Below, one piece after another: positions 1-31,549 of a DNA stretch of 31,549 nucleotides. Numbering within the stretch: position 1 is the first letter of the stretch; the number at the start of each line of letters is the position of its first letter. A model generated the notes under the pieces. It was not told the DNA's origin. It ran no database searches and was given only the letters and a program-made list of their open reading frames with translations. A program made the translations under genes and the position numbers. The DNA is from a virus. The stretch spans positions 1 through 31,549 of the IMG/VR virus record IMGVR_UViG_3300048929_000167. One strand, written 5' to 3'.

Positions 1-161
1 CTATCAGACACGGTATCGCAAGAGCTCTGCTTGAGGCAGATATAGAATATCGTCCAATTCTTAAGAAAGCTGGTTACTTAACCAGAGATCCAAGAATGAA
101 AGAAAGAAAGAAATACGGCTTAAAGGCAGCTCGTCGTGCACCTCAGTTCTCAAAGAGATAA
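1..161 (+). CDS. rpsI: 30S ribosomal protein S9, C-terminal end (host gene, partial)
   Basis: The frame beginning at base 3 is open to a TAA at 159-161 and encodes the last 52 residues of ribosomal protein S9. Recognisable parts are the [11 protein letters not shown] stretch, the [16 protein letters not shown] segment and the conserved ending APQFSKR, the tail that reaches into the ribosomal P site. The 5' part lies before the window. This is the only host gene seen. Because the phage integrase ends only 144 bp downstream and points toward it, the 3' end of rpsI is the probable chromosomal attachment site. I cannot define the duplicated core because the right end of the prophage is not in view. 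Confidence 0.95.
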
Positions 162-187
162 TATTAAGCTATCTTATAAAAATGTTA

Positions 188-223
188 AAACCCTCGAAAC
201 GCTTATGTTTCGGGGGTTTTTTT
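188..223 (+). terminator. Intrinsic terminator of rpsI
   Basis: A 13-bp stem (188-200 with 207-219, one G-U wobble, loop GCTTAT) is followed by a run of seven T on the plus strand. It lies 26 bp after the rpsI stop codon, where the ribosomal protein operon should end. Confidence 0.9.
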
Positions 224-271
224 ACTGTTAGTACCATTATAAAACAATGCGAAAAAAGGCGGAAAATTATG

Positions 272-304
272 CGTAGAGAACACATAGGGAACACGTAGAG
301 AACA
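272..304. repeat. Three tandem 11-bp repeats beside the integrase gene
   Basis: CGTAGAGAACA (272-282), CATAGGGAACA (283-293) and CGTAGAGAACA (294-304) stand head to tail. They end exactly where the integrase stop codon begins (305-307). Copies 1 and 3 are identical and the middle one differs at two positions. Tandem direct repeats beside an integrase gene and its attachment core are typical arm-type binding sites for tyrosine integrases. That role is inferred from position only. Confidence 0.6.
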
Positions 305-1360
305 TTATATTAGGTTAATAGCCTCTAATAATTCGCTTACATCAAGGTGAGTATACACACGTTCCGTAAGGGTTTGCGCACCAGCGTGACCAACGATTTT
401 TTTTATGGTAGTTGGATACACCTTGCAAGATGCTAGAAGACTTATACAAGTATGGCGAGTGTCATGTGGTTTATGACTCAGACTAAATTCTTGCATTATA
501 GGCGTGAAATAGGAATCATAGTAATTACGATATTGAAAATATGATCCATCAGGGGTGACTAATAAATGATCGCACTCGCTTTTTTTATACCAATATTCAA
601 AAAATGAAAATGTTTTGTCGGCGATTGGAACGGCTCGGATACCAGCATTCGTTTTTGAATGTCTAACATAAAACCATTTTTCATCTAAATGAACATCCGA
701 TTTCTTCAAATCTAACAATTCAGAGACACGTACACCAGAGTAAATCAGCATTAAGATAGTTGAAACATATTCGTTACATTCTACATTATCCCAAAGATTT
801 TTAATCTCATTTTTTGTAAAAGGACTACGATTCATTTTATCTGGATTTCCGGAATCTTTAATATTCAAATATTCAACCATATTTCTATCTTTTGATATGA
901 TCTCATTCATTACTGCATAATCAAATACTTGACCCAAAAGAACTTTTAATTTTCTAAGAGTGGGGTAATTTTTCCCGGAAGTATCAACAATGTTTTGGAG
1001 ATGCAATAACTTGATTTCAACAAATGGCATATTATAAATACATTCACAAGTTTTATACGAAGCCTTGTATCCGTTAATGTTTGAGGGAGATATTTCGTTG
1101 AATTTTCGGGCACTCCATTTTTCGTATACTTCGGAAAATGTTATCTTATTTGCATTGATATCATACGGATTAGTATTATATTCAGCCAATGCCTGGAGGG
1201 CCTCTTGCCGAGTAGCATAATAACCAATTGTAATACGCTCCTGATATGATTTTTTTGTATCTACATTTATATGATAGTTAATCGTTTTTTGTACATGATA
1301 GGGCTTACGGCGTTTGCCGGATAGCTTGCGTATAGAACCATATCCGTTAGGCATTTTCAT
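305..1360 (-). CDS. int: Phage tyrosine integrase
   Basis: A site-specific recombinase that would integrate and excise the prophage. From the start chosen here it is 351 residues long, a normal size. The N-terminus (MKMPNGYGSIRKLSGKRRKP) resembles the AP2-like arm-binding domain of Firmicutes phage and Tn916-type integrases. A SAM-like core-binding domain (TFSEVYEKWSARKF) follows, then the catalytic domain with Arg in SGVRVSELL, His and Arg in HDTRHTC, His in VGHAG and the nucleophile Tyr in VYTHLD. The frame is open upstream to 1513, but the ATG at 1358-1360 has an AGCAGG ribosome site at good spacing, so I prefer it. A short hairpin (1414-1427) followed by T residues on the minus strand lies in its leader and could attenuate it. 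The gene points at rpsI, consistent with attL there. Confidence 0.92.
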   Translation of the reverse strand: MKMPNGYGSIRKLSGKRRKPYHVQKTINYHINVDTKKSYQERITIGYYATRQEALQALAEYNTNPYDINANKITFSEVYEKWSARKFNEISPSNINGYKASYKTCECIYNMPFVEIKLLHLQNIVDTSGKNYPTLRKLKVLLGQVFDYAVMNEIISKDRNMVEYLNIKDSGNPDKMNRSPFTKNEIKNLWDNVECNEYVSTILMLIYSGVRVSELLDLKKSDVHLDEKWFYVRHSKTNAGIRAVPIADKTFSFFEYWYKKSECDHLLVTPDGSYFQYRNYYDSYFTPIMQEFSLSHKPHDTRHTCISLLASCKVYPTTIKKIVGHAGAQTLTERVYTHLDVSELLEAINLI

Positions 1361-1417
1361 ATATATACCTGCTTTCGTTAGCATTGCTAATTTATTTTTA
1401 AGCACAAAAAATACACC

Positions 1418-1446
1418 TATACAGGTGCATGGAAAAATGATATAAT
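1418..1446 (+). promoter_or_regulatory. Plus-strand promoter opposite the integrase leader
   Basis: TATACA (1418-1423), a 17-bp spacer and a perfect TATAAT (1441-1446), preceded by TG at the extended -10 position. No plus-strand protein gene follows, only two hairpins and a terminator, so it probably makes a short RNA. Confidence 0.5.
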
Positions 1447-1450
1447 ATTT

Positions 1451-1527
1451 ACGTCCATATATTATATCGGGTTCATGCCCGTATAGTATTTCTAGCCTTT
1501 GTGTAGTCAGCACAAAGGCCTTTTTTT
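1451..1527 (+). ncRNA. Candidate small RNA opposite the integrase leader
   Basis: From the promoter at 1418-1446 a transcript would start near 1451-1453. It would form a hairpin around CGGG/CCCG (near 1468-1482, extended by TATA/TATA) and end at a perfect 9-bp terminator stem (495-503 with 511-519 of the 1 kb block, i.e. 1495-1503/1511-1519) followed by seven T. The product would be about 75 nt with no start codon and ribosome site pair. It lies antisense to the integrase 5' leader if int is transcribed from upstream of 1530, so it could limit integrase expression. The alternative is a stray terminator guarding int from readthrough. No homologue is known to me. Confidence 0.45.
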
Positions 1528-1590
1528 ATTTATGATAAAATAATATTAATTACCAATTATAGTATTTAGATTATCCCTTATAATTGACCA

Positions 1591-1791
1591 TGCACCCAAT
1601 CTTTAGTAAGCAGAAAAGAGAGGCGTGGCGGGGGATATGAAGATAAAATACATAAAGTACAAAAGAAAAGACGTTTTTGCAGTTGTTTACAGAAACATAA
1701 ATTTAATATGCTATAACACAAACTTCATAGGTGAGACACAACTTTATTTAATTAGTAATATGTAGTAATAAAATAAAAAAGATTGGGTGCA
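1591..1791. repeat. 14-bp inverted repeat bracketing the int-repressor intergenic region
   Basis: TGCACCCAATCTTT at 1591-1604 recurs as its exact reverse complement at 1778-1791. The right arm runs into the palindrome GGGTGCACCC. The 1514-1804 gap between integrase and repressor has no convincing gene. A 42-codon frame from 1637 to 1765 has a G-rich run only 2 bp before its ATG, which is too close for a normal ribosome site. The repeats could be arms of a structured RNA, recombination-protein sites, or the ends of a tiny element. I see no target-site duplication. Confidence 0.5.
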
Positions 1792-1804
1792 CCCTTCACG
1801 CCTT

Positions 1805-2272
1805 CTAACTAATTCCCTTTTCATCTTCTTTTAACAAGTCTGGATACATATCTAATAATTCATCTGATGAAGGGATTCCCTCAAAGCCGCTCTTAGGCTT
1901 AGGAGGTGTAAAGAATTTATTCTTAAAATGATCAAATATAGCTTTTCTAACTTCTGGGTCTAATTCAAAATAGGTCTTTATTATTTCCTTTTCTAATTCA
2001 GTTCCGTTTCTTTCCTTTATGAAATTATCCAAACTAAATGTATCAGGTTGTACGAACATAGGCGATTCATCATATAATAAGTAATTTTCATTTACATTAA
2101 ATATTTTACAAATAGATTTTATAGTACTGTCAGGAACATTTTTATCTGGTTGTTCACTCCAGCTAATAGTACCTTGTGATACGCCCATACGCTCAGCAAA
2201 TTCTTTTTGCGACATTTTAAGTTCTTTTCTTATGTTTCTAATTCTCAAATCTAAATCATCCTTGCGATCCAT
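1805..2272 (-). CDS. CI-type phage repressor (XRE family HTH)
   Basis: A 155-residue DNA-binding protein with an N-terminal XRE helix-turn-helix (about residues 13-60). MSQKEFAERMGVSQGTIS forms the HTH helices and the sequence continues to IFNVNENYLLY, a typical end of that domain. The C-terminal half is helical and charged and probably dimerises. There is no sign of a LexA-like protease domain, so induction would not be by classical self-cleavage. The start is an ATG with a GAGGTG ribosome site. It faces away from the early genes across a divergent promoter region with three matching operators (2306-2406), so the likely role is lysogeny maintenance and autoregulation. Confidence 0.88.
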   Translation of the reverse strand: MDRKDDLDLRIRNIRKELKMSQKEFAERMGVSQGTISWSEQPDKNVPDSTIKSICKIFNVNENYLLYDESPMFVQPDTFSLDNFIKERNGTELEKEIIKTYFELDPEVRKAIFDHFKNKFFTPPKPKSGFEGIPSSDELLDMYPDLLKEDEKGIS

Positions 2273-2305
2273 GATTTCACCTCAATTCCTATATCTGATA
2301 AAACA

Positions 2306-2406
2306 ATAATACTAATGATTAGTAAAAAAGTCAAGAGATTTATAAAAACGTATTGACATATACGAATCATTAGTATAATATTAAGACATAACAACGAATC
2401 ATTAGT
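2306..2406. promoter_or_regulatory. Divergent immunity promoters with three 13-bp operators
   Basis: Leftward promoter for the repressor: TTGACT (minus strand, 2334-2329), 17-bp spacer, TATTAT (2311-2306). Rightward promoter: TTGACA (2353-2358) with TATAAT at 2374-2379 (15-bp spacer) or TAATAT at 2376-2381 (17-bp spacer). Three operators fit a near-palindrome: ACTAATGATTAGT at 2311-2323 (perfect palindrome), ACGAATCATTAGT at 2362-2374, and the same again at 2394-2406. The first lies in the spacer of the leftward promoter, the second in that of the rightward promoter and the third just downstream. The repressor could thus shut the early operon and tune itself. Confidence 0.8.
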
Positions 2407-2429
2407 AAAAGAAAGGAGGAAATATCAAT

Positions 2430-2615
2430 ATGGCAGTAATTGAGACACCCAAAATGGAAATCATGCTTCCGAAGGCATTTGAATTAGAAGCGGAAGAATT
2501 AAAGGAGTTTTTGGAAAATACAACAGTTGCAGGGCAGCAAGAATTTTTGAATTTTGTCCGTGGTGCAAATTTTACCAGAAGGCTGTTGGAAGGGAATGTT
2601 AAACAGGCCGTGTAA
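2430..2615 (+). CDS. Small early phage protein, 61 residues
   Basis: First gene of the rightward early transcript, with a strong AAAGGAGG ribosome site just past the third operator. The product is acidic in the middle (ELEAEELKEFLENT) and basic near the end (NFTRRLLEGNVKQAV), with no membrane segment or known motif. Its position directly under the repressed early promoter is where Cro or antirepressor genes are often found. I see no helix-turn-helix in it and do not recognise the family. Confidence 0.7.
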   Translation: MAVIETPKMEIMLPKAFELEAEELKEFLENTTVAGQQEFLNFVRGANFTRRLLEGNVKQAV

Positions 2616-2665
2616 CAGCCAGGGCAGCAGGTGCACATTGAAAATCAGAGATGGAGGTAATGGAG

Positions 2666-2905
2666 ATGAATAAGAAAAAACCGCATATCACTATGATTTG
2701 GATAGCAATAGCGGTTCTATTTATTAGTCAGGCTGTTGGGGCGCATCAGAACTATCTGATTCACCAACGGTTTCGTCAGAGGATAGAGACTCTACAGAAT
2801 CAGGATCTGAAATTCTATCATCAGATGAATAAGAACCAGAAAGTTCTTGAGTCTGCTCTTGATTCAGCCATTGAGATTCTTGGAGAGAATCAAGCAGTTC
2901 ATTAA
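2666..2905 (+). CDS. Small single-span membrane protein, 79 residues
   Basis: Starts with MNKKKPHITM and a hydrophobic segment (about residues 10-26, IWIAIAVLFISQAVG), followed by a long amphipathic helix likely to be coiled coil (residues 30-75). The ATG at 2666 is preferred over in-frame ATGs at 2651 and 2660 because GGAGG stands 8-9 bp before it. Its last 182 bases overlap the 3' end of the convergent gene 2724-3530. A terminator for that opposing gene lies inside its first codons. It is probably cotranscribed with the preceding small gene. Function unknown. Confidence 0.6.
   Translation: MNKKKPHITMIWIAIAVLFISQAVGAHQNYLIHQRFRQRIETLQNQDLKFYHQMNKNQKVLESALDSAIEILGENQAVH
2675..2716 (-). terminator. 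Terminator of the minus-strand gene, embedded in a plus-strand gene
   Basis: AACCGC (2679-2684) pairs with GCGGTT (2711-2716), with an extra inner CTAT/ATAG stem. On the minus strand it is followed by six T (2680-2675). It lies 8 bp beyond the stop codon of the minus-strand gene ending at 2724, inside the coding sequence of the gene starting at 2666. Confidence 0.65.
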
Positions 2906-3530
2906 TGTTAGTGTTTAATTGAGTAAAGTTTTCATTATACTGGTTTGTTAACTCCAACATTTTCTCTTGGTAGACCTCTTCTTTAAGTTTATTACGTTGT
3001 TCTTGAAGGGAGTCAACAGAACGGTTATAACTTGTTTGCATCATTGGGATAAGCATTAACAATAGCGGATACAAGATATTCACAATAAATGCGTTTATAC
3101 TCATTTTGCGATCAATAACATCATTATTTGTCGTAGTGCTTGTTGCGGCTTTAGATTCTAATAATGCATTAGCGGAATAAAGGGCACTGTCATTCAGTTC
3201 TATGCAATCATCTTGGACCGTTATACCGTTTAATATGTTTGTGAAATCCATTGATTCGGCAAAAAGATTTTTATTACTATTAACAACATCATTCATATAT
3301 GTTGAAATTTCTTTGATAGATTCTTGCAATGCAACGTAAGGCTCCAATGATGAATACATTATTCTATTTAGATCGTAAATAGATGCCATGGTTTGTTCTA
3401 TCTGGTCGGATACGGCACTCAAAATTGAGTGAAGGTTGTTGTTTATAAACTCTTGATATTCAATAACTGGTTGTATGCTTTTTTTAAGAGAATCTTGGAT
3501 AGCTTGTAAAGCAATATAATAATTGTCCAT
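2724..3530 (-). CDS. Membrane/coiled-coil protein with acidic tail (moron-like)
   Basis: A 268-residue protein of unknown family. Residues 1-130 are predicted helical and polar. A hydrophobic segment at about 145-165 (INAFIVNILYPLLLMLIPMM) is followed by a charged heptad-like coiled coil (about 171-225) and a disordered, very acidic Ser/Asp-rich tail (231-268). The start has an ACGGAG ribosome site, a near-consensus promoter lies upstream (3581-3609) and a terminator just past the stop. It therefore forms its own unit, transcribed against the early operon and likely active in the lysogen. Such units often give host benefits or exclude other phages; that is inference. The acidic tail is the part that overlaps the membrane gene on the other strand. 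Confidence 0.75.
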   Translation of the reverse strand: MDNYYIALQAIQDSLKKSIQPVIEYQEFINNNLHSILSAVSDQIEQTMASIYDLNRIMYSSLEPYVALQESIKEISTYMNDVVNSNKNLFAESMDFTNILNGITVQDDCIELNDSALYSANALLESKAATSTTTNNDVIDRKMSINAFIVNILYPLLLMLIPMMQTSYNRSVDSLQEQRNKLKEEVYQEKMLELTNQYNENFTQLNTNINELLDSLQESQWLNQEQTQELSGSYSSDDRISDPDSVESLSSDETVGESDSSDAPQQPD

Positions 3531-3580
3531 AAATACGCTCCGTTCTTTTTCGTACTAGGCCCGGCATGGCCTGTAAGTAC

Positions 3581-3609
3581 ATTATAGTTCAGGAAAATTA
3601 TGGAATCAA
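3581..3609 (-). promoter_or_regulatory. Promoter of the minus-strand membrane/coiled-coil gene
   Basis: Read on the minus strand: TTGATT (3609-3604), 17-bp spacer, perfect TATAAT (3586-3581). The leader then contains a short AGGCC/GGCCT hairpin (near 3556-3572) before the ribosome site. The match to the housekeeping sigma consensus suggests constitutive expression. Confidence 0.7.
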
Positions 3610-3629
3610 TATAAGAAAGGAGTAAAACT

Positions 3630-3851
3630 GTGAAAACAGCAGGAAAAATAACAACAGTAGAGGCGGCGGCAATTATTGGATCGTCACCGCAGTTTGTGCG
3701 AGTGGCAATGCAACAAGGAAAAATAGAAATAGGATGCGCTATTAAAATGCCAAACTCTAGCGTATGGACTTACAACATATCCCCTAAGTTGTTGAGCCAA
3801 TACACGGGGAAAGACGTTGTACAAGAATTAAGTAAATTAAGAACAGGATAA
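3630..3851 (+). CDS. Small DNA-binding / excisionase-like protein, 73 residues
   Basis: A GTG start with a GAAAGGAG ribosome site at good spacing. The first half (TTVEAAAIIGSSPQFVRVAMQQGKIEIG) fits the winged-helix pattern of MerR/excisionase-type small proteins: an N-terminal helix, a turn (GSSPQ), a recognition helix and then a short wing. The rest (VWTYNISPKLLSQYTG) matches the way such proteins describe a substrate-like beta strand and final helix. It could be a recombination directionality factor for the integrase or a regulator of the replication genes that follow. The fold is inferred by eye. Confidence 0.7.
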   Translation: MKTAGKITTVEAAAIIGSSPQFVRVAMQQGKIEIGCAIKMPNSSVWTYNISPKLLSQYTGKDVVQELSKLRTG

Positions 3852-3894
3852 CACGAAATGTTATGTAAACTAAAAGAGATATATTGCAAAGTAA

Positions 3895-3968
3895 AAAGAA
3901 AAATGCACCTGTCATTATTCCCGTAATGATAGGTGCAAAACTTTAAAGCACAGCTGTAAAAATCTTAC
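3895..3968 (-). ncRNA. Small antisense RNA in the leader of the rep gene
   Basis: A complete RNA gene can be read on the minus strand. The promoter at 4003-3975 predicts a start near 3968. The RNA (about 74 nt) ends in a 14-bp terminator hairpin (3937-3924 pairing with 3917-3904, one wobble, loop of six) followed by TTTTTCTTTTT. It contains no open frame of note. It lies about 135 bp upstream of the rolling-circle Rep gene and is complementary to any rep mRNA reading through from the early operon. This is the arrangement of countertranscribed RNAs that set copy number in rolling-circle and theta plasmids of Gram-positive bacteria. The function is inferred; the promoter and terminator are directly visible. 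Confidence 0.75.
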
Positions 3969-3974
3969 ATTTTT

Positions 3975-4003
3975 ATTATATGCTGTGCGTGTGAAAAAGT
4001 CAA
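3975..4003 (-). promoter_or_regulatory. Promoter of the rep-leader antisense RNA
   Basis: On the minus strand: TTGACT (4003-3998), exactly 17 bp, then TATAAT (3980-3975), 11 of 12 consensus bases. The -10 box lies inside the loop of a plus-strand hairpin whose stem is GCACAGC (3948-3954) and GCTGTGC (3982-3988). A weak TGTAA/TTACA hairpin followed by five T within that loop could act as an attenuator on the rep mRNA. Confidence 0.8.
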
Positions 4004-4070
4004 TAAAAACAAGGGTTTGAGCCACTTTTTCTAAATCGATAAAGGGATTAAACTTAGCTGGATTATATTG

Positions 4071-4092
4071 GCAAGATATTAGCAAGATATTA
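4071..4092 (+). repeat. Two tandem 11-bp repeats at the rep ribosome site
   Basis: GCAAGATATTA occurs twice, back to back (4071-4081, 4082-4092). The second copy runs into the AGGAG ribosome site of the rep gene. Iteron-like repeats here could be Rep binding sites for autoregulation or part of the replication origin. Confidence 0.6.
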
Positions 4093-4102
4093 GGAGAAGC
4101 AT

Positions 4103-4885
4103 ATGCACAGACATAAACAGATTGAGTATAAAGCTGGTGCTACTATTGAGGTAATAAAGTGTATTCCGAAGGGGTGTAGGGTAGGAGAGAGGAAAAGCAC
4201 ACCGGAAGAAATAGCAGAATCCAATATGAGGCAGGCGGCTAGAAAATTAGCCAGAAAGATAAATGCCAACTTTAAACCCGGTGATTGGCACGTGGTGCTC
4301 ATGTACAAAAAAGACAGGAGACCAGACCAAAAACAGGCGCAAAAAATCATTAGAAAGATGCTTGAAGGGTTAAGGGACCTATATAAGAAAAGTGGTTTTG
4401 CTTTGAAATACATTCTTGCAACGGAGTATCTAAACAAGGCTGTTCATCATCATCTTATTATTAATAACGTGAATGATGGAAAAAGGACCACAACGGATTA
4501 CATAAGGGAACTTTGGAAAGGTGATGAAAAGGGAAGTAAACATTTTATTCCTCTTTATGAAAATGGTGAGTACAAGAGACTTGCGGAATATATCATCAAG
4601 GAAACTGAAAAGACATTTAGAGACCAGGACAGTCCAGTGCGTCAAAGATATTCTTGTTCCAGAAATCTGATAACCCCTAAACCCGATATCAGGATGCGAG
4701 AAACCAAAACAGGATGGAAAAAGGTCCCGAAACCACGCCCCGGATATTACATAGATCAAGATAGCCTTTACAACGGTACAGATAAATTAGGATATCCATA
4801 CCAGCGGTATGTAATGATCAAATTAAACCCAACGGATGAGGATTGGGAGCCATGCGGAGGTTTTACACCAGATTCATGGGAATAA
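4103..4885 (+). CDS. HUH-family rolling-circle replication initiator (Rep)
   Basis: A 260-residue protein with the hallmarks of single-tyrosine HUH endonucleases, which nick one strand at an origin and remain attached to the 5' end. The metal-binding HUH motif is VHHHLIINN (His115-117). An acidic residue sits just before it (ATEY, Glu108). The catalytic motif is AEYIIKETEK, with Tyr163 as nucleophile and Lys166 nearby. The order and spacing match Rep proteins of rolling-circle plasmids and microviruses; there is no helicase domain. The AGGAG ribosome site overlaps an 11-bp tandem repeat, and an antisense RNA gene lies just upstream. It heads a run of tightly packed genes ending in ParAB and a tyrosine recombinase, which suggests a plasmid-like replicon inside the phage. 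Confidence 0.85.
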   Translation: MHRHKQIEYKAGATIEVIKCIPKGCRVGERKSTPEEIAESNMRQAARKLARKINANFKPGDWHVVLMYKKDRRPDQKQAQKIIRKMLEGLRDLYKKSGFALKYILATEYLNKAVHHHLIINNVNDGKRTTTDYIRELWKGDEKGSKHFIPLYENGEYKRLAEYIIKETEKTFRDQDSPVRQRYSCSRNLITPKPDIRMRETKTGWKKVPKPRPGYYIDQDSLYNGTDKLGYPYQRYVMIKLNPTDEDWEPCGGFTPDSWE

Positions 4886-4897
4886 GGAGAAAAAGAA

Positions 4898-5137
4898 ATG
4901 CAGGAGCAGAAAGGAGCAACAACCGAACTGGAAGAAGCCTGGGGTAAAGCATGGTCGTGTAGCGGAAGCCCACCAGGGATTTACATAGGTTCCTTCTGTA
5001 AGGGGGGAAGAAGATACTATTTTTATAAACAGGGTCAAGAGTATTTCTATGAAACTGACTTTGACCGGGAAATGAGAGCAGAACAAAGAGAAAGGAGAAG
5101 AAACCGTGAACAACGCATGGGCAAAACCAATTATTAG
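4898..5137 (+). CDS. Small phage protein, 79 residues, basic C-terminus
   Basis: Starts 12 bp after rep, with an AAGGAG ribosome site. The middle is aromatic (RRYYFYKQGQEYFYETDFD) and the C-terminus is a long Arg/Glu-rich helix (REMRAEQRERRRNREQR), suggesting nucleic-acid contact or a helical assembly role. It overlaps the next gene by 32 bp. No family recognised. Its place in the rep operon points to replication or its control. Confidence 0.7.
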   Translation: MQEQKGATTELEEAWGKAWSCSGSPPGIYIGSFCKGGRRYYFYKQGQEYFYETDFDREMRAEQRERRRNREQRMGKTNY

Positions 5138-5363
5138 TATAAAAGATGTGGAAAAATTAAGACAGACAATAAAAGTCGGGGATAAGTTTACATACATACC
5201 GACACTAGAAAAAATGGTTGTTGTAAAGGTATTTCGTCACTTGATCCAAATAGAGAGTGTAAAAAAACAGAAAAGGAGAGTGCAGATCACAAGGACAATA
5301 TCTTTCGTGGAACTTTTATTTAATAATATGGGCCTTACATATAGGGCAAAGGAGCAGGAATGA
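5106..5363 (+). CDS. Small phage protein, 85 residues
   Basis: A GTG start with a GGAG ribosome site 8 bp before it. The product has a short SH3-like core (KVGDKFTYIPTLEKMVVVKVFRHLIQIES, a pattern of alternating beta strands often seen in small phage proteins) and a basic loop (KKQKRRVQITR). It overlaps the preceding gene in another frame and ends 1 bp past the start of the nuclease gene. Function unknown. Confidence 0.7.
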   Translation: MNNAWAKPIISIKDVEKLRQTIKVGDKFTYIPTLEKMVVVKVFRHLIQIESVKKQKRRVQITRTISFVELLFNNMGLTYRAKEQE

Positions 5364-5824
5364 GTAGAGGATACCGATTAAGAAGTGAAGCAACGGAGCA
5401 GGAGGATGTAGTTTCGTGGTGCCTCCATCATGAGAGAATGTACCCGGAATTAAAATGGATACATCATTGTCCCAATGGTGGAAGCAGACAAAAGGGCGAA
5501 GCTTCAAGGCTGAAAGCGCAAGGAGTAAAAGCTGGAGTACCGGATTTGCACCTACCTATCCCAAAAGGCGCATACGTGGGACTGTACATAGAAATGAAAT
5601 ACGATAAAGGCCGCTTGGAACCAGTACAGAAGGAATGGTTAAGTGCTATGGCAGAAGCAGGGCATTTTGTTTGTGTATGCTATGGATATGATTATGCAGT
5701 AAAGGTGATAGAGGATTATGCGTGTCTATCTACTGGTCAAATTATGGGCTGGGAGAATGGTAGTGTAATGAAAGAAAGAGAACCGGATTTATTTAAACCG
5801 ACCAGAAAGGGGCTGGGGATATGA
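5360..5824 (+). CDS. VRR-NUC domain nuclease
   Basis: A 154-residue protein that is nearly all VRR-NUC domain, a PD-(D/E)xK nuclease fold found alone in many phages and fused in Fan1-type structure-specific nucleases. The signature elements are in order: the leading Glu and Asp of EATEQEDVVSWC, HHCPNGGSRQKGEASRLKAQGVKAGVPDL (Asp as metal ligand) and GLYIEMKYDKG (Glu-x-Lys), then the Q..WL..M helix. It probably cleaves branched or flapped DNA during replication or recombination. It overlaps its neighbours by 4 bp on both sides (start at 5360 inside the previous gene, ATGA overlap with parA), indicating translational coupling. Confidence 0.9.
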   Translation: MSRGYRLRSEATEQEDVVSWCLHHERMYPELKWIHHCPNGGSRQKGEASRLKAQGVKAGVPDLHLPIPKGAYVGLYIEMKYDKGRLEPVQKEWLSAMAEAGHFVCVCYGYDYAVKVIEDYACLSTGQIMGWENGSVMKEREPDLFKPTRKGLGI

Positions 5825-6597
5825 GGGTGATAAGCATTATTAATCTCAAGGGCGGAGTTGGTAAAAGTTTTACCGCCGCTCAAATGGGATATTTATTAAG
5901 TCAGCAACAAGGGGCCACTGTACTCCTGCTGGATAATGATAAGCAAGGAAATTTGTCTAAGCTTTTTGGAGTCTATGACAGAAACGGTATGTGTCCTTCG
6001 GCTCAACTGTTAATGGGCCGCAATAGTGCCGAAGGGGTAAGACAGGAAACAGAATATTATAATCTTGATATCATTAGTGCAAATATGAATCTCCTTACCG
6101 CAACAATGCAGTTACAGCAGGACGGATCAGCAGAACAGTGTAAAAAGTATGAAAGCCTCAAGTGCTCGGAAAACCGAGCAGGCAGACCATATGATTATGT
6201 AATAATTGATAATCCCCCGGATATTGGACTAAATGTAATAAATGCTCTTGCTGTTACTAATGACGTGATTGTGCCTATTAAGATAGATCAATGTGCCATA
6301 GAGGGTATGGATATAATGACCGGGCAAATATCGCAAATGCAAGCCATGAATCCAGATATCCGTTTTATGGGGGCTTTGGTAACGATGTATAAAAACAATG
6401 TCACTAATGCATCGGGAATTGAATGGCTACAGAAGAATGATGTAAAACTATTTGATACCTTTATCCGGTACAGTGATAAGGCAGCAGAAAGCACTCTCTT
6501 TCAAAAGCCGATTCAGGAATACAGCCCACGGAGCGGAACCGCAAGAAGTTACAGGCAGTTTGTGCAGGAGTATATCACCAGATCGGGGGCGAAGTAA
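5821..6597 (+). CDS. parA: ParA-family partition ATPase
   Basis: A 258-residue MinD/ParA-type P-loop ATPase. The deviant Walker A box LKGGVGKS spans residues 9-16, with the signature Lys10 and the P-loop Lys15. LLLDNDKQGN is the switch region after strand 2, and YVIIDNPPDIG is Walker B. These proteins segregate low-copy plasmids together with ParB on a centromere. There is no N-terminal helix-turn-helix, so this is a type Ib/Soj-like short ParA that does not itself bind an operator. It is coupled to the nuclease gene upstream (ATGA) and to parB downstream (TAATG). Confidence 0.9.
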   Translation: MRVISIINLKGGVGKSFTAAQMGYLLSQQQGATVLLLDNDKQGNLSKLFGVYDRNGMCPSAQLLMGRNSAEGVRQETEYYNLDIISANMNLLTATMQLQQDGSAEQCKKYESLKCSENRAGRPYDYVIIDNPPDIGLNVINALAVTNDVIVPIKIDQCAIEGMDIMTGQISQMQAMNPDIRFMGALVTMYKNNVTNASGIEWLQKNDVKLFDTFIRYSDKAAESTLFQKPIQEYSPRSGTARSYRQFVQEYITRSGAK

Positions 6598-7649
6598 TGG
6601 GACTTGGAGGAGAGTTTTCATTTCTGGACATTGTAAACAGTGCCACAAGAAGCAGGACGGCAGCAGAAGTAAAGGATTACACAGAAATATGGTTAAGCCC
6701 TTATGAGATAAAGGACGCACCACAGAACACACGCCAGGAGTACAAAAACATTGATGCCCTGGCGGATGCATTCCTGCTTGTAGGCCAGGAACAACCAACC
6801 GTGTTAGCCAAAGTAAACGGTGAATACCGGATTGTGGACGGTCACAGGCGAAACCGGGCAAATATCATGCTCATAGAAAGAGGATATGAGCAATTTAAAA
6901 AGGTACGTTTCTTTTATAAAGACATGACAGAAAATATGTATGAATTATCATTACTGGCAGGAAACGGATTTACTCAGGACTTGACACCGTATGAGAAAGC
7001 AGAACTGGCAGGAAGATTAAAAAAAGTTTTGGAAAAAATGAGAGACAACGGAGAAATTGAATTAAAGGGTAAGCTTCGGGATATTATAGGGCAATACCTT
7101 GGAGAAAGCTCCGGGCAAATGGGAAGATATGAAAAAATAAATAATAGCCTGACGGAAGAAGCAAAAGAACAGTTTAAAAACGGGAATTTGGGATCAGTAG
7201 CAGCTTATGAAACTGCAAGGCTTCCTGCTGCGGAACAAAAGATTATTGCAGACCGGGCAGCAGAGCAGGGAGGCATTGAAGGGAAAGAGATTGCCGCCAT
7301 TGTGCAGGGAAAAAAAGAACTGGAAAAGCAGACTAAAAAAGCGGAGGAAGCAGCAAGAGAAGCAAAGAAAGCCGCAAAGGCCGCACAAAATGCACAGATC
7401 GGAGCAACACAAGCCAGTTTGCAAGCGGAGCGGTCAGCGGAAAACGCCGATCAGAGCGCAGGAGTTGTAATTGGCATGAATCCACCTATGGTGTCCATAA
7501 TGGACACCGAGAATGATATACCATCACCAGAAGAAATAAAGCAGGAAGCAGTTATTATCTTGCAGCAGCTTTTGACCATACCGGAAAAAATTACTTACGA
7601 TGATGTTATTTCCTTACAGGGAATCTTTATTGAACGTAACAGAGAATAA
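6597..7649 (+). CDS. parB: ParB-like partition protein with N-terminal ParB/Srx domain
   Basis: A 350-residue protein. Residues about 30-110 hold a ParB N-terminal domain: Q.P..VRPV-type entry (GQEQPTVLAKVNGEYRIVDG) and VDGHRRNRA, the form of the GERRxRA box that binds CTP in ParB proteins. NGFTQDLTPYEKA matches the conserved stretch before the DNA-binding helices. QYLGESSGQMGRYEKI looks like the helix-turn-helix. Residues 230-290 form an Ala/Lys/Glu-rich coiled coil, and a helical tail follows. It starts in a TAATG overlap with parA. No canonical parS was recognised by eye; the centromere could be a repeat elsewhere in the element. Confidence 0.82.
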   Translation: MGLGGEFSFLDIVNSATRSRTAAEVKDYTEIWLSPYEIKDAPQNTRQEYKNIDALADAFLLVGQEQPTVLAKVNGEYRIVDGHRRNRANIMLIERGYEQFKKVRFFYKDMTENMYELSLLAGNGFTQDLTPYEKAELAGRLKKVLEKMRDNGEIELKGKLRDIIGQYLGESSGQMGRYEKINNSLTEEAKEQFKNGNLGSVAAYETARLPAAEQKIIADRAAEQGGIEGKEIAAIVQGKKELEKQTKKAEEAAREAKKAAKAAQNAQIGATQASLQAERSAENADQSAGVVIGMNPPMVSIMDTENDIPSPEEIKQEAVIILQQLLTIPEKITYDDVISLQGIFIERNRE

Positions 7650-7778
7650 GCCGGAAATGGCAGCAGGACAGAGGAAAGGGGGAATGCTATTGAGATAGTG
7701 CGGTAATTAGCCTATCCGTAAAAAAATTGAATTGATAATACCGACAATCGTTTTCTTACAAAAGAGGGGGAAGTAAGT

Positions 7779-8786
7779 GTGAAAGAAAAAATTATCAATG
7801 AGATTTTAATGCAAATGGTTTCTCATATTAACACTGAAACATTGAGGATACTGGAAACAGTCATTATAAAGGCTTTGTACTACGTGGAGGTACAGAAAAA
7901 GGAAACCGAACTGTCCACGGAAATGGACGATAACCTGTATCTGCTCAAAGCCTATGAAATGAACGTCAGAAAAGATGGACTAAGTGATAAGACCATAAAA
8001 GCGTATATGGGAGCCATGAAAAACATGATTTGTATTACTGGTAAAAATATTAGGCACATAACCTCGGTGGATATTAAGTACTATCTGGATTTGTATACCG
8101 GAAAAGGTAACAACACTAGAACGGTTAACAATGAACGCCGCTTTCTTTCCGCAGTTTTTACATGGTATCGCAAACACGGAATTATCAATACAAATCCAGT
8201 CGAGGCCGTCCCGGTAAAAAAGGAACGTAAGCCACCCATTGATTATCTTAAGGGCGTAGAAGTAGAGCGGTTAAGGGTTGCTTGTAAGCAACCAAGGGAA
8301 CGGGCATTAATGGAATTCCTCTTAAGCACAGGAGTACGTGTTGGAGAAATACCGCAGATACGCAGAGAGGATATTGATTGGAATACTGGTGAAATCCTCA
8401 TATATGCTCATAAAACCTCTGATTATCGGACGGTATTCTTAAACGATGTTGCCAGGGTACACATGGAAAAGTATCTAAATACCAGGACGGATACAAGTGA
8501 GGCTCTTTTTGCAAGAGTAAGAGCACCGTTTAAAGCGGTGCAAGAGGACGGATTAAGGCTAATCATTAAGAAAATCGGAGAAAAGGCAGGATTAAAGCGG
8601 AGGATATACCCTCACCTTTTCAGAAAAACAATGGCAACAACACTAAGATTTAAAGATTGTGCTATTGAAGATATACAACAGATGTTAGGGCATAAGAACC
8701 CGTCCACAACACTTGGTTTCTATGCAGCAGGAAATAAGGAACATTTGAGACAGGTACACAGTAGATATATGAGTGTTGGGGCTTAA
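7779..8786 (+). CDS. XerC/D-like tyrosine recombinase (second recombinase)
   Basis: A 335-residue recombinase distinct from the integrase at the left end. A SAM-like core-binding domain (about residues 50-140, AYEMNVRKDGLSDKTIKAYMGAM) precedes the catalytic domain with Arg in STGVRVGEI, His and Arg in PHLFRKTMATT, His in LGHKNPSTT and the nucleophile Tyr in LGFYAAG. The GTG start has a GAGGGGGAAG ribosome site. Being downstream of rep and parAB, it fits a plasmid-type multimer resolvase, or it could act on an accessory site in the element. A candidate site with 6-bp arms and 6-bp centre lies 120 bp downstream. Confidence 0.88.
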   Translation: MKEKIINEILMQMVSHINTETLRILETVIIKALYYVEVQKKETELSTEMDDNLYLLKAYEMNVRKDGLSDKTIKAYMGAMKNMICITGKNIRHITSVDIKYYLDLYTGKGNNTRTVNNERRFLSAVFTWYRKHGIINTNPVEAVPVKKERKPPIDYLKGVEVERLRVACKQPRERALMEFLLSTGVRVGEIPQIRREDIDWNTGEILIYAHKTSDYRTVFLNDVARVHMEKYLNTRTDTSEALFARVRAPFKAVQEDGLRLIIKKIGEKAGLKRRIYPHLFRKTMATTLRFKDCAIEDIQQMLGHKNPSTTLGFYAAGNKEHLRQVHSRYMSVGA

Positions 8787-8908
8787 AGATAGATTCCTGC
8801 AAAGGATAGGGCGCAGTACCCAAAGCAAACACGAAAACAAGTCGATTTGTTAGTAACTCGTAAATGAAGCCATTGTAACGCATAAGTGCAAAGGTGGTCT
8901 TAAAGGAT

Positions 8909-8926
8909 CAATGTGTCACGACATTG
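8909..8926. other. Candidate recombinase core site downstream of the Xer-like gene
   Basis: CAATGT and ACATTG form 6-bp inverted arms around a 6-bp centre (GTCACG), the architecture of a tyrosine recombinase crossover site, though dif-type sites usually have 11-bp arms. The 8787-8993 gap holds no gene that I can support. A GAGGG/CCCTC hairpin (near 8928-8950) follows, but has no T-run. Confidence 0.3.
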
Positions 8927-8993
8927 TGAGGGACAATAAAAGCCCCTCTTCCACTAAACGCAGGTTTACCGGATTAGAAAGGCAAGGTGAAAC

Positions 8994-9359
8994 ATGGAAA
9001 GATTTACTATGAGAATTACAGATAATGTGTACTATACAAAGGGGAAATATGAACAAACTATTCCGGCAGAATGTGAAAGCTGGGACGTGAGAGAAATATT
9101 GAAGAGACTGGCAGACTATGAGGATACCGGGTTAGAACCGAAGGAAATAGCCTGTTGTATAAATATCTTAAAGGATAAATGCTGGGCTTGCAGCAATGCT
9201 AGGGCTTACCGGATAGGAAATAGCAACTTAAAGACATGTCACCACAGGATGAAAGGTTGTGTGGCAGCTACGGGACAGTCGGAATGTGAACATTGGGTGC
9301 TTGATACAGGCTGTTTTCATCGTGAAGGAGATTGCAATGTTAAGAGAAGTGATACTTAA
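8994..9359 (+). CDS. Phage protein with RLADYEDTGLEP motif and Cys cluster
   Basis: A 121-residue protein. Residues around 33-52 carry EILKRLADYEDTGLEPKEI, a short helical motif repeatedly found in small accessory proteins of Clostridia phages, where it is of unknown function. The second half is Cys-rich (CCIN, CWACSNARAY, CHHRMKGC, CEHW), which could bind zinc. The ATG has an AAGGTG ribosome site; an in-frame ATG at 9009 is possible. It overlaps the next gene by 23 bp. Confidence 0.75.
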   Translation: MERFTMRITDNVYYTKGKYEQTIPAECESWDVREILKRLADYEDTGLEPKEIACCINILKDKCWACSNARAYRIGNSNLKTCHHRMKGCVAATGQSECEHWVLDTGCFHREGDCNVKRSDT

Positions 9360-9753
9360 AACAGCAGGAATGTTTGACAGCTATGATCCGAATGGAACGG
9401 ACCATGAATTATGGAAATCCATAGCGGAGTACATGGACGGGGAAGCAGCCTTGGTTGTTGATCACTACGCAAATTATGGAAGATTTACATTTCTTGGTCT
9501 GCAAGATGAAACAAAGAATAAAGAACTTGCTTACATGAAAGAGCAGGATAGCATGATGGGTTGTTATATTGATAATCGTGATAGATTTAATGAGGATTGG
9601 GACCAGGAAGAATATGAACCGGACGGACTCTTCATTTTATCCAAGGAAAACGTGATTATACCGGAGCCACAGGAAGTGTATAAGCCGTTTAAGCTGCCAG
9701 GGCAGCAGGAAGGGGAAACAGATGGACAAAAAAGAAGTATGCCAGATATGTGA
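9337..9753 (+). CDS. Conserved-type small phage protein, 138 residues
   Basis: The frame is open from 9259, but the ATG at 9337 has GAAGGAG at ideal spacing and removes a stretch that merely overlaps the previous gene. The protein is acidic, with aromatic pairs (YANYGRFTFLGLQDE, DRFNEDWDQEEYEPDGLF), a composition typical of phage single-domain accessory proteins. The last codons overlap the next gene by 32 bp. I do not recognise the family. Confidence 0.65.
   Translation: MLREVILKTAGMFDSYDPNGTDHELWKSIAEYMDGEAALVVDHYANYGRFTFLGLQDETKNKELAYMKEQDSMMGCYIDNRDRFNEDWDQEEYEPDGLFILSKENVIIPEPQEVYKPFKLPGQQEGETDGQKRSMPDM
9691..9717 (+). repeat. Recurring GCCAGGGCAGCAGG junction box
   Basis: GCCAGGGCAGCAGG at 9696-9709, followed by AAGGGGAA, sits before the small gene at 9722. 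Close copies occur at 9926-9939 (one change, also followed by AAGGGGAA), 2618-2631 (identical 14 bp) and, shortened to GGCAGCAGG, at 7659-7667 and 14705-14713. All five sit at gene junctions next to ribosome sites. Confidence 0.55.
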
Positions 9754-9916
9754 ATCGTACATGGAAGGTGTTGTATGCGAAGCCCATTGCCCGGTAGAAA
9801 AGTTATTCGCTGAGAATAAAAGACTTAAGGCTGAAAATAGCCGATTAAAACACGAAATGTCTTATATGGTTAATCCTATGGCTATAGGAGATCGTGGTGG
9901 GGAAATGGGCTGGTAA
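9722..9916 (+). CDS. Small Cys-motif/coiled-coil protein, 64 residues
   Basis: Begins MDKKEVCQICESYMEG, with a CxxC pair, then C and H-C (VCEAHCPVEK), a possible zinc knuckle, and continues with a leucine-zipper-like helix (LFAENKRLKAENSRLKHE). A GGAAGGGG ribosome site stands in a recurring junction box. The zipper suggests dimerisation; DNA or protein binding is possible. No family recognised. Confidence 0.65.
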   Translation: MDKKEVCQICESYMEGVVCEAHCPVEKLFAENKRLKAENSRLKHEMSYMVNPMAIGDRGGEMGW

Positions 9917-9949
9917 ACCAAAGTTGCCAGGGCGGCAGGAAGGGGAATT

Positions 9950-10288
9950 ATGGCAACAGAGAATGATTGCTCATTAAAGGATACAAAACTACTAAGAGAA
10001 TTGATTTTAGAAAATCCAGAGTTACCGCTAATTGTTTTTTGCGGAGAAGATTCGTGGGGTGGTGAATTTTCATATCAACAAGCAGGCGTTAGTAGAGGCG
10101 AGGTTGAAAGTCTTATCCTATATGGTGATAAGTGGCTTACCGAAGAAGACTACGCAGAAGAACTATCAGATGATTTGAGTGATGAAGAAGAATACAAAGA
10201 TTTATCAGATGAAGGGTACGGAAAGATGATTGACAGAAAAGTTTCGGAATCAGAATTTATAAAGGCCATTGTTATATGGATTGGGTAA
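9950..10288 (+). CDS. Acidic phage protein, 112 residues
   Basis: A ribosome site (GGAAGGGG) lies within the second copy of the junction box. The N-terminal part (LLRELILENPELPLIVFCGEDSWGGEFSYQQAG) resembles a small alpha/beta protein found in the accessory regions of Clostridia phages. Residues 65-95 are strongly acidic (EEDYAEELSDDLSDEEEY). The strong acidity recalls DNA-mimic or anti-defence proteins, but nothing more specific supports that. Function unknown. Confidence 0.65.
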   Translation: MATENDCSLKDTKLLRELILENPELPLIVFCGEDSWGGEFSYQQAGVSRGEVESLILYGDKWLTEEDYAEELSDDLSDEEEYKDLSDEGYGKMIDRKVSESEFIKAIVIWIG

Positions 10289-10344
10289 TTAAACCCGAAT
10301 TTGAAGGAGGAACAGGTACGTCAATAGATTTACATTTATTCAAC

Positions 10345-10373
10345 CAAAAAATCCAGAGATTATACTCTGGATT
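10345..10373 (-). terminator. Terminator of the minus-strand 56-residue membrane peptide gene
   Basis: A perfect 9-bp stem (CTCTGGATT at 10365-10373 with AATCCAGAG at 10350-10358, loop of six) is followed on the minus strand by a T-run (10351-10345). It lies 10 bp beyond the stop codon of the gene at 10383-10553. Confidence 0.8.
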
Positions 10374-10382
10374 CATGGCTAA

Positions 10383-10553
10383 TTATTTATTGTCTTGAAA
10401 TTCCAACTCTAAATTAGCTACCAGTTTCGCAACGTCCGCATGTATAGAGATTCTTTTTAATTTATTGCTTTTTGTTTTAATGATAATAAGCAATATAAAA
10501 GACAAAACAATGAAAATAATTAGTGCGCTCAATAATATGATTTTAAAAATCAT
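10383..10553 (-). CDS. Small single-span membrane peptide, 56 residues
   Basis: An intact short gene on the minus strand. The product is a near-pure hydrophobic helix (residues 2-25, rich in Ile/Leu/Phe) followed by a basic stretch (KTKSNKLKR) and a soluble tail (SIHADVAKLVANLELEFQDNK). The AAGGAGGAG ribosome site is very strong, but it is locked in a hairpin (10558-10582). An extended -10 promoter and a terminator make it an autonomous unit against the direction of the surrounding operon. Size, topology and hidden ribosome site resemble type I toxins; a phage exclusion or other membrane moron is equally possible. No antisense RNA is proven. Confidence 0.7.
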   Translation of the reverse strand: MIFKIILLSALIIFIVLSFILLIIIKTKSNKLKRISIHADVAKLVANLELEFQDNK

Positions 10554-10557
10554 ATAT

Positions 10558-10582
10558 ACTCCTCCTTTTTAAAGGAAGGAGT
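10558..10582 (-). promoter_or_regulatory. Hairpin sequestering the ribosome site of the membrane peptide
   Basis: In the minus-strand mRNA, ACTCC (10582-10578) and TCCTTT (10576-10571) pair with GGAGT (10562-10558) and AAAGGA (10568-10563), with one bulged base. The paired strand includes the whole AAGGAGG ribosome site. Translation would be off until the hairpin is opened or the mRNA is processed. Confidence 0.6.
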
Positions 10583-10605
10583 TAAGAGGTTTGCCGGCCG
10601 ATTTA

Positions 10606-10634
10606 AATATAACATATATATAATAAAATTGAAA
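10606..10634 (-). promoter_or_regulatory. Promoter of the membrane peptide gene
   Basis: On the minus strand: TTTCAA (10634-10629), 17-bp spacer, TATATT (10611-10606) preceded by TGT (extended -10). The predicted start near 10599 gives a leader of about 46 nt that contains the ribosome-site hairpin. Confidence 0.6.
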
Positions 10635-10683
10635 GGAAAAAGAGTTCCTGCAGGACAAAAAGATCTTTTCTCCCGGATATGAA

Positions 10684-11328
10684 ATGAAAATATTAGTAGC
10701 CTGTGAAGAAAGTCAGGCAGTAACGATAGAGTTAAGAAAATTAGGGCATGAAGCCTACAGTTGTGACATAGAACCATGTTCGGGTGGGCACCCAGAATGG
10801 CATTTACAAGAAGACGTGATTCCACTATTGAAAAAACATTGGGATATGATTATTGCATTTCCTCCATGTACTCATCTTGCCGTATCTGGAGCTGCGTGGT
10901 TTGAAGAAAAACGGAAAGACGGAAGGCAGCGTGAAGCAATTGAATTTTTTATGCAGATATTAAATTCTGATTGTGAAAAAATTGCAGTTGAAAATCCGGT
11001 TAATATTATAAGCGGTAAATACATAGGAAAGCATTTTAAAGATTTACAAGATAAGTACGGCTTTCCAATTAAACCATCACAGTCCATACAACCATATGAG
11101 TACGGGCATATGGAACAGAAGAAAACTTGTTTGTGGTTAAAAGGACTTCCTTTATTACAGTCAACAAACAATGTATATGAAGAAATGATGGAGTTGCCAA
11201 AAAATAAACGGGAGAGGCTGCATTATCTTCCGCCGAGTGAAGATAGAGCGAAAATAAGGAGCAAGACGTTCCATGGGGTAGCAGAAGCCATGGCAGAACA
11301 ATGGGCTGGGGTTAATCAACAAAAGTAG
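10684..11328 (+). CDS. DNA (cytosine) methyltransferase-like phage protein, copy 1
   Basis: A 214-residue Rossmann-type protein. MKILVACEESQAVTIELRKLGHEAYSCDIEP is a SAM-binding start, with the acidic residue ending strand 2. DMIIAFPPCTHLAVSGAAWF carries the PPC catalytic-type motif IV and IAVENPVN the ENP/ENV-type motif VI of C5-cytosine enzymes. The end (RSKTFHGVAEAMAEQWAG) is typical of this compact phage family, annotated as a putative DNA methyltransferase. It is much shorter than bacterial C5 enzymes and has no clear target-recognition domain. There is no strong ribosome site; GGAT stands 5 bp before the ATG. A close paralogue follows directly. Likely role: modify or protect phage DNA. 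Confidence 0.78.
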   Translation: MKILVACEESQAVTIELRKLGHEAYSCDIEPCSGGHPEWHLQEDVIPLLKKHWDMIIAFPPCTHLAVSGAAWFEEKRKDGRQREAIEFFMQILNSDCEKIAVENPVNIISGKYIGKHFKDLQDKYGFPIKPSQSIQPYEYGHMEQKKTCLWLKGLPLLQSTNNVYEEMMELPKNKRERLHYLPPSEDRAKIRSKTFHGVAEAMAEQWAGVNQQK

Positions 11329-11340
11329 AATTGAAAAATA

Positions 11341-11395
11341 TTGAAAGGGGACTGGAGCATCGGCCGATGTAATGGGAATTCCCGGCTCCTTTCAA
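11341..11395 (+). promoter_or_regulatory. Structured leader before methyltransferase copy 2
   Basis: TTGAAAGG (11341-11348) and CCTTTCAA (11388-11395) form a perfect 8-bp outer stem. It encloses two self-complementary stretches, CATCGGCCGATG and GGGAATTCCC. The start codon at 11401 follows 5 bp later with no GGAGG, so translation may depend on this fold or on a 10-codon mini-frame (11371-11403) whose stop overlaps the ATG. Confidence 0.4.
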
Positions 11396-11400
11396 AAAGA

Positions 11401-12021
11401 ATGAAAATATTAGTAGCTTGCGAAGAAAGTCAGGCAGTAACAATAGAGTTAAGGAAATTAGGCCATGAAGCCTATAGCTGTGATACTGAGCCGTGTTCTG
11501 GAGGATACCCAGAATGGCACTTGCAACAAGATGCAACACCGTTGTTAAAGCAGCATTGGGATATGATTATAGCGTTTCCTCCTTGCACTTATCTTACGAA
11601 CGCAGGTGCAAGGCACTTGTGGAAGAATCACGAATTAAATCAGGAACGCTACGAAAAGGGGCTTGAAGCAAAAGAATTCTTCATGATGTTTTATAATGCA
11701 GACTGCGAAAGGATAGCAATAGAAAATCCTACAGCAAGCCGTATATATGAGTTGCCGGAAAAATCCCAGGTAATACAGCCTTATATGTTCGGGCACCCAT
11801 TTACAAAGCGTACACAACTATGGCTTAAGGGATTGCCGCCATTACTTCCCACGGACCTTGTAGAGCCTGAAAGAACATGGTGCCCGTCTGGATCCTATTC
11901 AGGAAAACATGGAGATAAGCATAGGGGAATGTTTACGACGGATAGGGCGAAGAATCGGAGTAAGACTTTTTCGGGAATAGCAAAAGCCATGGCAGAACAA
12001 TGGGCTGGTGAAATCAAGTAA
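11401..12021 (+). CDS. DNA (cytosine) methyltransferase-like phage protein, copy 2
   Basis: A 206-residue paralogue of the preceding gene. The first 58 residues are nearly identical apart from a few substitutions (SCDTEP for SCDIEP, GGYPEWHLQQDATPLLKQH for GGHPEWHLQEDVIPLLKKH), and DMIIAFPPCTYL and IAIENPTA repeat the key motifs. The middle and the region before the common ending (RSKTFSGIAKAMAEQWAG) have diverged, including a Trp/Gly/His-rich insert (RTWCPSGSYSGKHGDKHRG). The pattern suggests tandem duplication followed by change of specificity in the centre, or conversion that keeps the N-terminus alike. The frame is open from 11341, but 11401 matches the start of copy 1. Confidence 0.76.
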   Translation: MKILVACEESQAVTIELRKLGHEAYSCDTEPCSGGYPEWHLQQDATPLLKQHWDMIIAFPPCTYLTNAGARHLWKNHELNQERYEKGLEAKEFFMMFYNADCERIAIENPTASRIYELPEKSQVIQPYMFGHPFTKRTQLWLKGLPPLLPTDLVEPERTWCPSGSYSGKHGDKHRGMFTTDRAKNRSKTFSGIAKAMAEQWAGEIK

Positions 12022-12044
12022 ATTAAGATTTAGGGAGGCGTGAA

Positions 12045-12353
12045 ATGCTAAAAATATTAATCATACCAGAACACATGCAAAGGGGTGAAAGAGTCCTTGA
12101 TGCAGTACATAGAAAAGAAACGGAACTCATTATATCCAGAACAAAAAATATGATAAGAACGCAAGGAGGAACTGAGTATGTTGCGGTACTTCCAGAAGTT
12201 CGGTTCCTATGTGGTCAAAGAGCAGATCAAATTATTCTAGATTATGCATTTGTTCATTCTCTAAAACGGGAAGTCAACGCAATTCTGCGTAACTCCTGCG
12301 TTCCAGAAGCTTTTCAAGTAATGGATGATAGAGATGTTTTAAACTTTGGTTAG
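12045..12353 (+). CDS. Phage protein of unknown function, 102 residues
   Basis: Starts with a GGGAGG ribosome site 23 bp after the second methyltransferase-like gene. It reads as a small alpha/beta protein (LKILIIPEHMQRGERVLDAV, then VAVLPEVRFLCGQRADQIILDY). The strand ending in RADQIILDY resembles a Walker-B-like strand in phage P-loop proteins, but no P-loop is present. It is probably the last gene of this plus-strand run, because a new promoter follows. Function unknown. Confidence 0.65.
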   Translation: MLKILIIPEHMQRGERVLDAVHRKETELIISRTKNMIRTQGGTEYVAVLPEVRFLCGQRADQIILDYAFVHSLKREVNAILRNSCVPEAFQVMDDRDVLNFG

Positions 12354-12386
12354 CTGATATCTAAAAGAAATATTGTTCCTTGATAA

Positions 12387-12415
12387 TTGAATATTGATAG
12401 TTGGTATGGTAAAAT
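12387..12415 (+). promoter_or_regulatory. Promoter of the membrane moron gene
   Basis: TTGAAT (12387-12392), a 17-bp spacer and TAAAAT (12410-12415), with TG at 12407-12408 (extended -10). It overlaps the left copy of the 17-bp inverted repeat (12389-12405), so any protein binding that repeat would control this promoter. Confidence 0.7.
12389..12405 (+). repeat. 17-bp inverted repeat, left copy
   Basis: GAATATTGATAGTTGGT. Its exact reverse complement is at 13195-13211, immediately after the membrane protein gene. The two copies bracket 806 bp. Confidence 0.8.
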
Positions 12416-12439
12416 ATTCCTGTGAAACAGGAGGGGATT

Positions 12440-13183
12440 ATGAGAGTAAAGATAATAAAGTATGTAAAGGCTCACCCATTTCGAACAATAGGTATTATAT
12501 TTTTGATATTAATTATATTACCACCTTTACTGATAGCTGCTCTATATAAAATCCCAGCATTTTTGTGGATATTAAAAAGTGAGATACCAGCAGGTAATTT
12601 ACTTTCGTATTGGGGAACGGTTCTAACATTTTGTGCTACATTTTCATTGAGTGTTGCTATATACATACAAAATAGAGACAATGCAAAAAATGCTAAGTTA
12701 ATGTCTAACGAAGCATTAATTATTGTTAGTGATGATAGCTTAACAGAAATTATTTTGCTAAATCCAGGCTCTGGTCTGTCAAGCTTAATATTAAATTTTA
12801 ATGTAATAGTAATGTCAAAAGCAACTATATCTAATATACTTTTGAATTATTTATCATTTGAATATGATGGATCAAATGAAAATAGAGAAAGCCACATTGT
12901 AATTCAAGATCCACAATGGAATAGGGTACATTTTCAAAGGAAAGTTACAGACACAGAATTTTCAATATCATTTATAGAAATACCTAATGAGTTAACAACA
13001 TTTTTTAAAATGAAAAATAATTTTGTCGTAAGAATGCAAATGGAGATTCTTTGTAATGATGTTATTACACCAATTGCAATAACAGCAAAGCTAAAAAGAT
13101 TACAAGAAAAATGTGAAAAATCAAAGTCGATATATTCATATGAATATGTATTTGTTAACCATGGAAAACCAAGAATTAAGTAA
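12440..13183 (+). CDS. Two-span membrane protein, moron-like, 247 residues
   Basis: The ATG at 12440 is preferred over a GTG at 12422 because AGGAGGGG stands 5 bp before it. Two hydrophobic helices are clear (about residues 17-37, TIGIIFLILIILPPLLIAAL, and 56-77, TVLTFCATFSLSVAIYIQ). A soluble region of about 165 residues follows, rich in beta-like strands (IIVSDDSLTEIILLNPGS, MSKATISNILLNYLSFEYDG) and ending very basic. The gene is visibly AT-richer than its neighbours and has its own promoter and a bidirectional terminator, so it is probably expressed in the lysogen. The topology resembles prophage exclusion or membrane-located defence proteins, but I recognise no family. Confidence 0.75.
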   Translation: MRVKIIKYVKAHPFRTIGIIFLILIILPPLLIAALYKIPAFLWILKSEIPAGNLLSYWGTVLTFCATFSLSVAIYIQNRDNAKNAKLMSNEALIIVSDDSLTEIILLNPGSGLSSLILNFNVIVMSKATISNILLNYLSFEYDGSNENRESHIVIQDPQWNRVHFQRKVTDTEFSISFIEIPNELTTFFKMKNNFVVRMQMEILCNDVITPIAITAKLKRLQEKCEKSKSIYSYEYVFVNHGKPRIK

Positions 13184-13189
13184 AATAGC

Positions 13190-13227
13190 AAAAAACCAAC
13201 TATCAATATTCGGTAGTTGGTTTTTTT
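13190..13227 (+). terminator. Terminator of the membrane moron, containing the right inverted repeat copy
   Basis: AACCAACTA (13194-13202) pairs with TAGTTGGTT (13214-13222), followed by T to 13227. A-residues on the left make it usable from both strands. The left arm and loop (13195-13211) are the exact reverse complement of 12389-12405. Confidence 0.85.
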
Positions 13228-13274
13228 GTACTCAAAACCGAGAAATAAATCAGGTAAACGAATATTTAGCAAAG

Positions 13275-13306
13275 AAAGAAAAAAGGCCGGAGATAAATGC
13301 TCCGGC
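13275..13306 (-). terminator. Terminator of the minus-strand 56-residue gene at 13330-13500
   Basis: A perfect 7-bp GC-rich stem (GCCGGAG 13286-13292, CTCCGGC 13300-13306, loop of seven). A T-rich tail follows only on the minus strand (13284-13275). It lies 23 bp past the stop codon of the small minus-strand gene. Confidence 0.8.
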
Positions 13307-13329
13307 TGGGTGATTCAACTCTTATGTAT

Positions 13330-13500
13330 TTACAAATTAATAAGTACAAAAGAAATAGCAAAGCTATATGGTTCCCACTGAGTGGGAAGTGCTGGTGATA
13401 TAGACTCTATTAAAGTGCCTAGAAAATGAAAAAAATTGCGGTGTTTTATAAAAAAACTTATACCCCTTTGAAGCTTGTAATAAAAAATTGAGTTATTCAT
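13330..13500 (-). CDS. Small minus-strand protein, 56 residues, unknown
   Basis: A short frame with an AGGAGG ribosome site 8 bp before the ATG and an intrinsic terminator just past the stop, so it reads as a real small gene. The product begins MNNSIFYYKLQRGISFFIKHRNFFHF, aromatic and basic, and ends SFAISFVLINL, hydrophobic, perhaps membrane-associated. The start codon sits in the loop of a GTTAT/ATAAC hairpin. No clear promoter was found; transcription may begin in or beyond the 62-bp repeats upstream. Toxin-like peptide, regulator or decayed gene are all possible. Confidence 0.5.
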   Translation of the reverse strand: MNNSIFYYKLQRGISFFIKHRNFFHFLGTLIESISPALPTQWEPYSFAISFVLINL

Positions 13501-13568
13501 ATAACTTTCCTCCTATTGGTTTTAAGCTTTTTATTAACAAGGGTAGAATTACGGTCCTATAGAAAAGA

Positions 13569-13847
13569 GAATGGGTAAATTCATTTACCACTGCTACAAA
13601 TTAAGGAAGAATGGTGTTAGGGGTAAAAAGCAATGTATAGAATCTTTTACTACTGCTATTCAGGTGGGAAGTAATGTGTTAGAGAAGAAAAACAATGTAT
13701 AGAATCTTTTACCACTGCTATTCAGGCGGGAGGTAATGTGTTAGAGAAGAAAAACAATGTATAGAATCTTTTACCACTGCTATTCAGGCGGGAGGTAATG
13801 TGTTAGGGGTAAAAAACAATGTATAGAATCTTTTATCACTGCTATTG
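13569..13847 (+). repeat. Array of 62-bp tandem repeats
   Basis: Four copies of a unit starting CAATGTATAGAATC (13631, 13693, 13755, 13817) are spaced exactly 62 bp apart, and a divergent copy precedes them (13569-13630). The last copy is cut after about 30 bp. Units 2 and 3 are nearly identical; unit 1 differs at three positions in its first 45 bp. Tail variants alternate: GTTAGAGAAG in units 1 and 2, GTTAGGGGTA in units 0 and 3. Each unit has GGTAA and TTACC elements that can pair, and a 13-codon mini-frame (MYRIFYHCYSGGR or close variants). The stretch 13501-13953 has no supported protein gene otherwise. Possible roles: centromere or origin repeats, protein-binding array, or structured/peptide-coding RNA. 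There are no spacers, so it is not CRISPR. Confidence 0.9.
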
Positions 13848-13953
13848 TGTAAATAGGAATGTCAAAAGAACTGCTATATGCTTAGAAGAAATAGAGATGT
13901 TATTAGTAAAATGAAAGTTATCTATCAAATATTTTCAGGAGTAAGAAGGACAT

Positions 13954-14208
13954 ATGACGGACGAACAATATAAAAGAGCGGTAGAAATAAAGAGAGAAAT
14001 AAACAAATTGGAAAGTTTTATGTTTTGGTGTTCAGGGAAGCGTGAAGGAGGAAGAAGATATCCTACGGCACTAATAGCAATAAAAAGAAAATGGTTAGGC
14101 GGAGTTAAGTCCGAGGAATACGATTTACCAGACAGATTACAAGAACAAATAATACAGTGCATTGAAAACGAACTGGATATTTTAAATACAGAACTAAAAG
14201 AATTGTAA
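13954..14208 (+). CDS. Small phage protein, 84 residues
   Basis: ATG with an AGAAGGA ribosome site. A helical, charged protein (QYKRAVEIKREINKLESFMFW at the start, LQEQIIQCIENELDILNTELKEL at the end) with a basic centre (KREGGRRYPTALIAIKRKW). This looks like a coiled-coil hairpin with a positively charged turn. It is the first gene after the repeat array and overlaps the next start in a TAATG. No family recognised. Confidence 0.7.
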   Translation: MTDEQYKRAVEIKREINKLESFMFWCSGKREGGRRYPTALIAIKRKWLGGVKSEEYDLPDRLQEQIIQCIENELDILNTELKEL

Positions 14209-14444
14209 TGGTAATTACCAGAAAGGAGTTTATGAGAAAAACATCTAAGGAATGCAGAGAGGAAAAAGCAAGGCGTGAAAAGGCGTTACAGACTGAAATT
14301 GCTATGGCTATAAAATCACAGCCAGTTAAAACTTGCAGCGCAACCGAGCCAGCATATTTATATACAGCTTTATGTACTGATCCTAAACGCAGGAAAGCAA
14401 AATATACACCTATGCTAAGAATAAATAAATCAATGGGAAAGTGA
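14208..14444 (+). CDS. Small basic phage protein, up to 78 residues
   Basis: The ATG at 14208 overlaps the preceding stop codon (TAATG), suggesting coupling. A second in-frame ATG at 14232 has AAAGGAG, but only 3 bp away. The product is very basic (TRKEFMRKTSKECREEKARREKALQ) with a short hydrophobic/aromatic stretch (TEPAYLYTALCTDPKRRKAKYTP). Possible nucleic-acid binding. Unknown family. Confidence 0.6.
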   Translation: MVITRKEFMRKTSKECREEKARREKALQTEIAMAIKSQPVKTCSATEPAYLYTALCTDPKRRKAKYTPMLRINKSMGK

Positions 14445-14454
14445 GGTACTGAAA

Positions 14455-14685
14455 ATGGCGGCTGCGGAAATGATGATTGAGAATGAATATTACAGAATGA
14501 AAGCGGCTGAACTTGAAAAAGTTGAGATTGTAGCAAATAAAGTTAAGGACATCATAGATAATGACAAACAAAGGTATGAAAAAATAGTGGCATCAAGCCA
14601 TGATGATAAAGCCAGAGCGGTAGCACAGAATAAATGGAAAGCATTAGATGACCTGCAAAAAGAAATTGAAATGTTGGAATTATAG
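14455..14685 (+). CDS. Small helical phage protein, 76 residues
   Basis: An all-helical, charged protein (ENEYYRMKAAELEKVEIVANKVKDIIDNDKQRYEKIV) with a GAGGT ribosome site. It is followed by a perfect 7-bp hairpin (14685-14702) that lacks a T-run, so it is not a terminator; it may separate this gene from the next. No function can be assigned. Confidence 0.6.
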   Translation: MAAAEMMIENEYYRMKAAELEKVEIVANKVKDIIDNDKQRYEKIVASSHDDKARAVAQNKWKALDDLQKEIEMLEL

Positions 14686-14731
14686 CCTGCTGACAAGCAG
14701 GCATGGCAGCAGGATCAGGAGGTGAAAAAGA

Positions 14732-15205
14732 ATGAGAGCCAAAGAGTATTTAAGTCAACTTGATAATCTGGATCAGAAAATCATACATAAAAAGCTAGAA
14801 TTAATTGAAGCTAAGAAAAATAGGGGAATATCAATAGGAGGATCAGAGACAGGGAAGGTGCAAACAACTCTAGCTGGATCAAGCGGAAAACAAACAGAAA
14901 CGCAGGCGTTAAAGGTTGTGTCGATAGAGGAAGAGATAGAAAGCCAAATCATAGAGTATTTGGAAATGAAGCATAAATACATAGATCAGATACATGATTT
15001 AAAAGACGGTTTATATATGGATGTGTTATATCGTAGATATATAAGGGGAGAAAGGAATTTTACTCAGATTGCCTGTGATATGGGATATTCATATAAGCAC
15101 ATCATTAATAAACATGGAGAAGCGTTAATTGCTTTTGAAAAAAGCCATCAAGATTTATTTGAAAACATTATCGTAACTGATGGAAAACTGATGGAAAAAT
15201 TTTGA
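14732..15205 (+). CDS. ArpU/RinA-type late transcription activator
   Basis: A 157-residue protein with a sigma-factor region-4-like helix-turn-helix near the C-terminus. LYMDVLYRRYIRGERNFTQIACDMGYSYKHIINKHGEALIAF follows the pattern of a helix, a turn at the invariant Gly-Tyr-Ser and a recognition helix. Proteins of this type (RinA, ArpU, DUF1492-like) stand just before the terminase genes in Firmicutes phages and switch on the late operon. The N-terminal half is a coiled coil with a Gly/Ser-rich linker. It has an AGGAGGTG ribosome site. A promoter with a good extended -10 but no -35 lies directly downstream, as expected for an activator-dependent promoter. Confidence 0.82.
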   Translation: MRAKEYLSQLDNLDQKIIHKKLELIEAKKNRGISIGGSETGKVQTTLAGSSGKQTETQALKVVSIEEEIESQIIEYLEMKHKYIDQIHDLKDGLYMDVLYRRYIRGERNFTQIACDMGYSYKHIINKHGEALIAFEKSHQDLFENIIVTDGKLMEKF

Positions 15206-15209
15206 AATT

Positions 15210-15249
15210 GGTATGCTATAATAATATTATGCAAAAGGTGATACATACC
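15210..15249 (+). promoter_or_regulatory. Putative activator-dependent late promoter
   Basis: A TG-C-TATAAT extended -10 (15214-15222) has no recognisable -35 at 17 bp (GAAAAA). An inverted repeat, TGGTATG (15209-15215) and CATACCA (15244-15250), brackets the -10 and could be an operator. It starts 5-10 bp after the late activator gene and leads to HNH, terminase and all structural genes. Confidence 0.55.
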
Positions 15250-15314
15250 ATTTGCTACACACTTCCTCCCCAGCAAGTGCTTGTCATATTATTTACCAAA
15301 AAGTTCTCTCTGAG

Positions 15315-15348
15315 AAAACGCCTGTCAAAGTGATGGGCGTTTTTATTT
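15315..15348 (+). terminator. Terminator in the late leader, before HNH
   Basis: AAAACGCC (15315-15322) pairs with GGCGTTTT (15336-15343), followed by T-rich sequence to 15348. It lies about 90 nt after the predicted late transcript start and before the first late gene. It therefore defines a leader RNA of about 115 nt or serves as an attenuator/antitermination point. Confidence 0.75.
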
Positions 15349-15373
15349 GGGGAAAAATATGGAGGAGTTGGAA

Positions 15374-15715
15374 ATGCAAATTGCAGAAATTGAATATGTT
15401 AAAAAGTGTATTAGTGATAATGATATTCACAGGTTTTATATTTGGAAGCCGTGGATACATATTAGAGGCAAAGTATTAGAAATGGATCGTCACGAATGTC
15501 AGGACTGCAAGAGGAAAAAAATATATACAAAGGCTAACACGGTACATCATAATAACTTTGTAAAAAAGCATCCTGATCTAGCACTTGAAATCTGGTACAC
15601 ATGGAAAGGTGAAACAAAAAGAAATCTTATAAGCCTGTGCCATGATTGCCATGAAGAAAGACATGGATACAGGAAGTCAGAGGATAAGAAGCCTTTAACG
15701 GAAGAAAAGTGGTAG
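15374..15715 (+). CDS. HNH endonuclease (packaging-associated)
   Basis: A 113-residue HNH nuclease. ECQDCKRK carries the first Cys pair (Cys42, Cys45), NTVHHNN the catalytic His pair (His58-59), and LISLCHDCHEERHG the second Cys pair (Cys89, Cys92) and the last His. The start at 15374 is chosen because GGAGGAG stands 6 bp before it; earlier in-frame starts at 15347 (TTG) and 15359 lack good ribosome sites. In HK97-type phages such HNH genes lie next to the terminase genes and are needed for cos cleavage together with the terminase, which matches the order here. Confidence 0.9.
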   Translation: MQIAEIEYVKKCISDNDIHRFYIWKPWIHIRGKVLEMDRHECQDCKRKKIYTKANTVHHNNFVKKHPDLALEIWYTWKGETKRNLISLCHDCHEERHGYRKSEDKKPLTEEKW

Positions 15716-15716
15716 C

Positions 15717-15827
15717 ATGATTGAGTTTGTATTATTTAATCCTGGAACAGTATTGTTTGGATTTTCTTTAAATGATAATGTTTTCTCCTTCATGGTTGGA
15801 TTTATGGGTATTGATATTCATTTATAG
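15717..15827 (+). CDS. Possible tiny protein between HNH and terminase, 36 residues
   Basis: A short frame starting 1 bp after the HNH stop codon: MIEFVLFNPGTVLFGFSLND, followed by an alternating hydrophobic pattern (VFSFMVGFMGIDIHL) like a beta hairpin. No strong ribosome site; translation could be coupled to HNH. Low confidence, reported because the composition looks like a real protein and the gap otherwise has none. Confidence 0.35.
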   Translation: MIEFVLFNPGTVLFGFSLNDNVFSFMVGFMGIDIHL

Positions 15828-15830
15828 ATA

Positions 15831-15880
15831 CCCCCGGTCAAAATAAATCGCATTTTAATTCGGCGAGCGGAGACCGGTAG
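15831..15880. other. Candidate cos (packaging) region
   Basis: CCCCCGGTC (15831-15839) and GCGGAGACCGG (15867-15877) contain the inverted pair CCGGTC/GACCGG, 32 bp apart, around an AT-rich core and GGCGAGCGG. The GC-rich inverted blocks, unlike the AT-rich surroundings, lie between HNH and the small terminase gene. That is where cos sites of HNH/HK97-type Firmicutes phages are found. Confidence 0.5.
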
Positions 15881-15932
15881 GAGGACACGACAAAACAAAT
15901 CGAAAGAAATTTCACGTGAGGGGGGTGGTACA

Positions 15933-16286
15933 ATGGCAAAACGAAAATGTGTGATCTTGCTGGAAGGTCTGAAAGATTCGGAAAATTACAACATGATCCG
16001 TTCGGATTTAAACGATCAATTAGAAAGAAATGGAACAATTGGACGGTATTATGCCGATCTTGTAGAGGATTATATGGACTTGTGGCTTACTAAGAGTCTT
16101 CTTCTTATTGATGTTAAGACAAGAGGCGTAACGGTTACATATAACAATGGTGGCGGTCAACGTGGAGTTAAAAAAAATGAATCCGTGGAACAAGTTTTAA
16201 AAGTCAATACCCAAATGCTGAAAATATTAGACAGCATTGGATTTAAGCCATCCCTAAACGGTGGTGATACGGATGAGGAATTGTAG
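15933..16286 (+). CDS. terS: Terminase small subunit, P27 family
   Basis: A 117-residue DNA-recognition subunit of the packaging motor. The second half has the family signature: TVTYNNGGGQRGVKKNESVEQ followed by VNTQMLKILDSIGFKPS. The N-terminal helices would bind the packaging site. A GAGGGGGGTGG ribosome site precedes the ATG. It overlaps the large subunit start by 14 bp and sits just after HNH and a cos-like region. Confidence 0.92.
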   Translation: MAKRKCVILLEGLKDSENYNMIRSDLNDQLERNGTIGRYYADLVEDYMDLWLTKSLLLIDVKTRGVTVTYNNGGGQRGVKKNESVEQVLKVNTQMLKILDSIGFKPSLNGGDTDEEL

Positions 16287-17955
16287 TCCAAAGATAGAAC
16301 GCTTTATTGAAATGGTTGAGTCTGACGAAATAAATTCATGCAAGGAGATCAAAGCCCTTGTTGAGTATGTGAAACATTGTTTTGAGAATGAGGCCATTCA
16401 TGTAGATGTTGAGCAACTAGAAAAATATACAGGGTTAGCGCAGTACTTCCCGTATGAAGTAATATTTCCGTGGCAGGAATTTGTTATCGGTCTACATGAT
16501 TGTACGTATTGGGATGATACCGGGATGCCACGCTGGCCTGATTTGTTTTGCCTAATTGGACGTGGAGCCGGGAAAGACGGCACCATAGCTTTAGAATCTG
16601 TTTCGCTTTCCTCACATTATAACGGCGTTCGATCTTATGATGTTGATATATGTGCAAACAATGAAGAACAGGCAATGCGGCCCGTTCAAGATATCATAGA
16701 AGCCTTTGAGCAGCCTAAATGGTTGAAAAAAATAAAGAAGTTTTTTTATTGGACCAAAGAAAAGGTAACTTGCTTAAAGACAAATTCCATTATTAGGGGA
16801 AGGACCAATAACCCAAAAGGGAAAGATGGTTTAAGATCAGGCATTGTAGTTTTCAACGAGATTCACCAATATGAAAATTATCAGAATATCAATGTTTTCA
16901 CAACCGGACTCGGAAAGAAAAAGCACCCAAGGAGATCATACTACACTACCCAGGGAGACGTAAGGGAAGGACCGCTTGATGATCTTCTGGAAACCTCGGA
17001 AGGTATCTTGTTTGGTGATGAACCGGACAATGGGTTACTTCCTTTCATTTGCCGCCTGGATTCCAAAGAAGAAGTACATGACGAAACAAATTGGGAGAAA
17101 GCAAATCCATCGTTACCATATTTACCGCATTTGAAAGAAGAGATTAGAAAAGAGTACAGGGAATGGAATAAAAATCCTTTCAGGCTCCCAGCATTCATGA
17201 CCAAAAGAATGAATTTGCCAGATGGAACTAATGAAATTAAAGTGACAGAATGGGGAAATATCCTGGCAACAGAAAAGGAACTGCCTGATCTGATGGGCTG
17301 GAAATGTACTTGTGGAATTGATTATGCAAAAGTAACGGATTTTGTATCAGTGAATTTACATTTTAGAAAGGGAAATGAAAGATATGATATTAACCACTCA
17401 TGGTTATGTTTAAAGTCAAAAGATATTCCAAGAATGAAATGCCCATGGAAAGAATGGGAAAAAGAAGGACGTTTGACCGTTGTTGATGATGTTGAGATTC
17501 ATCCTGATCTAATAACGGAATATGTTGCAGAAGCAAAGAAAAAATATGATATTCGTATGCTTGCAATTGATGATTTCCGTTTTGCGCTATTTGCGAACGC
17601 ACTTAAAGCAATTGGTTTTGATATGAAAATATACAAAAACCTAAAGATGATAAGACCGTCCGATATTATGAGAGTTGCTACTGTTATAGATAGTTGCTTC
17701 GCAAACAATTATTTCACCTGGGGTTATGCTCCTGAATTAAGATGGGCTACTAACAATACTAAAATGGTGAGATTTGGTAGGAAGGTTGGAAACAACGAAG
17801 ATAATGACGTGGGAAACTTTGTATATGCCAAAATAGAAGCAAAAAGCAGGAAGACAGATCCATTTATGGCTTTAGTTGCTTCTATGGTTGTTGAAGATGC
17901 GCTTCCGGTTGCAAGCAGTTCCAGAACGCCGGATTACGATGTATGTGAATATTAA
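16273..17955 (+). CDS. terL: Terminase large subunit (HK97/Terminase_1 type)
   Basis: A 560-residue packaging ATPase/nuclease. Walker A is IGRGAGKDG (about residues 95-103) and Walker B with catalytic Glu is GIVVFNEIHQ (about 190-198). The C-terminal RNase H-like nuclease has its first Asp in CGIDYAKVTDF (about 348), a second acidic residue in MLAIDDFRF, and a final Asp near ARSRKTDPFMALV-like SRKTDPFMAL. The ATG at 16273 is preferred over GTG codons at 16261/16264 and overlaps terS. The portal gene follows 13 bp later. Confidence 0.95.
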   Translation: MRNCSPKIERFIEMVESDEINSCKEIKALVEYVKHCFENEAIHVDVEQLEKYTGLAQYFPYEVIFPWQEFVIGLHDCTYWDDTGMPRWPDLFCLIGRGAGKDGTIALESVSLSSHYNGVRSYDVDICANNEEQAMRPVQDIIEAFEQPKWLKKIKKFFYWTKEKVTCLKTNSIIRGRTNNPKGKDGLRSGIVVFNEIHQYENYQNINVFTTGLGKKKHPRRSYYTTQGDVREGPLDDLLETSEGILFGDEPDNGLLPFICRLDSKEEVHDETNWEKANPSLPYLPHLKEEIRKEYREWNKNPFRLPAFMTKRMNLPDGTNEIKVTEWGNILATEKELPDLMGWKCTCGIDYAKVTDFVSVNLHFRKGNERYDINHSWLCLKSKDIPRMKCPWKEWEKEGRLTVVDDVEIHPDLITEYVAEAKKKYDIRMLAIDDFRFALFANALKAIGFDMKIYKNLKMIRPSDIMRVATVIDSCFANNYFTWGYAPELRWATNNTKMVRFGRKVGNNEDNDVGNFVYAKIEAKSRKTDPFMALVASMVVEDALPVASSSRTPDYDVCEY

Positions 17956-17968
17956 AGGGGGTGATGCA

Positions 17969-19156
17969 TTGGGATTTGATTTTCTTAGATTCATTAAAGA
18001 AAAAATGTCGGGTGATACTGAAAGGGTATCAATAAAAGAAATTGATTCAAGTGAATTTTTTGATATAGCAGATGAAGTCTATATAAGAGAAATTGCTTTC
18101 TGGTCTATTGTGAATAAAATTGCCGGAGCGTTGAGTAAATGCGAATTCAAGACATATATAGACCATAAAGAAGTAAGGGGAATGGAATATTACACGTGGA
18201 ATATAGAACCAAATAAAAACCAAAATTCAGCCGCTTTCTTGCAAAAGTTAATATCTAAATTATATCGGGAAAATGAATGTCTGGTAGTAGAGGTGAATAA
18301 TCAGCTTTTAGTAGCGGATAGTTTTCAGAAGAAGACATATGCTTTGTATGACTATACGTTTACCGGGGTCACAGTAAATGAATTAACATTTGAAAAAACC
18401 TTTTATCAAAATGAAGTGCTTTACTGGGAACTAAATAGCAAAGATATGCGTAAGCTGGTGAATGGGATTTATGATGGTTATAAATCAATGATAGCTTATG
18501 GAATGAAAAGTTATAAAGTATCAAGGGGAAACCGAGGAATACTTGACATTAATGCTATAGCGGAAGGAAAAGATAATTTTAAAGATACATACGAAAAACT
18601 GGTAAATGAGCGCTTTAAGCGCTTTTTTAATGCAGAAAATGCAGTATTACCCCTTTTTGAAGGTTATAAATATACGGATATAGGCAGTAAGACATATTCC
18701 AACGAGGGTACAAGAGATATTAGAGCCATGATAGACGATGTAACAGACTTTACGGCTCATGCACTTTCTTTTCCTCCTGCTTTAGCAAAAGGTGATGTGC
18801 AGGACACATCAAAAGCAATGGATGAACTTTTGACCTTATGCTTAGACCCGTTAGTGAATACGTTGCAGACCGAAATAAATAGAAAACGGAATGGATATGA
18901 AGGGTTTAAGAAAGGTAATTACCTTAAGATCGTTACTACCGCTGTAAAACATATTGATCTATTCGATGTTTCAACATCAATTGATAAATTGATATCATCA
19001 GGTGCTTTTTGTATTAATGATATCAGAAAAGTATTAGGAGAGGAGGCAATCGAAGAAGAGTGGGCTAATCAGCATTTTATCACGAAAAATTATTCATCAG
19101 TCCAGGACTTACTTGACAGTCTTGGTTTAAATCAAAAGAAAGAGGAAGGAGAATAA
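17969..19156 (+). CDS. Phage portal protein (HK97 family)
   Basis: A 395-residue portal that forms the ring at the capsid vertex through which DNA enters. The start is a TTG (17969) with AAAGGGGGTG in front; the frame is open farther upstream only by overlap with terL. Family features include the opening LGFDFLRFIKEK, a helix with IREIAFWSIVNKIAGALSKCEF, DFTAHALSFPPALAKGD, and a C-terminal clip/crown region with SISSGAFCINDIRKVLG-like ISSGAFCINDIRKVLG. It sits between terL and the protease as usual. Confidence 0.92.
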   Translation: MGFDFLRFIKEKMSGDTERVSIKEIDSSEFFDIADEVYIREIAFWSIVNKIAGALSKCEFKTYIDHKEVRGMEYYTWNIEPNKNQNSAAFLQKLISKLYRENECLVVEVNNQLLVADSFQKKTYALYDYTFTGVTVNELTFEKTFYQNEVLYWELNSKDMRKLVNGIYDGYKSMIAYGMKSYKVSRGNRGILDINAIAEGKDNFKDTYEKLVNERFKRFFNAENAVLPLFEGYKYTDIGSKTYSNEGTRDIRAMIDDVTDFTAHALSFPPALAKGDVQDTSKAMDELLTLCLDPLVNTLQTEINRKRNGYEGFKKGNYLKIVTTAVKHIDLFDVSTSIDKLISSGAFCINDIRKVLGEEAIEEEWANQHFITKNYSSVQDLLDSLGLNQKKEEGE

Positions 19157-19939
19157 ATGAACGAATCTAAAATGATCTGGAAAATTGAACCGTCGCAAAA
19201 GTCGGAGAATGTACATTTGCTTTATATTTATGATGATGTTTCAGCTACGGGAAAGTTCAACTGGATCACTTGGGAATATGATGATTCAGAAACGTCAGCA
19301 AAATATTTCCGTGAAGAACTGGCTAAGATTAGCAACGGAAGTGAAATTGAATTACATATCAATTCTAATGGTGGTTCCGTAAAAGAAGGAACCGCCATTT
19401 ATAATCAATTGGTCCAGCATGAAAGTACGAAAACCGGATATGTAGACGGAGTATCACACAGCGTTGCTTTTCTTATCCTGCAAGCTTGCGATAAGCGAAT
19501 TATGGGGCTTGGCACATCGGCCCTTATACACAATATGTGGATGCAGTGCGAAGGAAATGCATCACAGCTTAGAAAGTATGCGGATGATCTTGACGCTATG
19601 ATGGAATCGAATCGAAAGGTATTCTTGAAAAGGGCCACAATTACAGAAGAAAAATTAATGGAGTTGATGGAGGTAGAAACATACCTTACACCGCAGCAAT
19701 GTCTTGAATACGGGCTTATTGATGAAGTTTCAGGAGAAGCAGATCAAAATTCTATCAATCAGTTAAACCTGACAAGAATTAACCAACTGCAAAGAGAGGT
19801 CACAAATCAAAAACAACTTAGAGAGGAAATAGCGCAGCTAGTTAAAAATGTTCATCAACCAAAAGAGGAAACAGAAACAGAACCAAACCAGAACAGCTTA
19901 TTAAATTTGTTTAAGGGAATGTCCCGGAAAGAAGGTTAA
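19157..19939 (+). CDS. ClpP-like prohead protease
   Basis: A 260-residue serine protease of the ClpP fold that cleaves the capsid scaffold domain. Gly-rich HINSNGGSVKEG is the oxyanion-strand region. The catalytic Ser is Ser102 in DGVSHSVAFLI, the His is His125 in SALIHNMWM, and an Asp lies beyond in the LRKYADDLDAM helix. The end (TLTPQQCLEYGLIDEV-like YLTPQQCLEYGLIDEV) is typical for ClpP. A charged coiled tail follows. Starts with a GAAGGAG ribosome site directly after portal. Confidence 0.92.
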   Translation: MNESKMIWKIEPSQKSENVHLLYIYDDVSATGKFNWITWEYDDSETSAKYFREELAKISNGSEIELHINSNGGSVKEGTAIYNQLVQHESTKTGYVDGVSHSVAFLILQACDKRIMGLGTSALIHNMWMQCEGNASQLRKYADDLDAMMESNRKVFLKRATITEEKLMELMEVETYLTPQQCLEYGLIDEVSGEADQNSINQLNLTRINQLQREVTNQKQLREEIAQLVKNVHQPKEETETEPNQNSLLNLFKGMSRKEG

Positions 19940-19942
19940 AAT

Positions 19943-21139
19943 ATGAAAAATAAAGATGTTTTAGCAATGGAAAAGGCGCAGATTTTACAGAAAATGAATG
20001 CTGCAATACAAGGAAATGATGCGGATGCATTTGCAAAATCATTTGAAGAATTATCCATGAATATTCAGGAAAATGTCATGCATGAGGCTGGAATCATGAG
20101 GCAACAGGCGGACGCTTCTATTTTAGCAGCCAGAGGCGTAAGGCAGCTTACTACAGAAGAAAATGAATATTATCAGAAAGTAATTGAGGCAATGAAGTCC
20201 TCAAATCCTAAGCAGGCATTGACGGAACTTGATGTTGTTATGCCTAAAACAACTATTGATGCTATTTTTGAGGACTTGACAACAGAACATCCGTTACTTG
20301 AAGCTGTTCAGTTTCAGAATACATCCGGTTTAATTGAGATGTTAATCAATGCAAATGGCGAAGAACTGGCTTCATGGGGAACGTTGACAGCAGAGATCAC
20401 AAAAGAATTAACCTCTGGATTTAAAAAGGTAAACATGACGTTAAGTAAATTGTCCGCTTTTTTGCCTGTTGCCAAATCAATGCTTGACCTTGGGCCAGCC
20501 TGGTTAGATCGGTACACAAGAGATATTTTATCGGAAGCACTTGCCAATGGACTTGAAAACGGGATCATTAACGGAACGGGAAAAGATATGCCAATTGGAA
20601 TGAATCGGCAGGTCGGGGAGGGTGTAACCGTAACAGGTGGAGTATACCCGGAAAAAACTCCTGTTGCAGTAACTAGCCTTGATCCGGTAGCGTATGGAAA
20701 TATTCTTGCAAATCTTGCAAAAGGACCAAACGGGAAAACAAGGAAAATTAATAACGTAATTATGGTTATTAACCCGGTAGACTATTTTAAAAAGGTGATG
20801 CCTGCTACAACAATCCGTACACCTGATGGTACATACGTTAACAATGTTCTTCCGTATCCAACCATTATGATACAGTCGGCTCAGATTGCAGAAGGAAAGG
20901 CAATCATTGGACTTGGAAAACGCTATTTTATGGGAATTGGTACAGCTAAATCTGGTAAGATTGAATTTTCCGATGAATATAAATTTCTGGAAGATGAAAG
21001 AATCTATCTTGTTAAACTGTATGGACACGGAGAACCCCTTGATAATGAAGCATTTATGTATTTGGACATTTCCGGGCTGTTGCCACTTGTGCAGGAAGTA
21101 AAAGTAACAGGAACGGTAAAAACCAAAGAACAGGCGTAA
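19943..21139 (+). CDS. Major capsid protein (HK97 fold)
   Basis: A 398-residue capsid protein. The first 90 or so residues are helical and charged (MEKAQILQKMNAAIQGNDADAF) and serve as the scaffolding delta domain normally removed by the protease. Then comes the HK97 core with VMPKTTIDAIFEDL, LTSGFKKVNMTLSKLSAFLPV, a long spine helix around WLDRYTRDILSEALANGLENG and IINGTGKDMPIGM, and beta strands toward the end. It follows the protease by 3 bp. It would be the main structural protein of the head. Confidence 0.93.
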   Translation: MKNKDVLAMEKAQILQKMNAAIQGNDADAFAKSFEELSMNIQENVMHEAGIMRQQADASILAARGVRQLTTEENEYYQKVIEAMKSSNPKQALTELDVVMPKTTIDAIFEDLTTEHPLLEAVQFQNTSGLIEMLINANGEELASWGTLTAEITKELTSGFKKVNMTLSKLSAFLPVAKSMLDLGPAWLDRYTRDILSEALANGLENGIINGTGKDMPIGMNRQVGEGVTVTGGVYPEKTPVAVTSLDPVAYGNILANLAKGPNGKTRKINNVIMVINPVDYFKKVMPATTIRTPDGTYVNNVLPYPTIMIQSAQIAEGKAIIGLGKRYFMGIGTAKSGKIEFSDEYKFLEDERIYLVKLYGHGEPLDNEAFMYLDISGLLPLVQEVKVTGTVKTKEQA

Positions 21140-21147
21140 GGTGAAGT

Positions 21148-21450
21148 ATGGATGAAAACATTCAAACAATCCTTGAAGATGTAAAAAATTACCTTGATAT
21201 TACTTGGGAAGATCCAGAAGGTGATAAAAAGCTTAAAGGCATGGTTTTGCGTGGAGAATCAGCCATAAACGGAAAAGCAGGCGTTGAATTTGATTATTCC
21301 CAGGAAGGTACGCACAGAAGCTTACTATTTCACTATGTAATGTATGAACGCTCTGGAATGCTAAATGACTTTTGGACTAATTATAAACAGGATATCATTG
21401 CATTACAGGTGGAAGAGGAGGTGAGGCGGTTTGCCGAGAGTCAGCAATAA
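21148..21450 (+). CDS. Head-tail connector (gp6-like)
   Basis: A 100-residue adaptor with the helical pattern of HK97 gp6-type connectors: ILEDVKNYLDITWEDPEGDKKLKGMVLRGESAINGKAG, then a long helix LLFHYVMYERSGMLNDFWTNYKQDI. It forms a ring below the portal. It overlaps the next gene by 20 bp. Confidence 0.85.
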   Translation: MDENIQTILEDVKNYLDITWEDPEGDKKLKGMVLRGESAINGKAGVEFDYSQEGTHRSLLFHYVMYERSGMLNDFWTNYKQDIIALQVEEEVRRFAESQQ

Positions 21451-21781
21451 ACAGATGGAGACATTTAACGATGGTCTGATTGAGGTATGTGTGGTAAAGG
21501 AACGATCCATTATTGCAAACCGTCTTAATAAAAAGATACGATTTGGTAATAAAGTTTTAGGGTTTTCCCGTTTTTATAAAGCGAAGGTGGCTTCTGATAC
21601 AGTGGATAAATTAATCTCAATTCCTTCGGTATCCGCAATTCAAAGGGGGGACCTTGTTATACTTGGTTCAGATCAATACAAAATCACTCTGATTCAAGAC
21701 AAATTTGACACGCTGCCACCCAGTAGATACTTGACGTTAGAGCGAGTGAATGTATTGTATAGTGATAAAAGGAGCGGTTAA
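21431..21781 (+). CDS. Head closure / head-tail adaptor protein
   Basis: A 116-residue protein with a TTG start behind AGGAGGTG. Beta-rich pattern (IEVCVVKERSIIANRLNKKIRFG, GFSRFYKAKVASDTVDKLISIP, RGDLVILGSDQYKITLIQDK), as in head-closure stopper proteins that follow gp6 in siphophages. An ATG at 21455 is possible but has no ribosome site. Confidence 0.82.
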   Translation: MPRVSNKQMETFNDGLIEVCVVKERSIIANRLNKKIRFGNKVLGFSRFYKAKVASDTVDKLISIPSVSAIQRGDLVILGSDQYKITLIQDKFDTLPPSRYLTLERVNVLYSDKRSG

Positions 21782-21783
21782 GA

Positions 21784-22167
21784 ATGTCAAAAGGAAAAGG
21801 GCAGATTAAAATTAATGGCTTAGCAGATGCGATTATGAAAGAACTTGAACAGTATGCAGAAGTGACAACCGAAAGTGTGAAGCAAGGAACAAAGAAGGTC
21901 ACACAAGATGCAGTAAATGAACTTAAAGCAACCTCTCCCAAAAAGTCGGGTGATTATGCGAAAAGCTGGAAAAGTAAAGTTACAAGTCAAAATAGCCATT
22001 CCATAAATTACGTAATTTACGCAGGAGACGGGCAGTATCGTTTAACACACCTGCTTGAAAAAGGTCATGCAAAGCGTGGAGGTGGCCGAGTGCAGGCGCA
22101 GCCCCATATTGCTCCTGTAGAGAAACTCTGTGTTGATAAACTAATGGAGGAAATGAAAAAACTGTGA
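21784..22167 (+). CDS. HK97 gp10-like tail/neck protein
   Basis: A 127-residue protein with the gp10 family core: TESVKQGTKKVTQDAVNELKATSPKKSGDYAKSWKSKV and the signature RLTHLLEKGHAKRGGGRVQAQPHIAPV. In HK97-type phages this gene lies between head closure and tail terminator and takes part in joining head and tail. It overlaps the next gene by 4 bp. Confidence 0.92.
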   Translation: MSKGKGQIKINGLADAIMKELEQYAEVTTESVKQGTKKVTQDAVNELKATSPKKSGDYAKSWKSKVTSQNSHSINYVIYAGDGQYRLTHLLEKGHAKRGGGRVQAQPHIAPVEKLCVDKLMEEMKKL

Positions 22168-22493
22168 GCATTGAAGAAATCAAACAAATGCTTGGTGAAA
22201 CGGGAATTGAATACCGTTATCATCATTTTGAAACGGAGGAAGCAATTGTACCTCCGTTTTTAGTTTGGGTTTTGCCTGGATCAAATAATTATATGGCAGA
22301 TGGAATCGTATACCAAGGGATTCAGGAATTAGATTTAGAATTATATACAGATTCTAAGAATTTTAAATTAGAAAAAGCTATAGAAAGCGTGCTAAAAAAA
22401 CATGGATTAGCTTGGAATAAAACGGAACTATTTATTGAATCAGAAAGCTTGTATGAAGTTCTATATGAAATGGAGGTATTAGTAAATGAATAA
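22164..22493 (+). CDS. Tail terminator / tail completion protein
   Basis: A 109-residue protein with a GTG start. SIEEIKQMLGETGIEYRYHHF, PPFLVWVLPGSNNYMADGIVYQGIQELDLELYTD and the final YEVLYEMEVLV match the short alpha/beta tail-terminator proteins of Gram-positive siphophages. These cap the tail tube and fix its length together with the tape measure. It overlaps the tail tube gene by 8 bp. Confidence 0.82.
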   Translation: MSIEEIKQMLGETGIEYRYHHFETEEAIVPPFLVWVLPGSNNYMADGIVYQGIQELDLELYTDSKNFKLEKAIESVLKKHGLAWNKTELFIESESLYEVLYEMEVLVNE

Positions 22494-23058
22494 AGTTAAA
22501 TACAATTTAAAAAATACGCATTATGCAAAAATAACCGTAGGGACAGATGGTAAAGTTACATTTGCACCACCTGTTCCAATTCCGGGATCGGTAAGCATTG
22601 CCCTTGATGCACAGGGAGATATTACACCATTTCATGCAGATGGGATTGTGTATTATAAATCTGCTGCAAATAATGGATATGAAGGTGACCTGGAAATTGC
22701 GTTAGTTCCTGAAAGCTTCCGTATAGATATTCTGGCGGAAAAATTGGACTCAAAAAAAGTACTGATTGAAAATTCAGAAGCTAAAGCATCCGCTTTTGCT
22801 TTACTGTTTGAGTTTGATGGTGATGAAAAAGCAATTCGGCATGTGTTATATAATTGCGTATCCACAAGGCCGTCATTGGAATCACAAACAAAAGAGGATA
22901 CTATCGAGCCAGTTACCGAAACACTTACTATTTCCGCAACACCTTTATCAAATGGAAACGTAAAGGCCAGGACTGGAAATGAAACTGATACAACGGCATA
23001 TAGCGGCTGGTATGATGAAGTATATGAGTCACCTACAGAAACGGGGACAGGAGAATGA
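22486..23058 (+). CDS. Major tail (tube) protein, phi13 type
   Basis: A 190-residue tube subunit. VKYNLKNTHYAKITVGTDGKVTFAPPVPIPGSVSIALDAQGD is the usual start of phi13-family major tail proteins; DGIVYYKSAANNGYEGDLEIALVPESF follows, and a beta-sandwich core ends with ETLTISATPLSNGNVKARTG. A GGAGGT ribosome site precedes it. Order and size agree with the tail tube position. Confidence 0.9.
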   Translation: MNKVKYNLKNTHYAKITVGTDGKVTFAPPVPIPGSVSIALDAQGDITPFHADGIVYYKSAANNGYEGDLEIALVPESFRIDILAEKLDSKKVLIENSEAKASAFALLFEFDGDEKAIRHVLYNCVSTRPSLESQTKEDTIEPVTETLTISATPLSNGNVKARTGNETDTTAYSGWYDEVYESPTETGTGE

Positions 23059-23429
23059 TAAAAAAAGAAATTGAAGTAGATGGAAAGCTGGTGCCTTTTA
23101 GGGCATCGGCTACTATTCCAAGATTATACCGGGCGCAGTTTAAACGGGATATTTTTAAAGACCTTTTAAAACTAGCTAATGCTACTGAGAGGAATAAAAA
23201 CGATTCAAGCGAACTTCCCATTGAAGATTTGGAAATGTTTGAAAACGCAGCTTATATTATGGCAAAACATGCAGACCCAACGCAGCCAGGCACACCGGAA
23301 GAATGGCTTGATCAGTTTGATACATTTTCTATTTATTCAGTATTGCCGCAGATTTTGGACCTATGGAACCTCAACACATATACGGAATCTGAATTAAAAA
23401 AAAAGCGAGACCAAGTAGCAGGCGGATGA
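23055..23429 (+). CDS. Tail assembly chaperone, short form (gpG-like)
   Basis: A 124-residue chaperone that should coat the tape measure during tail assembly. Helical core: ATIPRLYRAQFKRDIFKDLLKLA, then DLEMFENAAYIMAKHADPTQPGTPEEWLDQFD, then SVLPQILDLWN. It starts with ATG overlapping the tail tube stop and ends at a TGA that overlaps the next short frame. Near its end a run of nine A (23396-23404) permits a -1 shift into the next frame, giving a fusion of about 178 residues. Confidence 0.88.
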   Translation: MIKKEIEVDGKLVPFRASATIPRLYRAQFKRDIFKDLLKLANATERNKNDSSELPIEDLEMFENAAYIMAKHADPTQPGTPEEWLDQFDTFSIYSVLPQILDLWNLNTYTESELKKKRDQVAGG

Positions 23430-23438
23430 CAACACCGC
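23396..23438 (+). other. Programmed -1 frameshift site of the tail chaperone
   Basis: In the short-form frame the sequence A AAA AAA AAG (23396-23405) offers two overlapping slippery heptamers. A hairpin with GCGG (23422-23425) and CCGC (23435-23438) lies downstream, on the overlapping stop/start. A shift here joins gpG to the following frame without an intervening stop, as known for the G-GT pair of lambda and most long-tailed phages. Confidence 0.8.
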
Positions 23439-23590
23439 TTTTTTTATTGCGTGCGGTGCAGTTAGGCGTAACAGTCAGTGACATGGATCTCCTGACAATT
23501 GGCTTAATCATGGATATGTACACGGAAAGCATGAACGATAATGAAAAATATCCAGGCATGGCAACGCAGAAAGATTTTGATAAATTTTAG
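23426..23590 (+). CDS. Tail assembly chaperone extension (gpT-like frame)
   Basis: A 54-codon frame from an ATG that overlaps the gpG stop: MTTPLFLLRAVQLGVTVSDM, then DLLTIGLIMDMYTESMNDN. The sequence LTIGLIMDMYTE is the typical core of gpT-type extensions, which bind the tape measure. It is most likely made as the C-terminus of the frameshift product (about 23055-23590) rather than from its own start, since no ribosome site is present. Confidence 0.85.
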   Translation: MTTPLFLLRAVQLGVTVSDMDLLTIGLIMDMYTESMNDNEKYPGMATQKDFDKF

Positions 23591-23602
23591 GAAGGTGGTA
23601 TT

Positions 23603-26600
23603 TTGGCTGATAGAATCAAAGGAATTACGATTGAAATAGGTGGAGATACCACCGGACTAAATAAAGCACTAGGCAGTGTAAACAAAGAAATACGGGATAC
23701 CCAGTCTCAACTTAAAGATGTAGATCGTCTTTTAAAACTTGATCCATCCAACGTTGAACTGCTATCACAAAAGCAATCATTATTAACCACTGCGATTGAG
23801 GACACTAGTAAAAAATTAGATGTCATGAAAGATGCAGAGCGGCAAGCACAAGCGCAGTTCGAGCAGGGAAAAATAAGTCAGCAGCAGTATGATGCTCTTA
23901 AAAGAGAAATTATTGAGACAGAACAAAAGCTTGGAAGCTTGGAACAACAGGCAGAAAGTGCAAATGATGCGCTTAAACAAGCTGGGGCCGCTGGCAAAGA
24001 ATTTGATGATCTGGGGAATAAAATTTCAGACGCAGAGAAAAAGGCCGTATCGTTTGGAACTGTCCTTAGCGGAAACCTTGCATCGGAAGCAATAACCGGG
24101 GCGGTATCTAATCTTAAAGATCAGTTTAACAATTTGAAAAATGATCTGGTAAGTTATGCACTGGAAAGCGAAAATGCAACAAAAAAGGCAACTGCTTATT
24201 TTGGAGAAACGGGAGCAGCGGCAGAGCAGACACAGAAGGTAATTAAGGACGTTTATCAAGCCGGAGTAGGCGAAAGCATGGATCAGGTCGCAGATGCGGT
24301 CATGAGCGTGAAGAAAAACCTTGATAATCTGTCCGAAACGGACATGAAGAACCTGACGGAGCAGGCTCTTACACTAGACGGTCTTTATGGAATAGATATG
24401 AACGAAACATTAAGGGGAGTAAACTCCTTAATGCAGCAGTTTGGGCTTGATGCGCAGACAGCTATGGACTACATTGTGTCAGGAACACAAAACGGCCTAG
24501 ATAAAACCAGTGAACTAGGGGATAACCTGGCAGAGTATTCCGGTAAATTTGCGCAGGCCGGATACAGTGCGGAAGAATATTTTCAGCTGCTTAATAACGG
24601 TCTGGACGGTGGAGCATATAACCTTGATAAAGTAAACGATGCCATAAATGAGGTAACCACAAGATTGGCAGATGGTACAATTGGGGATTCCATCGGAACA
24701 TATAGCAAAAATACTCAAAGTTTGTTTGAGCAATGGAAAAAGGGTGGAGCCACACAAAAACAGGTAGTTGATTCCGTTGTAAGTGATATAAAAAATACCA
24801 CTTCACAGCAAGATGCGCTTAATATGGCTGCAAAAGCATTCGGCACAATGGCGGAAGATGGTAACCTAAAGTTTATAAATTCTTTATCAAGTGTAGGGGA
24901 TACCTATAAAGATGTATCGGGTAAATCTAATGAATTTTTAGATGCAACAACAACAAAGCAGCAGAAATTTAATGCTACAATCCGGCAAGCAAAGGAAAGC
25001 GTTGCCCCGTTAGTAGCGGAACTATCTGATCTTGCAACTACATTAATTTATTCTTTACAACCTAAAGTTACATCCGTTATTGATAAAGTAAAGCAGTTTA
25101 CCACATGGTTCAAAAATTTAAGTGATGCTCAAAAGGAAAATGTAATAAAAGTGGTGGCCCTTGTTACCTCGCTAGGCCCATTACTAGCAATTCTAGGGCA
25201 AGTCGGGGCAGGCGTTGGTGCAGTTGTTACGGTAATATCAACAATGAGTACTGCTTTCGCCGCCCTTGGTGTCGCAGGAGGTCCTGTATTATTGGCGGTT
25301 GCTGCAATCGGTGCCTTAATTTTAATTATTAAAGATGCACAAAGCCAGACCAATGAATATAAGGAAGAAGCCAGGGCCTTAACAGAACAGGAGAAGCAAA
25401 ACAAAGATGCTGTAGAAGGTTTAAATACCTCTTATCAGCAGATGAACGAACAAAGGTTAGCGGCAACTCAAACAGCCCAGTCACAGGCACAGCATGAAGA
25501 GGATTTACTAGCAGAATTAAAAAGCATTACGGATGAAAATGGTAAAGTTAAAAAGGGTTATGAACAAAGGGCTAATTTTATCACGGGACAGCTTGCGGAT
25601 GCGCTTGGTATTGAAATCAAAATGACAGGAGATCAAATCCAGAATTATAAGGATTTGACCGATAGTATAGATAAGCTGATTTTAAAAAAAGAAGCAAATG
25701 CATTGCTAAGTGCAAATGAAGCAGAATATGCAGAAGCTATAAAGAACCGGACAGACGCTTTCATGAATTATAATCAAGCGCAGAAAGATGTTGAGGACAC
25801 AACAAAGAAACTTGCGGATGCACAGCAAACTCTCAATGAAGAAGTAGCAGCCATAACTGACAATCCATTTTACGACTGGACAGATGTTAATCGGGCAGAT
25901 GCGGCGGTTGAGGGATACAGAGAAAAACTAAAAGAATTGAAGCAGACTCTATCAGAGGCACAGGATTCTTATGTTGGATATAATACAACAATTCAAAATT
26001 ACGAAGGATTGAGCGCTGCTATTATTTCAGGGAATCAGCAAGCAATTTCGGATGCAATAACAAATACAGCAAACCAATTTCAGACCGCAGAAACAGCTAC
26101 AAGGGATTCGCTGGAACGCCAGACCCAAACGTTCACAGAAAAATATGAATCTATGAAAGCCGCCGTTGAACAGGGTGCACCGGGAATCACACAAGCACAA
26201 GTCGACCAAATGGCGCAGCTTGTAGAGAAAAGTAAGTTAGAACTTGATAAATTACCCGAGGTTGTAAGTAATGCTATTTCGAGAGCAGTAACCGCAGCAA
26301 GTGAAGGAAAGATCAATTTCCAAAATGTAGGTAACGATTTATCCGCAGGATTAACGCAAGGTATAGCAGCAGGGCAAGGAAATGTCATAGCAACTGCGGC
26401 AGCAATGGCAGCGGCAAGTATAGAGGCTGCAAGAACAACGTTAGACAGCCATTCGCCTTCACGAGTTATGGACAGTATAGGGCACGATTTTGATTCCGGT
26501 TTTGCAAATGGTATCAGTTCGGGTCAAGGCGGAGTGGTAGCTAACGTACTAAGCTTAATAACCGCAATGACAGCACCTTTAACTAATTTATTAACGCAAG

Positions 26601-27049
26601 CCTTTACCTGGGGTTCTGATATGATGGAAGGTTTTACAAATGGTATTAATTCAAAAGTCGGAAATGTTACAAATGCCATTAAAGGTGTAGCAGAAAAATT
26701 AACGTCTTATATTCACTTTTCAAGGCCGGATGTAGGGCCTTTAAGGGAATATGAAAAGTGGATGCCAGATATGATGATGGGATTATCCAAAGGAATAAAA
26801 GACAATGCGTGGAGGATTACCGATCAGCTAAAAGGACTTACCGGGAATATGTCTTACATGCTTAATGGAGATTCTTCTGGAGGCGTTGACTTGTCAGGAA
26901 TTGAAGGGATACTTAATTACTACCTACCAAACATAAACACAGGAAACACGATTGTGCTTGATGATGGGACTCTGGTTGGAAAGATGATGCCTAACATTGA
27001 TTCCGGGCTTACTGGATATAAAGAAACGGCAGGAAGGACAGGGACATGA
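23603..27049 (+). CDS. Tail tape measure protein
   Basis: At 1148 residues the longest gene here, setting tail length. The TTG start has AGGAAGGTGG before it. The N-terminus is a coiled-coil rich region (RIKGITIEIGGDTTGLNKAL, QSQLKDVDRLLKLDPSNVEL, typical of TP901-1/phi-type tape measures). A TP901 core follows with QVADAVMSVKKNLDNLSETDM. Hydrophobic helices lie at about residues 510-580 (VIKVVALVTSLGPLLAILG, GPVLLAVAAIGALILII), and Gly-rich GxG repeats near 915-980 include HSPSRVMDSIGHDF. No lysozyme or peptidase domain was seen by eye. It follows the tail chaperone and precedes Dit. Confidence 0.94.
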   Translation: MADRIKGITIEIGGDTTGLNKALGSVNKEIRDTQSQLKDVDRLLKLDPSNVELLSQKQSLLTTAIEDTSKKLDVMKDAERQAQAQFEQGKISQQQYDALKREIIETEQKLGSLEQQAESANDALKQAGAAGKEFDDLGNKISDAEKKAVSFGTVLSGNLASEAITGAVSNLKDQFNNLKNDLVSYALESENATKKATAYFGETGAAAEQTQKVIKDVYQAGVGESMDQVADAVMSVKKNLDNLSETDMKNLTEQALTLDGLYGIDMNETLRGVNSLMQQFGLDAQTAMDYIVSGTQNGLDKTSELGDNLAEYSGKFAQAGYSAEEYFQLLNNGLDGGAYNLDKVNDAINEVTTRLADGTIGDSIGTYSKNTQSLFEQWKKGGATQKQVVDSVVSDIKNTTSQQDALNMAAKAFGTMAEDGNLKFINSLSSVGDTYKDVSGKSNEFLDATTTKQQKFNATIRQAKESVAPLVAELSDLATTLIYSLQPKVTSVIDKVKQFTTWFKNLSDAQKENVIKVVALVTSLGPLLAILGQVGAGVGAVVTVISTMSTAFAALGVAGGPVLLAVAAIGALILIIKDAQSQTNEYKEEARALTEQEKQNKDAVEGLNTSYQQMNEQRLAATQTAQSQAQHEEDLLAELKSITDENGKVKKGYEQRANFITGQLADALGIEIKMTGDQIQNYKDLTDSIDKLILKKEANALLSANEAEYAEAIKNRTDAFMNYNQAQKDVEDTTKKLADAQQTLNEEVAAITDNPFYDWTDVNRADAAVEGYREKLKELKQTLSEAQDSYVGYNTTIQNYEGLSAAIISGNQQAISDAITNTANQFQTAETATRDSLERQTQTFTEKYESMKAAVEQGAPGITQAQVDQMAQLVEKSKLELDKLPEVVSNAISRAVTAASEGKINFQNVGNDLSAGLTQGIAAGQGNVIATAAAMAAASIEAARTTLDSHSPSRVMDSIGHDFDSGFANGISSGQGGVVANVLSLITAMTAPLTNLLTQAFTWGSDMMEGFTNGINSKVGNVTNAIKGVAEKLTSYIHFSRPDVGPLREYEKWMPDMMMGLSKGIKDNAWRITDQLKGLTGNMSYMLNGDSSGGVDLSGIEGILNYYLPNINTGNTIVLDDGTLVGKMMPNIDSGLTGYKETAGRTGT

Positions 27050-27756
27050 GCAGTATATTTAAAAGTGTGAAATTAAATAATACTCATATGCTCAATGACT
27101 TGGGGCTTGCATTATCACGGGCGGATTGCGTGCAGCCCCCTGAACCAAAAACAAATATTATTGATATACCTGGAGCAGATGGCCTAATGGACCTCACGGA
27201 GAGTCTTGTGGGCCGTACGCTCTACAATAACCGCATCATAACAATGGAATTTGGTAGGGGACTTGGGAGAAACGAGTGGCCTACCATGTATAGTAAGATT
27301 CAAAGCTTATTCCACGGTAAGATGGTGAAATTGGTCTTTGATGATGATGCGGAGTATTATTATTCAGGCCGGGCAACCCTATCCGATTATGCAAGGACAC
27401 AAACACTTGGAACCATGACAATTATGGTAAGTGCAGACCCTTACAAATATGAAATGTATGGTGGCCTTGATAATTGGTTGTGGGACCCGTTTAATTTCCA
27501 AACGGGAGTTATCAGAAATTATAAGAATCTGGTTGTATCCGGCAGCAGGGATGTAAGAATTATAGGGAGAGACAAAACCATAATTCCTATTATAATTTCA
27601 AGTGCGGCAATGACCGTTACTTATAAAGGAGTAACCTACAACATAGTAGCAGGAAACAATAAAATTTATGATATTGAAATTGGAGTCGGTGAAAGTGTGC
27701 TTACATTCACTGGAAACGGGACCATATCAGTTGACTACAGGGGAGGAATTTTATAA
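27046..27756 (+). CDS. Distal tail protein (Dit)
   Basis: A 236-residue tail-tip hub protein. SIFKSVKLNNTHMLNDLGLALSR opens the N-terminal ring domain, with DIPGADGLMDLTESL and TLYNNRIITMEF, then LVFDDDAEYYYSGRATLSDYARTQTLGTMTIMVSADPYKYEM, a classic Dit pattern. The C-terminal half is a galectin-like beta sandwich (VSGSRDVRIIG...VTYKGVTYNIVAG). ATGA overlap with the tape measure gene. It links the tube to the baseplate. Confidence 0.92.
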   Translation: MSSIFKSVKLNNTHMLNDLGLALSRADCVQPPEPKTNIIDIPGADGLMDLTESLVGRTLYNNRIITMEFGRGLGRNEWPTMYSKIQSLFHGKMVKLVFDDDAEYYYSGRATLSDYARTQTLGTMTIMVSADPYKYEMYGGLDNWLWDPFNFQTGVIRNYKNLVVSGSRDVRIIGRDKTIIPIIISSAAMTVTYKGVTYNIVAGNNKIYDIEIGVGESVLTFTGNGTISVDYRGGIL

Positions 27757-29750
27757 TGTACCGAGTTGCAGTAAAAACAAACGGAGAAGAATGTTTGTTG
27801 CATGAGCCGAGAGACGATAGCGGAGCATTACAGCTTATTGATCCCACGCTCGCAGAGGAAGTAGGGAAGAACCAGACATTCACATTCACAATATCACCAA
27901 CTCACCCAAACAAAGATAAAATCATTCCTATGGCAAGTGAAATATATATCTACAAAGATAAAATAAAAATAGCTTGTTGCAGGATGCTTGACAGCGAAAG
28001 TGATTTTTATAATACAGGGCGTGCGACATGCGAAGGAGAACTTGCGTTTCTCCTGGACAGCGTGCAGCGCCCATATGAATATACTGGAAGCCTTTATGAT
28101 TATTTTGTAAAGCTTCTCAATACTCACAATAGCGAGGTTGAGGAAAGAAAACGGTTTAAGGTTGGGAATGTGACCATTGCAGGAACTGAAATAGAAAGAT
28201 CAAACGCCGGGTATTCAAGCACCATGGCGGAAATGATATCACAGCTTACTGAAATTAATGGCGGATATTTGCATGTAAGATATTCCGGTAATGAAAAATA
28301 TTTAGATTATGTGAGTGATTACGGCGGAATTAATAACCAGGCTATACGGTTTGGAGAAAACCTCATTGATCTTAAAAAGTCAATTGATCCTGCAAAATTA
28401 ATTACAGCCTTGATCCCAACAGGAGCAACAATAAAAAGTGAAAACACTGATACTAATGATACAGTTTTAGGTATTAAATCAGTAAACGGAGGCGTTGACT
28501 ACATATATGATACAAATGCAGTTGCCGCATACGGTTGGATTTGGGGATCACAGAAATTTGATGATGTAACGGACCCGGAAACATTACTTGCAAAAGCAAG
28601 AGCGTATCTTAACGTTTCCGTAAATATACCAGAAACAATTGAATTAAGTGCAGTGGATTTGAGCAATACTGGAGTTGATGTTGATGCGCTTCATCTTGGT
28701 TACTGGACTGATATTATAAGTAAGCCGCATGGATTAAATACACGATTTTTATTATCTAAATTGACAATAGGAATTGCAGACCCGGCAAAAAACAGCATTG
28801 TGCTAGGTAAAGTTATACCAAGGTTTGCAGCACAGGCAGCAAAGGAAAAAGCACAGATTAACGCCAGAGTAAACGCCGTAGCTTCCAATGCAAGCAAGGA
28901 GATCAACCGAAAAGTCGAGAACGCCACACAGCTAATTACAGGTGGAAAGGGTGGATATGTTGTCTTAGATGTAGAAGACCCGGACACAGGCAAGAGAGCA
29001 CTCCCGTGGCGCATGTTAATCATGGATACACCAGACAAAGACACAGCCCATAGCGTGATACAGTTTAATAAAAACGGTTTCGGATTCTCCACTACTGGCA
29101 TCAATGGACCTTACCGCAACGCCTGGACCATTGATGGAAATCTTGTGGCAGACTTCATTACAACTGGTTCAATGCTTGCAGATCGCATCAGGGGCGGTAT
29201 GCTAGAGGTTGGAGGCGCCGGACTTGGTAAAGACGGAATCATCACAGTGAAGAATGCAGCCGGAGCAGTTATAGGAACCTGGGATAAGACGGGACTTCAT
29301 GTCATGCTTGGAGTAATTGAAGGCAGTGAGATTATAGGAGCCTCTATCATTGGTGGAGCAATTAATATCGGTTCGGGTACATTCTATGTAAGTGAAGATG
29401 GTGAAGTGGTTATAAATGCCGGAATGCTTAATCTTGGGCCTGTAAGCATTAATTCAAACTATACGGACTTAGGGGCGTTTAGAATAACAAATGCAAATAT
29501 TGGTGCTTTATTTAGCACTAATGGAGAAATAATGCTTGCTGTCAGTGGAGCATTAGAAGATAATCCGATGATTCGTATAAGTAAAAATGGTATTACTACT
29601 TACGTGGGATTTGGTGGAATAACAACAGGTGATATTTTTTTAAATGACCCCTGGACTGATGATATGACAGTACTTGAAATGCTAAAACAGATATATGACA
29701 GATTAAATCAATTAAGGTCATTTGTAGGTATGGGTGGTTGGTATAATTAA
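27756..29750 (+). CDS. Tail-associated hub protein (Tal / prophage endopeptidase-type tail)
   Basis: A 664-residue protein in the position of Tal/gp21-like hub proteins. The first 350 residues form the gp27-like hub (YRVAVKTNGEECLLHEPRDD, VGKNQTFTFTISPTHPNKDKI, MAEMISQLTEINGGYLHVRY). A helical linker rich in Ala/Lys/Asn follows (AAKEKAQINARVNAVASNASKEI), then a beta-helix-like tail with Gly repeats (IIGASIIGGAINIGSG). The endopeptidase activity is not obvious: I see no clear catalytic set, so it may be only structural. The start ATG stands directly after the Dit stop. Confidence 0.88.
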   Translation: MYRVAVKTNGEECLLHEPRDDSGALQLIDPTLAEEVGKNQTFTFTISPTHPNKDKIIPMASEIYIYKDKIKIACCRMLDSESDFYNTGRATCEGELAFLLDSVQRPYEYTGSLYDYFVKLLNTHNSEVEERKRFKVGNVTIAGTEIERSNAGYSSTMAEMISQLTEINGGYLHVRYSGNEKYLDYVSDYGGINNQAIRFGENLIDLKKSIDPAKLITALIPTGATIKSENTDTNDTVLGIKSVNGGVDYIYDTNAVAAYGWIWGSQKFDDVTDPETLLAKARAYLNVSVNIPETIELSAVDLSNTGVDVDALHLGYWTDIISKPHGLNTRFLLSKLTIGIADPAKNSIVLGKVIPRFAAQAAKEKAQINARVNAVASNASKEINRKVENATQLITGGKGGYVVLDVEDPDTGKRALPWRMLIMDTPDKDTAHSVIQFNKNGFGFSTTGINGPYRNAWTIDGNLVADFITTGSMLADRIRGGMLEVGGAGLGKDGIITVKNAAGAVIGTWDKTGLHVMLGVIEGSEIIGASIIGGAINIGSGTFYVSEDGEVVINAGMLNLGPVSINSNYTDLGAFRITNANIGALFSTNGEIMLAVSGALEDNPMIRISKNGITTYVGFGGITTGDIFLNDPWTDDMTVLEMLKQIYDRLNQLRSFVGMGGWYN

Positions 29751-29773
29751 ATGTAAATAAAGATGGAAGGAGG

Positions 29774-29802
29774 TTGATTTAAAATTAAATAATGGTTATA
29801 AT
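29774..29802 (+). promoter_or_regulatory. Promoter of the secreted-protein gene inside the tail operon
   Basis: TTGATT (29774-29779), exactly 17 bp, TATAAT (29797-29802). The start would be near 29809, only about 13 bp before the ATG, with the ribosome site right at the 5' end. A strong AAGGAGG (29767-29773) abuts the -35 but has no start codon to serve. Confidence 0.75.
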
Positions 29803-29821
29803 TTTAAATGGAGGGATTAAT

Positions 29822-30373
29822 ATGAGAAAATCGAAAAAGATAGTCATTCTAACATTAATATTATCACTGTTATTTTCTTTTAACATTTTTGCAATGGAAG
29901 ATAATTATAATTTTTTATATCCTCAGCCAGCCGATGAGCAAAAAAATGAAGATAAATCGCAATTATATAGCTGGACTTGGATTAATGATGAAGTTTGCGT
30001 AAGATTTATGATGAGTGAAGCTACTAAAAAAGCAGGAATACAAAAACGATATGATGCAGGGGTAGCCAGCACATGGAGAAGCAAAACGAGTACTGGTTCA
30101 GAAGGAAAAAGACGTGAATCATATGCTGGAAAATGGAGCCAGTCTACAGAAGATATTTGGTCGTTTGAATTTGATGATAAAACTATTCCTGTAGGAGTCA
30201 ATAAGATTGATGGCGTTCTATATGCATTTAATGGATTTGGAGAATTAAAAGCTGGATATGAATATTACACAGGCTTAAAGACGGAAGCAGACGGCCTCGT
30301 GAAAGCGGACAGCGCAGAATTTACGCAATGGCTCGGAACGCAGTATTTGCCAGAATGCACAAGCCACGAATAA
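29822..30373 (+). CDS. Secreted protein with signal peptide, moron in the tail operon
   Basis: A 183-residue protein starting MRKSKK with a hydrophobic core (IVILTLILSLLFSFNIFA), a signal peptide likely cut after about residue 24. The mature part is Trp-rich (YSWTWINDEV, GKWSQSTEDIWSFEFDD). It has a stretch, KIDGVLYAFNGFGELKAGYEYYTG, like a choline/glucan-binding repeat (a W/Y-F pattern with GxLxxGY), suggesting cell-wall or glycan contact. The ATG at 29822 has GGAGGG in front; an upstream in-frame ATG at 29792 would add ten residues before the signal. Own promoter and own terminator, so expressed in the lysogen; possibly a surface or secreted conversion factor. Confidence 0.8.
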   Translation: MRKSKKIVILTLILSLLFSFNIFAMEDNYNFLYPQPADEQKNEDKSQLYSWTWINDEVCVRFMMSEATKKAGIQKRYDAGVASTWRSKTSTGSEGKRRESYAGKWSQSTEDIWSFEFDDKTIPVGVNKIDGVLYAFNGFGELKAGYEYYTGLKTEADGLVKADSAEFTQWLGTQYLPECTSHE

Positions 30374-30387
30374 AATAATATGAACCT

Positions 30388-30416
30388 AAGAGCAGAGCGG
30401 AAGCCCTGCTCTTTTT
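30388..30416 (+). terminator. Terminator of the secreted-protein gene
   Basis: AAGAGCAG (30388-30395) pairs with CTGCTCTT (30406-30413), a perfect 8-bp stem with a 10-base loop, followed by T to 30416. It lies 14 bp after the stop codon. Late transcription must read through it to reach the genes beyond. Confidence 0.85.
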
Positions 30417-30437
30417 AATGCAGAAAGGAAGTAAAAC

Positions 30438-31010
30438 ATGGCAGATATAAGTCAGGAAATAAAGAATTTCCAAGATGCTGTAAAAGGTGAAGAAGTCAGG
30501 GGGAGTATGATAACTCTGGCAATCAAAGTAAATGCAGATGGTGAAAATGCTCTATCACAGGTAGCCCAACAGGTAACCAGAATAGACGGTATAGCCGCAG
30601 AAGCAACGCAAACGCTGGAAGATGCACAATCAGCTATAAGCATGGCAAATACAGCAACAGACAGGGCAAATGAAGCCATCATTGAGGCGGAAAATACACT
30701 TAATGAGGGGGCGCAGCAAGTGCAGCAGGCAGCAGAAAGCGCAGACCTTGCGGAAAGTTGGGCCAGAGGCAATAAAGGAATCCGCCCAGGAGAAAATAGC
30801 AATAATAGCAAGTATTTTAGTGACCAATCAAAAGCAGATGCAGATCGTGCAAAACAGGAAGCAGATAGGGCGGCGCAGTATTCCGAAGTAGTGGCTCCTA
30901 CATTTCATATAGATTGGGACACCATGGAGCTAATCCAGGATTCTCAAGGCACTGGAATTACATTTTCTCTTGATGAAAACAAGGTGCTATCATTTGAATT
31001 TACAAGTTAA
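30438..31010 (+). CDS. Baseplate/tail fibre protein, 190 residues
   Basis: Starts with GAAAGGAAG before the ATG. The opening ADISQEIKNFQDAVKGEEVRGSM is typical of minor structural proteins at the tip of Gram-positive siphophage tails, where it docks to the hub. A long Ala/Gln/Glu-rich trimeric coiled coil follows (EAIIEAENTLNEGAQQVQQAA, SKADADRAKQEADRAAQYS), and a small beta domain ends it (FHIDWDTMELIQD...FEFTS). Probably a fibre or baseplate upper protein that carries the next protein. Confidence 0.8.
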   Translation: MADISQEIKNFQDAVKGEEVRGSMITLAIKVNADGENALSQVAQQVTRIDGIAAEATQTLEDAQSAISMANTATDRANEAIIEAENTLNEGAQQVQQAAESADLAESWARGNKGIRPGENSNNSKYFSDQSKADADRAKQEADRAAQYSEVVAPTFHIDWDTMELIQDSQGTGITFSLDENKVLSFEFTS

Positions 31011-31021
31011 GGAGGTATTTG

Positions 31022-31549
31022 ATGGGAACTTTAGGAACCGTAGGAATAGCGGATAAAGAAGACTATAACCCAAGTGAAACGTATGTAATAGGAAACTTTG
31101 TTTATTACGGAGGTTCAACCTGGGTCGCACGTAAAGATAACCTTACCGGAATAACACCGGAAGAAGGTGAAAACTGGAAGTATCTGGCCCGTGGTTTTGG
31201 TTCGGATAATTTATCACAGATACAGGGCAAGGATACCAGCGGAGTACTCGGATTAGTTGGGGCAGATGTGAACAGCCAAGAATTAATAGATGCTGTTGCA
31301 GACAGGGTAATGACAAAGTTATTCCCTATTGCAAACTTAATTAATAATGGTCTTACAACACAGGAGGGGTTTGCTCTTGACGCTCGTTATGGAAAGACTT
31401 TAAAAGATTTAATTGATACGGCAAATAGCAATTTAAATAAGATAAAATCTGCTTATACTGTGAGGAAAACAATATCGGCAAATAAAATATTTAACACCAC
31501 TAACTGGGAAATCGTAACTGAGTTAAGTTATACTCTACCTCAAAGATCT
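31022..31549 (+). CDS. Tail fibre / receptor-binding protein, N-terminal part (runs off the window)
   Basis: Open from the ATG at 31022 (AAGGAGG ribosome site 7 bp before) to the last base, 176 codons with no stop. The start (GTLGTVGIADKEDYNPSETYVIGNFVYYGGSTWVARKDN) is a carbohydrate-binding-module-like motif (Y..G..V.Y.G..Y.A). It is followed by IADRVMTKLF-like AVADRVMTKLFPI and a stretch LINNGLTTQEGFALDARYGKTLKDLID. That pattern of linker and short helices is common in phage fibres before a receptor-binding head. The remainder is cut off. Confidence 0.8.
   Translation, partial: MGTLGTVGIADKEDYNPSETYVIGNFVYYGGSTWVARKDNLTGITPEEGENWKYLARGFGSDNLSQIQGKDTSGVLGLVGADVNSQELIDAVADRVMTKLFPIANLINNGLTTQEGFALDARYGKTLKDLIDTANSNLNKIKSAYTVRKTISANKIFNTTNWEIVTELSYTLPQRS

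What the first reader, a model, noticed from the sequence alone, without database searches (positions are those of the whole stretch)
13569..13847. Exact 62-bp tandem repeat array between early accessory genes and the late region
Five units with an exact 62-bp period fill an otherwise gene-free stretch. Two tail variants are distributed among the units (0 and 3 against 1 and 2), pointing to recombination within the array. Each unit offers GGTAA/TTACC pairing, a weak promoter-like pair on the minus strand (CTGAAT, 18 bp, TATACA) and a 13-codon mini-frame. The frame of the mini-peptides keeps start and stop in three full units. No known phage element comes to mind. Candidates are a ParB centromere, an origin, a protein sponge, or a peptide/RNA array feeding the adjacent small minus-strand gene.
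Basis: seen in the sequence. Interest (0 to 1): 0.7.

Follow-up and report, generated by a model that had tools for sequence, protein, structure and literature searches.

The report
Private 62-bp minisatellite in prophage slot
A short stretch of DNA in a Clostridia phage has been copied head to tail about four and a half times; the copying is real and its last step can be read from the sequence, but related phages lack it, so it looks like a local duplication in a swappable cargo region rather than a core phage part.

Summary
The array is real: 13564-13846, period exactly 62 bp, about 4.6 units, TRF score 370 against at most 68 in shuffles. The middle three units are 87-94% identical; the end units are diverged or cut off. 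Unit 2 is letter for letter the 5' part of unit 3 joined to the 3' part of unit 1, so one backward slip or one unequal exchange explains both the extra copy and the 'two tail variants'.

The array lies in a variable cargo slot, between a conserved terminator and the late small-gene run. Six related phages covering this place lack it, and in one (L029) the whole 1-kb insert is missing. No related DNA was found in the collections searched. The virus carries ParA, ParB and an HUH Rep protein, but relatives with 67-77% identical ParB have no array, so a centromere or origin role is unlikely. The mini-frames show no codon constraint, and no promoter exceeds chance.

Most likely it is a private, non-coding minisatellite between two divergent small genes. 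One hint of RNA function remains: three substitutions between units all preserve a plus-strand hairpin. By anatomy it resembles the pseudo-ToxI arrays of phage phiTE, but its unit is 62, not 36, nt, and membership is not shown.

The parts
13564..13846 (.). 62-bp tandem array, about 4.6 units: U0 13564-13625, U1 13626-13687, U2 13688-13749, U3 13750-13811, U4 13812-13846 (partial)
   Evidence: TRF, lag-62 identity and unit comparison, shuffles
13688..13749 (.). Unit U2, an exact chimera of the 5' part of U3 and the 3' part of U1 (breakpoint at unit position 45-57)
13709..13736 (+). Predicted plus-strand hairpin of U2 (TTACC A CTGCT ATTCA GGCGG GA GGTAA); same in U1 (13647-13674) and U3 (13771-13798); the three U1 differences all keep pairing
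   Evidence: fold energy itself not significant (z about -1)
13330..13500 (-). Probable small gene, 56 aa, AGGAGG 8 nt before its ATG; no homologue found
13286..13306 (-). Terminator-like hairpin just after the 56-aa ORF on the minus strand
   Evidence: 1.5 such sites expected by chance in the scanned 3.1 kb
13954..14208 (+). Small phage gene, 84 aa, unknown function; homologues in other phages have no array upstream
13190..13226 (+). Conserved terminator that marks the left edge of the variable slot
13236..14216 (.). Variable cargo slot holding the 56-aa ORF, the array and the 84-aa gene; missing in L029, filled with other genes in L008 and L026

Best explanation
A lineage-private, non-coding minisatellite inside a variable cargo (moron) slot of a ParAB/HUH-Rep temperate phage of Clostridia. 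A single 62-bp unit between two divergently oriented small genes was duplicated, and the middle of the array then gained a further unit by one backward slip of replication or one unequal exchange between U3 and U1, producing the chimeric U2 (shown from the sequence). The end units, outside this process, have drifted. The array most likely has no essential role; at most it is part of the leader or upstream region of the flanking small genes (inferred).
For: Exact 62-bp period, homogeneous middle and diverged ends. U2 equals U3 5' + U1 3' exactly, and the reverse combination never does. No array in any of the six relatives that cover the place (L007, L008, L016, L026, L028, L029) nor elsewhere in their records. 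In L029 the conserved terminator is followed within about 55 bp by the sequence equivalent to 14217, so the whole insert is missing. Other relatives hold different genes in the slot. No DNA relative in phages, plasmids, IMG/VR (two patterns), 84,980 genomes (one 23-base pattern) or samples of 391 and 11 whole genomes beyond chance-size hits. Differences between units are mostly non-synonymous in all six frames.
Against: Three substitutions between U1 and U2/U3 all keep a plus-strand hairpin, including one change on both sides of a pair; about 1.5% by chance for three random changes. The period never drifted by an indel. Both hint at constraint, but they rest on few events, and palindrome correction during replication could produce the paired change without selection.
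Confidence: 0.6

Rival explanations
1. [quoted passage not shown]
For: Intergenic, about 4.6 units, mosaic, grown by slippage or exchange, as in phiTE (4.5-5.5 repeats, mosaic, slippage proposed; PMC3475682). Substitutions keep the unit hairpin. A type III family is named after a Coprococcus system (PMC5086642).
Against: Unit of 62 nt against 34-36 nt in the ToxIN family. No Rfam match at gathering score, and none in the array even at a loose threshold. Fold energy not better than shuffles. No promoter above chance. No matching host array found by a 23-base pattern in 84,980 genomes.
Confidence: 0.14
2. A cis-regulatory array (operator or leader) for the divergent genes 13500-13330 (-) and 13954-14208 (+), with GGTAA/TTACC words as binding half-sites.
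For: Position between divergent genes; the minus ORF has AGGAGG at 8 nt and a terminator-like hairpin behind it. The word GGTAAA/TTTACC recurs in the palindrome at 13253 that relatives share.
Against: No promoter above chance on either strand. In relatives the palindrome's outer bases change together while the loop stays constant (L029, L028), which looks like a hairpin rather than fixed half-sites. Homologues of the 84-aa gene have no array. The 56-aa ORF has no homologue.
Confidence: 0.13
3. A ParB centromere (parS) or replication origin with iterons.
For: The window encodes ParA, ParB and an HUH Rep protein; centromeres are often tandem repeats (PMC9499535).
Against: The array lies 5.9 kb from parB and in cargo, not core. 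L026, L027, L028 and L029 have ParB 67-77% identical and no array or comparable intergenic repeat in the DNA held. An inverted repeat at 3904-3937, just upstream of rep and conserved in relatives with covarying arms, is a better candidate.
Confidence: 0.04
4. An array of translated mini-peptides (13-codon ATG frame MYRIFYHCYSGGR, or the 8-codon GTG frame VLEKKNNV behind GGGAGG).
For: Starts and stops are kept in the middle units; the GTG frame sits 4 nt after GGGAGG, and the two frames overlap or abut through the array.
Against: Non-synonymous codon differences outnumber synonymous ones in all six frames, and no frame stands out. The end units run on to 43 and 31 codons. The 43-aa frame has no match in phages, Pfam or PHROGs. 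Near-identical copies keep frames automatically.
Confidence: 0.05
5. An assembly artefact in copy number: the true array may be longer or shorter than in this contig.
For: The contig is an IMG/VR record; short-read assemblers can collapse or expand repeats (own knowledge).
Against: The units carry distinguishing substitutions, and U0 and U4 anchor unique flanks, so an array as such is not an artefact.
Confidence: 0.04

Closest known systems
Intergenic minisatellites (variable-number tandem repeats) of bacterial and phage genomes (own knowledge)
   Same: Head-to-tail copies, homogeneous middle, diverged ends, growth by slippage or unequal exchange
   Different: Here the last growth step is readable from a chimeric unit; copy-number variation between strains could not be tested
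pseudo-ToxI locus of phage phiTE (PMC3475682)
   Same: Intergenic, non-coding, 4.5-5.5 units, mosaic units, expansion by slippage
   Different: 36-nt unit against 62; phiTE's unit resembles a known antitoxin, this one resembles nothing found; no transcript known
Type III antitoxin arrays (ToxI, antiQ; PMC5086642)
   Same: Tandem RNA-scale repeats beside a small gene
   Different: No ToxN-type toxin gene next to it, unit too long, no terminator found between array and the minus-strand gene
Fst-type type I toxin-antitoxin loci with direct repeats (PMC3543317)
   Same: Small ORF with direct repeats in an intergenic region
   Different: No family match for the ORF, the repeats do not overlap its start codon, no antisense RNA identified
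parS centromere of pSM19035 (PMC9499535)
   Same: Tandem repeats on an element with ParA and ParB
   Different: Those repeats are 7 bp and overlap promoters of partition genes; here 62 bp, 5.9 kb away, absent from relatives with a similar ParB

Membership tests
Minisatellite grown by slippage or unequal exchange | Head-to-tail copies of constant period beyond chance | tested here: met
Minisatellite grown by slippage or unequal exchange | Internal copies homogenised, a unit explainable as a recombinant of two others | tested here: met
Minisatellite grown by slippage or unequal exchange | Copy number differs between strains carrying the array | not testable with these tools
   No second carrier found
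Type III toxin-antitoxin antitoxin array | ToxN/CptN/TenpN-type toxin gene downstream | tested here: not met
   Neighbouring proteins have no significant Pfam, PHROGs or PADLOC match
Type III toxin-antitoxin antitoxin array | Repeat of about 34-36 nt (ToxIN family) | tested here: not met
   Unit is 62 nt; lengths from PMC5086642
phiTE-like pseudo-antitoxin decoy | Array transcribed and able to neutralise a host toxin | not testable with these tools
   Needs RNA and plating experiments
ParB centromere / replication origin | Present in relatives that have the same ParB or Rep | tested here: not met
   Absent from L026, L027, L028, L029
ParB centromere / replication origin | Bound by ParB or Rep | not testable with these tools
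   Binding assay needed
Peptide array | Synonymous bias in codon differences between units | tested here: not met
   5-12 synonymous against 38-45 non-synonymous in every frame
Conserved RNA element | Structure more stable than shuffles or supported by covariation in many sequences | tested here: inconclusive
   z 0.49, -0.88 and about -1; one both-sides change

The most novel reading that the evidence does not exclude
The array encodes a plus-strand chain of RNA hairpins carried as phage cargo, a natural decoy or antitoxin mimic of a new 62-nt type that neutralises a host RNA-protein defence, expanded by slippage as in phiTE.
Probability: 0.08. Interest if true: 0.8.

Novelty: new member of a known kind. 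Interest (0 to 1): 0.27.

Why it matters
If neutral, it is a clear small example of how cargo DNA in temperate phages is remodelled: the last duplication step can be read from one chimeric unit. If it makes RNA, it would be a natural counterpart to the laboratory-selected pseudo-ToxI arrays, in Clostridia, where the papers searched here describe no such counter-defence RNA.

Tried and rejected
Rfam scans: nothing at gathering score, and only chance-level matches outside the array at a loose threshold. Two IMG/VR patterns and one genome-wide pattern: none. BLAST of the array in phages and plasmids: only a 29-bp chance match in a Lactococcus phage gene. Whole-genome sample: three hits of 22-38 bp, judged chance because none sits in a tandem array. 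The 56-aa minus ORF: no homologue; the weak hits are partial, some inside longer frames or across stops. The resemblance of the unit's CTGCTATTCAGGCGGGAGG to the family's gene-start leader GCTGCCAGGGCAGCAGGAGG was considered and left open as too weak. The palindrome at 5860 lies inside the parA P-loop codons and was discarded (reading of the sequence). No terminal inverted repeats that would mark the insert as a transposon were evident. Kin genomes could not be drawn for a virus record, so the likely host group could not be targeted; the host genus (Lacrimispora) is only a guess from IMG taxon number 648028018 of L026 (own recollection).

Full report
What is there. TRF finds one strong array in the window: period 62, score 370. 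Forty dinucleotide shuffles give at most 68 for periods of 20 or more. Identity at lag 62 places the array at 13564-13846, about 4.6 units without indels. U1-U3 are 87-94% identical; U0 is 63-71% identical to them; U4 matches for about 35 nt and then runs into unique sequence.

How it grew. Between U1, U2 and U3 eight columns vary. U2 carries the U3 state at all of them up to position 45 and the U1 state from position 58 on. Written out, U2 = U3[1..b] + U1[b+1..62] for every b from 45 to 57, and the reverse combination never fits. This is the product of one backward slip of a replication fork, or one unequal exchange, in a parent array U0-U1-U3-U4. The chimera is shown; whether slip or exchange made it cannot be told.

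Where it sits. The window is an IMG/VR virus record with integrase, repressor-type HTH protein, HUH Rep, ParA, ParB, a second tyrosine recombinase, a late-type transcription regulator, HNH nuclease and terminase. On the left, a gene of 253 aa ends at a terminator (13190-13226) conserved in L008, L026 and L029. On the right is the small-gene run that starts at 14208, conserved in relatives. Between them the content is variable. L029 has only about 55 bp there. L008 has a gene of 335 aa and one of 75 aa. L026 has another set that includes a probable DNA methylase by reading of the sequence. The window has a 56-aa minus-strand ORF, the array and an 84-aa plus-strand gene. None of L007, L008, L016, L026, L028 and L029 has the array. 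The array therefore belongs to cargo, not to the phage's core.

Is it anything known? No DNA relative was found in phage or plasmid records, in IMG/VR by two patterns, in 84,980 species genomes by one 23-base pattern, or in samples of whole genomes. The only other hits were 22-38 bp and not tandem. These searches are limited: patterns need exact matches, and genomes of the likely host group could not be targeted.

Centromere or origin. ParA and ParB make this a fair idea, but L026, L027, L028 and L029 encode ParB 67-77% identical and hold no array. A centromere should be shared by elements with a similar ParB. An inverted repeat at 3904-3937 just upstream of the Rep gene is shared by six phages and its arms covary; it is a better candidate for either function.

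Peptides. Codon differences between units are mostly non-synonymous in all six frames, with no frame favoured. Near-identical copies keep start and stop automatically. No support.

RNA or operator. The consensus scan calls no promoter in the array, and a more permissive score finds none above shuffled DNA. Fold energies are not better than shuffles on either strand. One observation stands against pure neutrality: U1 differs from U2 and U3 at three sites within a predicted plus-strand hairpin, and all three keep the pairs, two of them as a change on both sides of one pair. Three random changes would do this about 1.5% of the time. It is a single comparison chosen after seeing the fold, and correction of quasi-palindromes during replication (own knowledge) can make matched changes without selection. 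It is a lead, not a demonstration.

The flanking genes. The minus-strand ORF 13500-13330 has AGGAGG 8 nt before its ATG and a terminator-like hairpin 24 bp after its end, so it is probably a gene, though without homologues. The 84-aa gene has relatives in other phages, none with an array upstream.

Nearest precedents. phiTE pseudo-ToxI is the closest by anatomy: intergenic, expanded to 4.5 or 5.5 repeats, mosaic, slippage proposed (PMC3475682). Type III antitoxins of the ToxIN family have 34-36-nt units and a toxin gene beside them (PMC5086642); both features were tested and not met here. It may work like a decoy, but it cannot be filed as one.

Verdict. A real, private, non-coding minisatellite in a variable cargo slot, with its last growth step legible. 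Function is most likely none or minor; a hairpin-RNA role is possible at about 0.14.

Noticed in passing
12387-12415 and 13190-13226: A cargo gene (253 aa) sits between a promoter-like site and a terminator that are both conserved in L026 and L029, while the gene differs in each phage; the terminator's CCAACTATCAATATT is the reverse complement of AATATTGATAGTTGG in the promoter.
   Followed up: partly
13253-13270; L008 3863, L026 16153, L028 11388, L029 14561: A GGTAAACGAATATTTACC-like element, one copy per phage before the late small-gene run; the inner CGAATA is constant and in several phages the outer bases change together.
   Followed up: partly
7659, 9701, 9931, 14705 and many places in L007, L008, L025-L029: A dispersed leader hairpin ahead of genes, GCTGCCAGGGCAGCAGGA, followed by the ribosome-binding site.
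   Followed up: partly
3904-3937: Inverted repeat upstream of the HUH Rep gene, conserved with covarying arms in the window and five relatives; candidate origin, centromere or terminator.
   Followed up: partly
10684-11328 and 11341-12021: Two neighbouring genes whose starts and ends are about 80% identical in DNA (repeat families D2 and D4): a gene duplication.
   Followed up: no
305-1513 (-) and 7779-8786 (+): Two tyrosine recombinases together with ParA, ParB and an HUH Rep protein: a phage-plasmid-like gene set in a phage that also has an integrase beside its repressor.
   Followed up: no
L029 11231-12369: A long collagen-like repeat (periods 18-63, over 1 kb) in the cargo region of a relative.
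   Followed up: no
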